Assembly: GCF_005780165.1 (NCBI RefSeq) | Contig: NZ_VAUV01000007.1 | Span: forward strand, 186,001 to 250,000 | From: Phragmitibacter flavus | GTDB lineage: Bacteria > Verrucomicrobiota > Verrucomicrobiia > Verrucomicrobiales > Verrucomicrobiaceae | DNA: 64,000 nt | Direction of reading: 5' to 3' | Shown here: one piece after another, positions 1 through 64,000 of the stretch | Layout: the number at the start of each line of letters is the position of its first letter | How positions within the stretch are numbered: the first letter of the stretch is position 1 | Made by a program: the position numbers and the translations under genes | Notes under the pieces: model-generated | Told to the model about the DNA's origin: nothing | What the model saw: only the letters and a program-made list of their open reading frames with translations | Database searches by the model: none

Positions 1-1371
1 CGGTTGACAGCGAAAGATCAGGCGAGGTTGGAGCATCTGGTCCTGTCTTCGCAGGAGGCGAGGGTTGCTTATGTGGAGCACCTGCACCTGCACGGAGTTT
101 TGCAGGAGTCGACATTTCGGCAGGTGGAGACGCTTTCCGAAGTGCTCAAGTTGGAACCCACCGCTTCGATGCCAATTCGCAAGAGACGAGGGTTGCCGCA
201 TTGGTTGCCGATTGCGGCGGCTTTTGTATTGATGGGATTGGGTTGGGCATTTGGTCGATGGCATGTCCCGACGCAGGTGACCTATGCCCGGTTGGTGGAG
301 GTGAAAGGAGCGAGGTGGGATGGCAACCGGTTGCCCACCGTGCCGGGCGTGAGCATTGCGGCAGGACGATTGAAACTGGCGGCAGGGCTGGCGACGATTG
401 AGTTTGATCGGGGTGCTAGAGTGACCATGGAGGGACCGGCGGAGCTGGAGATCGTGAACGCCGAAAAGTGTTTTCTTCATGAAGGAACCCTCACGGCGCA
501 CGTGCCGCCTCAAGCAGTGGGATTCGTGGTGGATACCAGGCATGCGAGGCTGGTGGATCATGGCACCGATTTCGGGGTGAGTGTTGGCGGGGAAGGCGTG
601 GCGCAAGTGAGGGTGTTTGATGGCAAGGTGGAGTTGCAGCATCATGTGAGTGGGAGGAGTCTGGAGTTGCTGACGAGGCAGGGGGCTCAAGTGGGAAATG
701 GCGATTTTGAAAGAAGCGAGCGGGAGGAAGATGACACGGGCGCACTGAGTCGAAGGCATCAGGTCCCGGAGGGGGCCGGGGTGATGATGCTGAGCACGGC
801 AGAAGGAGGCGGGCGTGCAGGGTATGCATGGTCGCCGGGAACGGATCTGCATTTTTCGAAGCAATTGTTGATCCTCAAATATTGTGATCGACCAAGTTTT
901 CGACGCAAAGCTTGGTTGGGATTTGATTTGACCAAGCTGGGCGACCGCAAAGTGAAGTCGGCGAATTTGACGCTGATGTTTGAAGCGACGGGTTGGGGTT
1001 ATGCGTCATTGCTGCCCGACGCGGTCTTCGCGGTTTACGGGGTGAATGATGACTCTTTGGATCAATGGCGGTCGGACGATTTGCAGTGGTCCAGTGCCCC
1101 CGCGAACGATGTTGATGGGGCAGGGGCTGACTTGAGCAAGGCGGTGAAACTGGGTTCGTTCACGATGCCGGCGGGGGTGTTGGATGGGGCCTTTTCGCTG
1201 TCTGGAGAGGCGTTGAGAACGTTCTTGAATGATGATCGAAACCGGTTTGCTACTTTGATGGTGGTGCGCGAAACCTCGGAGATTGGAGGTGGCGGTGTGG
1301 TCCACGGTTTTGCCGGCAACGAGCATCCCATGTTGCGTCCCCCGACGCTGTATCTGGAGTTTGAGGAGTGA
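1..1371 (+). CDS. FecR-domain membrane protein, 5'-truncated by the window edge
   Basis: The reading frame is open from base 1. The first in-frame candidate start (TTG at base 4) falls inside what looks like the short cytoplasmic helical N-terminal segment, so some tens of residues are probably missing. Counting from base 4, one membrane segment lies at about residues 68-84 after a basic stretch (IRKRRG). The periplasmic FecR fold follows at about 95-215 and contains HGTDFGVSV and VRVFDGKVEL. The C-terminal 200 residues resemble a DNRLRE/CBM-like beta domain (KAWLGFDLTKL, SANLTLMFEA). In Planctomycetes and Verrucomicrobia such proteins usually sit next to an ECF sigma gene and act as sigma regulators or surface sensors. 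The partner would lie upstream, outside the window. The gene converges on ffh with 37 bases between the stops. Confidence 0.8.
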   Translation, partial: RLTAKDQARLEHLVLSSQEARVAYVEHLHLHGVLQESTFRQVETLSEVLKLEPTASMPIRKRRGLPHWLPIAAAFVLMGLGWAFGRWHVPTQVTYARLVEVKGARWDGNRLPTVPGVSIAAGRLKLAAGLATIEFDRGARVTMEGPAELEIVNAEKCFLHEGTLTAHVPPQAVGFVVDTRHARLVDHGTDFGVSVGGEGVAQVRVFDGKVELQHHVSGRSLELLTRQGAQVGNGDFERSEREEDDTGALSRRHQVPEGAGVMMLSTAEGGGRAGYAWSPGTDLHFSKQLLILKYCDRPSFRRKAWLGFDLTKLGDRKVKSANLTLMFEATGWGYASLLPDAVFAVYGVNDDSLDQWRSDDLQWSSAPANDVDGAGADLSKAVKLGSFTMPAGVLDGAFSLSGEALRTFLNDDRNRFATLMVVRETSEIGGGGVVHGFAGNEHPMLRPPTLYLEFEE

Positions 1372-1408
1372 GGAATGAAAGGCCCGGGACGGACCTTCTA
1401 CTTTTTGA

Positions 1409-2809
1409 TTAAAATCGGAATTGTTTGGGGCGCTTGGGTTTGCCCATTTTGCCGCCGCCCATGCCGGGCATTCCAGGCATTCCGGCGGGCAGACCTCCGC
1501 CGCCCATCATGCTGCCGGCAAGGTTGCGCATCATGCCTTTGTTTTTCATCATGTTGCGCATCATGTCGAACTGCTTGAGAAGCTGGTTCACCTCCATGAC
1601 GCTGCGACCGCTGCCGTTGGCGATGCGTTTGCGGCGGCTGCCGTTGATGATGTCGGGCTTGGTGCGCTCTTTGGGCGTCATGCTGAGGATGATGGCTTCG
1701 ACGTGGCGGATGCGCTTTTCATCGACGTTCATGTCCTTCATTTTGCTCATGCCGGGGATCATGCCCATGATGCCTTCGAGGGGACCCAGTTTACGCATGA
1801 ACTTCATCTGATTGAGGAAGTCGGTGAAGTCGAACTTGTTTTCCTCCATGCGTTTGGCCATGCGCATGGCTTCGGCTTCATCGATCTGTTCGGCGGCTTT
1901 TTCGACCAGGCTGACGACGTCGCCCATGCCGAGGATGCGCTGGGCCATGCGGTCGGGATGGAAGACTTCGAACTGCTCGATCTTCTCGCCGACACCGATG
2001 AACTTGATCGGCTGTCCGGTCACCTGTTTCATCGAGAGGACGGCACCACCGCGGGCGTCGCCATCGAGTCGGGTCATGATGAGGCCGGTGACGCCGACGG
2101 CTTCGTGGAAAGTGGTGGCGACGTTGACGGCCTGCTGGCCGGTGGCGGCGTCGGCAACGAGGAGAACTTCCTTGGGCTGGATGACATCCCGAAGATGCAC
2201 CAGTTCTTCGAGAAGCGCGGCGTCGATTTCCTGTCGACCGGCGGTATCGAAGATGGCGGTGCCGCCGCCTTGTTGGTCGATCCACTTGAGGGCGTCCCTG
2301 GCAACTTTGATCGGATCTCTTTCGCCTTCGGCGGGCTGATAGACGGGAACGCCGATGCTCTCGCCGAGGACGGCGAGTTGCTTGACGGCGGCGGGTCGGA
2401 AAACGTCGCAAGCGATGAGCAGGGGACGTTTGCCCTGCTTCTTTAGATGGGCGGCGAGCTTGCCGGAGGTGGTCGTTTTACCAGCGCCGTTGAGGCCGAC
2501 AATCAGCAATCGTTGCGGATCGCTGAAGTTGAGGGTGGCAGTTTCTGAGCCGAGAAGTTTGACCAACTCGTCGTGGAAAATTTTGACAATCTGTTGTCCG
2601 GGCGAGACGGAACGGAGGACTTCCTGGCCGAGGGCCTGGGTGCGGACGGCTTCGATCAGGTCTTTGGAGACTTTGAATTCGACGTCGGCCTCAAGCAGGG
2701 CGAGGCGGATTTCGCGCAGGGCATCGGTGACGTTGCTTTCGCTGATCTTGCCGTGTCCACGGAGCTTTTTGAATGTGGATTCGAGTTTTTCCTGAAGGCT
2801 GGAGAACAT
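1409..2809 (-). CDS. ffh: Signal recognition particle protein Ffh
   Basis: This is the GTPase that binds the SRP RNA and signal sequences emerging from ribosomes and delivers them to FtsY at the membrane. The 466 residues show the family order. A helical N domain covers about 1-85. The G domain has the P-loop GLNGAGKTTT near 105, DTAGRQ near 187 and TRLDGDARGG near 245. The methionine-rich M domain starts around 325 (MKFMRKLG, IMGMIPGMSKM, MMRNMMKNKGMM). The tail is Gly/Met/Pro-rich and ends in basic residues (KPKRPKQ). The length is normal for the family. The ATG at 2807-2809 fits a conventional N terminus (MFSSLQEKLESTFKKLRG). The next gene on this strand, the deacetylase, lies upstream with a 42-base gap, so co-transcription is possible. 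Confidence 0.97.
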   Translation of the reverse strand: MFSSLQEKLESTFKKLRGHGKISESNVTDALREIRLALLEADVEFKVSKDLIEAVRTQALGQEVLRSVSPGQQIVKIFHDELVKLLGSETATLNFSDPQRLLIVGLNGAGKTTTSGKLAAHLKKQGKRPLLIACDVFRPAAVKQLAVLGESIGVPVYQPAEGERDPIKVARDALKWIDQQGGGTAIFDTAGRQEIDAALLEELVHLRDVIQPKEVLLVADAATGQQAVNVATTFHEAVGVTGLIMTRLDGDARGGAVLSMKQVTGQPIKFIGVGEKIEQFEVFHPDRMAQRILGMGDVVSLVEKAAEQIDEAEAMRMAKRMEENKFDFTDFLNQMKFMRKLGPLEGIMGMIPGMSKMKDMNVDEKRIRHVEAIILSMTPKERTKPDIINGSRRKRIANGSGRSVMEVNQLLKQFDMMRNMMKNKGMMRNLAGSMMGGGGLPAGMPGMPGMGGGKMGKPKRPKQFRF

Positions 2810-2851
2810 GGATGAGTGGGAGGTGGTGATCGGATGGGATCGGAGTCGGAA

Positions 2852-4210
2852 TCAGCGGGCGGCGGTCTCTTTCGATCCGGTATCGAATTCGGTTTGGGGA
2901 GCGTAGCTGGCGTTGCGGTCGATGTTGAACTGCCAGTTGAGAATCTCGTCCTTGTCGGCTCCGACGCGGCGGAAGGTGAGCGTGGCGCTGCAGGACTCGA
3001 GTCGAATGCGTTGGGGAACGCGATAGCTGATGATCTGGGAGTTGGGATCGAAGATGGCCGGGACGGTGCCGAAGCCGGCGATGCGGAGCACAATGCTTTC
3101 GGGAAGCACGGGACCGATGCGCGAGAGGTCGGCTTGCAGCACGGGGCGCCTTTCGGTGATCGTGCTGTTGGGAGCGGGCAACAGCTCGACGAGTTTTTCG
3201 CCCTTCTCATTCACGGCGTCGGTTTTGATGAACTTGCTGTCGGCAATTGCGGCGCCGAGTCCGCGGAAGCTGGTGGCCAGTTTAAAGTTGCCGTCGCTGT
3301 CGCCCAGTTGGGTGAATCGAGGGATTTCGCCGTTGGGCGTGTCCCAGGTGGTTTTTTGGGGATTGACGGTGACGGCGGCTTCATAACCGGTGTCTAGGGT
3401 GAATTTGACGACTTCTTCGTTTTTGTTTCCGTAGGGGTAGGCGAGGGTGGTGCAGGTGACGCCGAAGGTGGATTCGATCCATGTTTTCGAGTCGCCGATT
3501 TCAGCCTGAAGCCAGGCCTGATATTGTTCGGCGTTGCGACCGCGTTTGCCGAGGGCGAGGGCGTCGTGGGAGAGGGTGTGACTGCCGAGTTCACCCCCAT
3601 GGGCAAGCATGTCCCTGACCTGTTCCAGGGTCATGGATCGACCGCCGGTGCCGACGAATTTTTTGTAGAGGTAGAGGACGAAGGGGTAGTTAAACTCCTT
3701 GAGGACCGGAAAGGCGTGTTCGTAGGTGCCCAGCCAGCCGTCGTCAATGGTAATGACCACGGCGTTGTCAGGGATGTTTTTTTCGCCGCGTTTCCAGGCG
3801 AGGAGGTCGGACATGGAAATGACGGGGATTTCCGCGTCTTTGAGGGCCTGCATCTGGGCGCGGAACTTCGGCACGCTGATGGTCATTTCGTTGCGTGGGA
3901 TGCGGGGGGTGAAGTCGTGGTAGAGAAGCAGGGAAACGACCGAGGATTTGTTCAGTTCGAACTCGACGGCTTTGGGAACTTCAACGTCGATCGGGGTGAG
4001 CACGTCGGAGGTGGCAAGGGTGTCCTGCAAACGTTTTTCTTCTTCAGTAAGTGGGGGCTCTTCAATCTGGACGGCTTTGGGGGGTGGTTTGGGAAGGAAT
4101 TGTTCAAGCTTCTCCAGGCAAGAGGTGAGCAAAAGCGGAGTGAGCAGAAGCGCGAGCCAGGATGCTCGGGAAAATCGAGGGTTGGGAAGGCTAATCTTGG
4201 GGCGTGACAT
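2852..4210 (-). CDS. Polysaccharide deacetylase (NodB fold) lipoprotein
   Basis: Predicted carbohydrate esterase family 4-type deacetylase anchored in the envelope. The N terminus is a lipoprotein signal: hydrophobic residues 19-28 followed by LLTSC, with the lipidated Cys at 31. The NodB core is visible as TIDDGW near residue 152 (catalytic Asp and metal Asp), SHTLSHD near 208 (the two metal-binding histidines) and LAYPYGNKNEE further on. The C-terminal 100 residues (about 350-452) form an extra beta-rich domain not needed for NodB activity. Likely substrates are N-acetylated glycans such as peptidoglycan or exopolysaccharide, but the sequence does not decide which. It lies upstream of ffh on the same strand and is divergent from the gene at 4442. 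Confidence 0.88.
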   Translation of the reverse strand: MSRPKISLPNPRFSRASWLALLLTPLLLTSCLEKLEQFLPKPPPKAVQIEEPPLTEEEKRLQDTLATSDVLTPIDVEVPKAVEFELNKSSVVSLLLYHDFTPRIPRNEMTISVPKFRAQMQALKDAEIPVISMSDLLAWKRGEKNIPDNAVVITIDDGWLGTYEHAFPVLKEFNYPFVLYLYKKFVGTGGRSMTLEQVRDMLAHGGELGSHTLSHDALALGKRGRNAEQYQAWLQAEIGDSKTWIESTFGVTCTTLAYPYGNKNEEVVKFTLDTGYEAAVTVNPQKTTWDTPNGEIPRFTQLGDSDGNFKLATSFRGLGAAIADSKFIKTDAVNEKGEKLVELLPAPNSTITERRPVLQADLSRIGPVLPESIVLRIAGFGTVPAIFDPNSQIISYRVPQRIRLESCSATLTFRRVGADKDEILNWQFNIDRNASYAPQTEFDTGSKETAAR

Positions 4211-4441
4211 GATGGCGGAAGGGCAGAAAATCGCGTTGAAGAGCGTAGCACAGCGTGGGGAGGTGGAAAGGGGAAAAGAAACTGTCTGGACTGGAGACGG
4301 TGGGGTTGGTGGATGGCGATGGCAGGATGTGAAGTGCTTGAACGAGAGGGCATTGCGGGGCGAGGATGGGAAGCGGGGAAAATTGTTGAGGGGAATGAGT
4401 GACTGGCGGCGTTTTCCTATGTAGCTTTTTCAGCGACTGTT

Positions 4442-5092
4442 ATGATGATGATCACGAAGATGATAAAATTTGCCGCTTTCCTTTTGTTGTTTGGCATCGC
4501 CAGCGTTCAGGCGGAGTCGAAGTCATTCGAGTTCAACTTCGACGACTGGCCGGAGGGGCAGCCGAAGGAGGAGGCGTTTGTGGTGGACGGGAAGTTTTCG
4601 ATCACGGCGAAGGATGGAAACAAAGCGCTGGTGGCGGAGGTGGGGGAGCTGGTGGAAGCCTGCGTGTTGTTGGGGGATTCGGCCCGGGGAAGCGCGAGCA
4701 TTCAGGCCAAGGTCTTTTCAAGCAGGAAGGGGCGGAGTTTACCGAGATACAGCATCGGGGTGCATGGGCAAAGCGGGTATCGTCTGGTGGTGGCCCCGGC
4801 ACAGAAGCAGTTGCAGTTGACGAAGTCTGATGAGGTGGTGAAGTCGGTGCCGTTGGAGTGGCCGAATGAGGCATGGTTTCATGTGAAACTGGAGGTGAAG
4901 CAGCTGGGGGAGAAACAATGGACAATCACGGCGAAGGCCTGGGCGGATGGGGTGGAGGAGCCGACGGAAGGGCAGATGGTTCATGAAGACGCGACGTTGC
5001 GGGGACAGGGCAAGTGTTCGTTGTGGGCGACTCCGTATTCGGGAACGCCGATCTATTTTGACGACGTGAAAATAGCGATTTCGTTGGAATGA
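4442..5092 (+). CDS. Secreted protein, possible concanavalin/jelly-roll fold
   Basis: 216 residues with an N-terminal signal peptide (hydrophobic FAAFLLLFGIASVQA, cleavage predicted after the Ala). The mature part is beta-rich with FNFDDWPEG at the start and FDDVKIAI at the end. That pattern is common in secreted proteins of this phylum with a LamG or 3-keto-disaccharide-hydrolase-like jelly roll. No catalytic motif is recognised. The start is ambiguous: three consecutive ATG codons begin at 4442, and another ATG at 4460 directly precedes the basic/hydrophobic part of the signal peptide. It is divergent from the deacetylase gene, with 231 bases in which a bidirectional promoter may lie. Confidence 0.75.
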   Translation: MMMITKMIKFAAFLLLFGIASVQAESKSFEFNFDDWPEGQPKEEAFVVDGKFSITAKDGNKALVAEVGELVEACVLLGDSARGSASIQAKVFSSRKGRSLPRYSIGVHGQSGYRLVVAPAQKQLQLTKSDEVVKSVPLEWPNEAWFHVKLEVKQLGEKQWTITAKAWADGVEEPTEGQMVHEDATLRGQGKCSLWATPYSGTPIYFDDVKIAISLE

Positions 5093-5158
5093 AAGCTGCG
5101 CTTTACCCTTGGGTTGAGCACTGTTCATTCCGTTACAGGTCAGAATGCGAGAATTTCC

Positions 5159-7537
5159 ATGACGCCTGAAGATCCTCATGAAAGCGAGCAACTGGATGCT
5201 CGCTTGAGACAGATGCTTGAGCTGGGATTGGGTCCCATCGAGACGCGTCCTACAGATCATGTGGATTTGGGTTCGGGACCAACGTCGGGAACGAGACCTT
5301 CGGTGCACTGGGATCCGCCGACGATCGAGCGCATGCAGTCGCTTTTGCCGCAATATGAGTTCATCGCTTTGATTGGTCGCGGAGGCATGGGCGCGGTCTA
5401 CAAGGCAAGGCAAAAGTCTCTCGATAGGATCGTGGCGATCAAGGTGTTGCCGGGAGATATTCTGGATGAGAATGATGCAAACTTTGTGCAGCGTTTTCAG
5501 AATGAAGCGAAGACGATGGCGAGGATGAATCATCCGGCGATTGTGGATGTGTATGATTTCGGCGAGACGCGTGAGCATCTGCTCTATTTTGTGATGGAGT
5601 ATGTGGAGGGGACGGACGTGGCGGATTTGGTGAAGGCGCGCGGGAAGTTGTCGCCCCAGGTGGCCTTGACGATTGCTGCACATGTGTGTGATGCATTGAG
5701 TTATGCGCACAATCGTGGGGTGATTCATCGCGACATCAAACCGGCGAACGTGCTGATTGATCGCGATGGCCAGGTGAAGGTGGCAGATTTCGGTCTGGCC
5801 AAGGCGGTGGATCAGGATGGGTTGTCGGGTTTGACGAGCACCAGAATGACGATGGGCACGCCGGATTACGCCGCGCCGGAAGCGTTGATGCTGGGGATCA
5901 GCGCGGACCATCGTGCGGATTTGTATGCGGTGGGGGTGATGCTGTATCACATGCTGACCGGCGAGATTCCGCGCGGTCGGTTCAAGGGGGCGAGCACCAA
6001 GGTGAGCAGTGATCCTCGGTTTGACGACATCATCAATCATGCGATGGAGACGGAGAGGGAGGATCGCTACCAGAGTGCTGCGGAAATCCGGCAGGACCTG
6101 GACAAGATTCTGACCGCTCCGTTGGTGAGGGAAGGTGAACTGGTGAGCACGGCGGCGATGCCGAAGTCGTTCACTTTACAGCCTTTAAAGTGGCAGACGC
6201 TGATGCCGGTGGAACCGGTTGGGACCGCTGAGGGGCATTCCGTGCTTCCGAGCAAGAAGGCGTCACGCAAAGTGTTGATGGCAGGTGGGTTAGTGGTGGC
6301 TTTTATGAGCATGGGGATTGGGTCGCTTGTGGTTTGGAACGGGGTAAAGGAGACAGCAGACGAGAGCTTGGTCATGGTGGAGGCGAGCCCGGAACTGAAG
6401 CCGGTGTTTTCGAGTCTGGCGGAAGGATCAGCCGGTTCATCACAGGCTCAAACCCAGCCACTGCCACCGTCTGGTGGCGAAGACTCCCAGTTGAATCGAA
6501 CGGCGGCATTGATGGTGTTGAGCAAAGGGGGAAAGGTGACCATCGAGCAAGGGGTGGAGCGATGGGAGGTTTGGGAGGAGAATGACCTTCCGCCGGGTTC
6601 GTTTGAGCTGGTGGGCGTGAAGATGGGAACGCAGGGCGGAAGAACGATTCCGGTTTCCAAGACGGATATGGACATGCTTTCTGGCCTGACAAGGCTGGAG
6701 CAACTGGAGCTTTATGGCGCGACGGTGGTGGATGCATCGCTATCGATGCTGGGAAAGTTGCCAGGACTGAAAATGCTGGCGCTCAACCAGTGCAAAAGTT
6801 TAACGGATGGGGCAATGGTCCATGTGGCGGGCGTGAAAGGTCTGGTCAGTTTCGCGGTCGATGGTTCGACTGGAGTTGGGAGTGCGGGGTTGTTGCATTT
6901 GATGCAGTTGAAGAAATTGGAGTCCTTGCATCTTTCCAATCTTCCTTATCTGGATCATGGGGTGTTGCCCGTGTTGCTGGAATTACGCGGACTCAAAACG
7001 TTGCACCTGCATGGGTGCGAGAACGTGGAGAAACGTTTTGTTGAGTCGTTATCAGGATTGCCGGAGTTGTGTGAGGTCTACCTAAGCATCACGCAGCTGG
7101 CATCCGAGGTGGAGATGAGCGGATTCAAGTGTCTGCGGACGATGCGGCTGTATGATTATGATGCAGTGAAAATGATGGACGGGGGGATGTTGCAGAGTTT
7201 GGGGACGCTGCCGCAACTGGAGAGTTTGCAATTGGTGCGGCTGGAGTTGTCGGAACCGCAACTGGAGACCATGGCACGCTGGCCCGCGCTGAGAGTGCTG
7301 TCACTTGACGAGGTGATGCTGCCGGATTCGGGATTGGCGGGTCTGGCGCAGGGGGCCATCCATCGGTTGGAGATTGGAGAAGGTGATGCCGCAGTTCACC
7401 GTGCTGCGCTGGCATCGCTGACGGGGTTGGAGTCGCTCAAAGAGTTGCAGATTTCTTACCGCGCGGGCCTTTCCGGGACGGAGATTGAGGCGTTTCGTCA
7501 GGGGCGGCCTGATGTGATGGTGGAACGCAAAAAATAA
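5159..7537 (+). CDS. Membrane Ser/Thr protein kinase with C-terminal leucine-rich repeats
   Basis: 792 residues from the ATG at 5159. An upstream TTG at 5114 is in frame but adds unconserved sequence. The Hanks-type kinase domain begins at about residue 67: glycine loop [11 protein letters not shown] near 73, VAIKVLP with the ATP lysine, [10 protein letters not shown] near 190, ADFGLAK near 208, and the YAAPE activation-loop end near 238. All catalytic residues are present. A single membrane segment follows near 373-395 ([20 protein letters not shown]). A Ser/Gln/Pro-rich linker leads into an outside domain of about 290 residues with irregular leucine-rich repeats ([35 protein letters not shown]). 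The architecture suggests a receptor-like kinase. The ligand and substrates cannot be read from the sequence. Confidence 0.93.
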
Positions 7538-7586
7538 GGGGCGAACGCGATTGAAGTGGGGGGTCAATGTGTGGAAGAGGCTCACA

Positions 7587-7598
7587 ATCAAGCTTGAT
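7587..7598. repeat. 12-bp perfect palindrome upstream of the thioesterase gene
   Basis: ATCAAGCTTGAT is self-complementary and sits 33-44 bases before the ATG at 7631. It could be a small operator or a chance palindrome. There is no T-tract, so it is not a terminator. Confidence 0.3.
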
Positions 7599-7630
7599 CT
7601 TTGCTGCATTCTTTTCCATCGTGACGCCTC

Positions 7631-8092
7631 ATGGCGCATCGATTCATCTACACTGACCGGGTTCAGTTCGCGGACACGGACATGGCGGGCATCATGCATT
7701 TCGCGAACTTTTTTCGATTTGTAGAGCGGGCAGAGCATGCGTTTTTTCGTTCGGTGGATTTGAGCATCGTGGAGCGCCGGGAGGACCTTCCGGATGAGGA
7801 ACGGGTGGGATGGCCGCGGGTGCATGCTTCTTGTGACTACCATGCGCCATTGATTTTTGATGACGAGGTGCAGGTGGAGATCATCATTGAAGAAGTGCGT
7901 TCCAAGTCGCTGCGCTATTTGTTCAGGGTGCGCAAGCAGGATGGCTCGCTTTGCGCGCAGGGTCACATGGCGGTGGTGTGTGTGCGCAAGGATCGTGAGA
8001 CAAGGAAGATGCGTGCAGTGGACATTCCCGAACGTATCTACAGCAAGATTGAAGCAGCCCCGCCGGAAGTGTTGAAACGTCCATTGCCATGA
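7631..8092 (+). CDS. Acyl-CoA thioesterase of the 4HBT/YbgC hot-dog family
   Basis: 153 residues, the usual length for a single hot-dog domain. The N-terminal signature VQFADTDMAGIMHFANFFRF includes the aspartate (D17) that in 4-hydroxybenzoyl-CoA and YbgC-type thioesterases supports thioester hydrolysis. The rest of the fold is also visible (HAPLIFDDEVQVEI, GHMAVVCV). It would hydrolyse an acyl- or aroyl-CoA in the cytoplasm. Two genes downstream on the same strand lies an acyl-CoA-ligase-like gene, so these may act on the same substrate class in opposite directions. The gap to the next gene start is about 90 bases if the ATG at 8184 is used. Confidence 0.87.
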   Translation: MAHRFIYTDRVQFADTDMAGIMHFANFFRFVERAEHAFFRSVDLSIVERREDLPDEERVGWPRVHASCDYHAPLIFDDEVQVEIIIEEVRSKSLRYLFRVRKQDGSLCAQGHMAVVCVRKDRETRKMRAVDIPERIYSKIEAAPPEVLKRPLP

Positions 8093-8183
8093 GGCGCGGA
8101 CTGTGGCATCTGGAGGCCGGGCAGAAATTGATTCATTCCAAACTAAACACGTGAACCAGAAAGAGAAAGGAACCAAAAAGCGC

Positions 8184-8723
8184 ATGTCTTGGCCGGTATT
8201 TGCACTGATGACAGTGCTGTTTTGGGGGGTGTATGGGGTGCTTTTGCACATTGGACGCAGCAACATGCCGCTTGGGGCGGAGGCTCCGAATGCTTCGTTG
8301 AAGGCTTTTCTGCTGGTGGGGGTGGCGTATTTTGTGGTGGCCATTGTGGGACCGGTGATTGTGTTGATGCGCAATGGCACCAACTGGAGTTTTAACGGCA
8401 AGGGGATCGCATGGAGTTTCTTTGCCGGCACCGCAGGAGCGATTGGGGCGTTTACCTTGATTCTTGCCCTGGGGGCGGCGGCGGCGGCGAAGGTGGCTTC
8501 GCCAGCGGCGGCGGTGATGCCGATTGTGTTTGCGGGGGCTCCGATTGTGAATGCTTTTGTGGGGATGATGATGCATCCGCCGGAAGGGGGACTAAAGGCG
8601 ATTCCATTGCCTTTCATTCTGGGGATTTTCATGGCGGCAGGCGGGGCTTTTTTGGTGGCGAAGTTTAGTCCCTCGGCCCAAGCTCCGGTTCCCAAGCCTG
8701 GGGCGGCGCAGGCGAAACACTGA
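8184..8723 (+). CDS. Small EamA-like integral membrane protein
   Basis: 179 residues from the ATG at 8184, which has a purine-rich AAAGG upstream. In-frame GTG starts at 8103 and 8151 would only add a charged leader. About five hydrophobic segments are visible: near 1-20, 40-62, 75-97, 99-120 and 135-157. The first reads LFWGVYGVLLHIG, like the opening helix of EamA/DMT permeases. Standard DMT transporters have ten helices, so this is a half-size protein that would need to dimerise if it transports at all. The C terminus is a soluble Pro/Ala tail. The substrate is unknown. It sits between a thioesterase and an acyl-CoA-ligase-like gene. Confidence 0.6.
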   Translation: MSWPVFALMTVLFWGVYGVLLHIGRSNMPLGAEAPNASLKAFLLVGVAYFVVAIVGPVIVLMRNGTNWSFNGKGIAWSFFAGTAGAIGAFTLILALGAAAAAKVASPAAAVMPIVFAGAPIVNAFVGMMMHPPEGGLKAIPLPFILGIFMAAGGAFLVAKFSPSAQAPVPKPGAAQAKH

Positions 8724-8742
8724 TGATCCCATATTTGAGCGC

Positions 8743-9975
8743 ATGGCGGACGTGATCCTTCAGCAGGCAAAACTGGAGCGACTGTTCTCCCTAGTGCGCG
8801 GGATGACGGACAGTTTTTATGGTCGTCGGCTTGCGGGTTACAAATTGAACTGGCACAACTTTACGAGGCTGCCGTTTACCACCAAAGACGATCTGCTGCA
8901 TGACCGGCTGATGCATGCGCCGTTTGGTTCCAATTTTACCGGACCATCGGCGGAGTATACGCGATTTTGCCAGACGAGCGGCACGAGCAGTGGTCAACCC
9001 ATGGCAGTTCTCGACACGCCGGAGAGCTGGAACCGCATGCTGGACTGCTGGCGACAGGTGTTTCGTGCGGCAGGGTTGAAGCGCGGGGAGGACCGGGTGT
9101 TCTTCGCGTTTTCGTTTGGTCCTTTTTTGGGATTTTGGACGGCCTTTGAAGCAGCGGCAGGTGAGTATCTGGCAATGCCGGGTGGGGGACTTTCAAGCAC
9201 GGCAAGGTTGGAGACGATGGCGCGGTATCAGGCGACGGTGTTGTGTTGCACGCCGACTTATGCGCTGCGATTGGGCGAAAGCATCGGAGCTCCTAGCGGG
9301 GTGGGGTTGGATCAACTGGCGGTGAAGAAAATCATCGTGGCCGGTGAGGCGGGCGGAAGTTTGCCGACGACGCGACAACGGCTTCGGGAGTTGTGGGGCG
9401 GGGCGCAGATCTTTGATCACCACGGCATGACGGAGGTGGGCCCGGTGAGTTATGAAGATCCACACCACGAGGGAAGCCTGTGTGTGATCGAAGATGCCTA
9501 CCTTGCCGAAGTGCTGGATGGCGAGGGACGTGAGGTGGCGGATGGACATGAGGGCGAGCTGGTGCTGACGACGTTGGATCGTGTTGCTTCGCCGTTGATC
9601 CGGTATCGCACCGGCGATTGGGTCTGCAAGCAGCGGATTGATGGCCAGTTGTTCCTCGAAGGCGGGATCCTGGCACGCTGCGATGACATGGTGGTCATCC
9701 GTGGCGTGAACATTTATCCAAGTGCGATTGAAAACGTGGTGAGGCGGATGCCCGAGGTGGCCGAGTTCATGGTGGAACAACGCCGGGTGGACAGCATGGA
9801 GGAGATCGAAGTGTTGATCGAAGCGCATGGTGGTCAGGATGCGGCGCAACTGGCACGTCGGCTCGAAGGACGCTTGAAGGACACCTTCGCCCTGCGCATT
9901 CCGGTGCGAGTCGCGGAGGCGATGACGTTGCCGCGGTATGAGTTCAAATCGCAGCGGTGGCGGCGGGTGGGGTGA
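8743..9975 (+). CDS. Phenylacetate-CoA ligase-like AMP-forming enzyme
   Basis: 410 residues of the ANL adenylate-forming superfamily, closest in layout to PaaK-type ligases. The phosphate-binding loop is TSGTSSGQP near residue 78. The adenine-site motif reads DHHGMTEVGP. The RYRTGDW hinge and the PaaK-like VIRGVNIYPSAIENV follow. The C-terminal lysine region is PRYEFKSQRW. The enzyme would activate a carboxylic acid, possibly aromatic, with ATP and transfer it to CoA. There is no other phenylacetate catabolism gene nearby, so a paa pathway is unlikely. With the upstream thioesterase and membrane protein it may form a small co-oriented group (20-base gap to the preceding stop). Confidence 0.85.
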   Translation: MADVILQQAKLERLFSLVRGMTDSFYGRRLAGYKLNWHNFTRLPFTTKDDLLHDRLMHAPFGSNFTGPSAEYTRFCQTSGTSSGQPMAVLDTPESWNRMLDCWRQVFRAAGLKRGEDRVFFAFSFGPFLGFWTAFEAAAGEYLAMPGGGLSSTARLETMARYQATVLCCTPTYALRLGESIGAPSGVGLDQLAVKKIIVAGEAGGSLPTTRQRLRELWGGAQIFDHHGMTEVGPVSYEDPHHEGSLCVIEDAYLAEVLDGEGREVADGHEGELVLTTLDRVASPLIRYRTGDWVCKQRIDGQLFLEGGILARCDDMVVIRGVNIYPSAIENVVRRMPEVAEFMVEQRRVDSMEEIEVLIEAHGGQDAAQLARRLEGRLKDTFALRIPVRVAEAMTLPRYEFKSQRWRRVG

Positions 9976-10009
9976 TTTCAGTCCTCCGGCATGATTCAGG
10001 CATAGAAAA

Positions 10010-10039
10010 TCCGGGGCAATGCACTGGCATCACCCCGGA
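10010..10039 (-). terminator. Hairpin terminator of the inverse-autotransporter gene
   Basis: The outer arms TCCGGGG (10010-10016) and CCCCGGA (10033-10039) enclose an inner ATGC/GCAT stem. Read on the minus strand, the hairpin follows the stop of the 10064-14788 gene by about 25 bases and is followed by ATTTTC. On the plus strand it lies just after the ligase gene but lacks a T-tract there. It probably terminates the minus-strand transcript and may act in both directions. Confidence 0.6.
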
Positions 10040-10063
10040 AAGATAAAGTCTTAGGCGGATATT

Positions 10064-13000
10064 TTACGGATTGATGTTGCCTTCTCCGCGGTTGGCGGCA
10101 CTTCCGCTGCCGTTGGCTTCTCCAGTCGATTCACCGCCGGTATTCCCGGTGATGCCGCCGTTCAAGTTGGCATCGCCACCATCACCAAAGGCTGGGCCCG
10201 CACCTGAGCCATTGCCGCCGGTAACCTGGGCGCGGATGGCAACGCCGATGGAATCCGTGATGGTGTTGTTGAGGACGCCGCCGTTGAGGGTGGCATTGCC
10301 GCCGTTGGAGAACGCGGCAAAGTTCCCTCCGAGCATGTTCACGTCAATTCCGAACGACCCGATGGTGGTGAGGATGTTGCCCACGATGCCGCCGGAGAGC
10401 GAGGCGGAACCGCCAGAGGCGATGACGATGGCGTTTGCACCGATGATGTCGACATCAATGCCGATGCCACCGATGACGGTAAGTTCGTTGGTGCCGATGC
10501 CCCCGCTGAAGGTGGCGGTGTTGGTGGTGCCCGTGTTGGCGGTCAGGTTAACCATGATGCCGTTGCCATCGATCTGGTTCAAGATGTTGCCATTGATGCC
10601 GCCTGCGAAGCTGACCGGACTGATGAGGCTGCCGCCGGTCAACTGAACGTCAATGCCGTCGCCGGTGACATTGGTGAGACGGTTGCTGTTGATGCCTAGG
10701 GTGAACGAGGCGAGGCCACCAGCAAGGCCGCCGTCGAGGTCAGCGACGATGCCCGTGCCTCCGATGTTTTCCAGGGTGTTATTGAACACCGACCCGTCAA
10801 AAGTGGCGCTGGCGAGGTCTCCGCCGAAGACATCGATTTCGATGCCGTTGCCGACGGTGTTGGAGATTTCGTTGGAGTAGAGGGAGCCTTGGAAGATGGC
10901 ATCGCCTCCGGCGGTACCGCCTTCGACGGATATGTAAACACCCTGACCAGCTCCATCAATGACGTTGCTGTAGACGGCGCCGATGAACTCGCTATCGACT
11001 CCGAGGCTGGCGTCGATGACGAATGAGATCGCAGAGCCAGCGGTGTTGTTGATGAAATTTTCGCCGATGCTTCCGGAGAAGGTGCCAATCCCGTCGATTT
11101 CAACGTCGATGCCATTGCCGCCGTTGCCGGAAAGCTGGTTGCTGTTGATGCTGCCGTTGAAGGTGGCACCGCTGGACAGGCCAACGAGGATGCCGGTGTC
11201 GAAGTTGTCGTTCACGATGTTGCCGTTGATTCCAAAGTCCACATTGGCGAGCAGATCGGCATCCACTTCAATGCCGTCATCGCCGTTGTCGGAAGCGGTG
11301 TTGCCCGAGATGCCGCCGTTCAACTGGCCGGCGGAGATGTTGGCGTAGATGCCGTCGCCACTGTTGTTGGTGGATTCATTGTTGTTAATGCCACCGTTGA
11401 ACTCGGCGCCAGTGACTTCGAGATTGATGCCGTTGAGACCGGAGGTGAAGACGGTGTTGTCATCCATGCCACCGTTGAAGGTGCTGGCGAGGTTAAGGAT
11501 GGTGGTGATGCCGTTTGCATCACTGAAGCGCACGATGTTGTCATTGATGCCACCATCGAACGTTGATGCGGTCATCTCGGTGTCGATGCCATCGCCGCCG
11601 CTGCGGGTGACGAAGTTTTCGTTGATGCCACCAGCAAACCCAGCGGTTTGAAGGGAGGTCTGAATGCCGTCGTTGCCGCTGAAGGCGACGAAGTTGTTGT
11701 TGATGCCTCCGAAAAAGAGGGCGGTTTCCACATCGGTGTCGATGCCGTCATCGCCGCTGACGCCGACGATGTTTTCGTAGATGCCGCCAAAGAAGGCACC
11801 GCCTTCAACGGAGGTGTAGATGCCGTCTTCCTCACTGAAGCCAACGAGGTTGTTGTGAATGCCGCCAAAGAATGCGGTAAAGTTGGAGATTTCGGTGTCG
11901 ATGCCGGTTTCGCCGGAGAAGGCCACGATGTTGTTGTGGATGCCTCCGAAGAAGAGAGCGCCGTCTTCCACCGTCGTTTCAATGCCTTCGTTGTCGCTGC
12001 GGGTGATGAAGTTGTCGTGGATGCCACCGACGAAAAGTCCGAGCGGACCCACCGAAGTGACGAGGCCGTCGCCACCGCTGTTGTCGATGCGGTTGTCACT
12101 GAGGCCGCCGAAGAAGGCGGCACCGCCGATGCTGAGATCAATGCCATCGTCATCGCTGCCGCGAATTTCGTTGCTGGTGATGCCGCCAAAGAAGAAGGCA
12201 AGCGGGCCTAGGTCGATGTTGATGCCGTCTTCGCCGCTGTCGAGAATTTCGTTGCCGGTGATGACGCCGCTGAAGATGGAACCGTAGACGTCGCCTTCGA
12301 TGCCGTTTTCCTGGTTGCCATCGAGGAAGTTGTTGGCAATGGAACCGGAGTAAAGGGCGAGGGGACCGACTTCGAAGTCGATGCCGTCGTTGCCACTGTT
12401 GGTGATGTTGTTGAACTCAACTTCGCCGGAGTAGAGGCTCAGTCCGCGCACAAAGTTGCGGATGCCATCGCCGAGGTTGTCGTCGATATCGTTGAAGGTG
12501 ATGGCACCGCTGTAAACGCCGCCTGCGCGGACGGTGTTGCGAATGCCGTCCAGATCGTTTGCGGAGATTTCGTTGAACGAAATGTCTGCGGAGATTTCCC
12601 CACCCAGGCTGGCGCGATTGCGAATGCCGGAGCCGGTATTGCTGGTGATGTTGTTACCGATTATGTCGACCGCATACTCACCACCGAGGCTGGCGGTGTT
12701 GGAGATGCCGTTGCGACCGTTGCCGATGATGTCGTTTTCGGCGATGATGCCTTCGAGGATCGCCCCGCCGAGGACGCGGGTGCGAATGCCGTTGAAGTCG
12801 TTGCCGGTGAAGCTGTTGTTGATGATTTCAACCAAGGCTTCGGCTCCGTTGGTTGCGACGATGGAAACGCCATTGCGATCATTGTCTTCGATGTCGTTAT
12901 CTTCCAGGAAGGCGTAGCCAGGGTTCAATGGATCGTTGAAGATCAACAGCACCCCATTACCGCCGTTGTCGATGATGTCGTTGTTGGTGATGATGGCAGT

Positions 13001-14788
13001 CGTGTTGGATGGGTTGATGACCACCACACCGGTGCCTGCGGTTCCGGTGACGATGTTGTCGTTAATGAAGACATCGGCGACATCGAGGGTGAAGATGCCA
13101 GTGCCTTGGGCGGCGAGGGTGGAGGCGATCTTGACGCTCGTGTTGACGGCGGGATCATAGCCGGTGGTGATTTCGTAACCCTGGATGGCGAAGGAGTTTT
13201 CGCTGCTGCCTGCGATGAATTTGGCGGCATCAGCGGCGAATCCACCTTCAACAACCGGGCGGTCACCGGTGCCGAAGATGGCTCCGTTGAGGCTGCTGAC
13301 AATCGGGGTGATTGAGCTGATGAAGCGCGTGGGGCCGCTGACGTTGACGCTTTCAAGATAGTTGGTGCCGCCAAAATTGAGGGCACCCTGGGTGTAGACG
13401 TTCCACACACGCTGGGTTTCCAAATTTCTGGTGCTGGCGAGATCGGCCCCTTCCTGAATGGTGTCGAAGGGGAGTTCTGCGGTGCCGTCTTCAAGCATCG
13501 TGCCACCGGTTTCGATGCCGTTGCCGATGGTGCCGCCGCTGTTGACGAAGATGAGGTCGCTGGCAAGGATGAGTTGTTGTTTCGATTGGGAAACCACGCG
13601 AGTGACGCGACGCACCCTGGTGGAAATGTCTTCTTTCTCGAGCTGGACGGCGGAGGCGACATTGATGTTGGCGTTTTGACGAGCCACAGGCTCGGCCATG
13701 CGTTCAGCAAGGTGGCGGCGGCGGGTTTTGAAGGCATCGCCGATGCGATCCCACATGCCCTTGCCGTCGCCGAGGTCGCCGCCTTCAAAGGGAATCTGCA
13801 ATTGAACGCCGACGGTCCAGTCGGAACCCGTGAGCTTCTCGTCTTCATACCAAGTGCCGGAAATGATGAGGGCAGGAACGGGGCGCATTTCGATGCCGGC
13901 TTTCCAACCTTCGATGTCGCCATTGCCACCCTGGGAGGCGCTGAAGGGATTCTTGAAGCTGTAGTAACCACCAATGAGCTTGATGTCCATGTAGCGATCG
14001 ACCCATGGCACGAGCACCGCCATTTGGGCATCCCAGCCTTCCATGCCTTCCTCGTAGCGGTGGAAGAGACGGTCGATGGTGGTGGTGCGGGTGGTGGTGG
14101 TGGCGTAATTGGTCAGCAATGCATCTTGCGCAATGGTGTTGCCAGTGGCGTAGGGATCGCTCGCCGCGGTGGTGCGGCTGAAGTTGCGGGTGCTGGACGA
14201 TTGATTGACATCGCGGGTGCGGAATTCTTCGGCGAGTTGTTGATCGGAGAGCGGGATGTAGTAGTTGCCGCGAACCTCAATATAACGGGTGCCAGCCTCA
14301 ATGCCGACGCCGAGTTGCCAGAATTCATTTCCAGCCCGGGTGTGAAGCATGTCGATGAATGCATTGGCTCCAATGAAGAATCCTTCCTCCATGAATCCTG
14401 CCTGATGTCCGTCATGCTCGGTGAGCAGGTCGACGGATTGGTTGCCGAAAAGGTAACGATAGCCGAGGCCGAGGGATGCACCGGTGACTCCGCCCTCACC
14501 CTGGGAAAGGTAGGGCTCGGCAAACAGCATGCCACCGCTCAACGTGGTATCGGCACCCAAAGTGCTCCACAATGGCGCGACGATGGAGAAGCTGCCTTCA
14601 AATTGTTCGTCGTTGCCTTTGACTCCAGCCGTGATGGTGCCGAGATAAAGGGGATCCCCCTCCGGGATGATGGCTTCTTTCTCCGATTTCGCGGATTTGG
14701 AAGAACGCAGCAGTGTTCCTGCGTTGCCAAGGCTGAGAGGGAGCAGCAGGGCCAGTAAGGGCAGCTTGAGCAGTTGGTTGAGTTTCAT
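10064..14788 (-). CDS. Inverse-autotransporter-like outer membrane protein with long beta-helix passenger
   Basis: 1574 residues. Signal peptide at 1-23 (LLALLLPLSLGNAG). Residues of about 45-345 resemble the beta domain of intimin/invasin-type inverse autotransporters: alternating amphipathic strands, FFIGANAFIDM, WQLGVGIEAGTRYIEV, NYYIPLSDQQ, and a closing strand VGVQLQIPFEGG. A charged linker (about 350-440) ends in LPFDTIQEG, a typical opening of right-handed parallel beta-helices. The remaining 1100 residues are repeats of roughly 33-37 residues built around NxI...GxxGI (for example GGINNNFVAFSGNDGIQT), about 30 turns in all. The C terminus is Gly/Asn-rich, with no C-terminal barrel or PEP-CTERM/T9SS tag. 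No LysM or Ig-like domains are visible, unlike classical intimins. It is likely a surface fibre or adhesin. No neighbouring gene suggests a partner. Confidence 0.85.
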   Translation of the reverse strand: MKLNQLLKLPLLALLLPLSLGNAGTLLRSSKSAKSEKEAIIPEGDPLYLGTITAGVKGNDEQFEGSFSIVAPLWSTLGADTTLSGGMLFAEPYLSQGEGGVTGASLGLGYRYLFGNQSVDLLTEHDGHQAGFMEEGFFIGANAFIDMLHTRAGNEFWQLGVGIEAGTRYIEVRGNYYIPLSDQQLAEEFRTRDVNQSSSTRNFSRTTAASDPYATGNTIAQDALLTNYATTTTRTTTIDRLFHRYEEGMEGWDAQMAVLVPWVDRYMDIKLIGGYYSFKNPFSASQGGNGDIEGWKAGIEMRPVPALIISGTWYEDEKLTGSDWTVGVQLQIPFEGGDLGDGKGMWDRIGDAFKTRRRHLAERMAEPVARQNANINVASAVQLEKEDISTRVRRVTRVVSQSKQQLILASDLIFVNSGGTIGNGIETGGTMLEDGTAELPFDTIQEGADLASTRNLETQRVWNVYTQGALNFGGTNYLESVNVSGPTRFISSITPIVSSLNGAIFGTGDRPVVEGGFAADAAKFIAGSSENSFAIQGYEITTGYDPAVNTSVKIASTLAAQGTGIFTLDVADVFINDNIVTGTAGTGVVVINPSNTTAIITNNDIIDNGGNGVLLIFNDPLNPGYAFLEDNDIEDNDRNGVSIVATNGAEALVEIINNSFTGNDFNGIRTRVLGGAILEGIIAENDIIGNGRNGISNTASLGGEYAVDIIGNNITSNTGSGIRNRASLGGEISADISFNEISANDLDGIRNTVRAGGVYSGAITFNDIDDNLGDGIRNFVRGLSLYSGEVEFNNITNSGNDGIDFEVGPLALYSGSIANNFLDGNQENGIEGDVYGSIFSGVITGNEILDSGEDGINIDLGPLAFFFGGITSNEIRGSDDDGIDLSIGGAAFFGGLSDNRIDNSGGDGLVTSVGPLGLFVGGIHDNFITRSDNEGIETTVEDGALFFGGIHNNIVAFSGETGIDTEISNFTAFFGGIHNNLVGFSEEDGIYTSVEGGAFFGGIYENIVGVSGDDGIDTDVETALFFGGINNNFVAFSGNDGIQTSLQTAGFAGGINENFVTRSGGDGIDTEMTASTFDGGINDNIVRFSDANGITTILNLASTFNGGMDDNTVFTSGLNGINLEVTGAEFNGGINNNESTNNSGDGIYANISAGQLNGGISGNTASDNGDDGIEVDADLLANVDFGINGNIVNDNFDTGILVGLSSGATFNGSINSNQLSGNGGNGIDVEIDGIGTFSGSIGENFINNTAGSAISFVIDASLGVDSEFIGAVYSNVIDGAGQGVYISVEGGTAGGDAIFQGSLYSNEISNTVGNGIEIDVFGGDLASATFDGSVFNNTLENIGGTGIVADLDGGLAGGLASFTLGINSNRLTNVTGDGIDVQLTGGSLISPVSFAGGINGNILNQIDGNGIMVNLTANTGTTNTATFSGGIGTNELTVIGGIGIDVDIIGANAIVIASGGSASLSGGIVGNILTTIGSFGIDVNMLGGNFAAFSNGGNATLNGGVLNNTITDSIGVAIRAQVTGGNGSGAGPAFGDGGDANLNGGITGNTGGESTGEANGSGSAANRGEGNINP

Positions 14789-15005
14789 GTGGAGGAGGGT
14801 GACTAATTTGGAGATTGATGCCTCAGGAGGTGAAGGGGAGAGCCTTGGGGAATTTGCTTAGTATTAGTAAATCTGCACGCAAAATGTGCGGCAATTTATG
14901 CAACTTATGCACAACAAAAAAATTGGTGTTCTTTTGAGCGCGAGGAGATGGGCGGCACATTGAAACGAGAAAGTCGTCAGTTCCTGTAACTGGCGTTCGT
15001 AATGA

Positions 15006-15036
15006 TTGACTTGGCAGAGCAACCTTCGTTTATCTT
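15006..15036 (+). promoter_or_regulatory. Candidate sigma-70-type promoter of the ABC transporter operon
   Basis: TTGACT at 15006-15011 and TATCTT at 15031-15036 are separated by 19 bases, and the surrounding 14850-15040 stretch is AT-rich for this genome. The -10 box ends 5 bases before the ATG at 15042, so a transcript from here would have almost no leader. No Shine-Dalgarno sequence lies before that ATG. Confidence 0.4.
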
Positions 15037-15041
15037 ATTCC

Positions 15042-15731
15042 ATGCCGATTCTTGAATTGAGAAATGTGAGCAAATCCTACGGCGAGCCGGGTTCGGCGAA
15101 TGCGGTCGAGATTTTGCGTGATGCGAACTTGGTGATTGAAGCGGGTGAATCGGTGGCAATTACTGGTCCTTCGGGTTGTGGAAAAAGCACCGTTTTGAAT
15201 CTGCTGGGAACTTTGGATGAGCCCGATCGCGGCGAAATAGTTTTTGATGGAGAGGTGATCAAGGGGGGCTCCATTGTTCAGTTGAGCAAATTGCGCAGTG
15301 AGAAAATCGGGTTTATTTTTCAACTGCACCACCTACTTCCTCAATGCACGGTGATGGAGAATGTGCTTTTGCCGGCTCAGGCATTGGCAGAGAAACCGGA
15401 CTTTGCGGTGGTGGAAAAGCGGGCGAAGGAGCTGCTTTCTTTGGTGGGTTTGGACCAACGGTTGAAGTGGTTTCCAGGTCAATTGTCGGGCGGCGAGCGT
15501 CAGCGGGTGGCGGTGGTCAGGGCTCTGATCAATCAACCAAAAGTGATTCTCGCGGATGAGCCGACCGGAGCGCTGGACGAGACGAACGCGAATACTTTGA
15601 CTGATTTGATGATCAATATGTCGGAGAAATTCGGCATTTCTTTAGTGCTAGTCTCACACAATCCGGATCAGGCGCAGAGGATGAAACGCGTGCTCAGACT
15701 GCACGAAGGCAAATTTGAATCCGTGAAGTAG
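15042..15731 (+). CDS. ABC transporter ATP-binding protein, LolD/MacB-like
   Basis: 229 residues from the ATG at 15042. The longer in-frame start at 15006 would lie in the promoter-like region. All ABC ATPase motifs are present: Walker A GPSGCGKST near 42, a Q-loop in FIFQLHHLLPQCTV, signature LSGGERQRVAV near 148, Walker B VILADEPTGALD near 168, and the H-loop in LVLVSHNPDQ. The LHHLLP stretch and the length match LolD/MacB-type ATPases, which drive mechanotransmission through FtsX-fold permeases rather than solute import. The permease gene starts about 15 bases after the stop, so the two form an operon. LolD versus another export ATPase cannot be settled from sequence alone. Confidence 0.93.
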   Translation: MPILELRNVSKSYGEPGSANAVEILRDANLVIEAGESVAITGPSGCGKSTVLNLLGTLDEPDRGEIVFDGEVIKGGSIVQLSKLRSEKIGFIFQLHHLLPQCTVMENVLLPAQALAEKPDFAVVEKRAKELLSLVGLDQRLKWFPGQLSGGERQRVAVVRALINQPKVILADEPTGALDETNANTLTDLMINMSEKFGISLVLVSHNPDQAQRMKRVLRLHEGKFESVK

Positions 15732-15746
15732 GTTTTTGTGGAAATT

Positions 15747-18700
15747 ATGAATGCACGTGGATTGGCTTGGCGGAGTTTTCGCTTTTATGCGAAAAGTCAT
15801 CTTGGATTGTTGGTGGGTGCGTTTCTAGCGAGCGCGATTTTGAGTGGTTCGATGGTGGTGGGCGACTCGGTGAGGGCGAGTTTGAAGCGGGCGGCGATGC
15901 AGAGGTTGGGCGGGGTCGAGACCTCGCTGGTGGGCGGCGATCGATGGTTCACTGAGGAGCTGGCGCGAGGAATGAACGCGGCACCGGTGGTGCTGATACG
16001 AGGCAACGTGAGCACGGGTGGTGGTGAGTCGAGGGCGAACGCAGTGCAGGTTTTAGGAGTCGACGAAACGTTTTGGAAGCTCGGTCCGGAATCGGAGATT
16101 GGGGAACTGAAGTTGGGTGCCAATGAAGTGGCCTTGAATGAGTCGCTGGCTGCGAAGTTAAAGTTAAAAGTGGGTGATACGGTGGTGGTGAGGTTTGAGG
16201 CACCGAGTGCGATTTCACGCGATGCGCCGCTTTCGGGAAGCACGAATGAGGAGATCGTGTTGCGGCGTCAGGTCGGCAAGGTGGTGACCGGTGAGCAGTT
16301 TGGGAATTTTCAACTGGCAGCTTCGCAGGTGGCACCGGACAACTTGTTTGTTCCGATGAAAGAACTGCAGGAAGCGGTGGAGCGGGTGGGCTTGGTGAAC
16401 CTGATGCTGGATGGGACCGGCGGTTCGAAGACGGTGGATGCACAGGTGAAATTGGAAGATTACGCGTTCCAGTTGAAGCGGGTGGAGGGACGCGAGAAGT
16501 CTTGGAAGATCAGCACGGACCGGGTGTTTCTGGATGAGGTGGTGGCGGACAAGTTGTTGAAGGCGATGCCGGGTAGCGAAGGTGTGCTGACGTATCTTGT
16601 GAATGGATTGAACTCGCCGAAGTCGGAGAATCGCACGCCATATTCCATGGTGACCGCATCGACCAAGGTGATCCCAGCGGGTGAGCGTGAAGGCGCGGGG
16701 GATCGAGCGACGATCACTCAATGGCTGGCAGAGGATCTAAATCTGGCAGTGGGAGATGATTTCACGATTCGTTATTTCACCGTGGGGATGGGCCGGGAAC
16801 TGAAGGAAGAGAATGCGACATTCAAGGTGGCGTCGATTTTGCCGATGGACGATGCGTTGGTGAACCGCAGCTGGACGCCTAATTTTCCGGGGGTGTCGGA
16901 CGTGGACAATTGTCGCGACTGGACGCCGGGGATTCCGGTGAAGCTGGATGCAATCCGCGACAAGGATGAGAAGTATTGGGATGACTACCACGGGACACCC
17001 AAGGCGTTCATTGATCTGGCTAAGGGGCAGGAGTTATGGGGGAATCGATTTGGCAACTTGACCTCGATTCGCTTTCCTGACACGGGCCAGGACGAGGCGG
17101 CTTTGCGTTCGGAGTTGGTGAAGCACCTCAACTTGGCGGACATCGGATTGGTGCCGACGGATGTGCGGGGAGCAGCGTTGGCGGCCGCGGAGGGGAGCGT
17201 GGATTTTGGGGGATTGTTCATCGGGCTCAGTTTGTTTTTGATTGCGGCGGCCCTGGTGTTTTCAAGTTTGTTGTTTCTGTTTTCGCTCGAGCGTCGCGTT
17301 TCGCAGATGGGTTTGTTATTGGCGATCGGATGGACACCGAAGATGGTGCGTCGGGCGGTGTTGAGTGAAGGAGCATTGGTGGCGCTGGTGGGGGCGGGGT
17401 TGGGACTGTTGGGCGGGGTGGCGTATACCAAACTGGCGCTGGCGGGACTGAACGGGGTGTGGTCGGAAGCAACGGTGGGGTTGAAGCTGATTTATGGGAC
17501 GAGTGCGACGACACTGGTGATCGCGTTTTTGGCGAGTGTGCTGGCCAGCATCGGGACGTTGTGGTGGTCGAGTCGGAGGATGTTCAAGGCGACGGCGCGG
17601 GGTTTGCTGACCGATACCTGGCAGGGCGAAAATGTGGCGGGCGCGAAAAAACGCGGCACCGGTATGAAGCTGTTGAAGTGGCTGCCGTTGGGATGCGTGT
17701 TGCTGGCGGTGGGATTGTCTTGGATGGGTTCGCAGGCGACCAGTCCTCAGGAAATGGCGGGCATGTTTTTCGGCGCGGGTTTTCTGTTGCTGGCGGGTGG
17801 CTTGATGGCGATTCGCAAGCGGTTGAATCCGGTGGCGAAAGAGCAGGCGTCGAACATGCGACAAATCGGCGTGCGCAACATCTGCCGGAGACCGGGTCGG
17901 AGTCTGGCAGTGATGGGGATGATGGCCGGAGGGATCTTTTTGGTGATCGCGGTGAATGCATTCCGACTTGGAGCAGGCGGAGATGATTCGAAGCGCGATT
18001 CAGGGACCGGCGGATTTGCATTGTTGGGGGAGTCGACCTTGCCGGTGTATGAGGACTTGAATGCAGAGGTGGCGTGGGATGAGTTTGCGTTGGATGACAA
18101 GTTGATGTCCGCAGCGGGAGTGAAGGTGGTGCCGTTTCGGGTCAGGCAGGGAGATGATGCGAGTTGTTTGAATTTGAACCGTGCGCAGACCCCGGTTTTG
18201 ACGGCGGTGAATCCGCAATTGATGGTGGACCGTGGGGCATTTGTTTTTGCCAAAGGCGGGTGGGAGGAGTTGTTGACGAAGTCGCCGGAACAATGTCTTG
18301 GACATTCGCGCACGGCGGCGATGGTGGAGGCTCCGATCCCGGCCGTGGCGGATCAGGCCACGGCGATGTGGGGCTTGGGCAAGGGGGTGGGCGACACGCT
18401 TGATTACACGGATGCGAGCGGAAAAGTGTTCAAGGTTCAGTTGGTGGGCTTGCTGGCGGGCAGTGTGTTGCAGGGCAAGATCGTGGTGAATGAAGCTGAC
18501 TATCTGAAGAAGTATCCCGATGCGGCAGGGTATCAGTTTTTTTTGATGGATGTGGCTGATTCGGCAGCCACGGAGAAGGTGCAGACACATCTGACAAGGC
18601 AGTTGGAATCACGTGGGCTTGCTTTGGAAGGAGCGGGGCAGCGCCTAGCGGCGTTCAATGCGGTTCAGAACACATACATTGGGATTTTCACGGTGCTGGG

Positions 18701-19052
18701 GGGACTGGGGGTATTGTTGGGAACGGCGGGATTGGGCGTGCTGGCGATGCGCAATGTGTTGGAACGACGCAGCGAGTTTGGTTTGATGCAGGCGTTGGGA
18801 TTCCGCCCCGGCGTATTGCGGTCCATGGTATTTGGCGAACACGTCGCATTGTTGGTGATCGGACTGGTGCTGGGCCTGGTCAGCGCGGCGGTGGCGGTCT
18901 GGCCTAATGTGTCGCAAAGTGGCAACGCGCTGCCGGTGGGATTTTTGCTGGTGTTGAATCTGGGGATTCTGGCGTTTGGATTGATCGTTTGCTGGCTGGC
19001 CGCGACGCTGGCTTTGCGCGGGAAGTTGCTGGATGCGTTAAGGCGGGAGTGA
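15747..19052 (+). CDS. Large FtsX-fold ABC transporter permease
   Basis: 1101 residues from the ATG at 15747; a GTG at 15738 is also possible. Transmembrane helix 1 is near residues 20-42 and is followed by a long extracytoplasmic region to about 480. Then comes a cluster of helices (GLFIGLSLFLIAAALVFSSL; GALVALVGAGLGLLGGVAY; TLVIAFLASVLASIGTLWW), a second pair (WLPLGCVLLAVGLSW; FFGAGFLLLAGGLMAI), another helix at NICRRPGRSLAVMGMM, and a C-terminal FtsX triplet (TVLGGLGVLLGTAGLGVLAM; LLVIGLVLGLVSAAVAVW; VLNLGILAFGLIVCWLAATL). It therefore carries two FtsX-like units in one chain, as in permeases paired with LolD-like ATPases. It probably extracts or moves a lipidic or envelope substrate. No periplasmic adaptor gene follows. 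Confidence 0.85.
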   Translation: MNARGLAWRSFRFYAKSHLGLLVGAFLASAILSGSMVVGDSVRASLKRAAMQRLGGVETSLVGGDRWFTEELARGMNAAPVVLIRGNVSTGGGESRANAVQVLGVDETFWKLGPESEIGELKLGANEVALNESLAAKLKLKVGDTVVVRFEAPSAISRDAPLSGSTNEEIVLRRQVGKVVTGEQFGNFQLAASQVAPDNLFVPMKELQEAVERVGLVNLMLDGTGGSKTVDAQVKLEDYAFQLKRVEGREKSWKISTDRVFLDEVVADKLLKAMPGSEGVLTYLVNGLNSPKSENRTPYSMVTASTKVIPAGEREGAGDRATITQWLAEDLNLAVGDDFTIRYFTVGMGRELKEENATFKVASILPMDDALVNRSWTPNFPGVSDVDNCRDWTPGIPVKLDAIRDKDEKYWDDYHGTPKAFIDLAKGQELWGNRFGNLTSIRFPDTGQDEAALRSELVKHLNLADIGLVPTDVRGAALAAAEGSVDFGGLFIGLSLFLIAAALVFSSLLFLFSLERRVSQMGLLLAIGWTPKMVRRAVLSEGALVALVGAGLGLLGGVAYTKLALAGLNGVWSEATVGLKLIYGTSATTLVIAFLASVLASIGTLWWSSRRMFKATARGLLTDTWQGENVAGAKKRGTGMKLLKWLPLGCVLLAVGLSWMGSQATSPQEMAGMFFGAGFLLLAGGLMAIRKRLNPVAKEQASNMRQIGVRNICRRPGRSLAVMGMMAGGIFLVIAVNAFRLGAGGDDSKRDSGTGGFALLGESTLPVYEDLNAEVAWDEFALDDKLMSAAGVKVVPFRVRQGDDASCLNLNRAQTPVLTAVNPQLMVDRGAFVFAKGGWEELLTKSPEQCLGHSRTAAMVEAPIPAVADQATAMWGLGKGVGDTLDYTDASGKVFKVQLVGLLAGSVLQGKIVVNEADYLKKYPDAAGYQFFLMDVADSAATEKVQTHLTRQLESRGLALEGAGQRLAAFNAVQNTYIGIFTVLGGLGVLLGTAGLGVLAMRNVLERRSEFGLMQALGFRPGVLRSMVFGEHVALLVIGLVLGLVSAAVAVWPNVSQSGNALPVGFLLVLNLGILAFGLIVCWLAATLALRGKLLDALRRE

Positions 19053-19083
19053 TTTGTATTCTGTTGACCGAGATGATCCGCGA

Positions 19084-20052
19084 CTACTTGGACTGGCCCA
19101 AGGTGGTTAATGGACGGTCGGTGAGCAATAGGACGAAGCCATTTTTTTCCGCGAGTTCAAAGGCGGAGGCATGAATGGCCTCGGATTGGGGATAGTCGAC
19201 CACAAGGATGGGTTTGTTGTGCGGTTTGAGCTTTTCCAGAAAGCTGATGATGTAGCGCGATTCCTTTTCAGTGCGGAGTGTGGCGTCCTCCACAAACAGA
19301 TCTTCAATGGCAATGCCGCTGATGAGTTCGCGGTAGTTTTTGTCTTCAAGCAACGAGGCCGCGTTTTGGGGAATGACCAAAAAATCCTTTTTCCGGGTTC
19401 GTGACCGATCGGCAATCGCGCTGATCCAGGCAATCATGTCCTGACGGTAGGTGTTGCCGGTTTCAGGATTGGGACGGTGATCGAGCCAGGCTTTTTTTGG
19501 AGCATCGTATTCGTAGAACTCATAGGCATCGACAATGTCGAGATAGATGCCGTCAAATCCTTGTGCGACGATCCTGTCGATGATCGGAAGGATGATTTTT
19601 TGCCATTCGGGTTGCCAGTAGCGCACGCGATAGTTGCCTTTCCAGTCGGGATTTTCGATGTTGAGGAAGGATGGTGCGGTTGGATCGGGGCGACCATCTT
19701 TGTCGGCGTCCCAGTGTTTTTGCCAGTAAGGGCGGTAGTCTTCCGCCTCGCCGATGGACAAGTAGGCTACGACACGTCGATCGGGTTTGCCGCTTCGGAT
19801 CGTGGCGATCTCCTCCGTGGTCCAGTCGCCGTTGGCAGTGGAGCTGTAGGCCTGATCCATGACGATCAGATCGCGGTCGCTGGTGGCGAGCTGTTGGGTT
19901 GCTTCAGCACGATTTTTGTTCAGTTGATCGGCTTGCAGCACATAGGCGAAGGATCGAGGCGCAAACGTCGGTTGGTCAGCTTGCGAACTCTGGGCGAGGA
20001 CGAGCAGGAGGGCGAGGGCGGTCGTGGAAATGGTGCGATGAGCCATGGTCAT
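19084..20052 (-). CDS. Secreted GH114/TM1410-like glycoside hydrolase
   Basis: 322 residues with a cleavable signal peptide (TALALLLVLAQSSQA). The mature part is a TIM-barrel-type enzyme of the endo-alpha-1,4-polygalactosaminidase-like group. It shows the family strings VVAYLSIGEAEDYRPYW, FDGIYLDIVDAYEFYE, FLVIPQNA and the C-terminal LLLTDRPL. Acidic residues in GEAED and YLDIVD are the likely catalytic pair. The expected substrate is an amino-sugar polysaccharide such as an exopolysaccharide. An alternative start at 20046 removes two residues. It is convergent with the ABC permease gene (31 bases between stops). Confidence 0.82.
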   Translation of the reverse strand: MTMAHRTISTTALALLLVLAQSSQADQPTFAPRSFAYVLQADQLNKNRAEATQQLATSDRDLIVMDQAYSSTANGDWTTEEIATIRSGKPDRRVVAYLSIGEAEDYRPYWQKHWDADKDGRPDPTAPSFLNIENPDWKGNYRVRYWQPEWQKIILPIIDRIVAQGFDGIYLDIVDAYEFYEYDAPKKAWLDHRPNPETGNTYRQDMIAWISAIADRSRTRKKDFLVIPQNAASLLEDKNYRELISGIAIEDLFVEDATLRTEKESRYIISFLEKLKPHNKPILVVDYPQSEAIHASAFELAEKNGFVLLLTDRPLTTLGQSK

Positions 20053-20165
20053 ACGTCAAGGAAAGGATGGGCAAGGGGGCACTCGCAACCTGCGCACACT
20101 CAATCGGTCTCAATCTTTGTGGATGGTTGTATTCGTAGATGGCTTGGGGCGCCTCGGATCCGGGC

Positions 20166-20204
20166 TCTCGGCAGGATGCCGAGAACGACACGCAGGATGC
20201 GTGT
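20166..20204. repeat. Twin hairpins with GGA loops between two minus-strand genes
   Basis: Two adjacent near-identical designs. TCTCGGCA-GGA-TGCCGAGA spans 20166-20184 and ACACGCA-GGA-TGCGTGT spans 20188-20204. Both have perfect stems of 7-8 pairs and the same three-base loop. They lie 17-55 bases after the stop of the Gfo/Idh gene and have no T-tract on either strand. They look like a mobile-type intergenic palindrome unit rather than an ordinary intrinsic terminator, although they could attenuate or stabilise the transcript. Confidence 0.65.
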
Positions 20205-20220
20205 GCTACCCAAATACGGG

Positions 20221-21597
20221 TTACGCTTCGAGCTTCCACGGACCGCGATATTCGCGACCGAGTTTGGCGGTGGCTTCGGGATCATTGAGGATTTGTTCTT
20301 TCTCGGGGTCCCATTTGATGGGGCGGTTGAGTTGAAGGGCGATCAATGACAGGTGGCCGGGAACGGCGCTGCGGTGGCCGGTTTCGGCGGGACAGACGGT
20401 GGGTTTGCGGGACTTCACGCTGTCGAGGAAGTTGCGGTGATGGCCGGGAGTTTCGTAAAGACGGGTCTTGATGACGTCGTCGCCAAGTTTGGGGGCTTCG
20501 AAGCCGTCGACGATGGTTTCCTTGCCGTCCTTGTCTTTGACGCGGCGTTTGACGGCTTTGCGGATGTCGTCGCGGGAGGCATCAAAACCTCCGCGGTCAA
20601 CCCAGACCCAACCGTCGGCTCCGATCCATTTGGTGCCCATTTTGATGTCGGGAGAACCTCCGGCGATGGTCATGACCGTGCCGTCGGCGTATTTGCATTC
20701 GCTGCGGTATTTGGTGGCGGTGTTCCAGACGGCGTCGGCAGGGGGGAACTGGGCTTCGATGGGAGTGACTTCGATGGGGCCGGTTTGGTCAGCTCCCATG
20801 CCCCAGTGGGCGATGTCGCAATGATGTCCGATCCAGTCGATGAGCTGTCCGGCGCCGATGTTGTAGTCCCATCGCCAGTTTTTATGGACGCGGGCTTCGA
20901 TGTAGTCCTGCATTTTGGCGGGTCCGATCCACATGTCGTAATCGAGTTCGGCAGGCGGTGGGGTGACGGCGGTTTTGTCGCCCGTTTTGGCGAAGTCGTT
21001 GTGACCGGAGGGGAGTCCGACATGGACTTCCTTGAGTTTGCCGATAAGGCCGTTGGCGACGATTTCGGCAGCGATGCGGAAGCGGTTGTCGGATCGTTGT
21101 TGGGAGCCGGTTTGGAAGATGCGGCCGAAGCGCTGGACGGCACTGACGATGGCCTGTTGTTCGGCGATGGTGCGGGCGAGCGGTTTTTCGCCGTAGATGT
21201 CCTTGCCGTTCTTGGCGGCTTCGATGGCGGTGAGGGCATGCCAGTTGTCGGGCAGCGCAAGCATCACGGTGTCGATGTCCTTGCGCGCCATCAGTTCGCG
21301 GTAGTCGGCGTAGGCTTTGCAGTCGGTATTTTTGTAGCTTTCGTTGATGGTGTTGACGGCGGCGTTGAGATTGCGTTTGTCGACATCGCATGCGGCGACG
21401 ATCTGGCAGTCGGGTTGACCGAGGAAATTGCGGGCGTTGCCGGGTCCCATCATGCCCCAGCCGACGATGCCCATGGTGATGCGGTTGCTGGGGGCGTTTT
21501 GCCCGAAAACGCTGGAGGGAACGATGGCCGGAAAGCCGAGTGCGGCTACGCCAGATTGGAGAAAATGACGTCGTGTGGGACGGGAAATGCGCTTCAT
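20221..21597 (-). CDS. Tat-exported Gfo/Idh/MocA family oxidoreductase
   Basis: 458 residues from the ATG at 21597. The longer in-frame extension to 21711 is rejected because the Tat signal starts here: SRPTRRHFLQSGVAALGFPA. The dinucleotide-binding motif is GIVGWGMMGPGNA. The family EKP motif appears as GEKPLART, followed by the C-terminal alpha/beta domain (DYDMWIGPA, GAGQLIDWIGHHCDIAHWGM). Proteins of this type in Planctomycetes and Verrucomicrobia are exported folded with their cofactor and act on sugars or inositol-like compounds in the periplasm. The substrate is not readable. It shares a 105-base divergent promoter region with the coiled-coil gene at 21703. Confidence 0.92.
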   Translation of the reverse strand: MKRISRPTRRHFLQSGVAALGFPAIVPSSVFGQNAPSNRITMGIVGWGMMGPGNARNFLGQPDCQIVAACDVDKRNLNAAVNTINESYKNTDCKAYADYRELMARKDIDTVMLALPDNWHALTAIEAAKNGKDIYGEKPLARTIAEQQAIVSAVQRFGRIFQTGSQQRSDNRFRIAAEIVANGLIGKLKEVHVGLPSGHNDFAKTGDKTAVTPPPAELDYDMWIGPAKMQDYIEARVHKNWRWDYNIGAGQLIDWIGHHCDIAHWGMGADQTGPIEVTPIEAQFPPADAVWNTATKYRSECKYADGTVMTIAGGSPDIKMGTKWIGADGWVWVDRGGFDASRDDIRKAVKRRVKDKDGKETIVDGFEAPKLGDDVIKTRLYETPGHHRNFLDSVKSRKPTVCPAETGHRSAVPGHLSLIALQLNRPIKWDPEKEQILNDPEATAKLGREYRGPWKLEA

Positions 21598-21702
21598 GGT
21601 GCGGATGCTAGGGAAATCGGGGTGGATTTGGAAGTGTTTTCCTTCGCTTGCCCCAATTTTTGCCTTGCTTGTGTGGTGGAATTCAGAGAGGGGTTTTGTA
21701 TT

Positions 21703-22551
21703 ATGAAGCAAGCGAAGGCGTTGATGATGTTGTTGGTGGTCACCTTGGGGGGAATGGGGGCCTGGGTTTGGAATACGAAGAACGATTTGAAAGAGGTGGA
21801 GGCTCAGGTGGAGCAGGCAGAAAAGGCGAGCCTGGATGCGGTGGCGGCGAAGGAGTTGCAGATGAAGCAGTCAATTTCCGCGATGGAGCAACAGCATCAA
21901 AAGGATGTGACGGCGATCATGGAAAAGCATCAGCAGGAGTTGGATGTTTTGCGTGATGGCGAACGCAAACGCATGGCGGAGTCGTTCAAGGAATTTGGGG
22001 ATATCCTGGATGGGAACAAGAAGACGGTTGAGTATATCGATTTGCTGGAGAAAAAAGTGAAATCGGGGCAGTCGGTGTCCGCTGCGGAAGCTCAGAAGCT
22101 GGCGACGATTGCGACGGGTTTGTCTTATTTGCAGAAGCAGTATGAAAAGCCGTTCCAGGAGTTTGGTGAGCTGGAGGCTTATCTGTCGAAGCGGGCGGAT
22201 GCGAATGTGGAGACACCGAACATGCGCAATGCGTTTTGGAAACGGATGTTCAGCCGCAATTTCCGTGAGCAGGAGCGGGAGTTTTACCGGACGGAAGGCG
22301 AGCGTCGTGGATTCCAAGAGGCGAGCCGTCGTTTTGATGACGCCTATGGCAGTGCGCAGAAGCAGATGAAGTCAGTAAGCTTGGATTTGCAAAAATCCCT
22401 GGGGTCGATTCAGCAATTGATCGATGAAAAGAAAGCGCCGGAAAACTTGGATTCGTTTTTTGATGAGGCTCGCAAGGCCTTGACAACGCATCAAAAGCTG
22501 TTGGACTTTGTGCCGGATGCACCGCCGCAGACGGATGGGGTGAAGCCTTGA
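21703..22551 (+). CDS. Membrane-anchored coiled-coil protein
   Basis: 282 residues. The long open frame upstream of 21703 only mirrors the opposite-strand oxidoreductase, so the ATG at 21703 (MKQAKALMMLLVVTLGG) is taken as the start. One N-terminal hydrophobic segment (about 6-24) acts as signal anchor. Residues of about 30-110 form a charged heptad-rich coiled coil (VEAQVEQAEKASLDA, MEQQHQKDVTAIMEKHQQE). More helical segments follow to the end. There are no enzymatic motifs. A structural or envelope-spanning role is possible. It is divergent from the Tat oxidoreductase gene. Confidence 0.75.
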   Translation: MKQAKALMMLLVVTLGGMGAWVWNTKNDLKEVEAQVEQAEKASLDAVAAKELQMKQSISAMEQQHQKDVTAIMEKHQQELDVLRDGERKRMAESFKEFGDILDGNKKTVEYIDLLEKKVKSGQSVSAAEAQKLATIATGLSYLQKQYEKPFQEFGELEAYLSKRADANVETPNMRNAFWKRMFSRNFREQEREFYRTEGERRGFQEASRRFDDAYGSAQKQMKSVSLDLQKSLGSIQQLIDEKKAPENLDSFFDEARKALTTHQKLLDFVPDAPPQTDGVKP

Positions 22552-22575
22552 TGGCGGCGCTTGTCCATTATGATC

Positions 22576-22595
22576 TCACTTCACTTCACTTCACT
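22576..22595. repeat. Pentanucleotide microsatellite TCACT x4
   Basis: Four perfect copies of TCACT overlap the stop codon (22586-22588, minus strand) of the PEP-CTERM gene. The unit length is not a multiple of three, but the stop lies early in the array, so gain of copies would leave the protein unchanged. Confidence 0.8.
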
Positions 22596-23254
22596 CTTTT
22601 GCGGGTGAAGAGGAGGGTGCTAAAACCGAGAAGGATTAGCGCGCCGAGTCCAGGTTCTGGAACGGCGGCGGCCAGGGTGATGTAGTCAAAATAGGCATCG
22701 CGGGAGGGGTCGTTCCATGTGCTGTTGACTCGAATCTGAAGAACGTCGCCAATGTCACTTGCCTTGGCGGTGTAGAGCAGGCTGAAATCGGTGAATGCAT
22801 TGGTGTTATCGTTGACGGCTCCAATTCTGGTCCGGCCGAGATCGCCGCTGGTGACGAGCGCGACGTTGTCGGTAACGTTGAAGAGTGAGATGGTGTAGTT
22901 CGAATTTTGACTGGCATTGGCGTTGAAGGCGGAGCCGCTGAGTAGGAAGGCTTCGCCGAAATCCATGGTGCCGGTGAGGTCGAGGGTCCAGAGAAAGCTG
23001 CCAGCGGTGGTGGCGTTGAGGTAAAGGGAACCGTCGCCTTTGACACCGTCGCCACCGAAGGTCAGGCCGCTGTCGGCAGAAAAGTTGTCGAAACCGGTGG
23101 TGGACCGGACAGCTGGAGCCGTGGTGTTGGTCCAGCCTTGAATGCTGTTTACTCCAGTGCTGGCGCTGGCGCTGAAGTTGCTGCTGTATAGGGTGATGGC
23201 CGCGTGTGCGGGGGTGAGGAGGAGACTAAACAGTAGATAAGGGAGGAATTTCAT
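22586..23254 (-). CDS. PEP-CTERM sorting-domain protein
   Basis: 222 residues with an N-terminal signal peptide (YLLFSLLLTPAHA) and a beta-rich body. The C terminus has the classic layout: the VPEPG motif, a hydrophobic segment (GALILLGFSTLLF), then a basic end (TRKRVK). PEP-CTERM proteins are recognised by an exosortase and placed at the cell surface, often in exopolysaccharide-producing bacteria. No exosortase gene lies in this window. The body (FNVTDNVALVTSGD, DYITLAA) resembles other secreted jelly-roll proteins of the phylum. The gene is convergent with the coiled-coil gene. Confidence 0.88.
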   Translation of the reverse strand: MKFLPYLLFSLLLTPAHAAITLYSSNFSASASTGVNSIQGWTNTTAPAVRSTTGFDNFSADSGLTFGGDGVKGDGSLYLNATTAGSFLWTLDLTGTMDFGEAFLLSGSAFNANASQNSNYTISLFNVTDNVALVTSGDLGRTRIGAVNDNTNAFTDFSLLYTAKASDIGDVLQIRVNSTWNDPSRDAYFDYITLAAAVPEPGLGALILLGFSTLLFTRKRVK

Positions 23255-23357
23255 GACCGACTGGCCGTAGTAACCAGATCCATGCCATGGAAGAAGGGGG
23301 AGGGTGGTTTGCTGCTTTAACGGATCGTTTTGTCGGGAAAGCGATCTTTGGGCCGCT

Positions 23358-24332
23358 TTAAGGACTGGATTGCAGCCAGCGGGCGACGTCCTTGGCGAAG
23401 TAGGTGAGGATCATGTCGGCTCCGGCGCGGCGGATGCTGGTGAGTTGCTCCATGGCGAGTTTTTTCTCGTCGATCCATCCGCTGGCGGCGGCGGCTTTGA
23501 CCATGAGGTATTCGCCGCTGACATGATAAGCGGCGAGTGGGAGCGGGGTGATCTGGCGAATTCGATAGAGGATGTCGAGATAGGGCAGGGCGGGTTTGAC
23601 CATGAGGATGTCAGCGCCTTCAGCTTCGTCGAGTCGGGCTTCGCGTTCGGCTTCGCGGCCGTTGGCGGGGTCCATTTGGTAGGTTTTTTTGTCGCCGAAT
23701 TTGGGGGCGGAATCGAGGGCTCCGCGGAACGGGCCATAGCAGGCGCTGGCGTATTTGGCGGTGTAGGACATGATGGAAATGTCCGTGAAGTTTTCGCTGT
23801 CGAGCGCGGCACGAAGGGCGGCAACGCGTCCGTCCATCATGTCGCTGGGGGAGATGATGTCGGCTCCGGCACGGGCGTGGCAGAGGGCCTGCTGACAGAG
23901 GGCGATGACGGTGGGGTCGTTGAGAATGATGCCGTTGTCGTCAACCAGGCCGTCGTGACCGTCGGCGTTGTAAGGGTCGAGCGCAACGTCGGTGATGACG
24001 GTGAGTCTCGGATGGGCGGCTTTGAGGGCTGCTATGGCGCGGGGAATGAGGCCATCGGGATTCCAGGCTTCTTCGCACGCGCGGGTTTTGAGCGATTCGG
24101 CAATGGCAGGAAAAAGGACGATGGCGGGGATGCCAAGAGCATGGGCTTCGCCGGCTTCCTTGACGAGTCCGGCAAGACTCCAGCGCGTGCAGCCAGGCAT
24201 GGAAGCGATCGGTTGGTCGTCGTCGCCTTCATGGAGGAAGAGGGGAAGGATGAGGTGCGAGGCGGTGAGCTCGGTTTCGCGAACGAGACCACGAATGGAT
24301 TCGGTGCGGCGATTGCGGCGAGGGCGGATCAT
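23358..24332 (-). CDS. hemB: Delta-aminolevulinic acid dehydratase (porphobilinogen synthase)
   Basis: Condenses two 5-aminolevulinate molecules to porphobilinogen in haem biosynthesis. 324 residues, the normal length. The Schiff-base lysine lies in MVKPALPYLD (about residue 243) and the second active-site lysine in SYTAKYASACYGPFR (about 190). The metal loop reads DVALDPYNADGHDG: the cysteines of zinc-dependent enzymes are replaced by Ala/Asp. That places it with the Mg-dependent, non-zinc type. The DNA between this gene and cysS carries a short repeat directly before the start codon. Its haem product would serve the cbb3 oxidase encoded further along. Confidence 0.96.
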   Translation of the reverse strand: MIRPRRNRRTESIRGLVRETELTASHLILPLFLHEGDDDQPIASMPGCTRWSLAGLVKEAGEAHALGIPAIVLFPAIAESLKTRACEEAWNPDGLIPRAIAALKAAHPRLTVITDVALDPYNADGHDGLVDDNGIILNDPTVIALCQQALCHARAGADIISPSDMMDGRVAALRAALDSENFTDISIMSYTAKYASACYGPFRGALDSAPKFGDKKTYQMDPANGREAEREARLDEAEGADILMVKPALPYLDILYRIRQITPLPLAAYHVSGEYLMVKAAAASGWIDEKKLAMEQLTSIRRAGADMILTYFAKDVARWLQSSP

Positions 24333-24368
24333 GGAAAGTCGGAGGTGGGAAGTCGGAAGTCGGAAGTT
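24333..24368. repeat. Degenerate 7-bp tandem repeat upstream of hemB
   Basis: Starting one base from the hemB start codon are degenerate units of GGAAGTC, with the two best copies at 24348-24361 and a partial third. It fills most of the 42-base gap between hemB and cysS. In the mRNA it is pyrimidine-rich and offers no Shine-Dalgarno sequence. Confidence 0.6.
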
Positions 24369-24374
24369 CAGAGG

Positions 24375-25796
24375 TCACGCTTTCGTGATCGTGTAGCCTT
24401 CTTTGCTGTCTTTGATGAGCCAGCCTTTGGATTCGAGTTCTTTGCGGAGCGTGTCGGAGGTGGCCCAATCTTTGGATTGTTTGGCGTTCCAGCGTTGCTC
24501 GGCGAGGGATTGGATTTCGGCGGGGATGTCGGATTCGGTGATGGTGGCCAGGGCGGGAAGTTCGATGCCGATGGCGTCGAGGATGAAGTGGAAGCCGAGG
24601 AAGGGGTCGTGTTGTTCTTCGGGGGTAAGTGAGGCGATTTTGGTTTTGTTGAGGGTGCCGAAGATCTGACCGATGGCGCCGGGAACATTGAGATCGGCAA
24701 GAAGGGCACTCCAGGCGGAGGCAAAGGGGCCGGGGTTTTGATGGGCGATCAGCTGGAAATGGGTAGGTTTCGCGAGGCTGGTGACTTCACGCAGGCTCTG
24801 TTCAAAGCGCGCGAGTTTCTGCAATGCCTCATGGGAGGAATCGAGGCTGTGGAGCGTGAAGTTGAGAGGCTGGCGGTAGTGACCGCTGAGCAGAGTGTAG
24901 CGCACCACGGCGGGGCTGAAGCCGCGGTGGCCGAGATCGGCGAGGGTGTAGAGATTGCCTAGGCTCTTGCTCATTTTGCCGCCGTCGACCATGAGGTGTG
25001 CGGCGTGCATCCAGTGGCGCGCGAATTGGCCGTTGGTCGAGCAGCAGCTTTGGGCGATTTCGTTTTCGTGATGGGGGAAGATGAGGTCAACGCCGCCACC
25101 GTGGAGATCGAAGGTTTCGCCAAGATATTCAAGCGCCATGGCGGAGCATTCGAGGTGCCAGCCGGGTCGGCCAGGACCCCAGGGGCTTTCCCACTTGTTG
25201 TCGCCGTCTTCGGCTTTCCAAGCTTTCCAGAGGGCGAAGTCGGCAACGGAGTCTTTGCTGTATTCGTCACTGTCGTTGGCGCTCGGGGCGGTGCCGGGTC
25301 GGAGTTCGCGTTCGTCGAGATGGGAGAGTTTGCCGTAATTGGGGAAGGAACTAACGCGGAAGTAGATGGAGCCGTCGGGAGATTGATAGGCATGATCACG
25401 ATCCATGAGGGTCTGAATCATGGCGATCTGATGGGGGATGTGCTGGGTGGCACGGGGCTCGACGTGGGGGGCGAGCAGGTTGAGGGCGTTGCAGTCGGCA
25501 TGGAACTGGGTGGTCCAGTAATCGGTGAAATCGGTGAGCGTTTTGCCGGCGGCCTGGGAGTCGCGAATGGTTTTGTCGTCGACGTCGGTGATGTTGCGCA
25601 CATGCGTGGTGGGTGTGCCGCTCAGCTCAAGGACCCGGCGCATGACGTCCTGATTGATGAAGGTGCGGAAGTTCCCGATGTGGGCGGGGCCGTAGACCGT
25701 GGGACCGCAGCAGTAGAATCGCAGCGTGCTGCCATCAGCGGGGGTGACGGGAAGATTTTTGCCGGTGAGGGTGTCGTGAAGATGAAGCACGGTCAT
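24375..25796 (-). CDS. cysS: Cysteinyl-tRNA synthetase
   Basis: Class I aminoacyl-tRNA synthetase that charges tRNA-Cys. 473 residues from the ATG at 25796; an in-frame ATG at 25811 adds five residues. The HIGH-type motif is in CCGPTVYGPAHIGN, whose cysteine is a zinc ligand. Other zinc-site elements lie in PGWHLECSAM and PHHENE. The KMSKS motif is KMSKSLGN near residue 274. The DALR-like helical C terminus is present. The length agrees with the family. The gene lies upstream of hemB on the same strand. Confidence 0.97.
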   Translation of the reverse strand: MTVLHLHDTLTGKNLPVTPADGSTLRFYCCGPTVYGPAHIGNFRTFINQDVMRRVLELSGTPTTHVRNITDVDDKTIRDSQAAGKTLTDFTDYWTTQFHADCNALNLLAPHVEPRATQHIPHQIAMIQTLMDRDHAYQSPDGSIYFRVSSFPNYGKLSHLDERELRPGTAPSANDSDEYSKDSVADFALWKAWKAEDGDNKWESPWGPGRPGWHLECSAMALEYLGETFDLHGGGVDLIFPHHENEIAQSCCSTNGQFARHWMHAAHLMVDGGKMSKSLGNLYTLADLGHRGFSPAVVRYTLLSGHYRQPLNFTLHSLDSSHEALQKLARFEQSLREVTSLAKPTHFQLIAHQNPGPFASAWSALLADLNVPGAIGQIFGTLNKTKIASLTPEEQHDPFLGFHFILDAIGIELPALATITESDIPAEIQSLAEQRWNAKQSKDWATSDTLRKELESKGWLIKDSKEGYTITKA

Positions 25797-25943
25797 GGAG
25801 GTGGGCAACATGAGGGCTCCCGCACATTTTGCAACGAGACAGAGATGGTGCTCGTGCGGAGTGCTCGATGAACAGGTCCGCGATGCGGCTTTTTGAGTGG
25901 CAGGTCGTCCTGGAAAAGCGGTGCTGAGCCCCGCACACCAAAA

Positions 25944-26627
25944 CTAACTTCCGAGGTGGAGGTATTCGCGGAGGGTATGGTTCATTGCGCGCCTGACGGG
26001 CGGGAAGGCGGCGGAGAGTTTGGTCAGGACGTTGTTGAGGGCGAACTCCTCGGCGAGGATGTGACGACCGGCGGCTTCGAGATGATTGACGACGACCTGC
26101 TCGTAAAAATTGACGTCAGGAGCTCCCCGGCGTTCGGCGCGGTGGCTGATGAACGTGGGGAAGAGACAGGTCAATACGAGGAACTGATTGGCGCAATGCA
26201 CGTGAATGAAAAACCGCTCGGAGCCGCTGGCTTTGTCGAGAGCCTGGAGGTAATCGAGACTGTAAAACATGCCGGCACTTTCGCTCGGAGGGGTTTCGTG
26301 AACCTTGGCGGGCAGGCCGAAGTCGGCACATACCACGGCGATGTAGTCGGCCACTTCGATGTCTTCAACGCCGATGCGTTTGAGGGTGTGTCGGGCGGCG
26401 ACGAAGAAGAAAAGAGCAGGGGAAAGGACAGCGGCGTGGCGGTTCACACAAACGGCTTCAAAAAGCTTGGGATGATCGAGCACGTGGCGGACTTCTTCCG
26501 GATCATCGCAGAGGGCGGCGAGGCCTTCGCGACTTCGTTCCGTGAGCGCGAGCGCGTCGAGGATGAACTGCCAGTCGGCGGCTGTGAACCGATACCATGA
26601 ACCTGTCTTTGGAAACCGCATCGTCAT
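25944..26627 (-). CDS. Conserved-looking protein of unknown function
   Basis: 227 residues, mostly alpha-helical, with no signal peptide and no obvious membrane segment. Visible features are an N-terminal TGSWYRFTAADWQFILDAL, a HAAVLSPALFFFVAARH stretch with hydrophobic and aromatic residues, FFIHVHCANQFLVL, and a helical C terminus (PVRRAMNHTLREYL). No family was recognised. It has normal codon use for this genome and a clear ATG, so it is considered a real gene. It is divergent from the NDH-2 gene (233 bases between the starts used here) and sits upstream of cysS. Confidence 0.7.
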   Translation of the reverse strand: MTMRFPKTGSWYRFTAADWQFILDALALTERSREGLAALCDDPEEVRHVLDHPKLFEAVCVNRHAAVLSPALFFFVAARHTLKRIGVEDIEVADYIAVVCADFGLPAKVHETPPSESAGMFYSLDYLQALDKASGSERFFIHVHCANQFLVLTCLFPTFISHRAERRGAPDVNFYEQVVVNHLEAAGRHILAEEFALNNVLTKLSAAFPPVRRAMNHTLREYLHLGS

Positions 26628-26860
26628 AGGTGGGAAGCGTTGGTTGGATGTTCAGTTGAAGGAATAAGCATTGGCTGTGCCATCTCCCATCGTTGTCGTG
26701 ATGGGGGGAGGATCGACATGACTGATGGAGTCTGACAGCGGTTGAACGGATTTGTTGCAGGCGAGATGAATCGGCGAGGTGGATGGATTCAGTCGAGAGG
26801 GTGATGAACGTTTGCAGTTTCGCCATCCGGCGGCACAATGCCTGCGTAGTTTTTAACAAC

Positions 26861-28132
26861 ATGAGCATTACCAAGAAGTCCGATGACGCCCTGCCGCATG
26901 TGGTGGTCGTCGGTGCAGGATTTGCAGGGCTGACGGTCGTCAAGGCGCTCGCGGGCAAAGCGGTGAAGGTGACGGTGATTGACCGTGAAAATCATCACTT
27001 GTTTCAGCCGTTGCTGTATCAGGTCGCTTCGGCTGGCTTGTCACCGGCGAACATTGCGCAGCCCATTCGTTCCATTCTTAGCAAGCAGAAGAATGCCGAA
27101 GTGTTGATGGCGACCGTGACTGGTATTGATGTGGCAAACAGGCAGGTGCTGGCAGGCGAACGCAGCATTGGCTATGATCATTTGGTGGTGGCGACCGGGG
27201 CGCGGCATTCTTATTTTGGTCATCCTGAGTGGGAGGAGTTCGCACCGGGGTTGAAGACGCTGGACGATGCGCTGGACATCCGGCGTCGATTGCTGGAGGC
27301 TTTTGAAAAGGCGGAAGTGACGACGGATGCTCTCGAACGCGAACGTTTGATGACCTTTGTGGTAGTGGGCGCGGGACCAACCGGCGTGGAGATGGCGGGG
27401 GCCATTTCAGAGATTGCAAGGGAAACCATGGCGAGCGATTTTCGCACGCTAGATCCCAATCAGACCAAGGTGATTTTGCTGGATGCAGCGGATCGAGTGC
27501 TGCCGTTTTTTGATCCGAAACTGTCGGAGAAAGCCAAAGATCAATTGGAGAGTTTGAACATCCAGGTGCGACTCGGGGTGGCGGTGCAGGGATTGAATGC
27601 CGATGGCGTCACGACCGCGAGCGATTTCATTCATACACGAACCGTGATTTGGGCAGCAGGCAACTCGGCATCGCCATTGGTGAAGCAGTTGCCGGGAGAA
27701 TTTGATCGGGCGGGGCGCATTCACGTGACGCCGGAATTGCATTTGAAGGATCATCCGGAGATTTATGTGATCGGCGACACCGCGCATTGTGTCGGTCCTG
27801 GCGGTGCACCTTATCCCGGAGTTTCGCCCGTGGCGATGCAGCAGGGCAAGAAAGTGGCGGAGAACATTCTTGCACGGATCAATGGAGATCCGGCGAGTGA
27901 GTTCAGCTATTGGGATCGCGGCAGCATGGCAACCATCGGGCGACATCGCGCCGTCGCGGATGTTCACGTGATGAAATTTGGCGGATTGCTGGCTTGGCTG
28001 GCCTGGGTGTTCGTTCACCTGGTGTTTCTGATGAGCTTTAAGAACCGCATTTCCGTTTTTCTGATCTGGGTCTGGGCTTATTTCACGAGGCAACAGGGAG
28101 CGCGATTGATTACCGGGAAACGGGGCGGGTGA
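26861..28132 (+). CDS. Type II NADH:quinone oxidoreductase (NDH-2)
   Basis: 423 residues from the ATG at 26861; the in-frame TTG-led extension to 26783 is not conserved-looking. It is a two-dinucleotide-fold flavoprotein: the FAD motif VVGAGFAGLTVV begins near residue 14 and the NADH motif VVGAGPTGVEMAGA lies near 168. ATGARHSYFGHPEWE, VIGDTAH and SPVAMQQGKKVAENI are typical NDH-2 strings. The C-terminal amphipathic/hydrophobic segment (LLAWLAWVFVHLVFLMSFKN) is the usual membrane anchor. It passes electrons from NADH to quinone without pumping protons and could feed the cbb3 oxidase through a bc1-like complex not seen here. Confidence 0.92.
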   Translation: MSITKKSDDALPHVVVVGAGFAGLTVVKALAGKAVKVTVIDRENHHLFQPLLYQVASAGLSPANIAQPIRSILSKQKNAEVLMATVTGIDVANRQVLAGERSIGYDHLVVATGARHSYFGHPEWEEFAPGLKTLDDALDIRRRLLEAFEKAEVTTDALERERLMTFVVVGAGPTGVEMAGAISEIARETMASDFRTLDPNQTKVILLDAADRVLPFFDPKLSEKAKDQLESLNIQVRLGVAVQGLNADGVTTASDFIHTRTVIWAAGNSASPLVKQLPGEFDRAGRIHVTPELHLKDHPEIYVIGDTAHCVGPGGAPYPGVSPVAMQQGKKVAENILARINGDPASEFSYWDRGSMATIGRHRAVADVHVMKFGGLLAWLAWVFVHLVFLMSFKNRISVFLIWVWAYFTRQQGARLITGKRGG

Positions 28133-28165
28133 GGCAGGCCTGAAGCGGTTCGCCCCCTCGGATTC

Positions 28166-28651
28166 TTAGTGACGCGTAGTTAGCACTCGAAGGAGGGGGA
28201 CATTCTTGTCCTCGTTATTTTCAACCCCACGTTGAGAGTCCTGCCTGCTCTTCAGTAAACCAATCAATTCGTGGGAAGGTGAAATTCTCTTATGCGAGAG
28301 ATAGACATCGGCAAGCAGCATCCGGAAGGGCGCATGTAGTGTTTGGGAAGACACGTGCAGCGTCTGTGATATTGCCTCTCGCATCAGATCATCTTCATTT
28401 TCAGAGGGGAGCCAACTCACATCTCGAAATGAATCCGTGTGGTTTGCCAATTCATTTGCGATGATAATACGAGGGCAATATCAGCGGATACCTTTTTTGA
28501 CGAGTGAAATAACATGTGAATGCTCGCGTAAAGCTCCATTTGAAAGAATAGCACCAAAATCCGTGTTATTTTGCAGACTAAATCCATTTACACCGTGAAA
28601 TACCTTCAACATTGAAGGATATAAGGGGATATTATTTTGCAGAATGTCGTA
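28166..28651 (-). pseudogene. Small gene interrupted by an in-frame TGA
   Basis: Reading minus from 28651, one frame gives protein-like sequence (PSMLKVFHGVNGFSLQN; ILSNGALREHSHVISLVKKG). It meets TGA at 28481-28483 and then continues in the same frame as convincing sequence (YCPRIIIANELANHTDSF; SENEDDLMREAISQTLH) to the stop at 28166. A possible ATG lies at 28612, and the frame is closed by another stop just before 28651. The simplest reading is a decayed gene with a nonsense change and a lost 5' end. The first half weakly recalls SMI1/KNR4 (SUKH) immunity-type proteins, which is a guess. The rest of 28133-28754 holds nothing else I can support. Confidence 0.5.
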
Positions 28652-28754
28652 TCACCTTGTATTCGGCTCAACAACTGTCTATTATTTCATCGAGCTACAG
28701 TGGTCAAGCCGTCGAAACCGCACATGAATATGACGGCATCACCCAAGTAAACCG

Positions 28755-29696
28755 ATGAGGCCGATATTTCACTGCCTAGTTTTGATCACCCTAACACTGT
28801 CCTCCTCCGGCATTGCTCAGCTGGATCCGGGTCAAGTCCCCCAGTATTTTGATGAACTGCCCGCGGCGCTACGGGAGGCCGCCCAAACGAAAAAGAAGAT
28901 CATCCTCTATACCGGGACCGCTCATCACCTTCGAACAAGCAGTCCTCGAGAGTATTTCTTTCGTCACTTTGCGGAACCAAACGTCGCAGTAAGGCATGCG
29001 ATTAAGGATTGGCTTGTTTGCGAACAGTTCGTTCTGGAGCCGATGTCTAAATCGGGCCGAAATAACCCGGATTATCAGAAGCAAATGGCCGCCCGTTTCG
29101 ACCCGCTACACGCCAAATACGACATCCGATTTTTAACGCCAACCATCACGCTTTTGGCTGAAGACGGCAGGAAGATTGCTGGCCCGTTCCAACCCTCCGA
29201 TTTGCCCTCACTCGCCCGCCATCTTGAACCTCCGCAAGTAGCGAATGCGACGGTTGTTGCAAAGTCTAAACCGTTTGCAATTTTCGCAGGCCAAGATATC
29301 GACGCAGCGGAACGGGCCGACAGACGTCTGGTGGCTCTCACACCATTTCTTACTGTCACTAATTACTACTACTTGGGCGAAGAACTCCAGTTTGAGCTCA
29401 AGGAATTAGCTCTGGATAAATTTGAGGACCAAGGACGATTTCACGTCGTGATCATTTACGCCTCGGGGCGGTTCAAACCTCAATTGCCTCCCGGTCATAG
29501 TCCGGTCCTTTTACTCGATGGGAAGTTCTTTCGGGCAGGATCTGGTCGCATTGACCCAGCAGACATGACCACGCGTGGAGTCGGGGTAGTTCCAGTGACT
29601 CCAGGCGACGATTGGATATCCATCAGTATTGACAACAAAGATCAGCTCGAATCGTTGACCAAAGAACTTCTGCAATTGAAAGCGCTGCCGCGATAA
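28755..29696 (+). CDS. Secreted protein of unknown function
   Basis: 313 residues with a signal peptide (IFHCLVLITLTLSSSGIA). The body contains KKKIILYTGTAHH and IRFLTPTITLLAEDGRKIAG, which resembles the core of a thioredoxin-like fold, but there is no CxxC and no redox motif is visible. A second beta-rich half follows (QGRFHVVIIYASGRF, HSPVLLLDGKFF). The first gene of a lower-G island, it shows a different codon flavour from its neighbours upstream. No family is assigned. The start ATG follows an AT-rich 300-base stretch that may contain its promoter. Confidence 0.65.
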   Translation: MRPIFHCLVLITLTLSSSGIAQLDPGQVPQYFDELPAALREAAQTKKKIILYTGTAHHLRTSSPREYFFRHFAEPNVAVRHAIKDWLVCEQFVLEPMSKSGRNNPDYQKQMAARFDPLHAKYDIRFLTPTITLLAEDGRKIAGPFQPSDLPSLARHLEPPQVANATVVAKSKPFAIFAGQDIDAAERADRRLVALTPFLTVTNYYYLGEELQFELKELALDKFEDQGRFHVVIIYASGRFKPQLPPGHSPVLLLDGKFFRAGSGRIDPADMTTRGVGVVPVTPGDDWISISIDNKDQLESLTKELLQLKALPR

Positions 29697-29780
29697 AATC
29701 CTCTTCGAAAGCTATGGAGCCGGGCAATTCAGAAATTCACCGACGGATTGGAAATGCACTTGGAATTAGGGGTTGGACCA

Positions 29781-30197
29781 ATGCAGCGCTCTAAACAAAC
29801 ATTCATTCCCAAAATGACGTCGTTTTCGCCCAAGTCGACGAAGTATCTTCAGGTAGGCCATTTTTGGATGATTCCGATTGATGATCGTCGGTGTGCATGT
29901 GGCGTGGTTCTGGCACTTGTCAAGAATGGGGACGGCAAATTGGACTCGCGATCATTCCTCGCCGGCCTTGTTGACTGGACAGGGCGGACAGTGCCTGATG
30001 AAGATAGTATCCAGGGCAGGCGGATCGTGGTGGAGCGGTTTACTCATATCAAGACCATTCAAATGAGTGGTGGGGAGGTGATTGGTAAAGTCGAGCCGTG
30101 GTGGGATCGGTCCAGTGAGATATCCAAGGACGACAGCATTCCGTCGGCTGGCTACAATGTGCTCACCATTCTGGCCAAAAAGCTCGCGAGCACTTAA
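29781..30197 (+). CDS. Imm26-like small protein (possible immunity protein)
   Basis: 138 residues from the ATG at 29781, which has AGGGG upstream. Earlier in-frame starts at 29748 and 29754 are less convincing. The central YLQVGHFWMIPIDDRRCACG recalls the opening of immunity protein 26 (a GD-x-F-x-IPL-x-DGR-x-x-x-G pattern), here with H instead of the usual D. The remainder is mixed alpha/beta (GGEVIGKVEPWWD). Imm26 proteins protect against polymorphic toxins. No toxin gene is adjacent. The family call is tentative. Confidence 0.5.
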   Translation: MQRSKQTFIPKMTSFSPKSTKYLQVGHFWMIPIDDRRCACGVVLALVKNGDGKLDSRSFLAGLVDWTGRTVPDEDSIQGRRIVVERFTHIKTIQMSGGEVIGKVEPWWDRSSEISKDDSIPSAGYNVLTILAKKLAST

Positions 30198-30307
30198 GCT
30201 GCAACCTGCTTCAATTCAGTGATCACCATCGCGGACGACGCCTTTCGTTCTTCAATCTGGACGTCTTACTTCCATCGTGTCACACTGCAAAGACCTACCC
30301 GAATTCC

Positions 30308-30355
30308 ATGCCCGCGACTCTCCATGCCCGCGACTCTCCATGCCCGCGACTCTCC
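30308..30355 (+). repeat. Three tandem copies of a 16-bp unit, each with an ATG
   Basis: The unit ATGCCCGCGACTCTCC occurs perfectly three times (30308, 30324, 30340). Because 16 is not a multiple of three, the three ATGs fall in three different frames. Only the ATG of the third copy is in frame with the gene that follows. Confidence 0.95.
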
Positions 30356-30939
30356 CTGACTGCGACGAAGTGTTCTCGATGTTTTTTGATCGCTGGTATG
30401 ACGACGATGATCGTCAGCGCAAGGGATTCACCCACACGAGGCCCGACATGATGGTCGCTTTTCGTCCGGGATATGCCGCACTCGATCTCAGCCCTCTCTC
30501 CGACGCTTCTCAGAAGAAAGTCATGGCGAGGATTTCGACGATGTTTCAGACTTGCAAGGCTGATTGGCCCTCCTTCCTCCCGGTGTCCGGCGACATCGAT
30601 GAGAGATGGATTGATGCTTTCGACAATCATTTCAACGCTGGTCGCATTGCAGCACTGATTGAAGAGGCGGACCCGGAGGATTTTGCGAACTCATACGTCG
30701 TAAGTGTTTGTCAGTTTGGGGCGGTTCTGGGCCACGTCATGAAGCTGAAGGAACCACGATTACTATGGGTGCCGGATTGGCCCTATTGGGAGAGCAGCTT
30801 ATATGATCCCGTCACCGGCCAGGTGATTCCACCTTTTCATTGGGCGATCAAGAAGTTCAGCAGTTATGGAGTGGACGACGGCTATGTTGCGAAGATAGGA
30901 TGCATGTTGGACGCACTTAACGATTCTGCCAGTCCATGA
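30340..30939 (+). CDS. Unknown protein in the immunity-like island
   Basis: 199 residues from the ATG at 30340 in the third repeat unit. An in-frame GTG at 30277 would read through the repeat. The protein is soluble and rich in Trp, Phe and Asp (EVFSMFFDRWYDDDDRQ; LLWVPDWPYWESSLYDP; HWAIKKFSSYGVDDG), with no membrane segment or catalytic motif. No family is recognised. Its size, acidity and setting among Imm26-like and DUF4262 genes are compatible with an immunity protein. The translation start could be altered by slippage in the repeat. Confidence 0.6.
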   Translation: MPATLPDCDEVFSMFFDRWYDDDDRQRKGFTHTRPDMMVAFRPGYAALDLSPLSDASQKKVMARISTMFQTCKADWPSFLPVSGDIDERWIDAFDNHFNAGRIAALIEEADPEDFANSYVVSVCQFGAVLGHVMKLKEPRLLWVPDWPYWESSLYDPVTGQVIPPFHWAIKKFSSYGVDDGYVAKIGCMLDALNDSASP

Positions 30940-31100
30940 GCATCGACACATCAGGAGCGTGGTGGACCAGCACTGCCGCAGTTGTGGAATTCTAGGCTGC
31001 TTTGCCGGGTGGAAAGTTGGATATGGAGACTCTGAACACTTGATTATAAAAGCATGAGGAGGCAAAATCGATTGCACTGCAGATCGCACCAAAATCACCG

Positions 31101-31571
31101 ATGAGCCCGGAGTCCAAACAAGCGTTTTTCGAAAGGCAAGAGCGAAACATCGCCCTGCACGGATTCACGACGGTTTCGGTGGTGGGGGAGGCCCATTCGT
31201 TCTCTTATACTGTCGGCCTGCACAAGTCGTATCATCATCCCGAAATGTTGGTGTTCGGGCTGCCGCCAAAGATTGCTCAGGGTGTGTTGTCTGACATTGC
31301 ACGCAAGGTGAAGGAGGGGGAACCGTTCAACTTGTCGAAGCCTAATGACAAGCTCTTGGAGGACTGCAATGTATTCTTTGTTGAGGTGCCAAAATCAGCA
31401 TTTTCGAATTACGTCCTCTCAGCCATTCGATTTAACGGCGAACAGGACTTCTCCCTTTTTCAGATCGTATGGCCATCGGGTCTGGACAATCGTTATCCAT
31501 GGGATTTAGAGGCTGATCCGGAATTCGTGGCTTCGCAGCCTGTTCTGGGAGTGCCCGCCTTTAAAAGTTGA
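31101..31571 (+). CDS. DUF4262 family protein
   Basis: 156 residues. The N-terminal pattern HGFTTVSVVGEAHSFSYTVG followed by GLHKSYHHPEMLVFGLP is the signature of DUF4262: a Y-T-V-G-L box and a P-E-x-x-x-x-G-L-P box. The C terminus keeps the DFSLFQIVWP segment. The biochemical role of this family is not known to me. Members occur scattered in accessory regions. The gene is preceded by a 161-base AT-richer gap and ends 80 bases before the next gene. Confidence 0.75.
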   Translation: MSPESKQAFFERQERNIALHGFTTVSVVGEAHSFSYTVGLHKSYHHPEMLVFGLPPKIAQGVLSDIARKVKEGEPFNLSKPNDKLLEDCNVFFVEVPKSAFSNYVLSAIRFNGEQDFSLFQIVWPSGLDNRYPWDLEADPEFVASQPVLGVPAFKS

Positions 31572-31657
31572 AATGGGATGGAGGACTTGAAGCATATTTC
31601 CTGATGGAAGGGAAGTTGTAATCGACCGGAGTCGAACGTAGCCGCAGAGATTTGCCG

Positions 31658-32044
31658 ATGTATCTTCGTTTCCAAACCTCGATTTCCGATGTTCAGTCCG
31701 GGAGATCGACTGGCATTTTTGTTGCCGCCCATGAGTTTCGGGACAGCAACAGGATTTCTGTCGCCGACGAGACATGGTTGCGCGAATACCTTTCTTACTT
31801 CAACCAGCATCTCGAGATTCCCGATTGTTTGAAAGATCCAGGGCATCGTCGGGCGATCAGTTGGCTTAAAGAGGGAAGCAAAATGATCGGACGTGTCTGG
31901 GCTCTCAAAGCTTTTTTGGAGGAGCATGACATCTTTATCGAGGTTATCACCACACGAGATCCTAGATTGGTGGTTTATGAATACGGTCTTCAGGTGGTGG
32001 CGAGGCCGAGACGGATGTCCCCTCCTGCCCCGGCTCGCGCCTAG
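31658..32044 (+). CDS. Small conserved protein of unknown function
   Basis: 128 residues from the ATG at 31658 (an upstream in-frame TTG exists). The opening MYLRFQTS, then GIFVAAHEFRDSNRISVADE, EYLSYFNQHLEIP, RAISWLKEGSKMIGR and FLEEHDIFIEVITT form an alpha/beta protein. It resembles a widespread short hypothetical family whose members start with MYxRF and end with a VxYEDxxQVxA-like strand (here VVYEYGLQVVA). It is probably cytoplasmic. No function is known to me. Confidence 0.6.
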   Translation: MYLRFQTSISDVQSGRSTGIFVAAHEFRDSNRISVADETWLREYLSYFNQHLEIPDCLKDPGHRRAISWLKEGSKMIGRVWALKAFLEEHDIFIEVITTRDPRLVVYEYGLQVVARPRRMSPPAPARA

Positions 32045-32138
32045 CCGAGCGATGTGTGAATGAAGTTCCCACCTGAATTATCCATTGCGGTAAAAATCGC
32101 TGCTTGAGAATGAGGCTTCTTTGGGGCAAGGTAATACC

Positions 32139-32366
32139 ATGGATTCACGCCTTCAGATTGATCCTGCGATTTGCCACGGCAAGCCGGTGGTCAGGAATAC
32201 TCGAGTTTTGGTGTCTACCATTCTCGGTGCGTTGAGCGGTGGAGATTCCATCGAGACTATTTTGGAGGACTACCCCTCGATTTCGAAGGACGATATTTTC
32301 GCTGCATTGGAGTTTGCGGGGCAAGTCACCGAGTATCAGGTTCTTGAATGCGACTCGGTGGAATGA
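32139..32366 (+). CDS. DUF433 protein (antitoxin-like), without its usual partner
   Basis: 75 residues from the ATG at 32139. The DUF433 signature is complete: IDPAICHGKPVVRNTRVLVS, then LGALSGGDSIETILEDYPSI and DIFAALEFA. The fold is a small winged-helix-like domain, usually the antitoxin of a pair whose toxin is a PIN-like DUF5615 protein encoded immediately downstream. Here the next reading frame encodes a hydrophobic membrane protein instead, so the toxin is missing and the gene is an orphan. Confidence 0.85.
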   Translation: MDSRLQIDPAICHGKPVVRNTRVLVSTILGALSGGDSIETILEDYPSISKDDIFAALEFAGQVTEYQVLECDSVE

Positions 32367-32397
32367 AACTTTTGTTCGGCTAGGATTTCCCTCTCAA

Positions 32398-32814
32398 GTG
32401 AAGCGATACGCGTCCATACGAATCTTGTTTGTCCTTCTGCTAATGGAGGCTTGGTTGTTAGTGACCTATCTGGAACCGTATGGATTTTTACGCTTTGTGA
32501 TTTGGGGGGCATGGATTTGGGCTTGCAGTCCTTATCAAAAGCTCAATTCAATTTCCAAACGCCCATTGGCGCACCGGATTTCCGTTTGGATTCTGATTTT
32601 GTCCATGTTCGGATTGTTTTTTTGGCAATCTCATTTACTGAATCGGAAAGAGTTGGATTGGCCAACCACGGCATTTTTTATGGCCATGGCGCTGGCATGG
32701 GCGTTGCACTTCTGGTCCAAGGTGACTGAAGCGTCGGAAGACGAAGTTAAAGAAATTTTTGGTTATTGTATTGGGACATCCTATTTCCTTCGACATCAAG
32801 AAGGCGATAGGTGA
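32398..32814 (+). CDS. Small membrane protein following DUF433
   Basis: 138 residues if the GTG at 32398 is used. The longer frame from 32239 overlaps DUF433 and gives Arg/Trp-rich sequence unlike protein. Three or four hydrophobic segments are visible (IRILFVLLLMEAWLLV; FLRFVIWGAWIWAC; ISVWILILSMFGLFFW; AFFMAMALAWALHFW), followed by an acidic C terminus. No family is recognised. The ATG at 32443 is another possible start. Confidence 0.5.
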   Translation: MKRYASIRILFVLLLMEAWLLVTYLEPYGFLRFVIWGAWIWACSPYQKLNSISKRPLAHRISVWILILSMFGLFFWQSHLLNRKELDWPTTAFFMAMALAWALHFWSKVTEASEDEVKEIFGYCIGTSYFLRHQEGDR

Positions 32815-32928
32815 GATGGAAAGGCTGGGAGCTTGCGGCTCTGTGAAAACGAACTTTTCCAGATCATTACCGTCTTGTCCGGCGGCGGCTGAATGTCAAC
32901 CAGGTTGGGGATATGAATATTGAGTTTC

Positions 32929-33282
32929 TCACTTGTCTGACCAAACGGCGAATTCGTTTTGGCTGGGTTCGGTGAAGTGGAAGCGGCGGCCGCCTGGGAA
33001 GGAGAAGATGGGTTTGATGATGGTGCCACCTGCGGCTTCGACTTTGGCTTGGGTTTCTTCGAGTCGCTCGCTGTAGAAGACGATGAGGGCGGCACCGGTG
33101 GTGGTGGTGGAGGCTTGGTCCGATTGAAAGAAACCGCCGTCGAGGCCCTGGTCGGAGAAGGCGCAATAGGCGGGGCCGTAGTCTTCGAAGCTCCAGCCGA
33201 AGGCTTCGATGAAAAACTTTTTGGTTTGTTCGAGGTCGCGGGAGGGGAGCTCGACGTAGTTGATTTTTTCGTGGTTGTTCAT
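32929..33282 (-). CDS. VOC (glyoxalase/bleomycin-resistance) family protein
   Basis: 117 residues, one vicinal-oxygen-chelate domain. It opens with INYVELPSRDLEQTKKFF and the AFGWSFEDYGPAYCAF strand, then VEAAGGTIIKPIFSFPGGRR and the final FTEPSQNEFAVW. The glutamate in the last strand is a likely metal ligand. The enzymatic role is unassigned; homologues are often annotated as glyoxalase-like. It lies 18 bases downstream of the UspA gene on the same strand and is likely co-transcribed. Confidence 0.85.
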   Translation of the reverse strand: MNNHEKINYVELPSRDLEQTKKFFIEAFGWSFEDYGPAYCAFSDQGLDGGFFQSDQASTTTTGAALIVFYSERLEETQAKVEAAGGTIIKPIFSFPGGRRFHFTEPSQNEFAVWSDK

Positions 33283-33300
33283 AGAAAAATGGGTTTGCGG

Positions 33301-34152
33301 CTAGCGGAACATCAATACGGAAACGAGGCAGGTGCGGACCATGGTTGTGGTGGTGCTGCCGAGAAGAAGGTGGCGGATGCGGGTGTGGCCATAAGCTCCC
33401 ATGACGAGGAGGGGAATCTCGGCCGATTTGAGGGTGGCGGTGATGCCTTCTTCGGGTTCGCCGGGATTGAGGTGCGGGATGACCTGGTATCCGGCGTTGC
33501 TCAGTTTTTGGGCGGCGTTTTCGAAGGCGGGTGGGGTTTGGGCGTTGCTGATGCCAGCCATGTAGAGGTGGCAGGTGAGGCCTTGGAGGAGGGGTTGGTT
33601 GATGGCGTAGGTGACGGCTTTTTCGGCGCTGGGGCCGCCATCGAACGCGAGGAGGAACTTGTCGATGGGGCGGAACGATCGGGAGGTGACGAGAACGGGT
33701 TGGTGGGCGCTGCGAATGATGCGCTCAAGGTTGCCGCCTAGGTGCATGGTGGCGAAGTCGGCGGATTTGCCGCGTTTGCCGATGACGAGAAGTTCGGAGG
33801 TTGGGGTGTATTCAGCGACGGTGTCGACGAGGGTGCCGTGACGTTGTTCGATGTGGATGTTGGTGAGTCCGGTGGCGCGGAGATGGCGGTCGGCTTCGGC
33901 GAGGATGGCGTCGCCACGGAGCCGGGCGACACGGGATTTGGCTTCGTCGAGGGCGACGAGTTCGGCCAAAAGGGCTTGCTGGGCGTCGACCATGAGGCTG
34001 CCGCTGAGGTCGGCGAGCGAGGCGCTTTCGCGGTGGGGATCGAGGGTGTGGAGGACATGGATGCTGGCCTGGGTGCGTTGGGCGACCCAGGCAGTGTGAT
34101 CGTAGACGCTGGGGGAGTAGTTGGAGCCGTCGGTGCAGGAGAGAATGGACAT
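33301..34152 (-). CDS. Tandem-domain universal stress protein
   Basis: 283 residues containing two Usp domains (about 1-140 and 150-283). The first opens with MSILSCTDGSNYS. The second opens with DKFLLAFDGGPSAEKAV and carries the nucleotide-loop signature GAYGHTRIRHLLLGSTT, suggesting ATP binding by the C-terminal half. It follows the SulP gene by 48 bases. UspA proteins next to SulP transporters are a recurring arrangement and suggest control of anion uptake. The start codon is preceded by a heptamer repeat and no Shine-Dalgarno sequence. Confidence 0.92.
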   Translation of the reverse strand: MSILSCTDGSNYSPSVYDHTAWVAQRTQASIHVLHTLDPHRESASLADLSGSLMVDAQQALLAELVALDEAKSRVARLRGDAILAEADRHLRATGLTNIHIEQRHGTLVDTVAEYTPTSELLVIGKRGKSADFATMHLGGNLERIIRSAHQPVLVTSRSFRPIDKFLLAFDGGPSAEKAVTYAINQPLLQGLTCHLYMAGISNAQTPPAFENAAQKLSNAGYQVIPHLNPGEPEEGITATLKSAEIPLLVMGAYGHTRIRHLLLGSTTTTMVRTCLVSVLMFR

Positions 34153-34156
34153 GGGG

Positions 34157-34184
34157 AAAGGATAAAGGATAAAGGATAAGGGAT
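34157..34184. repeat. Heptamer tandem repeat AAAGGAT before the UspA start
   Basis: Three perfect copies and one imperfect copy (AAGGGAT) of a 7-bp unit begin 5 bases upstream of the UspA start codon. In mRNA sense they read as pyrimidine-rich ATCCTTT units. They occupy the position of the ribosome-binding site. Confidence 0.85.
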
Positions 34185-34199
34185 AAAGACTTTGGGAGG

Positions 34200-35687
34200 T
34201 TAATGGCTAAGGAGTTTGTCGAGAGCGCCGGGTTTGTCGTGGATGGCGAGGCGGTCGACGAGGGTGGCGCTGGCGTCGTTGAGACCTTGAAGGACAACTT
34301 CGGTGCCTTCGCGGCGGAATTTGAGGACGATTTTGTCGAGGGCAGTGATGGCGGTGATGTCCCAGATGTGGGCTTGGCTGACATCAATGACCACTTTGTT
34401 GAGCACTTCGCGGAAGTCGAAGGACTTGGCGAAGCTGCTGGCAGAGACGAAGAAGAGCTGGCCGCGCACGAGATAGGTGCGGGTGCGGGTGGGTTCGTCG
34501 AGAGTGGAGGTGACGTCGACAATTTGGGCAACTTTGCGGGCGAAGGTGAGGGCGCTCATGAGGACGCCGACGAAAACGCCGAGGGCGAGGTTGTGGGTGA
34601 AGACGACCACCAGGACGGTGGCGATCATGACCATGCTGGAGCTTTTGGGATGGGTGCGGAGATTTTTGAGGGAGGCCCAGTTGAAGGTGCCGATGGACAC
34701 CATGATCATGACGGCGACGAGAGCAGCCATGGGGATTTTCGCGACCCAATCACCGACGAGGACGAGGAGAAGCATGAGGAAGAGTCCGGCAACAAAGGTG
34801 GAGAGGCGTCCGCGACCGCCGGATTGGACGTTGATGACGGTTTGTCCGATCATGGCGCAACCGGCCATGCCACCGAAGAAACCGGCGACGATGTTGGCGA
34901 TGCCTTGTCCGGAACATTCGCGGTTTTTCTGGCTGTCGGTGTCAGTGAGGTCGTCGACGATGGACGCGGTCATGAGGGACTCAAGCAGACCGACGACGGC
35001 GAGGGGGAGGGAGTAAGGAAGGATGATCCAGAGCGTTTCAAGATTGAGGGGGACATCGGGGAGGAAGAAGGTGGGAAGGGTGGTGGGGAGTTCGCCCATG
35101 TCGCCGACGGTGCGGAGGTCGAGTCCGGTGATGAGGGCAAAGGCGGTGAGGACGATGATGCAGACCAGGGGGGAAGGGACGGCTTTGGTGAGGAGGGGGA
35201 GGAGGTAGATGATGGCGAGTCCGGCGGCGACCATGGCATACATGGGCCAGCCGGTGCCTTTGAATTCGGGGAGCTGGGCGAGAAAGATGAGGATGGCAAG
35301 GGCGTTGACGAAGCCGATGGTGACGGATCGGGAGACGAACTTGAGGAGGTCGCCAAGCTTGAAGATGCCGGCAACGATTTGGAACACGCCGGTGAGCAGG
35401 GTGGCGGCGAGGAGGTATTGGAGGCCGTGGTCTTTGACGAGGTTGACCATGAGCAGGGCCATGGCCCCGGTGGCGGCGGAGATCATCGCGGGCCGGCCCC
35501 CAACGATGGCGGTGACGATGGCGATGCAGAAGGAGGCGTAGAGGCCGACCTTGGGGTCGACCCCGGCAATGATGGAGAAGGCGATGGCTTCAGGGATGAG
35601 GGCGAGGGCAACAACGAGGCCGGCGAGGAGATCTTTGTGAATGTTGGAGAACCATTGTTGTTGGGTAGTTTGCCAGAAGGATTGCAT
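34200..35687 (-). CDS. SulP family anion transporter with C-terminal STAS domain
   Basis: 495 residues. About 11-14 hydrophobic helices precede a cytoplasmic STAS domain (about 390-495, with [12 protein letters not shown] and [20 protein letters not shown], where the phosphorylatable or contact serine region lies). The SulP core is well conserved: [39 protein letters not shown], and [19 protein letters not shown]. Family members carry sulfate, bicarbonate or other anions. The short type with adjacent UspA resembles bacterial bicarbonate/sodium-type SulP proteins, but the substrate is not settled. First gene of a SulP-UspA-VOC set on the minus strand. Confidence 0.93.
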
Positions 35688-36095
35688 GATGAGTGGGTAT
35701 TTTTGCTGAAGGATGAAGGAATGTTGAGGAGTTGGGGAAGCTGAGGCGGGAGCATGGAACTCCCAGAGGTGAGCGCAGCAGACCGGTGTTTGAAGGAGGA
35801 AGCCGGATTTGATGAGGCTTCGAAACGGAGACGCGGTGATGCTTTGCCCTGAATGGCGGGCAGAGGGCGGCTCGTTGAAAAATTTAAGGCGGACTAAGTT
35901 TCACCGGGATGGCTGGTATCGAGGTCTTCAATGGCGGGGGCGGGTATGGTAGGGACTTAATGGGAGGGCGCAAGGCGAGATTGGATTTTCATGGCTTCGG
36001 GGTTGCCTGAACTTCGGTGCCTGCTAGGTTCGCCCGGATTTGCCTCCAGGCGGTGGTGTTTGTATTGCTGGTGAGGTGGCTTGAATTTTTGAACC
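35688..36095. other. Intergenic stretch with no supported feature
   Basis: This 408-base gap separates divergent genes (SulP on minus, membrane protein on plus). It should hold both promoters, but I see no convincing -35/-10 pair, hairpin or repeat. The short open frames in it mirror neighbouring sequence and are not supported. Confidence 0.4.
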
Positions 36096-37832
36096 ATGTC
36101 GCGATTGAATACTTTTTTGAGGGTTTGGGGATGGGAGATTGTGGGTTCGGTGATGTTTGGAGTGGTGGTGTGGTTGTGTCTGCCGGATCGGGTGGTGACG
36201 ATTGATGATGACTATGGGTATTTGAGGTCGGTTCAGGAGACGTGGGAGAAGGGGCGGCCGTGGACGAATGAGTTTTTGGTGCCTTTTGCGGCGACGACAT
36301 CGCTGCTCACGTGTTTGTTGTATGCGGTGTCGGGCGGGAGCATGATGGTGGGGGTGCATGGGGCCCTGGCGTTGTCGGCGGCGGTATTTTATGGAGGGCT
36401 TGCGGCCTTGGTGAGGATGGCGGGGGTTTCACGCTGGCTGGCGGCGTTGGTGTCTTTTTTGGTGCTGACGGGCCCGACGGTGTTTTTCATGCTGCTGATG
36501 TTCACCTCGGTGCCGCTGTATTGGGCGGGATTGGTGATTTGTGTGGTGGCGGGGGTGAAGAGGAACTGGTGGCTGTTTTCGGTGGCTTTTGTGTTGTCGA
36601 TTGCAACGCGGCAGAGCGCGCTGGTGTGGCTGGCGATTCCTGGCTGGCTGTTGGTGGAGGAGGTTTGGGCAGGGCGGAAGCAGTGGCCGAAGCTGAGTTT
36701 TTCGTGGGGTCCGGTGCTGGCGATCGGAGTGGGGCTTGCGGCGTTTGTGCTGCTGAAGTTGGGGATGAATGAGACAAACGGTCAGCGCGTGGCCGATGAG
36801 GCGATGCGGCAGATGCCGGGAGGCGGGGTGAAATCGTTTTTGGGGGTGTTTGCAATTTTAGCGGGGTATGGAACCGCATCGTTTTTGCTGGGGATGGGTC
36901 GGGGCGAGGTGGTGCGGCGGGTCATGTGGGTGCCTGCGGTGTTGGTTGGGGCGGCGGGTGCGTGGCTGGCGATCTGGTCGTTTGAGCAATTGACCTGGTC
37001 ACACAGTTGTTATCTGGATGGCTGGACAAAGCCGGTGTTTGGAATGATGGGCACGGTCGCGGGATTGGGATTGATTTTGTTTCCGCGGTTGCCGTGGTGG
37101 CCAGCTTTGTGGGCGGGACTGGGAGCGTGGTTGCCGCAGCTCATTTATGTGAGCGGATTTGATTATTATTATGTAGAGACGTTTTTGTGGGGATTGGTCG
37201 CGTCGTTGTTTGGAACGGTGGCGTGGAAGGCGAAAGGGGCGGGATGGTTGGAGTCGGGATTGGTTCGAGGATTGGGGGTGTTGGTGGCGCTGGCGTTGGT
37301 GGGGTGGAATTTGCGTTGTGTGGCGAAACACAAGCTGAGTCAGGATCGGGTATCGGCTTTTTGTCAGGTCTATGAGAAGGCTTTGGATGAGGGATTGTTG
37401 AAGCCGCATGAGGTGGGGTTTAGTCCGTTTGGCTACACGGGTTGGTTGTTTGATGAGTATTACCTGGCAGGTGGGGGCCGCAGTCCCGGTGCCTTCGTTT
37501 CGTATCGGGATGATTGGAATGGGGAACGTGGAACGGGGGTTTTGTCGATTTATCCGCGCGAGTTTCGCAAGTATCGGGACTGGCTGCCGGCACAGAGCAG
37601 CAAGACGTTGAGGGAGAGTCCCGACGCGGTGCTGGTGACTTCAATTGACGCCAAGATTTTGTGGTTCTGGAAAGCGAAATTTGAGATCCGACGCGTGCAC
37701 AGCGACGCCAAGCGCGATGATGTGGTGGAGCTGGATTATGACCGGTATGTGCGCCAGCCGTTTCCGCTGAATGATGAGGAATGGCGAAAATTGATGGCGG
37801 GGGATCGCACGCTGGGCCGCTCGTTAAAATGA
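36096..37832 (+). CDS. Polytopic membrane protein, possible GT-C-type glycosyltransferase
   Basis: 578 residues, about ten hydrophobic helices over residues 10-420 and a C-terminal soluble part of about 150 residues. After the first helix lies TIDDDYGYLRSV, an acidic loop in the position where GT-C enzymes (ArnT/PMT-like, using polyprenyl-phosphate sugars) carry their catalytic aspartate. RQSALVWLAIPGWLLVEEV is also typical of this superfamily. The acceptor and sugar are unknown. The 3' end overlaps the ccoI 3' end on the other strand by 9 bases (37824-37832). Confidence 0.65.
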   Translation: MSRLNTFLRVWGWEIVGSVMFGVVVWLCLPDRVVTIDDDYGYLRSVQETWEKGRPWTNEFLVPFAATTSLLTCLLYAVSGGSMMVGVHGALALSAAVFYGGLAALVRMAGVSRWLAALVSFLVLTGPTVFFMLLMFTSVPLYWAGLVICVVAGVKRNWWLFSVAFVLSIATRQSALVWLAIPGWLLVEEVWAGRKQWPKLSFSWGPVLAIGVGLAAFVLLKLGMNETNGQRVADEAMRQMPGGGVKSFLGVFAILAGYGTASFLLGMGRGEVVRRVMWVPAVLVGAAGAWLAIWSFEQLTWSHSCYLDGWTKPVFGMMGTVAGLGLILFPRLPWWPALWAGLGAWLPQLIYVSGFDYYYVETFLWGLVASLFGTVAWKAKGAGWLESGLVRGLGVLVALALVGWNLRCVAKHKLSQDRVSAFCQVYEKALDEGLLKPHEVGFSPFGYTGWLFDEYYLAGGGRSPGAFVSYRDDWNGERGTGVLSIYPREFRKYRDWLPAQSSKTLRESPDAVLVTSIDAKILWFWKAKFEIRRVHSDAKRDDVVELDYDRYVRQPFPLNDEEWRKLMAGDRTLGRSLK

Positions 37833-40244
37833 GAGGGCCGGGCGGGGTGCGTCGATGGAGGGAGCCGGGATGTGGCGGGCAGATGGTGGCATCGCGGTGG
37901 TCTGGCCTGGCGGTTTGCCGAAGATGGCGCGGGCGATGGCGAGGGTGATGGCGGAGCTCGCAGGCATGAGGATGGCGGCGAGGAGGGGGTTCATCATGCC
38001 GGTGAGGGAAAGAAGGATGGCGGCGAGGTTGTAGAGAAGGGCGAAGGCAAAGACGCTGCGCACGGCACGACGTCGACGATGGGCGACGTTGAGCAGGGTG
38101 GGGATGAAGCGCAGGCTGTTGCCGAGGAAGTAGAAGTCGGCTTTGTGTTCGAGGAAGTTTCTGCCGGTGACGGGGCTGCCGGCGCAGAGGGCGGCTTCGA
38201 TGGCGAGGCTGTCGTTGGCTCCGTCGCCGATGAAAAGGGTGTCGAGTTGGTTGAGGCTGTGGACGCGTTGGGCTTTGTCTTGTGGGGTCATCTGACTGTG
38301 CCAGTGGGTGGGAGGGATGTGGAGGGTGCTGGCGATTAGGGCGACTTTTTGTTCACGGTCGCCGCTGAAGAGATAGAGGTCGTGACCCTGTTGATGGAGT
38401 GTGTTGCAGGCTTGGATGGTTTCGGGTCGGAGGGCGTCGGTGAAGGTGAAGATAGCGAGGGTTTTTCCATCGCAGGTGAACTCGGTGTCGCCGGGTTGTT
38501 GGGATGGAGTGATGCTGCGCCAACCGGGTCGACCGAGAGACCAGTGGTGTTGGTCGTCGTCGATGTAGCTGAGTCCGAATCCGGTGGTTTCGGTGATGGT
38601 GATGGGGATTTTGACGGTGGTGGTTTGGATGGGGCCGATGTGGTCGAAGAGGCTGCGGCTGACGGGGTGGAGGTTGCTGGTGGTGAGATGGTGGAGGGCG
38701 TGGCGTTGTTCGACGGTGAGTTGGCGGAGGGCTTCGGGATTGGTGAGGGTGGGGTTTTCGAGGGTGAGGGTGCCGGTTTTGTCGAAGATGATTTTTTTGA
38801 TTCTGGCGAGTCGGGGCCAGAGGTTGGAGGTGCGGACGAAGACGCCGAGACGCTCCATCCAGGAGGCGGCGAGGTCGTCGGCATAGGGGGCGGCCACGCC
38901 GAGGGCACAGGGGCAGGAGACGACGAAGACGGAGATCATGACTTGGAGGGCAAGTGCGATGTCGTGTCCGTTGATCCACCACCAAGAGGCTCCGCCGATT
39001 CCGATGAGGATGACGATGATGAGGTAGGCACGCATGAGGGCGGCGTTGAAGAGCGGGGCGTTTTCTGCGGGTTCGCGGCTTTGCAGAAGGCGTTGCAGAA
39101 GGGATTGGGACCAAGTTTCGCTGGCGGTGACGTCGAAACTTTGGGTGCCGATGTTGAGGGCGCCTGAGGGGATGTTTTGGCCAATGGTGCGGGTGGCGGC
39201 CTGGCTTTCCCCATTGATCCATTCGAGGCTGAGGGATCCCTCTGGAGAGATGAGCAGGGAGTCGACGGGGCAGATGTCGCCGGGGTTGATGCGCAACTGA
39301 TCGAGTGGCTGGATGGCAGCGAGGGGAATGGATTCGGCGGTGCCGGAGGTGGCGATGCGGGTGATTTTTTCGGGGATGGCGCTGGATTGGAGGAGGCGGC
39401 GGCGGTTGCGTTCGAGGGCAACCTGTTGGAGCCAGCGTCCGCCCAGCATGAGGAAGATGAAGATGGAGACGAAGTCGAAGTATTTGAGGGTGGGAATGCT
39501 GGCGAGCCAGCCATACATGGAGCCTGCCCAGGCGGCGAGGATGCCGAGGGTGATGGGGGTGTCCATGTGGAGGAGACCGAGGCGCAGGGAGAGGTAACTG
39601 CGGGTGGCGAAGTAGCTGCCGCCGACGAGCAGGGAGAGGGTGGCGGAGCAGGCGGTGATGATGTCGAACCAGGACGCGAACATGAAGTCGCGGTCCATGC
39701 CGAGGTAGGAGGGAAGGCTGAAGGCCATGGTGTTCATGGCGAAAGCGGCGCAGAGTCCGAGGCGTTGGTTGAAACTGCTGGATTCGACTTGTGAAGCAGA
39801 GGTGGGGTCGGATTTACCAACGAGATAGCCGAATTGTTGAAGAGTTTTGGCGAACTGGATGAGGTCGAACTGGCGGGGGTTGAAGTCGAGGTGGAGTTCG
39901 CTGCGCGAGGTTTGGATGTGGAGGTGCTGGGCGCCGGGTTGGGTGGTGAAGAGGTGATTGATCAACCACACACAGCCAATGCAGGAGATGCCCTGGACGG
40001 CGAGGGTGAGGTGGACGTCCTTGTTCTCGGTCGGCGGGATGAGTTCGTCGAGCCAGGAGTAGTCGCGTTCGCGCAGGGTTTGGGGGTTGACGGGCGGGAG
40101 GGGTTGTTGACCGCGGAGGTCGTAGAACTGGTCGAGGCCCTGCTGATGGAGGAGGTCATGGACATAGGCGCATCCAAGGCAGCAGTAGTCGGCGGCTGCG
40201 GTGTTGGAGGGGATGGCGTTGCCGCAATGAAGGCAGTTGGGCAT
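37824..40244 (-). CDS. ccoI: Copper-transporting P1B ATPase for cbb3 oxidase assembly (CcoI/FixI)
   Basis: 806 residues from the ATG at 40244; a longer in-frame start at 40307 would overlap the preceding gene. The N-terminal cysteine-rich metal-binding domain (CLHCGN ... DYCCLGCAYVHDLL) is typical of CcoI-type pumps. A heavy-metal-associated domain with GISCIGC follows. The membrane metal site is SCPCALGVAAPYADD, the actuator GES is in INGESQ, the phosphorylation motif is DKTGTLT, and the hinge has GDGANDSLA. It exports Cu(I) from the cytoplasm so that the oxidase's copper centre can be loaded. It is the last gene of the cbb3 operon, starting 7 bases after the preceding stop. Confidence 0.94.
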   Translation of the reverse strand: MPNCLHCGNAIPSNTAAADYCCLGCAYVHDLLHQQGLDQFYDLRGQQPLPPVNPQTLRERDYSWLDELIPPTENKDVHLTLAVQGISCIGCVWLINHLFTTQPGAQHLHIQTSRSELHLDFNPRQFDLIQFAKTLQQFGYLVGKSDPTSASQVESSSFNQRLGLCAAFAMNTMAFSLPSYLGMDRDFMFASWFDIITACSATLSLLVGGSYFATRSYLSLRLGLLHMDTPITLGILAAWAGSMYGWLASIPTLKYFDFVSIFIFLMLGGRWLQQVALERNRRRLLQSSAIPEKITRIATSGTAESIPLAAIQPLDQLRINPGDICPVDSLLISPEGSLSLEWINGESQAATRTIGQNIPSGALNIGTQSFDVTASETWSQSLLQRLLQSREPAENAPLFNAALMRAYLIIVILIGIGGASWWWINGHDIALALQVMISVFVVSCPCALGVAAPYADDLAASWMERLGVFVRTSNLWPRLARIKKIIFDKTGTLTLENPTLTNPEALRQLTVEQRHALHHLTTSNLHPVSRSLFDHIGPIQTTTVKIPITITETTGFGLSYIDDDQHHWSLGRPGWRSITPSQQPGDTEFTCDGKTLAIFTFTDALRPETIQACNTLHQQGHDLYLFSGDREQKVALIASTLHIPPTHWHSQMTPQDKAQRVHSLNQLDTLFIGDGANDSLAIEAALCAGSPVTGRNFLEHKADFYFLGNSLRFIPTLLNVAHRRRRAVRSVFAFALLYNLAAILLSLTGMMNPLLAAILMPASSAITLAIARAIFGKPPGQTTAMPPSARHIPAPSIDAPRPALSF

Positions 40245-40251
40245 GGTCAGA

Positions 40252-40965
40252 TCATTGGGGGACGCCGGTGATGAGGGACGGGTGGCAGCAACTGGTGTCG
40301 GGTTCACCGGTGAAGGTGCCGCGCAGGCGCCAGATCATGATGAAAACGGCGAGCAGGGCGAGGCTGCGCTGAACCTGGCGGAGACGGACGGGGGTGAGCT
40401 TGAGGTTGAGCCATTGCAGTTGGGTTTGCATAAGCCAAAGGAGGGGGAGGGTGCCAAAGCCGAAGGCGAGGGCGAAGCTGGCACCACCGATGGTCGAGCC
40501 GTTGGCGACGGCGAGGCCAAGCATGAGGTAGAGGGGTCCACAGGGGATGAGCGGGGTGGCGAGGCCGATGATGATGGCGCGGTGAAAGGGGGGACGTCGC
40601 AGGGCCCAGAGTTTGAGGCGGGCCATGGGCATGGTGAGGAAGCGAGGTTTGGGAAGCCAGCGTTCGAGGCCGAAGGCGATGATGATGAAGAGGCCGACCA
40701 AAAGCCAGGGGAGGATGAGTGCGGGGCCATGTTGGAACCACTGCATGGGCATGATGCCGATGGTGCCTGCGATGGCTCCGATGACGGTGTAGGAGAGGAG
40801 GCGGGCGGCGTGGTAGAGGGTGGTGTCGCGGATGAAGGGGGTGGGTTTTTGGGAGCTGGCTTTGCCTGCCCAGGCACAGGCCATAGGGCCACACATGCCG
40901 ACACAGTGGAGACTGGTGACGAGTCCTGCAAAGAAGGCGGTGGCGGTGGTGTCAATGGCTGGCAT
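40252..40965 (-). CDS. SafE/TauE-like membrane protein in the CcoH position
   Basis: 237 residues from the ATG at 40965; an ATG at 40974 also overlaps the preceding gene. The N-terminal FFAGLVTSLHCVGMCGPMAC is the hallmark of the sulfite-exporter-like proteins found in cbb3 assembly clusters, with two Cys that may handle copper. Six hydrophobic segments are visible, including ALILPWLLVGLFIIIAFG and IIIGLATPLIPCGPLYLMLG, with a second Cys. The C terminus ends with a CC pair (TSCCHPS). It is presumably involved in copper delivery for the oxidase. Confidence 0.82.
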   Translation of the reverse strand: MPAIDTTATAFFAGLVTSLHCVGMCGPMACAWAGKASSQKPTPFIRDTTLYHAARLLSYTVIGAIAGTIGIMPMQWFQHGPALILPWLLVGLFIIIAFGLERWLPKPRFLTMPMARLKLWALRRPPFHRAIIIGLATPLIPCGPLYLMLGLAVANGSTIGGASFALAFGFGTLPLLWLMQTQLQWLNLKLTPVRLRQVQRSLALLAVFIMIWRLRGTFTGEPDTSCCHPSLITGVPQ

Positions 40966-41122
40966 CGGCATCAACGTGAGGGGTGGGGAGGGGGATTTTC
41001 TCAGGCTGGTTATTGACGGCGATGGTGATGAAACAGGTCCAGACGGTGATGAGGACGAGGAAGGCCAGCACGATCCACAGCCAGGGTTTATTTGAGATAG
41101 TTTTGCGGATTGAGGTAATCAT
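40952..41122 (-). CDS. Tiny single-TM protein in the FixH position
   Basis: 56 residues from the ATG at 41122. The longer in-frame opening to 41260 is Ser/Pro-rich sequence overlapping ccoG and is not believed. It is basic at the N terminus (MITSIRKTISNKPW), followed by one membrane helix (LWIVLAFLVLITVWTCFITI) and a short outside tail with His residues. FixH/CcoG-associated proteins are about 150 residues, so this would be only the membrane-anchor part. It overlaps both neighbours (ccoG by 35 bases and the SafE-like gene by 14), which argues for translational coupling. Confidence 0.55.
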   Translation of the reverse strand: MITSIRKTISNKPWLWIVLAFLVLITVWTCFITIAVNNQPEKIPLPTPHVDADASH

Positions 41123-42524
41123 CGTTTTGTATGCGGGGGTCGGGGCCGAGGAACTCGACGGCGCGGGTGGCGGTGGCTCCTTTGGGAAGGAGTTCGGTGA
41201 CGTGGATGAGGGTTTTGATCGGGCCGTCCTGGTAGTTTTGTTTGGGGAGGGTGAGGACAAGGATGCGGATGGATTCGGCGCCGGGAGCGACGGTGACGGG
41301 ATCGTTGGTTCCGCTGATTTGCAGTCCAGCAGGGGCGTCGGGGGGAAGGGTGATTTGGTAGTCGACGTGGATGTTGCGTTTGTTGATGATGCGGACCTGG
41401 AACTGGTTTCTGATCAGGTTTTCGGTGAGGAAATAAGGGGCACCGGTCATGCGCGTGGAGGAGATGCGCAGGGGTTTGATGGTGCTGAATCCGAAGGCAA
41501 AGACGATGATGCCGATGGCGAAAAAGACGGTGTAAAGGAGGGTGCGCGGGCGCAGGTAGCGGGTTTTGCCGCCTTGCAGGCCGACCATGGAATCGAAGCG
41601 CACCAGTCCGGTCGGTCGCTTGAGGCGGATCATGACGTCGTTGCAGGCATCCACGCAGGCGGTGCAGCCGATGCATTCCATTTGCAGGCCGTTGCGAATG
41701 TCGATCCCGGTGGGGCAGACCTGGACACAACGCAGGCAGTTAACGCAGTCGCCGGCCGGGGCGTCGGGGGTGGATTTGCCACGGGGTTCGCCGCGAATTT
41801 TGTCGTAACCAATGACGACGGTGTGGTCGTCGGTCAGGGCGGACTGGAGTCGGCCATAGGGGCAGAGGATGATGCAGAATTGTTCACGGAACCAGCTGAA
41901 GGAAAAGTAGATGGCACCGGTGAGGAAGAGCATGATGCCGAACGCGAGGAGGTGCTGCGTGGGCGGACCCTGCATCCATTGGTAGAGGGTGCGAAGGGAG
42001 ATGAAGTAGGAGATGAAGATGTGCGCGATGAGGGTCGATAGGAGCAGGTAGATGCTGTGTTTGAGAAGGCGCAGGCGGATCTTTCTTGATGTCCAGGGGG
42101 CACTGTCGAGTTTGCGACGCTGCACGGCATCGCCTTCGATGAGGCGTTCGACCCGGCGAAAGATGTGTTCGAGGAAAACGGTGTAGGGACAGGTCCATCC
42201 GCACCAGACTCGGCCGAAGAAGGCGGAGAGATAATAGAGGGAGAAGGCGAGGCCGGTGACGACGAAAAAGCCGAGCCAGAGGTCCTGGGTGGCGAAGGTG
42301 ATCCCGAGGAAGTGGAAGCGGAGATTGGCGGTGTCGAAGAAGACGGCGGGGTGGCCGTTGATGGGAATCCAGGGGAGGGCGATGTAGACGAGGATGAGGA
42401 CCAGAGCGGTGAGGCGTCGCCAGTGGGCGAAGGGTCCGCGCACGTCGGCGGGGTGCAGCATCTGCCGCGATCCATCCTTGGCGATGGTGGTGACGCTGTC
42501 GAGATTGGGGGTGATGGGGGGCAT
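41088..42524 (-). CDS. ccoG: cbb3 oxidase accessory protein CcoG (4Fe-4S membrane protein)
   Basis: 478 residues. Five or so membrane helices lie in the first half and include FFVVTGLAFSLYYLSAFFGR and the conserved VWCGWTCPYTVFLEHIFR. Two ferredoxin-type clusters follow: CVNCLRCVQVCPTGIDIRNG and CIGCTACVDACNDV. A C-terminal Ig-like domain (about 370-478, FKPL-type rightmost strands) closes the protein. CcoG is a copper reductase-type assembly factor of cbb3 oxidases. The order ccoP-ccoG-(FixH position)-ccoI is the standard one. Confidence 0.95.
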   Translation of the reverse strand: MPPITPNLDSVTTIAKDGSRQMLHPADVRGPFAHWRRLTALVLILVYIALPWIPINGHPAVFFDTANLRFHFLGITFATQDLWLGFFVVTGLAFSLYYLSAFFGRVWCGWTCPYTVFLEHIFRRVERLIEGDAVQRRKLDSAPWTSRKIRLRLLKHSIYLLLSTLIAHIFISYFISLRTLYQWMQGPPTQHLLAFGIMLFLTGAIYFSFSWFREQFCIILCPYGRLQSALTDDHTVVIGYDKIRGEPRGKSTPDAPAGDCVNCLRCVQVCPTGIDIRNGLQMECIGCTACVDACNDVMIRLKRPTGLVRFDSMVGLQGGKTRYLRPRTLLYTVFFAIGIIVFAFGFSTIKPLRISSTRMTGAPYFLTENLIRNQFQVRIINKRNIHVDYQITLPPDAPAGLQISGTNDPVTVAPGAESIRILVLTLPKQNYQDGPIKTLIHVTELLPKGATATRAVEFLGPDPRIQNDDYLNPQNYLK

Positions 42525-42563
42525 GATGGGGTTGGGGAACCGCCAGTAAGTGACCTTGTTTTC

Positions 42564-43157
42564 TTAGTGAGAGGGTGAGTCGGCGGCTTTGGTGATGGGT
42601 TGGCCTTCCTTGTGATGGCTCATGATGTAGGCGACGACTTCGACGACGCGTTTGACGCCGAGTTGGGGTTCCCAAGGGGGCATGCCTTTGGAGGCATCGG
42701 GGGATCCTTTGCGAACGATTTTGAGGACTTCAGTGGGGAGGCCGCCGTGTTTCCATTCGACATCGGAGAGGGAAACGCCGGGGAGTTTTGTGCCGGCAAG
42801 GGTGCCGCTGAGGTCGGGGGCGTGGCAGGCGGCGCAGTTTTGTTGGAAGGTGGCTTTGCCGGCTGCGATGGTGGCGGGGTCGAGGGACATTGCCCAGAGT
42901 TTGGGGTCGTCGAGGGATTCGAGTTCCTTGAGCCGGGTGTTGTCGATTTTTGCCATGGCGTCGTTAATGCGTTCCTCATCGGATTGGATGACGCCGAGCT
43001 GGTAGTAGGCGAGCCAGTAGAAGACGAAGAAGGCGATGGCGATGTAGAGGGTGAAGAGCCACCAGTTGGGGAGTTTTTGATCGTATTCCTGGATGCCGTC
43101 GTAGACGTGGTCACGCAGGATGGGGGTGTTGGGATCGGGGTTGGGGGAGGAGGACAT
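42564..43157 (-). CDS. ccoP: Single-haem CcoP-like subunit of cbb3 oxidase
   Basis: 197 residues: an N-terminal soluble segment (HVYDGIQEYDQKLPNWW), the CcoP membrane helix (LFTLYIAIAFFVFYWLAYY), then one c-type haem site CAACH with the distal-ligand region GMPPWEPQLG. Canonical CcoP is about 300 residues with two CxxCH motifs. Here only one is present, so the subunit is monohaem and shortened. It delivers electrons from a soluble cytochrome to CcoO/CcoN. It sits 12 bases after ccoQ and 39 bases before ccoG. Confidence 0.93.
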   Translation of the reverse strand: MSSSPNPDPNTPILRDHVYDGIQEYDQKLPNWWLFTLYIAIAFFVFYWLAYYQLGVIQSDEERINDAMAKIDNTRLKELESLDDPKLWAMSLDPATIAAGKATFQQNCAACHAPDLSGTLAGTKLPGVSLSDVEWKHGGLPTEVLKIVRKGSPDASKGMPPWEPQLGVKRVVEVVAYIMSHHKEGQPITKAADSPSH

Positions 43158-43169
43158 GGGGGGAGGGGT

Positions 43170-43367
43170 TCAGGGGTTTTTGTCTTGATTGGGGGTGGGG
43201 TTTGCGGGAGGGGCGGGGTCGAGCGGGAGTTGGGCGATGTGGTTGATGAGTTCCTTGCGCGTGGTGAGGGCGCGAAGGGAGCCGATGATGAAGGCGGCGA
43301 AGGTGAAGATGAAGGCGATGATGGGCACGATGCTGGCCCAGTGGTCGTAGAAAACGCGGTGGAACAT
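43170..43367 (-). CDS. ccoQ: CcoQ-like small subunit
   Basis: 65 residues with one membrane helix (VPIIAFIFTFAAFIIGSLRA) and a Pro-rich cytoplasmic tail. The position directly after the fused ccoN-ccoO gene and before ccoP, plus size, fits CcoQ/FixQ, which stabilises the complex. Sequence similarity in this family is weak, so the call relies on position. Confidence 0.7.
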   Translation of the reverse strand: MFHRVFYDHWASIVPIIAFIFTFAAFIIGSLRALTTRKELINHIAQLPLDPAPPANPTPNQDKNP

Positions 43368-43379
43368 GGGGATGGTTGG

Positions 43380-45780
<2,401 letters not shown>

Positions 45781-45794
<14 letters not shown>

Positions 45795-45969
45795 GGTGGG
45801 GTGATTTGACCTTGGGTTGGGGGTTGCCTGGGCATTGAGGCGGATCAAGAGGAAGCAGGGCCTCTTGTTCCAAGCTGTTGCGGGTGCCTTTCTGGCTGCC
45901 CAAAAACAGGATCACAAATCCTCCTGCCAGCAATAAACTGAGAAAGATGGTGACAGCTAATGCTTCCAT
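45781..45969 (-). CDS. ccoS: cbb3 oxidase maturation protein CcoS
   Basis: 62 residues, one N-terminal helix (LAVTIFLSLLLAGGFVILFL) and a short soluble tail. This matches CcoS in size and in placement within the operon, although in many bacteria ccoS is the last gene whereas here it is first. The stop overlaps the ccoNO start by 14 bases, so the two are translationally coupled. CcoS is needed for cofactor insertion in CcoN. Confidence 0.85.
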
Positions 45970-45984
45970 TCTGAACGACCGGGT

Positions 45985-46001
45985 TACCTGATTTCCAGGT
46001 A
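45985..46001. promoter_or_regulatory. Perfect inverted repeat upstream of the cbb3 operon
   Basis: TACCTG (45985-45990), a 5-base spacer and CAGGTA (45996-46001), located 16 bases before the ccoS start codon. It overlaps the zone where the promoter's -10 region or start site would fall. It is not an FNR-type TTGAT-N4-ATCAA site. A transcription factor operator is likely. Confidence 0.5.
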
Positions 46002-46030
46002 TCTCAATAGAGTCGCAAAACAGGTGTCAA
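46001..46030 (-). promoter_or_regulatory. Candidate promoter of the cbb3 operon
   Basis: On the minus strand a perfect TTGACA lies at 46030-46025, followed after 18 bases by the weak hexamer TGAGAT (46006-46001). The match at -10 is poor, so an activator or alternative sigma may be needed. The inverted repeat next to it supports regulation. Confidence 0.4.
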
Positions 46031-46250
46031 TCTCTGCACATATTGGGCATTGGATGCCGCTTCTTGAGATCGCGCGAGGGGTGGGTTGTGGGGCAATCAG
46101 ACACTTTGAGGCGCTTGTTTTTCGAAGGGTTGGAGGCCTTCAACGACTGGGGGCACGCACGCGCGGGAAGTGGCTGGGCAAGTCACGCCGGTCGCCGTTG
46201 TCGGGGTGAATGAACGAGGGTTGACGCCAGGGGCGATTGGGGAGGGAATA

Positions 46251-47006
46251 TCAAGGCAGATAACGTTGAAGAACTTCATGCCATTTGAGGTATCCTGAGC
46301 CGTTCAAATGGATCCCGTCGGATGTGTAGCGTGGATCCAGTTGATTGCCGTTGGAGACCATCGTGGAATAGAGATCGATGTAGATGATTTTTTGTCCATC
46401 AGCGATGGTTGCCATTTCTGTGTTAAACTCCTTGATGGACTGGGTAACGGCAGGACTTAGATTCATGCCTGTGGTGGAGCGCCACACGTCGGAATTGATG
46501 GGCAAAACGCTTTGAAGAAACAGTTGGGTTTGTGGTGAGGTGGTTTGGATTTGCACAACGAGATTGCGGTAATCTGCCATCACCTCGCTGCTGGGTCTGC
46601 CTATCCGAAGATCGTTGATGCCAATCATGAGGAAAAGCTGTTTGGGATGATGCTGCAGAATTTTGTCCAAGCGATGACGCAAACCTTCGATGGTGTCGCC
46701 GGCAATACCCCGGTTCAGCGCCGGACGTCGCAACAACTCGTTCCAAGGACAAAAATCGGTGATCGAATCTCCGGCGAAAATGATCGTGGCCTCTTGTGGA
46801 GGTAGAACGGCATAGGTGTTGGCCCGTGCTTGATAAGCGGGCGAGTCAAAGTAACTGGGGGCCCTCAACTCAGACCGTGACGATGGCAAGATCTTTGCAA
46901 GCAAATAGGAGACTCCGCCTTTTTTATGGACAAAAATCACGCCTGCTCCCAAGAATAACAGGTTGAGGACCAGGGAAAGGGCAAGGATCGTTCGCAATCG
47001 TTTCAT
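46251..47006 (-). CDS. SGNH/GDSL-type hydrolase, membrane-anchored or secreted
   Basis: 251 residues. The N-terminal hydrophobic segment (ILALSLVLNLLFLGAGVIFV) is a signal anchor. The SGNH blocks are all there: IIFAGDSITDF (catalytic Ser), NRGIAGDTIEG, LMIGINDLRIG (block III Asn) and TSDGIHLNGSGYLKW (catalytic Asp-x-x-His). Such esterases in this phylum often remove acetyl groups from carbohydrates. The substrate is unknown. Confidence 0.9.
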   Translation of the reverse strand: MKRLRTILALSLVLNLLFLGAGVIFVHKKGGVSYLLAKILPSSRSELRAPSYFDSPAYQARANTYAVLPPQEATIIFAGDSITDFCPWNELLRRPALNRGIAGDTIEGLRHRLDKILQHHPKQLFLMIGINDLRIGRPSSEVMADYRNLVVQIQTTSPQTQLFLQSVLPINSDVWRSTTGMNLSPAVTQSIKEFNTEMATIADGQKIIYIDLYSTMVSNGNQLDPRYTSDGIHLNGSGYLKWHEVLQRYLP

Positions 47007-47031
47007 GGTTCGATGTCCGATTCATTAAACA

Positions 47032-47376
47032 AGGACACTTCATCTCTCAAGTATAGTTGTCTCGACCGAGCATCCCGACACTGACTACGTCCTGGACGCC
47101 ACCGATGTGCAGCAACTAAAAAAGGAAACCGATGACTACGCCGCAGTGTTGGTCGCACCCAGCTCCACCATCGCTCAGCGCAAATCACAAACGCAGCAAT
47201 TGCGTGCCTTGTTTCGCGAAGCCCACTAGCAACTCGTCGGCATGGTCCGCCTCATCAAACGCTTCGAACGAGCCTCAGGCGGCCCCGCGATGATGTCCGC
47301 CTATCACGCCTCACGCGTGATCCGGGTCATCGCGCACCGTTCTGAGAACGGCACCGTCACGTCCCCGCTCGCTTAG
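47032..47376 (+). pseudogene. Decayed gene fragment with an in-frame TAG
   Basis: One frame of about 345 bases reads as plausible protein (VSTEHPDTDYVLDATDVQQL; YAAVLVAPSSTIAQRKSQ; LRALFREAH). It hits TAG at 47227-47229, then continues (LVGMVRLIKRFERASGG; AYHASRVIRVIAHRSENG) to a stop at 47374-47376. The 5' end has no start codon, with an in-frame TAA just upstream. It resembles phylum-specific helical proteins of unknown function and is taken as a remnant. No insertion-sequence ends are seen around it. Confidence 0.5.
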
Positions 47377-47404
47377 ACGATTAAGGACTCCTGCATGGGG
47401 CGCA

Positions 47405-49447
47405 TCATCCATCTCCACTGTTCTCAGATGCAGGGATGTCATCTCGCCAACCGGTGTCTCGGGCCGCCTTGCTGGCGGCAATAAACAAACCGACATCTCG
47501 CATCACTTCGCTGAAGACGACGGCTGGCACCGCTTGCAGTGGTAGAGCTTCCGCCCTGCCGCACGCGAAGAATTTCACCCTGACAATGTGTAGCCAGATG
47601 ATCAATTGCCCGGTCGTTGCAGAGGGACGAACGTTTTCAGTCACTTTGAGTGCGGCCCGGATGTCTAGTTTTAGGAATTCCACCGAAGGCTCAAACTGGC
47701 TGGGACCTCCGTGAAATTGGTAGTCCCAGCCTCGCTGTCGGCAAAGAGCGGCAAAAGTTCCCTGATGGAGAACTTCGCCTTTGAAGCGTGTGTCCTCGGT
47801 CTGGTCCTCTGGGCTGGCGTCCTGCCGATGAACTTCTCTCAAGGCCTGCTGGAAAGGCTGGATCAATCGCCGGGCCAGCACCCACCGCTGCCAGGCTTGA
47901 AATTGGTCATCGGACAACTCAGCCGGATGCCAGAGTCGCACCGAATCGGTGTCCGTCGGCGTGAAAAGTTCGCCCTCAATGGTAACCCATCGTCCGTCTT
48001 CGTTGGCCTTTTCGAACGGTTCGAATCCGACGACGGTGTCACCCGCCTCCCAAAGCAGCCGTCGACTCAAAGGACCAACGAGCGGATGAGACAGGTAATG
48101 GCTGCGCCACACCCCACCAGAAATCCGACGTCCGAGGCACATCATCGCTTCCAACCTCAGGATTTGATCCCGCCAGGTTTTCTTCAGGTTACGCAGTAGC
48201 ATCTGCATTTCCGCCACGCTTTCGGAGTGGTCGCGCGCCACGCTGGCAGGAGGCTTGAAACTGGGTGGTGATGTCCCGTCACTCCACAGGAGAGTCGGGG
48301 TGCCGGTTCTTGCGAAGGCGAGGCTCACTGAAAAATCGCCCACTTTATACCCTAATTCACCGCTGCTCGTGAAACCATGATCTGGCACCGATGTTTCCTC
48401 CAGAACGGCCCACTCGGCACCACTGCGTTCTTCGACGGCAGTCACCGCCTTCGCGACGCCTTTGCGGGTGGACTTGTGCTTCGCCGCCGTCCGCAGCCGG
48501 ACGATAGCCTGGGTGGCCGAGGAGTCTGCCTGCTGGCTCAGGACATGGGCGCAGGCAGCCGCGATTTTGGCTGATCGCGGACCGATGTTTTTGAGTTTGA
48601 GAAGGCAGCGTTCACCTGCGTCACGGAGATGGTCAACCAAGTCAACGTGAGGAATGCAGAGCCAGATTAGAGCACGTAGGAGATCGGTGAAATCTTCATC
48701 CAGCAGGTCCTTCCGTCCTGATACGTATCCCCGGAATCTCACTTCCAACGGACCGTCTCGCCCCAGCGATTCGAGAATATCACGCATGATGAGCGTGAAC
48801 ACGGGCAACTCCATGACGAGAGCCCCCGCTTCACGGAGATAAGCCTTGCCCGGCTTGGCAGAGTGCTGGCTATTGGCGAGCGCGAGGAGCGCATCCCATG
48901 TTTGACGTAAGTCGGCGGGCAGCGAGTTCTGCCAATTCCATGCCACCGCCGTCCATGCATCACGGATGTCCGGTAGGACGTCGTCGGTGGAGAGTTTCAA
49001 TGCCACCGAGAGTCGCCTCATCAACGCCCGGTGCGCCTTGTCGGTTGCTCGTTTAGAAATGAGAGGCAGGTGTTTTCTTAGACACGTGAGCAACCGGATG
49101 GAGAACTTTCCAATCGTCTCCTGATGCTCGGTCCACTGAACCAATTCATCCAGCGGAAGACTGGAGAAAGGGTATCTTTTGGCAGCCTGAGCCTCAATCC
49201 AGCCGCACACGGCGGAGTCCGCGGCGGAAACGCCTCTTTTCAGCAATTCGCCCACAAGGCGCAGCACATCCCAAGATGAATTTTCTTGGTGATGGTGATA
49301 GCAAAGCCATTCGAGCGCCGCTTCTAAAACTCCCTGTTGTTCCTCCCGGCTGAGGTTTATTGCCGGATGCGGGTTGTTTCGAACCGGGTAGGGGCGCCAC
49401 GTTTTTAGGCATGCTTGTCTGAAGCGTTCGAACTCGTCTGCGGTCAT
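47405..49447 (-). CDS. DUF4132 (MolR/YehI-like) protein
   Basis: 680 residues, soluble. The N-terminal 400 residues are helical, with repeat-like character (WLCYHHHQENSSWDVLRLV; LIWLCIPHVDLVDHLRDAGE; LLKLKNIGPRSAKIAAAC). The C-terminal part contains the DUF4132 signature: LRLEAMMCLGRRISGGVWRS, HPLVGPLSRRLLWEA, VRLWHPAELSDDQFQAWQRW, QPFQQALREVHR and FAALCRQRGWDYQFHGG. DUF4132 proteins include E. coli YehI/MolR and are often fused to WGR domains. Here no WGR is visible. The function is unknown. It is flanked by a decayed gene, so the locus is probably accessory. The last 60 residues are variable. Confidence 0.72.
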   Translation of the reverse strand: MTADEFERFRQACLKTWRPYPVRNNPHPAINLSREEQQGVLEAALEWLCYHHHQENSSWDVLRLVGELLKRGVSAADSAVCGWIEAQAAKRYPFSSLPLDELVQWTEHQETIGKFSIRLLTCLRKHLPLISKRATDKAHRALMRRLSVALKLSTDDVLPDIRDAWTAVAWNWQNSLPADLRQTWDALLALANSQHSAKPGKAYLREAGALVMELPVFTLIMRDILESLGRDGPLEVRFRGYVSGRKDLLDEDFTDLLRALIWLCIPHVDLVDHLRDAGERCLLKLKNIGPRSAKIAAACAHVLSQQADSSATQAIVRLRTAAKHKSTRKGVAKAVTAVEERSGAEWAVLEETSVPDHGFTSSGELGYKVGDFSVSLAFARTGTPTLLWSDGTSPPSFKPPASVARDHSESVAEMQMLLRNLKKTWRDQILRLEAMMCLGRRISGGVWRSHYLSHPLVGPLSRRLLWEAGDTVVGFEPFEKANEDGRWVTIEGELFTPTDTDSVRLWHPAELSDDQFQAWQRWVLARRLIQPFQQALREVHRQDASPEDQTEDTRFKGEVLHQGTFAALCRQRGWDYQFHGGPSQFEPSVEFLKLDIRAALKVTENVRPSATTGQLIIWLHIVRVKFFACGRAEALPLQAVPAVVFSEVMRDVGLFIAASKAARDTGWRDDIPASENSGDG

Positions 49448-49593
49448 TTTGGGGCGTGAGCTGATTGTTATCTAGATAGGGTTGCAGTGATCTGGATTAC
49501 CCATGATTAGTCGACAGCCTTGATCGCGCCACTTTTCCAGATCGATGGATATATCGGGGTTGGCGGATTTCTCGATATGAGACCCGAGTTGCT

Positions 49594-51360
49594 TCAACGT
49601 CTTTTGCCAGCACTAGCGTCCTTCCCGAGGGCGGGCGGCCGGTTCTGAGTTTCGGGGGAATCCTGAACTTGATGCATGACCATTTGGGGGAAGGGAATGG
49701 CCCAGCCGTGTTGGTTGCAGGAGTCGACGGCGAGGCGCTGGAGGGCGCGCTGGAGGGCGGGGTAGTTGTCGGCCTGGTCGCCGGTGAAGCGGGCGACGAG
49801 GATGTAGTCGAGCGATGACTCGGAGGCGCTTTTGAACTCGACCACCACGACGACGAGATGGGCGGGGTCGACTTGTTTGAGGAGGCCGGCGGTGATTTCT
49901 TCTTTGAGGATGTTGGGGATGGTGGTGGTGGCGTCTTTTTGATGACTGTAGTCGATGCCGAAGGTGGTGGAGACGGCGAATCCGTTGTGAAGGGAGGTGG
50001 CGTCGAGCTTCATGAAGTCGGCGGTGGCGATCCAACGGTGCTGGCCGCCACGGACGTCGAGTTCGACGTAGTCGGGGCCGAGGGCGATGACTTTGGCGAG
50101 GTCGGTGCCGTTGATGAGGATCCATTCGCCTTTTTTGCAGGGGAACCAGGTTTCGTCCTTGGTGGAGACGCGTGAGGTCATCTCCATAAGTTGCTCAAGG
50201 GGGAGTCGGACGCCGGGGCCACCGATGGCGGGGTTGGTGAGCTGGGTGAAGAGGTTGATGCGGCCGACTTTCCAGGGGACGCCGTTGATAAAGACGCGTT
50301 CGCCTTCGCGGACGGCACCGAGGTTGAGGAGCATGCGGACCTGCTCCATGTAGTTGGTGAGTCCGGATTTGGCGGCAAGGATGAGGCCGATGAGGGTGAG
50401 AACGGCGAGGGAGCCGAGGAGCCAGTCGCCGCGTGCGTAGAGGATGAGAAGGGCGGCGAGGAAGGCGAGGACGATGCTGACGCCCTGATGGAGGACATCA
50501 AGGAGGCGGGCGGCGAAGCTGAGTCGTTGATACTGCCGGAAGGGCAGGTATTTCATGATGTAGAAGTAGATGGCGCGCAGGACGGCGAGAACGATGATGA
50601 AGGTGAGGAGGGCGAGGAGGATGTTGAGTCCGCGGGCGAACACGGCGTCGCGTGCGGAGAGGGCGATCTGGCCCCAGAAGTCGGCACCGGTTTTGCGGAG
50701 TTCGGTGAGCTGGTAGCGGAGGACTTTGGCGCGGTCGGTGGCTTCTTCGAGCCGGGATTGCCAGGTTTGAGTGCCTTTATTGAGCAGGTCGAGGAGGGCT
50801 TTTTGATTGGCGGGGGTGGCGTTGGCGGAATTGCGTTGTTTGATTTCGCCGATGAGGTTCTCGATGTGGAGGAGGGCGGCCTGGGCCTGGGTGCTGCGAT
50901 CGTCCTGGATGGCGATTTGTTGTTGGAGGGCTTCCATGGCACGGGGGCGTTTGGTGAGTTCACGGAGGTCGCCGATGAGCGGGGTGATGAGAGATTGGAA
51001 TTCTTCCTGAACGGTGGGTGGGGTGGTGGGTTCGGAGGTGCCGTTGTAGTCCTGGTCGCTGATGCCGCTGGCGATTTGCATGAAATCGCGCTCGAGTTCG
51101 AGCCGGCGTTTGTCGAGGTTGGTGATCTGGGTTTCGAGGTCGGTCTTGACGGTCGGGTCTTTTTCCGCAGCGGCACGTTTGCGCAGGTCGCTGAGCTGGC
51201 GGACGATGTTCTGGTAGTTGTCGTGAAGGGTGAGGAGGGTTTCGGTGGTGCTGGAGGTGGTGGTAGCGGGGGCGGAAGGGGGGACGATTTCGGTTTGGGC
51301 CGGAAGGAACGGGCTGAGCAGGATCAGCAGAAGAGGGATGAGGAGATGGCGACCGGTCAT
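49594..51360 (-). CDS. MscS-family mechanosensitive channel
   Basis: 588 residues. A signal peptide (LLIPLLLILLSPFLPAQ) precedes a periplasmic coiled-coil domain (about 40-215; LRKRAAAEKDPTVKTD, LEERLxx-type helices). Then come membrane helices (GLNILLALLTFIIVLAVLRA; GVSIVLAFLAALLILYA; LLGSLAVLTLIGLILAA) and a pore-lining-like helix leading into NYMEQVRMLLNLGAVREGE. The MscS beta domain follows (VFINGVPWKVGRIN, YVELDVRGGQHRWIATADFM) and an alpha/beta C-terminal domain (GFAVSTTFGIDYSHQ, VEFKSASESSLDYILVARF). Large MscS relatives with N-terminal periplasmic domains are common. It opens under hypo-osmotic stress. Confidence 0.82.
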   Translation of the reverse strand: MTGRHLLIPLLLILLSPFLPAQTEIVPPSAPATTTSSTTETLLTLHDNYQNIVRQLSDLRKRAAAEKDPTVKTDLETQITNLDKRRLELERDFMQIASGISDQDYNGTSEPTTPPTVQEEFQSLITPLIGDLRELTKRPRAMEALQQQIAIQDDRSTQAQAALLHIENLIGEIKQRNSANATPANQKALLDLLNKGTQTWQSRLEEATDRAKVLRYQLTELRKTGADFWGQIALSARDAVFARGLNILLALLTFIIVLAVLRAIYFYIMKYLPFRQYQRLSFAARLLDVLHQGVSIVLAFLAALLILYARGDWLLGSLAVLTLIGLILAAKSGLTNYMEQVRMLLNLGAVREGERVFINGVPWKVGRINLFTQLTNPAIGGPGVRLPLEQLMEMTSRVSTKDETWFPCKKGEWILINGTDLAKVIALGPDYVELDVRGGQHRWIATADFMKLDATSLHNGFAVSTTFGIDYSHQKDATTTIPNILKEEITAGLLKQVDPAHLVVVVVEFKSASESSLDYILVARFTGDQADNYPALQRALQRLAVDSCNQHGWAIPFPQMVMHQVQDSPETQNRPPALGKDASAGKRR

Positions 51361-51481
51361 GGTGGGGTTAAGTAGGAGTTCTTGGGGTGGAATGGCAAGC
51401 GTGGGATTATGGAAGAGGTGGATTCGACGGGAATGTGTGTGTTTTAATTGCGTGGGGGAGTTTCCTGCTTATTGGCAGACG

Positions 51482-52909
51482 GTGGTCTTTAGTTCGCACG
51501 TTTTCCTTTTCTATTTTTTGCCGCTGGTGGTTCTGGGGTATTATTTGATCCCCAAAATCGGGCGGCATTTGTTTCTCACGGTGGTGAGTTATGTGTTTTA
51601 TGGGTGGTGGAATCCGTGGTTTACGTTGTTGATGCTGGCTTCGACGGCGGTGGATTACTGGTGCGGGAAGGTGATTGCGAGTGGGGAGGCAGTGGGGGAT
51701 CGAGGGCGAATGAGGCTGGGGATGTTGATTTCGGTGACTTCCAATTTGGGGGTGCTGGCGTTCTTCAAATACACGGCATTTTTGATGGAGAGTGCGCAGG
51801 GGATGGCAAGCTGGATGGAGTGGGGGGTGCTGCCGGTGCCGGAGTTCTTCCGTAACATTGTGCTGCCGGTAGGGATTTCGTTTTATGTGTTTCAGAGCAT
51901 GAGTTATTGCATTGACCTGTATCGGGGTCATGCGAAGCCGGCGGATTCGTTTGTGGATTTTGCGTGTTATGTCGCGTTGTTTCCGCAGCTGGTGGCGGGT
52001 CCGATTGTGCGTTACGGGAGTGTGGCGGAGCAGTTGCGCAGCCGGGTGCACACGGTGGAGAATTTTTCGTTGGGGGTGACGCGGTTTTGTTTGGGGTTTG
52101 CGAAGAAGATCATGTTGGCGGACCCGATGGGGGCGATTGCGGACGGGGCGTTTGGGGCGGGGACGGGGTCGCTGACGACGGCAATGGCGTGGGTGGGTAT
52201 CGGGGCGTATGCGTTGCAGATCTATTTCGATTTTTCGGCGTATTCAGACATGGCAATTGGTTTGGGGCGGATGTTTGGGTTTCATTTTATTGAGAACTTT
52301 GCGTCGCCGTATAAGAGCGTGAGCATCACGGATTTCTGGCGGCGCTGGCACATTTCGCTGTCGACGTTTTTGCGGGATTATCTGTATATTCCGCTGGGGG
52401 GGAATCGGAAGGGACCGGCGCGGACTTACATCAACCTGATGGCGACGATGTTGCTGGGGGGGTTGTGGCATGGGGCTTCGTGGAATTTTGTGGCGTGGGG
52501 GGCGATCCATGGCGGGGTGCTGGCGTTGGAGCGTTGGTTTGGCAAACATGCGTCGCTGGCGCGGTTGCCGAGGGTGATCAAGATGGCCTACACGTTGGTG
52601 ATTGTGCTGGTGGGCTGGGTGTTTTTCCGTGCGGAGAATTTTGAGGTGGCGGTGGGGTATTTGAAGGTGATGTTTGTGGGGGCGGAGGTGCGTCCGACGG
52701 CGTTGATGTTGCAGGCGGAGTTGTTGAGCGGGGCGAATTTGGTGACGATGGCGGTGGGGTTGTTTGCCGTGTGGTTGATGCCGAACACGCAGACGATATT
52801 GCGTCGGTTCGTGTTGTGGAAGGCGGTGCTGGGGCTGGTGCTGTTCGTGGTGGCGGTGGCGATGATGTTCACGAGTGGGTTCAGTCCGTTTTTGTATTTC
52901 CAATTTTAA
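51482..52909 (+). CDS. MBOAT O-acyltransferase (AlgI-like)
   Basis: 475 residues from the GTG at 51482, which gives the typical family opening VVFSSHVFLFYFLPLVVLGY; the longer frame upstream is not coding-like. About ten membrane helices. Signature elements are VAGPIVRYGSV, YFDFSAYSDMAIGLGRMFGF, FWRRWHISLSTFLRDYLYIP and the catalytic His region GGLWHGASWNFVAWGAIHG near residue 323. MBOAT enzymes pass acyl groups across the membrane, which AlgJ/AlgX-like partners put onto a polysaccharide. That partner is encoded 18 bases downstream. Confidence 0.93.
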   Translation: MVFSSHVFLFYFLPLVVLGYYLIPKIGRHLFLTVVSYVFYGWWNPWFTLLMLASTAVDYWCGKVIASGEAVGDRGRMRLGMLISVTSNLGVLAFFKYTAFLMESAQGMASWMEWGVLPVPEFFRNIVLPVGISFYVFQSMSYCIDLYRGHAKPADSFVDFACYVALFPQLVAGPIVRYGSVAEQLRSRVHTVENFSLGVTRFCLGFAKKIMLADPMGAIADGAFGAGTGSLTTAMAWVGIGAYALQIYFDFSAYSDMAIGLGRMFGFHFIENFASPYKSVSITDFWRRWHISLSTFLRDYLYIPLGGNRKGPARTYINLMATMLLGGLWHGASWNFVAWGAIHGGVLALERWFGKHASLARLPRVIKMAYTLVIVLVGWVFFRAENFEVAVGYLKVMFVGAEVRPTALMLQAELLSGANLVTMAVGLFAVWLMPNTQTILRRFVLWKAVLGLVLFVVAVAMMFTSGFSPFLYFQF

Positions 52910-52927
52910 GTTCCTAGAAATTTTTGT

Positions 52928-54661
52928 ATGTCGCAGATGCATAATCCTTACGCGGAAGAGCGCGATCACACGGTGTTTGAGATTGGCCACGGGGTGGCGT
53001 GGGTGGTGGCGGTGGTGTTCATGTTGTTGTTGAGCGTGCCGCCTTTGGTGGAGCATGTGGACAAGGGGCTGAAGGAAAAGTGGGCGGAGAGTCCGGTGGG
53101 GAGGTTGCTGGGGTGGAAGCCGAAGGAGACGACGTTGCTGGCGCATATTCGCGCGGTGGAGGGCGGGCTGGATGCGGCGGGGTATAGCACTTGGATGCGG
53201 CAGACGACGCAGGGCTGGCTGACGAGGGAGTTTGCGTTGGGAAATCGGAAGTCGTTTATTGGCTATGAGGGGTGGTTGTTTTATCCGCCCGACTTGAGGG
53301 CATTGACGGGGCACGGTCCTTTGAAGAAGGAGCCGGTGAGTGTGATGAAGGCACCGGAGTTGGCGAAGCTGCCGGAGACGCGGGATGTGATTGTGGCGTT
53401 TGCAAAACAGTTGGAGGAGCGCGGGGTGAAATTGGTGTTGGTGCCGGTGCCGTTGAAACCGATGATTTATCCAGAGCATGTTTCGCCGTTGATCACGAAT
53501 GAGTGGATCACCCACCCGGATGCACCGGCATTTTATGAGTTGCTGCGTCGGGAAGGGGTGGAGGTGTTGGATTTGACGCCTGATCTGGCGAAGGTGCGCA
53601 GCAAGCGTCAGCATGTGTTCGTGCGCGATCCGGACCGGCGCGACAGAGAGGCGGTGGCACAGGCGCAGGAGGATGCGCGGAAGTTACAGAAGGCGTTTTT
53701 GATGCAGGACACGCATTGGAGTCCGGAAGCGATGCGGGTGGCGGCGGAGAAGGTGGCGGGGTATTTGCGGGAGAATCATGGGGATTTATTGGAGCCGGTG
53801 GAGGAGATGATCCGGGCGGAGGACGGGGTGATGAGGAGCAGCTTGGGGGACCTGGTGCATTTGCTGGACCCGAAAGATGCGGACAGGATGTTTGCGAAAG
53901 AGGAGGCGTTTCTGCGGGTGATCGGTGAGGGAGCCCGCAGTCGTGAGAGTGGCCTGGTTCTGTTGGGGGACAGTTTTGTGAACATTTATGATGATGCGAG
54001 TTTGGGGTTTGATGATCCGGCGGTGGACAATCTTCAAGAGCCGAGGATGCGGGCGGGTTTTGCGGAGCAGCTGGCGGTGGTGTTGCAGCAGCCTCTGGAT
54101 GTGATTGCAATGAACGGGCGGGGTTCGACGGAGGTAAGGAAGGAGTTTGCGCGGCGTCCAGATGACGAGGTGCGGTCGAAGAAGGTGGTGGTTTGGGTGA
54201 TTGCGGCGCGGGATGTGTTGTTGAGCCGAAGCGCGGCGAAGCAGGCGGACATTGAGTGGGGATTCGTGGAATTTAATCCGAACAAGAGCAAGGCTGGGGC
54301 TGAAGTGGCGGTAGCGAGCAATGGGGAGATGCGGGTGGTGGTGGAGGCGATGTTGAGTGAGAAGTCGCCGAACCAGAGTCCGGTGGGCACTCCGTATCGG
54401 GAGGCGTTGCATGCGGCGGTGTATGATGTGGAGAAGGTGGTGGAGGGAAAATTGGAGGCGCAGCAGGTGATCGGGATTCAGTGGACGTTCAGGGACAAGG
54501 TGATGCAGCCAACTTCGGATTTTGCCGAGGGAGGCCGGTATCGGTTGACGTTGGTGCCTTGGGATTCGAAGCCGGAGTTGCAGGGTTTGAATCTGGAGGA
54601 CACGACATCGGTGTTTGATGCGGAGCGGTGGTTTGTGGAGAAGGCAGAGGTGATGGAGTGA
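52928..54661 (+). CDS. AlgJ/AlgX-like acetyltransferase with SGNH fold
   Basis: 577 residues with one N-terminal membrane anchor (AWVVAVVFMLLLSVPPLVE). The SGNH-like periplasmic domain carries GYEGWLFYPPDL, LVPVPLKPMIYPE, the Asp-His motif DTHWSPEAM near residue 260 and the serine motif VLLGDSFVNIYDD near 347. These are the residues used by AlgX/AlgJ to transfer acetyl groups. A C-terminal beta domain of about 120 residues follows. Together with the preceding MBOAT gene it forms a two-gene O-acylation unit for an exopolysaccharide. No polymer synthase is nearby. Confidence 0.87.
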   Translation: MSQMHNPYAEERDHTVFEIGHGVAWVVAVVFMLLLSVPPLVEHVDKGLKEKWAESPVGRLLGWKPKETTLLAHIRAVEGGLDAAGYSTWMRQTTQGWLTREFALGNRKSFIGYEGWLFYPPDLRALTGHGPLKKEPVSVMKAPELAKLPETRDVIVAFAKQLEERGVKLVLVPVPLKPMIYPEHVSPLITNEWITHPDAPAFYELLRREGVEVLDLTPDLAKVRSKRQHVFVRDPDRRDREAVAQAQEDARKLQKAFLMQDTHWSPEAMRVAAEKVAGYLRENHGDLLEPVEEMIRAEDGVMRSSLGDLVHLLDPKDADRMFAKEEAFLRVIGEGARSRESGLVLLGDSFVNIYDDASLGFDDPAVDNLQEPRMRAGFAEQLAVVLQQPLDVIAMNGRGSTEVRKEFARRPDDEVRSKKVVVWVIAARDVLLSRSAAKQADIEWGFVEFNPNKSKAGAEVAVASNGEMRVVVEAMLSEKSPNQSPVGTPYREALHAAVYDVEKVVEGKLEAQQVIGIQWTFRDKVMQPTSDFAEGGRYRLTLVPWDSKPELQGLNLEDTTSVFDAERWFVEKAEVME

Positions 54662-54697
54662 TGAATGGGGAAGTAAGATTTTGCTAGTGGACTGAAG

Positions 54698-54714
54698 ACC
54701 GACGAAACGTCGGT
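54698..54714. repeat. Short hairpin ACCGACG-AAA-CGTCGGT
   Basis: A perfect 7-bp stem with an AAA loop, 37 bases after the AlgJ/X-like stop and followed by TGTCCC rather than a T-tract. It may be a weak terminator or a stray intergenic palindrome. Confidence 0.5.
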
Positions 54715-54852
54715 TGTCCCAGTGGTGGTTTGTGGAAAACGTCCATGATCCCAGTGTGGAGGTGATGGTGGTGAGGTGCTCGCACTCATTCCAGGGCCGA
54801 TTACTATAAGAAGCATTGACGATTTCGTTCGTCTGGGGTTCCATTTGAGCTT

Positions 54853-55227
54853 ATGAAAGCTTTCGCTGTTGTTACTCTGCTACTGTTGTTTTTTATGAAT
54901 GCATCGTCTGTTTCTGCTGAGGCTCCTTACCGCCACATTGTGTTGTTCAAATTCAAGGAGTCGGCGACGCCGGAACAGGTGAAGGGAGTGGAGGAGGCGT
55001 TCAAGGCGCTGCCGGGGAAGATTGACACGATTGTGGATTTTGAGTGGGGGACGAACGTGAGTCCAGAGGGCAAGGATGACGGGTTCACGCATTGCTTTTT
55101 TGTGACGTTCAAGGACAAGGCGGGTCTTGAGGTGTATCTGCCACATCCCGATCACAAGGCGTTTGGTGCCGGGTTGAGGGAGATCCTCGACAAGGTGCTG
55201 GTGGTCGATTACGTGGCGACGAAGTGA
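54853..55227 (+). CDS. Secreted Dabb (stress-responsive A/B barrel) domain protein
   Basis: 124 residues with a signal peptide (FAVVTLLLLFFMNASSVSA). The mature part is a Dabb domain: the strand YRHIVLFKFKESATPEQV, KALPGKIDTIVDFEWGTNVS, and the final FVTFKDKAGLEVYLPHPDHK. This ferredoxin-like fold forms dimeric barrels in plants and bacteria. Its function is generally unclear. The exported form is common in Planctomycetes and Verrucomicrobia. It is followed after 16 bases by the GHL10 gene. Confidence 0.9.
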   Translation: MKAFAVVTLLLLFFMNASSVSAEAPYRHIVLFKFKESATPEQVKGVEEAFKALPGKIDTIVDFEWGTNVSPEGKDDGFTHCFFVTFKDKAGLEVYLPHPDHKAFGAGLREILDKVLVVDYVATK

Positions 55228-55243
55228 GGTTTTCTTTCTCAAG

Positions 55244-56728
55244 ATGATCAATTTGCGATGGCTGGTCGGGGTGTTGGTAGCGGTGACTGGCGTGGCTCCG
55301 GCTACTGTGTCAGCGCAGATGCCCGCTCCGCCGTTGCCGTTGCGGGAATTTCGGGGGGCGTGGGTGGCGACGGTGCATGGGGTGGACTGGCCGTTTGAGC
55401 CTGGCGATCCATCGGCGAAGCAGCAGAAGGAGCTTTTGCAGATCATCGAGAAGGCTTCACAGTTGCGGTTGAATGCGTTGATTTTTCAGGTGCGACCCGC
55501 GGGCGATGCGGTTTACAAGTCGGATCTGGAGCCGTGGTCGCCGTATTTCACCGGCGTGATGGGTCGGGCACCGAATCCGCCCTGGGATCCGTTGGAGTTC
55601 ATGGTCAAGGAGTGTCATGCGCGGGGCATTGAGGTGCATGCGTGGTTCAATCCTTATCGTGCGCTGGCGAACACAAAGCATAAGGGAACGGGCAAACACA
55701 TTGCCGCGCGGCATCCGGAGTGGTGCTGGAAGTATGGGAATTACACGTGGATGTGCCCTGGGGAGCGTGGGGTGCAGCAGCTGGGGATTGACGTGATCAC
55801 GGATGTGGTGCGCCGTTATGATGTGGATGGCATCCACCTGGATGACTATTTTTATCCGTATCCGATCAAGGACAAGGCGGGAAACAAGATTGAGTTTCCT
55901 GATGATCGTTCATGGAATGCCTACAAGGCGACCGGTGGTGGACTGACGAGACCGGAGTGGCGTCGGGCGAATGTGGATGGATTTGTCCAGAGGTTGTATA
56001 CGGCGATCAAGGCGGAGAAGAGATGGGTGAGGTTTGGGATCAGTCCGTTTGGAATTTGGAGACCAAACAACCCGGCGGGGATTGCGAAGGGGGCGTTGGA
56101 TGCGTTTGAGGACCTTGGCGCGGATTCGTTGCGGTGGTTGCAGGCGGGCTGGTGTGACTATTTTGCGCCGCAGCTTTATTGGCCGTCGGAGCCGAAGAAT
56201 TTGAGTTTCCCGTTGTTGTTCGACTGGTGGATTTCGCAAAACACGGCGCGTCGGCATGTGTGGCCGGGGATGGCGTCGGAGAGGGTGTTGAAGGACCGGC
56301 AGCCGCATGAGATTTTGAAGCAGATCAGTCATACCCGAATGCGGGGGAACTACATGCCGCCGGGGCACATTCACTGGAACTTCACGGCGCTGGCGAAAAA
56401 CAAGGGGACACTGGCGGACCTGTGTGTGCAGCGGGCCTATCAGAACATGGCGATCCCGCCGTCGGCGGCATGGTTGGGAAGTGAGAAACCGGCGGCACCT
56501 TTGATGAAGCTGGAGGCGGGATCGGCAACCTGGGGATATGCGGACAATCGGCTGGATTCTTTTGTGAAATGGTGGCTGGTGCAGAGTTTTGAGAACGGCC
56601 GGTGGGTCGACAAGAAACTGCTGCCTTCGGACGTGCGGAGTTTTGCATTGACCAAGGAGATGACGGGATTGTCAGTCCGTGCGATAGGGCACACCGGGAT
56701 GGCGAGTGAGCCTGCGTTGGTGCGGTGA
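55244..56728 (+). CDS. Secreted GHL10/DUF187-family glycosidase
   Basis: 494 residues with an N-terminal signal peptide (LVGVLVAVTGVAPATVSA). The DUF187 (glycosyl hydrolase-like 10) barrel is well conserved: EFRGAWVATVHGVDWP, LNALIFQVRPAGDAVYKS, GIEVHAWFNPYRAL, YDVDGIHLDDYFYPYP, VRFGISPFGIWRP and DYFAPQLYWPSE. The acidic residues in HLDDYF are probable catalytic or binding groups. Relatives cleave peptidoglycan or other polysaccharides. It is likely co-transcribed with the Dabb gene upstream. Confidence 0.92.
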   Translation: MINLRWLVGVLVAVTGVAPATVSAQMPAPPLPLREFRGAWVATVHGVDWPFEPGDPSAKQQKELLQIIEKASQLRLNALIFQVRPAGDAVYKSDLEPWSPYFTGVMGRAPNPPWDPLEFMVKECHARGIEVHAWFNPYRALANTKHKGTGKHIAARHPEWCWKYGNYTWMCPGERGVQQLGIDVITDVVRRYDVDGIHLDDYFYPYPIKDKAGNKIEFPDDRSWNAYKATGGGLTRPEWRRANVDGFVQRLYTAIKAEKRWVRFGISPFGIWRPNNPAGIAKGALDAFEDLGADSLRWLQAGWCDYFAPQLYWPSEPKNLSFPLLFDWWISQNTARRHVWPGMASERVLKDRQPHEILKQISHTRMRGNYMPPGHIHWNFTALAKNKGTLADLCVQRAYQNMAIPPSAAWLGSEKPAAPLMKLEAGSATWGYADNRLDSFVKWWLVQSFENGRWVDKKLLPSDVRSFALTKEMTGLSVRAIGHTGMASEPALVR

Positions 56729-56792
56729 GGCAGGTGGTGATTGAAGGGAATTTGCTTGGCTTGGTGGCGATTTGGTTGCAGGTCAGGGATGA

Positions 56793-57824
56793 ATGATTCG
56801 AAATCTGATTTTTGACTGGTCGGGGACGCTGGCGGATGATTTGGCGGCAGTTTTGACGGCGACCAATGGAGTGCTCGGACATCATGGCCGTGCGGTGATG
56901 GATCGGGAGGAGTTTCGACGTTTGTTCCGGCTGCCTTACACGGAGTTTTATCAGGACGTGTTGCCAGGGATCTCGCTGGAGTCGGTGAAGGAGCAATACA
57001 TGAAACATTTTCCATCGGATCATTCGGTGGTGCCGATGCTGCCGTTTGCGAGGGAGTTTCTGGAGTTTGGTGTGGCGACAGGGAGGCGGATGGTGGTGAT
57101 GAGCAGTGCGCCTGAAGAACATGTGCGGGCGCAGGCGGAAGCAAATGGGGTGACGCATTTTTTTGAGGCGATCTGGGGTGGGATCATCGACAAACGGATC
57201 GCGGTGCATGAGTTGCTGGCGGAGATGAAGATGAGACCGGAGGATACGGCGTTTGTGGGCGACATGCGCCATGATATCGATGCGGGGAAGGCGGGTGGGG
57301 TGCTGTCGGTGGCGGTGGCAACGGGATATGAGTCGGTGGCGTTGTTGATGGAGTCGGTTCCTGACGTGGTGTTGCCGGATTTGTCGAAGCTGTCGTTGCT
57401 GTTGGGTGGGGCGCTGCCGGTGGCGACCGTGGGGGCGTTGATTTTTGATTCGAAGGGGAAGGTGCTGCTGGTGCGCACACACAAGTGGCAGAACAGGTGG
57501 GGGATTGCCGGTGGGAAGATTCGACGTGGGGAGTCGGCGATGGATGCCTTGCACCGTGAGACGATGGAGGAGACGGGATTGGAGATCGGCGACGTTGAGT
57601 TGGTGATGGTGCAGGATTGCATTGAGCCCGAGGAGTTTGAGTCGTCTGCGCATTTTGTGTTGTTGAACTACACGGCGACAGTCGTGGGTGATGATGACAT
57701 TGAGGTCACATTGAATGACGAAGCGGAAGAGTTTTGTTGGGTTTTGATGGAGGAGGCTTTGAACATGGATTTGAACAAACCGACGCGATGGTTGATCGAA
57801 GAGGTCGCCCAAAAAAAGAGATGA
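56793..57824 (+). CDS. HAD-like hydrolase fused to a Nudix hydrolase
   Basis: 343 residues with two enzyme domains. Residues 1 to about 205 are a HAD domain: FDWSGTLADD near 7 (nucleophile Asp8, with Ser where phosphatases usually have the second Asp), VVMSSAPEEH as motif II, and FVGDMRHDIDAGKAGG as the C-terminal acidic motif. Residues of about 211-343 are a Nudix domain with a perfect Nudix box: GKIRRG-E, seven residues, then RETMEETGL. The Nudix half would cleave a nucleoside-diphosphate-linked or pterin triphosphate substrate. The gene ends 6 bases before folB, which suggests a place in folate synthesis, perhaps the missing dihydroneopterin triphosphate step. That function is inference. 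Confidence 0.9.
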   Translation: MIRNLIFDWSGTLADDLAAVLTATNGVLGHHGRAVMDREEFRRLFRLPYTEFYQDVLPGISLESVKEQYMKHFPSDHSVVPMLPFAREFLEFGVATGRRMVVMSSAPEEHVRAQAEANGVTHFFEAIWGGIIDKRIAVHELLAEMKMRPEDTAFVGDMRHDIDAGKAGGVLSVAVATGYESVALLMESVPDVVLPDLSKLSLLLGGALPVATVGALIFDSKGKVLLVRTHKWQNRWGIAGGKIRRGESAMDALHRETMEETGLEIGDVELVMVQDCIEPEEFESSAHFVLLNYTATVVGDDDIEVTLNDEAEEFCWVLMEEALNMDLNKPTRWLIEEVAQKKR

Positions 57825-57830
57825 ATTGCC

Positions 57831-58193
57831 ATGAGTGATGAAATTTTGATTCAGGGATTGGAGTTGCCGGTGCGCATTGGAGTGCCGGAAGCGGAGCGTG
57901 CTGCGTGGCAGGTGTTGCGTGCAGACATCCGGCTGAAGCTGGCGCGTGGGTTTGATGAGATGGCTGACGATTTGTCAGAGACGGTGAACTATGCGGAGTT
58001 GAGCGATGCGGTGAAGGCGCTGGCGGCGGAGAGGCCGCGGCAGTTGTTGGAAACGTTGGCGGCGGAGCTGGTGGCACTGGTGCTGAATGCCGATGGAGTA
58101 ATGGAAGTGGAGGTAATGCTGAAGAAGCGAATTTTGCCCGGCACCGATTTTGTTGCTGTTCGAATGCATCGAATCCGGGAATCGCAGGCGTAG
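57831..58193 (+). CDS. folB: Dihydroneopterin aldolase family protein
   Basis: 120 residues, the usual FolB length. It opens with ILIQGLELPVRIGVPEAERA, where the Glu lies in the conserved E-x-E-R site. LSETVNYAELSDAVKALA and RQLLETLAAELVAL follow, with the substrate-anchoring Glu in the LLET motif, then a C-terminal lysine in MLKKRILPG. FolB converts dihydroneopterin to hydroxymethyl-dihydropterin and glycolaldehyde, or its epimer. It is translationally close to the HAD-Nudix gene. The exact activity of FolB-like proteins varies (aldolase, epimerase or FolX), so the label is kept general. Confidence 0.85.
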   Translation: MSDEILIQGLELPVRIGVPEAERAAWQVLRADIRLKLARGFDEMADDLSETVNYAELSDAVKALAAERPRQLLETLAAELVALVLNADGVMEVEVMLKKRILPGTDFVAVRMHRIRESQA

Positions 58194-58248
58194 ATTAAGA
58201 AACGCTTGCGTGGGCGTCATCCCGCAGTTTTGCTAACCAGGATGAGTC

Positions 58249-58899
58249 ATGAATTTGTTATCCCCTACAAAAGCACCTTCCACCATCGGGTCATGGATCG
58301 GGCAAGCCAAGATGTCTGAGCTGCCTACCTCCACCGACCCGGATTACGATTTGATCGTCCGTTCCCAGAACGGCGACACGCACGCGTTCGATGATCTGGT
58401 CCGCAAATACACGCCCAAGCTTTATGGGCTGGTCTACAACATGACGTCGAACCGTGATGACACGGCTGACTTGTTGCAGGACATTTTTGCCAAAGCCTAC
58501 CGTTCTTTGAAGCGCTTTCAGGGCAAAAGCACGTTCTACACATGGATTTATTCCATCAGCGTGAACATGACGCTGAATTTCCTGAAAAAGCGTGGTCGCT
58601 ACACGAAGTTGAGCCTGGATGATGTGGACAACGGGATTCAAAATGACCCGGATTTCATCAAGCTCACCTCTGGGGGAAATCCCTTGAAGGATGTTAATGT
58701 TCATGAACTGCAAAAAAGGTTGAACGAGTCGATGCAGAAGCTGTCAGAAGACCACCGAACAGTGGTGACCCTCTATGACATTCAAGGTTTGCAGCATTCA
58801 GAAATCAGCAAAATCTTGGGAGTCAGTGAAGGCACGGTCCGTTCGCGGCTCTTCTATGCCCACCGGCAATTGCAGAACTATTTGGAAGACTTCAGATAA
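58249..58899 (+). CDS. ECF-type RNA polymerase sigma factor
   Basis: 216 residues. Region 2 covers about 40-110 (FDDLVRKYTPKLYGLVYNMT, ADLLQDIFAKAYRSLKRF, TFYTWIYSISVNMTLNFLKK) and region 4 covers about 160-215 (HRTVVTLYDIQGLQHSEISK, LGVSEGTVRSRLFYAHRQL). The spacing without regions 1 and 3 marks a group 4 (ECF) sigma factor. The ATG at 58249 has AGGATG upstream; an alternative ATG is at 58312. The next gene is a one-TM protein that could be the regulator. A FecR protein elsewhere in the window may be the counterpart of another sigma factor. Confidence 0.93.
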   Translation: MNLLSPTKAPSTIGSWIGQAKMSELPTSTDPDYDLIVRSQNGDTHAFDDLVRKYTPKLYGLVYNMTSNRDDTADLLQDIFAKAYRSLKRFQGKSTFYTWIYSISVNMTLNFLKKRGRYTKLSLDDVDNGIQNDPDFIKLTSGGNPLKDVNVHELQKRLNESMQKLSEDHRTVVTLYDIQGLQHSEISKILGVSEGTVRSRLFYAHRQLQNYLEDFR

Positions 58900-58971
58900 T
58901 CGATTCTTCATCTAAAACGACTCGACCACTTTGATGAATTTCCTACCTTCAGTGTAAATTATACTCCACCT

Positions 58972-59472
58972 ATGAGCGACTTCGATGACATTCAGAGATT
59001 GATCAGGCTCAAGCGACATGAGCAACCCCCCGAAGATTTCGTAGACGACTTTGTCCGGTCATTTCAACAGCGCCAGCGTGCTGAATTGTTGCAAAGCTCC
59101 GCCCGTGGATTGCTTTGGGAAAGAATGGAAACTTATTTTGAGGGATTTTTTGCTCCCAAACTGGCATGGGCGACCGCAGCCGTGGCGGTTGTAGGCGTGG
59201 GATGGTTGGCGATGAAGCCAGCGGGTGAGATTTCCAGCTCAGGATCATTGGCCCAGCATGCTGTGCCTAGCGCGTCAGTTGATGTGGCGGCGGCTGGGAT
59301 GCCGATCACGGATCAAGAAGTGGCGGAGTATTTGTTGAGCCGTCATTATGATGGGATTTTTGCGAACGAGGAGCGCCGTCCTGTGGTTCAGTCTCCGCAA
59401 TTTGAGCAGCCGTTCGATACTCAACACGGTGGGTTGCTTCCTGTTGGGTTCACGCTCGAGCCACAAAGGTGA
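58972..59472 (+). CDS. Single-TM protein downstream of the sigma gene, possible anti-sigma factor
   Basis: 166 residues. An N-terminal charged cytoplasmic segment (DDIQRLIRLKRHEQPPEDFV) is followed by one membrane helix (LAWATAAVAVVGVGWLAM) at about 64-81 and a mostly disordered outside tail. The cytoplasmic segment is short for a typical zinc-binding anti-sigma domain and has no HxxxCxxC. The link to the sigma factor is positional: 72 bases apart, same strand, shared terminator. Confidence 0.6.
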   Translation: MSDFDDIQRLIRLKRHEQPPEDFVDDFVRSFQQRQRAELLQSSARGLLWERMETYFEGFFAPKLAWATAAVAVVGVGWLAMKPAGEISSSGSLAQHAVPSASVDVAAAGMPITDQEVAEYLLSRHYDGIFANEERRPVVQSPQFEQPFDTQHGGLLPVGFTLEPQR

Positions 59473-59507
59473 AGGGCTGGTCAGGTGATTTAGATTTTAA
59501 CAAAAGG

Positions 59508-59530
59508 CCGCGAGCAATCGCGGTTTTTTT
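59508..59530 (+). terminator. Intrinsic terminator after the sigma factor gene pair
   Basis: CCGCGA-GCAA-TCGCGG (59508-59523) forms a 6-bp GC-rich stem capped by a GCAA tetraloop and is followed directly by seven T (59524-59530). It lies 36 bases after the stop of the upstream gene. This is the clearest factor-independent terminator in the window. Confidence 0.92.
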
Positions 59531-59585
59531 GTCGGCGCATCGCGGATTTTTTGATCTCAAAAGTCAAGCCGTCGGTCTAGCCGCC

Positions 59586-59785
59586 CGTCCCAACGGGACG
59601 ACTCATAAAAGCCGGCAGAAGGTGCCGGGTTAAGGAGTCGCACAGGTGGCGTCCTGTCGGGACGCTTCATTTTAGGGGCGGAGCAGTCATTTCTCCGCAT
59701 TAAGCGTCCTCACAGGACGCAACTCATGTTTTGAAACGAACCCGGCACTGGGTGCCGGGCTTTTATGAGGCGTCCCGTTGGGACG
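59586..59785. repeat. Near-symmetric cluster of seven hairpins with long inverted arms
   Basis: Seven stem-loops in 200 bases. H1 CGTCCCAACGGGACG (59586-59600); H2 CCGGCA/TGCCGG (59612-59628); H3 GCGTCC/GGACGC (59649-59665); H4 GCGGAG/CTCCGC (59678-59698); H5 GCGTCCT/AGGACGC (59704-59720); H6 CCCGGCA/TGCCGGG (59741-59759); H7 CGTCCCGTTGGGACG (59771-59785). The block 59586-59631 and the block 59739-59785 are near reverse complements over about 46 bases, and H3/H5 are paired across the centre, so H1-H7 is nearly a mirror. It sits between a terminator and the 3' end of nadE. It is REP/BIME-like in style. No coding frame is believable here. The flanks 59531-59585 and 59786-59944 show no further feature. 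Confidence 0.85.
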
Positions 59786-59944
59786 CAGCCCCGGAGCGAT
59801 CACGGATGAGGACGGTATTTGCTGCATCGTCTTATCAAGGGGGCGACCCTTGTAAAACTGGCTCTCCAAGCGGCTGGGTGTGACTCCATTCCTTCGGTCG
59901 CGATGCACGGTCGGAGGATTGAAGCTGGGAAATCATGGGTGGAA

Positions 59945-61972
59945 TCACAGCGCTGGATTCTGCGAGAGATAGTTGCGCAGCTCGGCGAGTTCGATTTCGA
60001 ATCCGCCGCTCAGGATGGGCCAGCGGCACCACGTTTTCGGGTCGAGGTTCTCATCGTCATAATGGAAGCTGGGGGCGTAGCGTTCGCGCTTCCATTGGTT
60101 GCGACTCCACAGTCGGAAGAAGCGGTCGGTCCACTCGCCCAATTGGGCGGCCTCGATGTCGGGGAACTGCACGCGCATGATCTTGAAGACATCCATCGGA
60201 CCTTGTTTGTCTCGGATGGCAGCACGCTCGATGGCATCGAGCAGCGGGTAGGGCATGAGATCGTTTTCGTCGGTCTGGGCTTGATCAGGGGGACGAAGCT
60301 CGGCCGTGGGCTGCTGAACGTTGACGGCCCGGAGCGTCGGGATGGCGAAGGTCTGGGAGCCGATGAGTGGTCCTTCAGTTTCCATCCAACTCAGCCACTC
60401 GCGCAACCATGCCTTGTCGATGCCGGCAATTGGGGCGAGCCCGCCGCTGGTGTCACCGTCCATGGTGGCGTAACCAACAGCGGCTTCACTGCGATTGCTG
60501 GTGGAGAGAAGCAGGGCACCGTTGATGTTCGCGAGCATCCAGATGCCGGGGGAGCGAACGCGTGCCTGGATGTTCTGCAACGCGATGTCGTCGGTTTTCC
60601 ATTCCAGTTGTCGTCCCAAGGCGTGTTCGATGGTGGAAACGTAGGCTTGATGGATCGCGCTGACATCGAGTTCGTAGTGATGGGCACCGAGGGCTTCCGC
60701 GATATCGAAGGCGGCTTGTTTGGTGACAGGGCCACTGTTGTCGGTCGATTGATAGGCGGTCGTCAGCAACTGCCGAACAAGCTTGCGGTGGTTGCCATCG
60801 GAGAGGATGTCCAGCTTCCAACCCGGAGACGAAAGGATTTGAACGAAGCGGTCGACTCCGAGTTCGTCGACGGCGAATTCGACCATTAGAGCCACCAGGC
60901 AGGAAATGGCGGCAGAATCGGCTCCGCCGCTGAGGGAGACAATAAATCCGCGCGACCGGCTCTTGCGCATGTAATCGAACAGACCAAGGGCGGCGGCGCG
61001 GGAGAACTCTTCGTGTTTTTGCCGGGGTTGATGCTCCCAATCGCTCAGCGTTGGAGGTGGCGGCGCATCGGCCAGGGAGATATCCGGCCAGAGAAAGGGC
61101 GAGCTGACGAGCAGATGCTGATCGGTGATGAGCGAGGGGCGATGGCTGGCGGTGCGGGCCTGCATGAGCCGGGTGAGTTCCACATCAACGGTGGCGGTGG
61201 TGACGCGGCACTCTTCGAAAGTGAAGCGCGGACCTTCGGCAATGAGGCGTCCACCACTGGCGATCATGGCATCGCCGTCGTAGATGGCGCGACCGGCTTC
61301 ATTGCCGACGAGGTTGGCGTAGATGTAACTGACCCCAAAAGCGCGCGAGCCTTCGAGGACAAAACGTTTGCGGATTTCGGTTTTGCCGAAGGCGAAGTGA
61401 CTGGCGCTGGGATTGAGGATGAGGTCGGCTCCGTGGGCGGCCAGCAGAACGCCGGGACGTTGGGCGACCCAGGCGTCTTCGCAAATTTCGAAACCGATGC
61501 GGATGCCACCGACATCGAACAACAGATCGCCGATGGGGATGGATTCGCCTTCGGGGGTGATGTGAATGTCTCGCTTTTGCACCGGCCAGGCTTTGAACCA
61601 GCGGGGTTCGTAGTGGAGTCCATCGCCAGCCAGATGGCGTTTGGCGACGAGGCCGAGGAGCCTGCCGTCCACGGCCAGTGCCACGCAGTTGAAAACCGCG
61701 TTTTGATGGAGCACGGGGAGGCCGAAGGCGACGATCAACCCCCTGGTTTCGGGAAGCAATTTTTGCAGGGTTGCCCAGGCTCGCTGGCAGGTGTTGGAGC
61801 TGAGGAAGGCATCCTCGCAGCCATAACCGGTGATGCAGAGTTCGGGAAGGCAGAGGACGGTGGCTCGCTGGGCACGCGCGGATCTGACCGCCTTCAAAAT
61901 CCGGGAGGCATTACCGTGCCAATCGAGCGGAGTCTGATTCAAAACGGCAGCGGCGAGATGCAGGAGTTTCAT
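59945..61972 (-). CDS. nadE: Glutamine-dependent NAD+ synthetase
   Basis: 675 residues, two domains. The N-terminal nitrilase-type amidotransferase (about 1-285) has the Glu in VLCLPELCITGYG, the Lys in KRHLAGDGLHYEPRW and the Cys in IGFEICEDAWV. Together they release ammonia from glutamine. The C-terminal synthetase (about 330-660) has the PP-loop SLSGGADSAAISCL near 352 and the SNRSEAAVGYATMDGDTSGG segment. It amidates deamido-NAD+ in the last step of NAD+ synthesis. Length and order match the glutamine-dependent form. The 3' end meets the hairpin cluster. Confidence 0.97.
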   Translation of the reverse strand: MKLLHLAAAVLNQTPLDWHGNASRILKAVRSARAQRATVLCLPELCITGYGCEDAFLSSNTCQRAWATLQKLLPETRGLIVAFGLPVLHQNAVFNCVALAVDGRLLGLVAKRHLAGDGLHYEPRWFKAWPVQKRDIHITPEGESIPIGDLLFDVGGIRIGFEICEDAWVAQRPGVLLAAHGADLILNPSASHFAFGKTEIRKRFVLEGSRAFGVSYIYANLVGNEAGRAIYDGDAMIASGGRLIAEGPRFTFEECRVTTATVDVELTRLMQARTASHRPSLITDQHLLVSSPFLWPDISLADAPPPPTLSDWEHQPRQKHEEFSRAAALGLFDYMRKSRSRGFIVSLSGGADSAAISCLVALMVEFAVDELGVDRFVQILSSPGWKLDILSDGNHRKLVRQLLTTAYQSTDNSGPVTKQAAFDIAEALGAHHYELDVSAIHQAYVSTIEHALGRQLEWKTDDIALQNIQARVRSPGIWMLANINGALLLSTSNRSEAAVGYATMDGDTSGGLAPIAGIDKAWLREWLSWMETEGPLIGSQTFAIPTLRAVNVQQPTAELRPPDQAQTDENDLMPYPLLDAIERAAIRDKQGPMDVFKIMRVQFPDIEAAQLGEWTDRFFRLWSRNQWKRERYAPSFHYDDENLDPKTWCRWPILSGGFEIELAELRNYLSQNPAL

Positions 61973-62078
61973 GCGTGGATTGAAGAGGGAGCGCTTCGGT
62001 GGGGACGCAACTTAAACCACAACCAGGCACAAATTCACCTGAATTCATCACGCGGAAGACGGGATGTCAGGCAGATTG

Positions 62079-62324
62079 CTATTCGGTCCCTAGGGGCGGC
62101 TGGGGGTCGTCAACGCCTTCATCGCCATGTGAGAGATCTTCTTTGGGATGCAGCGTTTCGTCATCGGTGTTGGGCTCTTCTTCGTCAATGAGGTGAGTTT
62201 TCATGCCGACTGAATCGGGACTGGGGATTTGATTGGTCTCGAAGGTTTCGTCTGCCGGCAGTTCAATCGAATCACTGAGGACGAAGCTGTCCGGTTCAAG
62301 CATCGAGCAATTGGGTGGTGCCAT
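62079..62324 (-). CDS. Possible small acidic protein
   Basis: 81 residues from the ATG at 62324. The longer in-frame opening to 62519 is Ser/Pro/Lys-rich and overlaps the FAD oxidoreductase gene, so it is not believed. The protein is strongly acidic and polar (SIELPADETFETNQIPSPDS; HLIDEEEPNTDDETLHP) with no hydrophobic core, suggesting disorder or a regulatory tail. It may be real because it fills an otherwise empty 390-base gap with protein-like composition, but there is no family support. Confidence 0.4.
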   Translation of the reverse strand: MAPPNCSMLEPDSFVLSDSIELPADETFETNQIPSPDSVGMKTHLIDEEEPNTDDETLHPKEDLSHGDEGVDDPQPPLGTE

Positions 62325-62364
62325 GCCGACTGGAATGGCGCTGATTTGCGACTTGCGCGGCTGT

Positions 62365-63975
62365 TTAAAATTCTGGGGGACCGTTGAGGTCGGTGGCTTT
62401 TTCGGGCTGGCCGGGGATGAAGTCGATGACCTGGTTTTGTTGGCGGAGTTTTTCCTGGAGGGCTTGGATGTTGATGGACTGGACGGGGACTTCTTCTTTG
62501 ATGGCTTGTTGGGCGGCAAGGCCGGCGGCTTGTCCGGTGATCATCCAGACGCTTTCAAGTCGCAGGGTGCAGAAGGCGACGTGGGTGAAGCTGGCGGCGC
62601 AGGGGACGAGGAGGTTGGTGGTTTGCTCGGCTTTGGGAGTGAGTGAGCGGTAGGGGATTTGATAGGCGTAACCCATGCGCCAGATGCGGCCTTCGTTGAT
62701 GAATTCGGTAGGGGAGAGGGCGAGGCGTTGGACGTGATGGCTGTCGATGAAGTGGCTGGAGTTGCCGATGGTATCGGATTTGCGTCGGTCGGTGGTGACG
62801 TCGTGCTGGGTGACGATGGTTTCGCCGATCATGCGGCGGGCTTCGCGGACGTAGAGCTGGTAGGGGAGGTGGTGGTTGTCAGTGAACTCGTCTTTGTGGA
62901 GGCCGAGGGATTTCATTTCGTCCTGAACATGGGTGGGGACGGCGGGGTCGCTGGCGAGAAAATGGAGGAGACCAAGGGTGTAGTCGAGGTGATCGTTGTA
63001 GATGGTTTTGCGTTGGTCGTAGCTGGCGTCGGACCAGGTGAACTGGCCGCCGAAGTGGCCGAGGGAAATGACAGCGGCTTGTTTGTTGTTGAGTTCGAAC
63101 TTGCCGTTGCGGCGTTTGTAGAGGTCGAGGATGTTGTCGAGCTTGGTGGGTTTGTTTTTGGCGGTCTGATCACGAAACCAGTGGGCGAGGATGGCGTAGC
63201 GGTTGGGATCGTAATTTTTTGGGGCGGGGATGGGAACCTGGAGATTGGGATCTTTGGCGACGGTGAGGCGGAAGTTGTAGTTCATGGGCGCGGGATGGGC
63301 GTCGCCTTCGGTGTAGTCCTTGGCCCAGCCGCTGATGCCGGGGAGGAGATTGCCACTGTCGTCGGTGGTGCGGGCGGTGCGTGGAGTTTTGTCGAAACGG
63401 ATGCCGGCGGCTTCCTCGTTGAACTGGGCTTTAGATTCGCGACCGATGGTGTAGCTGACGCCAGCGCGGGCCATGAGGTCTCCTTCGTAGCTGGCATCGA
63501 TGAATTGTTTGGCGTTGATGATGGTGCCGTCGGTGAGGGTGATGTGAGTGATGCGGGGGCCGGTTTTGTGGACTTGGGTGACGCTGGCTCCGTAGCGGAT
63601 GTCGACTTTGGTTTCGGCGAGCATGGCGTCGTAGGTTTTCTGGGCGACGCTGGATTCGAAGTAGTATTCGGGTTGGTTGGTGCCGTAGTGCGTGCCGAGC
63701 CGGGGGTAGAATTCGTCGGAAAAACCGCCGATGGTCCATTTGAGCATGTGCTCGGATTCGGCGGTGTTGATGCCGCTGGTGCTGAGTCCGCCGACGTGTT
63801 TCTCGGGTTCGATGAGGATGACGCTGGCTCCCTCGCGGGCGGCAGTGATGGCGGCAGCGATGCCACAGGGGACGCCGCTGTAGACGACGATGTCGGTGTT
63901 GAGGGTTTGGGGTTGAGCTTGGGTGTGGACGAGGCTAGTCAGGGAGAGCAGGAGAATGTGCCAGAGTTTTTTCAT
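62365..63975 (-). CDS. Secreted FAD-dependent oxidoreductase (PF12831-type)
   Basis: 536 residues with a signal peptide (HILLLSLTSLVHTQAQ). The Rossmann FAD motif is VVYSGVPCGIAAAITAAREG with VILIEPEKHVGGLSTSGIN. QFIDASYEGDLMARAGVSY and the C-terminal SVWMITGQAAGLAAQQA are typical of the family of FAD oxidoreductases found in Planctomycetes and Verrucomicrobia polysaccharide regions. The substrate is unknown. The gene reaches almost to the window edge; its start codon at 63973-63975 is inside, so it is complete. Confidence 0.9.
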   Translation of the reverse strand: MKKLWHILLLSLTSLVHTQAQPQTLNTDIVVYSGVPCGIAAAITAAREGASVILIEPEKHVGGLSTSGINTAESEHMLKWTIGGFSDEFYPRLGTHYGTNQPEYYFESSVAQKTYDAMLAETKVDIRYGASVTQVHKTGPRITHITLTDGTIINAKQFIDASYEGDLMARAGVSYTIGRESKAQFNEEAAGIRFDKTPRTARTTDDSGNLLPGISGWAKDYTEGDAHPAPMNYNFRLTVAKDPNLQVPIPAPKNYDPNRYAILAHWFRDQTAKNKPTKLDNILDLYKRRNGKFELNNKQAAVISLGHFGGQFTWSDASYDQRKTIYNDHLDYTLGLLHFLASDPAVPTHVQDEMKSLGLHKDEFTDNHHLPYQLYVREARRMIGETIVTQHDVTTDRRKSDTIGNSSHFIDSHHVQRLALSPTEFINEGRIWRMGYAYQIPYRSLTPKAEQTTNLLVPCAASFTHVAFCTLRLESVWMITGQAAGLAAQQAIKEEVPVQSINIQALQEKLRQQNQVIDFIPGQPEKATDLNGPPEF

Positions 63976-64000
63976 GGGAGGAAGATTCGGTGGTATGGAG

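What the first reader, a model, noticed from the sequence alone, without database searches (positions are those of the whole stretch)
56793..58193. HAD-Nudix fusion directly upstream of folB
Folate synthesis needs conversion of dihydroneopterin triphosphate to dihydroneopterin; in E. coli the Nudix NudB removes pyrophosphate and an unspecific phosphatase removes the last phosphate. Here a Nudix domain with a perfect box is fused to a HAD domain and lies 6 bases from folB. A one-protein solution for both steps is conceivable. Counter-evidence: the HAD motif is DWSGT, lacking the second Asp typical of phosphatases and closer to phosphonatase-like members, so the HAD half may do something else.
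Basis: partly seen in the sequence, partly recalled or inferred. Interest (0 to 1): 0.65.

Follow-up and report, generated by a model that had tools for sequence, protein, structure and literature searches.

The report
HAD-Nudix-folB folate enzyme fusions
A two-domain bacterial protein next to a vitamin B9 gene belongs to a family that is repeatedly fused, in different combinations, to the next enzyme of folate synthesis, which makes its HAD half a good candidate for the phosphatase of that pathway that still has no assigned gene.

Summary
Window 56793-57824 encodes a 343-aa HAD_2-Nudix protein, six bases upstream of folB (57831-58193).

An orthologous HAD is adjacent or fused to folB in 35 of 40 related genomes that carry it, and in 56 of 80 named Verrucomicrobiota loci. 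The pieces occur in every combination: HAD-Nudix+folB, HAD+folB, Nudix+folB, HAD-FolB in one frame (all 14 HAD-bearing Akkermansia-like genomes), and HAD-Nudix-FolB in one frame (four genomes, 497 aa). The HAD tree needs at least three changes for HAD-FolB. The genome has FolE2, one FolB and one FolK.

Best explanation: the Nudix domain removes pyrophosphate from dihydroneopterin triphosphate, the HAD domain removes the last phosphate, and FolB takes the product. The literature still ascribes the second step to a non-specific phosphatase.

The HAD motif is DWSGT in 111/111 homologues. Asp+2 is replaced by Ser, and an invariant Asp16 lies where a canonical paralogue has Ser. The phosphonatase reading is not supported.

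Substrates are inferred from context, not shown. The HAD is absent from most of the phylum, so other enzymes can do the step.

The parts
56793..57404 (+). HAD domain (residues 1-204), C1-cap phosphoglycolate-phosphatase-like fold; proposed dihydroneopterin monophosphate phosphatase
   Evidence: Pfam HAD_2; AlphaFold model mean pLDDT 89.9; best solved-structure matches are phosphatases, Z 23-26 over about 205 residues
56814..56828 (+). HAD motif I, D8-W9-S10-G11-T12; Ser in place of the second Asp
   Evidence: identical in 111 of 111 homologues
56838..56840 (+). Asp16, invariant; Ser in the canonical HAD paralogue of the same genome (DLDGTLLDS); candidate replacement general acid
   Evidence: D in 111 of 111; paralogue sequence L165; catalytic role inferred
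57405..57422 (+). inter-domain linker (residues 205-210)
   Evidence: alignment A2
57423..57821 (+). Nudix domain (residues 211-343); proposed dihydroneopterin triphosphate pyrophosphatase
   Evidence: Pfam NUDIX; fold matches NudI and AtNUDX1
57513..57581 (+). Nudix box, residues 241-263
   Evidence: sequence; box present in 61 of 61 homologues
57825..57830 (+). 6-base gap between the stop of the fusion gene and the ATG of folB
57831..58193 (+). folB, dihydroneopterin aldolase; the only FolB in the genome
   Evidence: Pfam FolB; one match in G000

Best explanation
The gene pair makes the middle of the pterin branch of folate synthesis. FolE2, encoded elsewhere in the genome, makes 7,8-dihydroneopterin triphosphate. 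The Nudix domain removes pyrophosphate, the HAD domain removes the last phosphate, FolB cleaves the resulting dihydroneopterin, and FolK continues. In relatives the parts occur as HAD next to folB, Nudix next to folB, HAD-Nudix plus FolB, HAD-FolB, or one HAD-Nudix-FolB protein. Shown: domains, conserved linkage, repeated fusions, presence of FolE2, FolB and FolK, conserved catalytic residues. Inferred: both substrates, the order of steps, any channelling, and that Ser10/Asp16 support phosphatase chemistry.
For: HAD-FolB in one open frame: L035, L038, L161, all 14 HAD-bearing Akkermansia-like genomes in the phylum sample, and 6 of 80 named loci. HAD-Nudix-FolB in one frame of the same length in four genomes, with purifying selection on all three domains (dN/dS about 0.05-0.17) and a stop-free linker (dN/dS 0.53-0.89). 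HAD-FolB needs 7 label changes on the HAD tree, at least 3 forced by well-supported branches; HAD-Nudix-FolB needs 1-2. In G010 the Nudix alone, without the HAD, lies next to folB, so each domain is linked to folB on its own. FolE2 and FolK are present and FolE absent. D8, K134, D157 and D161 are invariant in 111 homologues, and position 105 is Ser or Thr in 108. Nearest HAD folds include AlnB, the alnumycin P phosphatase. Literature assigns the monophosphate step to a 'non-specific phosphatase' (PMC1971073; PMC5372827), and a 2007 table marks FolQ and FolB of Parachlamydia as fused proteins.
Against: No assay. The HAD orthologue is absent from most genomes of the phylum sample that have FolB (113 of 134) and from 16 of 57 relatives that keep FolB (a 17th, G010, has the Nudix only), so it is not required where other phosphatases exist. 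Some clades keep HAD or HAD-Nudix away from folB. The second Asp, the usual general acid of HAD phosphatases, is Ser in all members. The Nudix domain falls into no named subfamily (29.5-30.1 bits to NudB against a cut-off of 103).
Confidence: 0.62

Rival explanations
1. The Nudix domain handles dihydroneopterin triphosphate, but the HAD acts on a by-product, for example inorganic pyrophosphate or a stray phosphorylated pterin or glycolaldehyde species, so it helps the pathway without catalysing the monophosphate step.
For: HAD fold matches include the Bacteroides HAD pyrophosphatase and phosphoglycolate phosphatases; the catalytic motif is non-canonical.
Against: The HAD is kept next to or fused with FolB without the Nudix in many genomes, which fits a substrate of FolB better than a product of the Nudix.
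Confidence: 0.15
2. The HAD removes all phosphates from dihydroneopterin triphosphate or accepts several pterin phosphates, and the Nudix is a later accessory.
For: HAD without the fused Nudix next to folB is common (19 of 80 loci), and the Akkermansia-like genomes have HAD-FolB without the Nudix.
Against: Those genomes hold other Nudix proteins that could do the first step; G010 keeps Nudix without the HAD; C1-cap HADs of this type usually act on phosphomonoesters (general knowledge).
Confidence: 0.1
3. HAD and Nudix are house-cleaning nucleotide or phosphoglycolate hydrolases that merely share an operon with folB.
For: Best curated models are generic (phosphoglycolate phosphatase, NudI); HAD is off folB in several clades, next to carB-like or other genes.
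Against: Repeated fusion to FolB itself in several lineages is hard to explain without a shared pathway; no fusion to the sigma factor gene that follows folB was seen in the loci examined.
Confidence: 0.1

Closest known systems
FolQ / NudB, Nudix dihydroneopterin triphosphate pyrophosphatases (Lactococcus lactis, E. coli, Arabidopsis)
   Same: Nudix hydrolase encoded with a folate gene; catalytic box; proposed same substrate. AtNUDX1 is among the better sequence and fold matches.
   Different: Fused to a HAD domain; far below the NudB model cut-off; substrate not tested.
Parachlamydia FolQ and FolB marked as fused proteins (PMC1971073, Table 2)
   Same: Precedent outside Verrucomicrobiota for fusion of a folate dephosphorylation enzyme and FolB.
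   Different: No HAD domain is mentioned there; sequence not compared here.
C1-cap HAD phosphatases of the Gph/AlnB type
   Same: Fold over about 205 residues (Z 23-26), nucleophile Asp8, Ser/Thr of motif II, Lys134, GDxxxD.
   Different: Second Asp of motif I is always Ser; extra invariant Asp16; linked to folB.
Phosphonoacetaldehyde hydrolase (phosphonatase)
   Same: Also lacks the second Asp of motif I; same superfamily fold (1swv, Z 20.7).
   Different: Phosphonatase has Ala there and a Schiff-base lysine in the cap (general knowledge); here Ser and no conserved cap lysine (highest 43% at one column).

Membership tests
Nudix hydrolases | Nudix box with catalytic Glu residues and Nudix fold | tested here: met
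   Pfam E 1.3e-21; box in 61 of 61 homologues; fold matches
NudB (NCBIfam NF006961) | score over the curated cut-off of 103 bits | tested here: not met
   29.5-30.1 bits; only one of 14 controls passes, so this excludes E. coli-type NudB, not the activity
dihydroneopterin triphosphate pyrophosphatase (functional class) | pyrophosphate release from dihydroneopterin triphosphate | not testable with these tools
   needs an assay
HAD phosphatases, C1 cap | HAD core and cap fold; nucleophile Asp, motif II Ser/Thr, motif III Lys, motif IV acids | tested here: met
HAD phosphatases, C1 cap | second Asp of motif I (general acid/base) | tested here: not met
   Ser10 in 111 of 111
phosphonoacetaldehyde hydrolase | Schiff-base lysine in the cap | tested here: not met
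   no conserved lysine in columns 13-82; 22.4 bits to TIGR01422 against a cut-off of 220
FolB (dihydroneopterin aldolase) | Pfam FolB domain over cut-off | tested here: met
   72.7 bits against 31.8; slightly under the narrower TIGR00525 cut-off, 64.6 against 72.15, and over that of the domain model TIGR00526

The most novel reading that the evidence does not exclude
The DWSGT HADs are a family of dedicated dihydroneopterin monophosphate phosphatases, filling the one step of the pterin branch without an assigned gene. They work with a rearranged HAD active site (Ser at +2, invariant Asp at +8), and in some Verrucomicrobiota they form a single trifunctional HAD-Nudix-FolB enzyme from dihydroneopterin triphosphate to 6-hydroxymethyldihydropterin.
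Probability: 0.5. Interest if true: 0.75.

Novelty: new variant of a known kind. Interest (0 to 1): 0.6.

Why it matters
Removal of the last phosphate before FolB is still credited to a non-specific phosphatase (PMC1971073, PMC5372827, PMC6451014). A HAD family that is repeatedly fused to FolB gives a concrete, directly testable gene for that step, including in Akkermansia-like bacteria, and a natural multifunctional enzyme for pterin production. It would also be a HAD phosphatase family without the usual second aspartate.

Tried and rejected
NudB absence as a test: not informative, because the NCBIfam model passes in only one of 14 control genomes. Own-genome alternatives: the best NudB-like hit (C10) is an RNA pyrophosphohydrolase type, and the HAD beside it is a canonical DLDGT paralogue. 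Co-occurrence of HAD and FolB by genome: not informative, since 134 of 145 genomes have FolB; all 21 clear HAD carriers have it, but that is expected fairly often. Joint absence of HAD and FolB in G161 may be the loss of one fused gene, so it is not counted as two independent events. Long FolB frames in other clades (L144-L150) look like non-coding upstream sequence and were rejected as fusions. Phosphonatase reading: rejected. The triple-fusion model has weak confidence in its Nudix part and linker (mean pLDDT 71.1) and is used only for domain layout. No paper held was found to name a dihydroneopterin monophosphate phosphatase of the HAD type; most subscription papers are not in that library.

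Full report
Observation. The ORF at 56793-57824 encodes 343 aa with a HAD_2 domain followed by a Nudix domain, and folB starts six bases after its stop codon. Motif I of the HAD is DWSGT. The Nudix box has every catalytic residue, with Thr at one usually hydrophobic position. The coordinates and the reading of the finding are right.

Conservation of the neighbourhood. The window lies in a 5.9-Mb Verrucomicrobiota genome, 99.9% complete. Among 57 genomes (its own and relatives), 40 carry a clear orthologue of the HAD, and in 35 of them folB is the next gene or part of the same reading frame. The exceptions are four genomes of one other family in the same order (f4) and one (G029) whose contig ends just after the gene. 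A scan of named genomes gave 80 loci: 27 HAD-Nudix with folB next, 19 HAD with folB next, 6 HAD-FolB, 4 HAD-Nudix-FolB, 1 with folB nearby on the other strand, and 23 without folB in the stretch held, five of which had under 1 kb downstream. Of those 23, 16 are HAD-Nudix and 7 are HAD alone.

Fusions. HAD and FolB share one open frame in L035, L038 and L161 and in all 14 HAD-bearing Akkermansia-like genomes of the phylum sample. The fifteenth Akkermansia-like genome lacks both; it keeps FolE2 and FolK. HAD, Nudix and FolB share one frame of identical length, 497 aa from the HAD start, in four named genomes (L052, L057, L061, L064). In those four the three domains show dN/dS of about 0.05-0.17, and the stop-free linker 0.53-0.89, so the reading frame looks like coding sequence throughout. 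One genome, G010, has the Nudix alone next to folB and no HAD orthologue. On a tree of 111 HAD domains the HAD-FolB state needs seven changes (gains or losses), at least three of them forced by well-supported branches; the triple fusion needs one or two. Repeated fusion to the same partner is the strongest evidence for a shared pathway.

Pathway. FolE is absent and FolE2 present; FolK is present; FolB is single. FolE2-type GTP cyclohydrolase makes dihydroneopterin triphosphate (PMC1971073), which must lose pyrophosphate and then phosphate before FolB. A Nudix enzyme is known for the first loss (FolQ in Lactococcus and the Arabidopsis homologue; PMC1971073). The second is credited to a non-specific phosphatase there and in later papers. 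HAD plus Nudix immediately before, or fused to, FolB fits these two steps. This is inference from context.

HAD chemistry. The nucleophile D8, K134, D157 and D161 are invariant in 111 homologues, and motif II is Ser or Thr in nearly all, so the domain should be a working HAD hydrolase. The second Asp of motif I, which normally acts as general acid, is Ser in all 111. Position 16 is Asp in all 111, where a canonical paralogue in the same genome (FDLDGTLLDS) has Ser. The two changes look like a swap, and Asp16 may take over the general-acid role; this was not measured. The model of the window protein is confident (mean pLDDT 89.9). Its HAD part matches phosphoglycolate-phosphatase-like structures and AlnB at Z 23-26, and its Nudix part matches NudI and AtNUDX1. 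No lysine is conserved in the cap, so the phosphonatase comparison does not hold.

Limits. Most FolB-bearing genomes of the phylum sample have no such HAD, and 16 close relatives lack it while keeping FolB, so another phosphatase can presumably serve. Some clades keep HAD-Nudix away from folB. The NudB model is too narrow to show whether another pyrophosphatase exists. The other Nudix proteins of the genome look like RNA pyrophosphohydrolase, NudE-like, an isopentenyl-diphosphate-isomerase-like domain fused to RsmA, and unassigned types. Distribution outside Verrucomicrobiota was not tested. Much of the linkage is inherited together, so the counts of genomes are not independent events; the tree-based count of fusions is the fairer measure.

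Verdict. The proposal of a two-step dephosphorylating protein is well supported by genome context, with the substrates unproven. I found no description of HAD-FolB or HAD-Nudix-FolB fusions in the papers held.

Noticed in passing
L135, L136, L138 (Methylacidiphilum-like genomes G092, G104, G119): FolB is in one frame with an N-terminal domain; in L135 Pfam identifies it as a circularly permuted YpsA (SLOG) domain, and L138 starts with similar sequence. This is a different FolB fusion.
   Followed up: partly
L131, L133, L134: In Methylacidiphilum-like genomes the stand-alone DWSGT HAD lies next to a LOG-type (lysine-decarboxylase-like) gene and a homocysteine methyltransferase-methylenetetrahydrofolate reductase gene (L131 scanned, L133 and L134 by similar sequence).
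   Followed up: partly
L004:1417-2733 (G000 contig 13): RsmA/KsgA rRNA methyltransferase fused to a Nudix or isopentenyl-diphosphate-isomerase-like domain in the window's own genome.
   Followed up: no
L007:1438-3042 (G000 contig 5): One open frame holds a REP-associated tyrosine transposase region and a Nudix domain.
   Followed up: no
window 58249-58899 and L171, L172, L175, L176, L181: A sigma-70 family (ECF-type) sigma factor gene follows folB in the window and in many relatives, including several without the HAD.
   Followed up: partly
L167-L170: Four genus-g8 relatives lacking the HAD have folB next to a PilT-like secretion ATPase gene (Pfam T2SSE in L168; the others by similar sequence) instead.
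   Followed up: no
L100: A contig labelled Candidatus Paceibacterota carries a gene nearly identical to Verrucomicrobia subdivision 6 copies, so it is probably misbinned.
   Followed up: no
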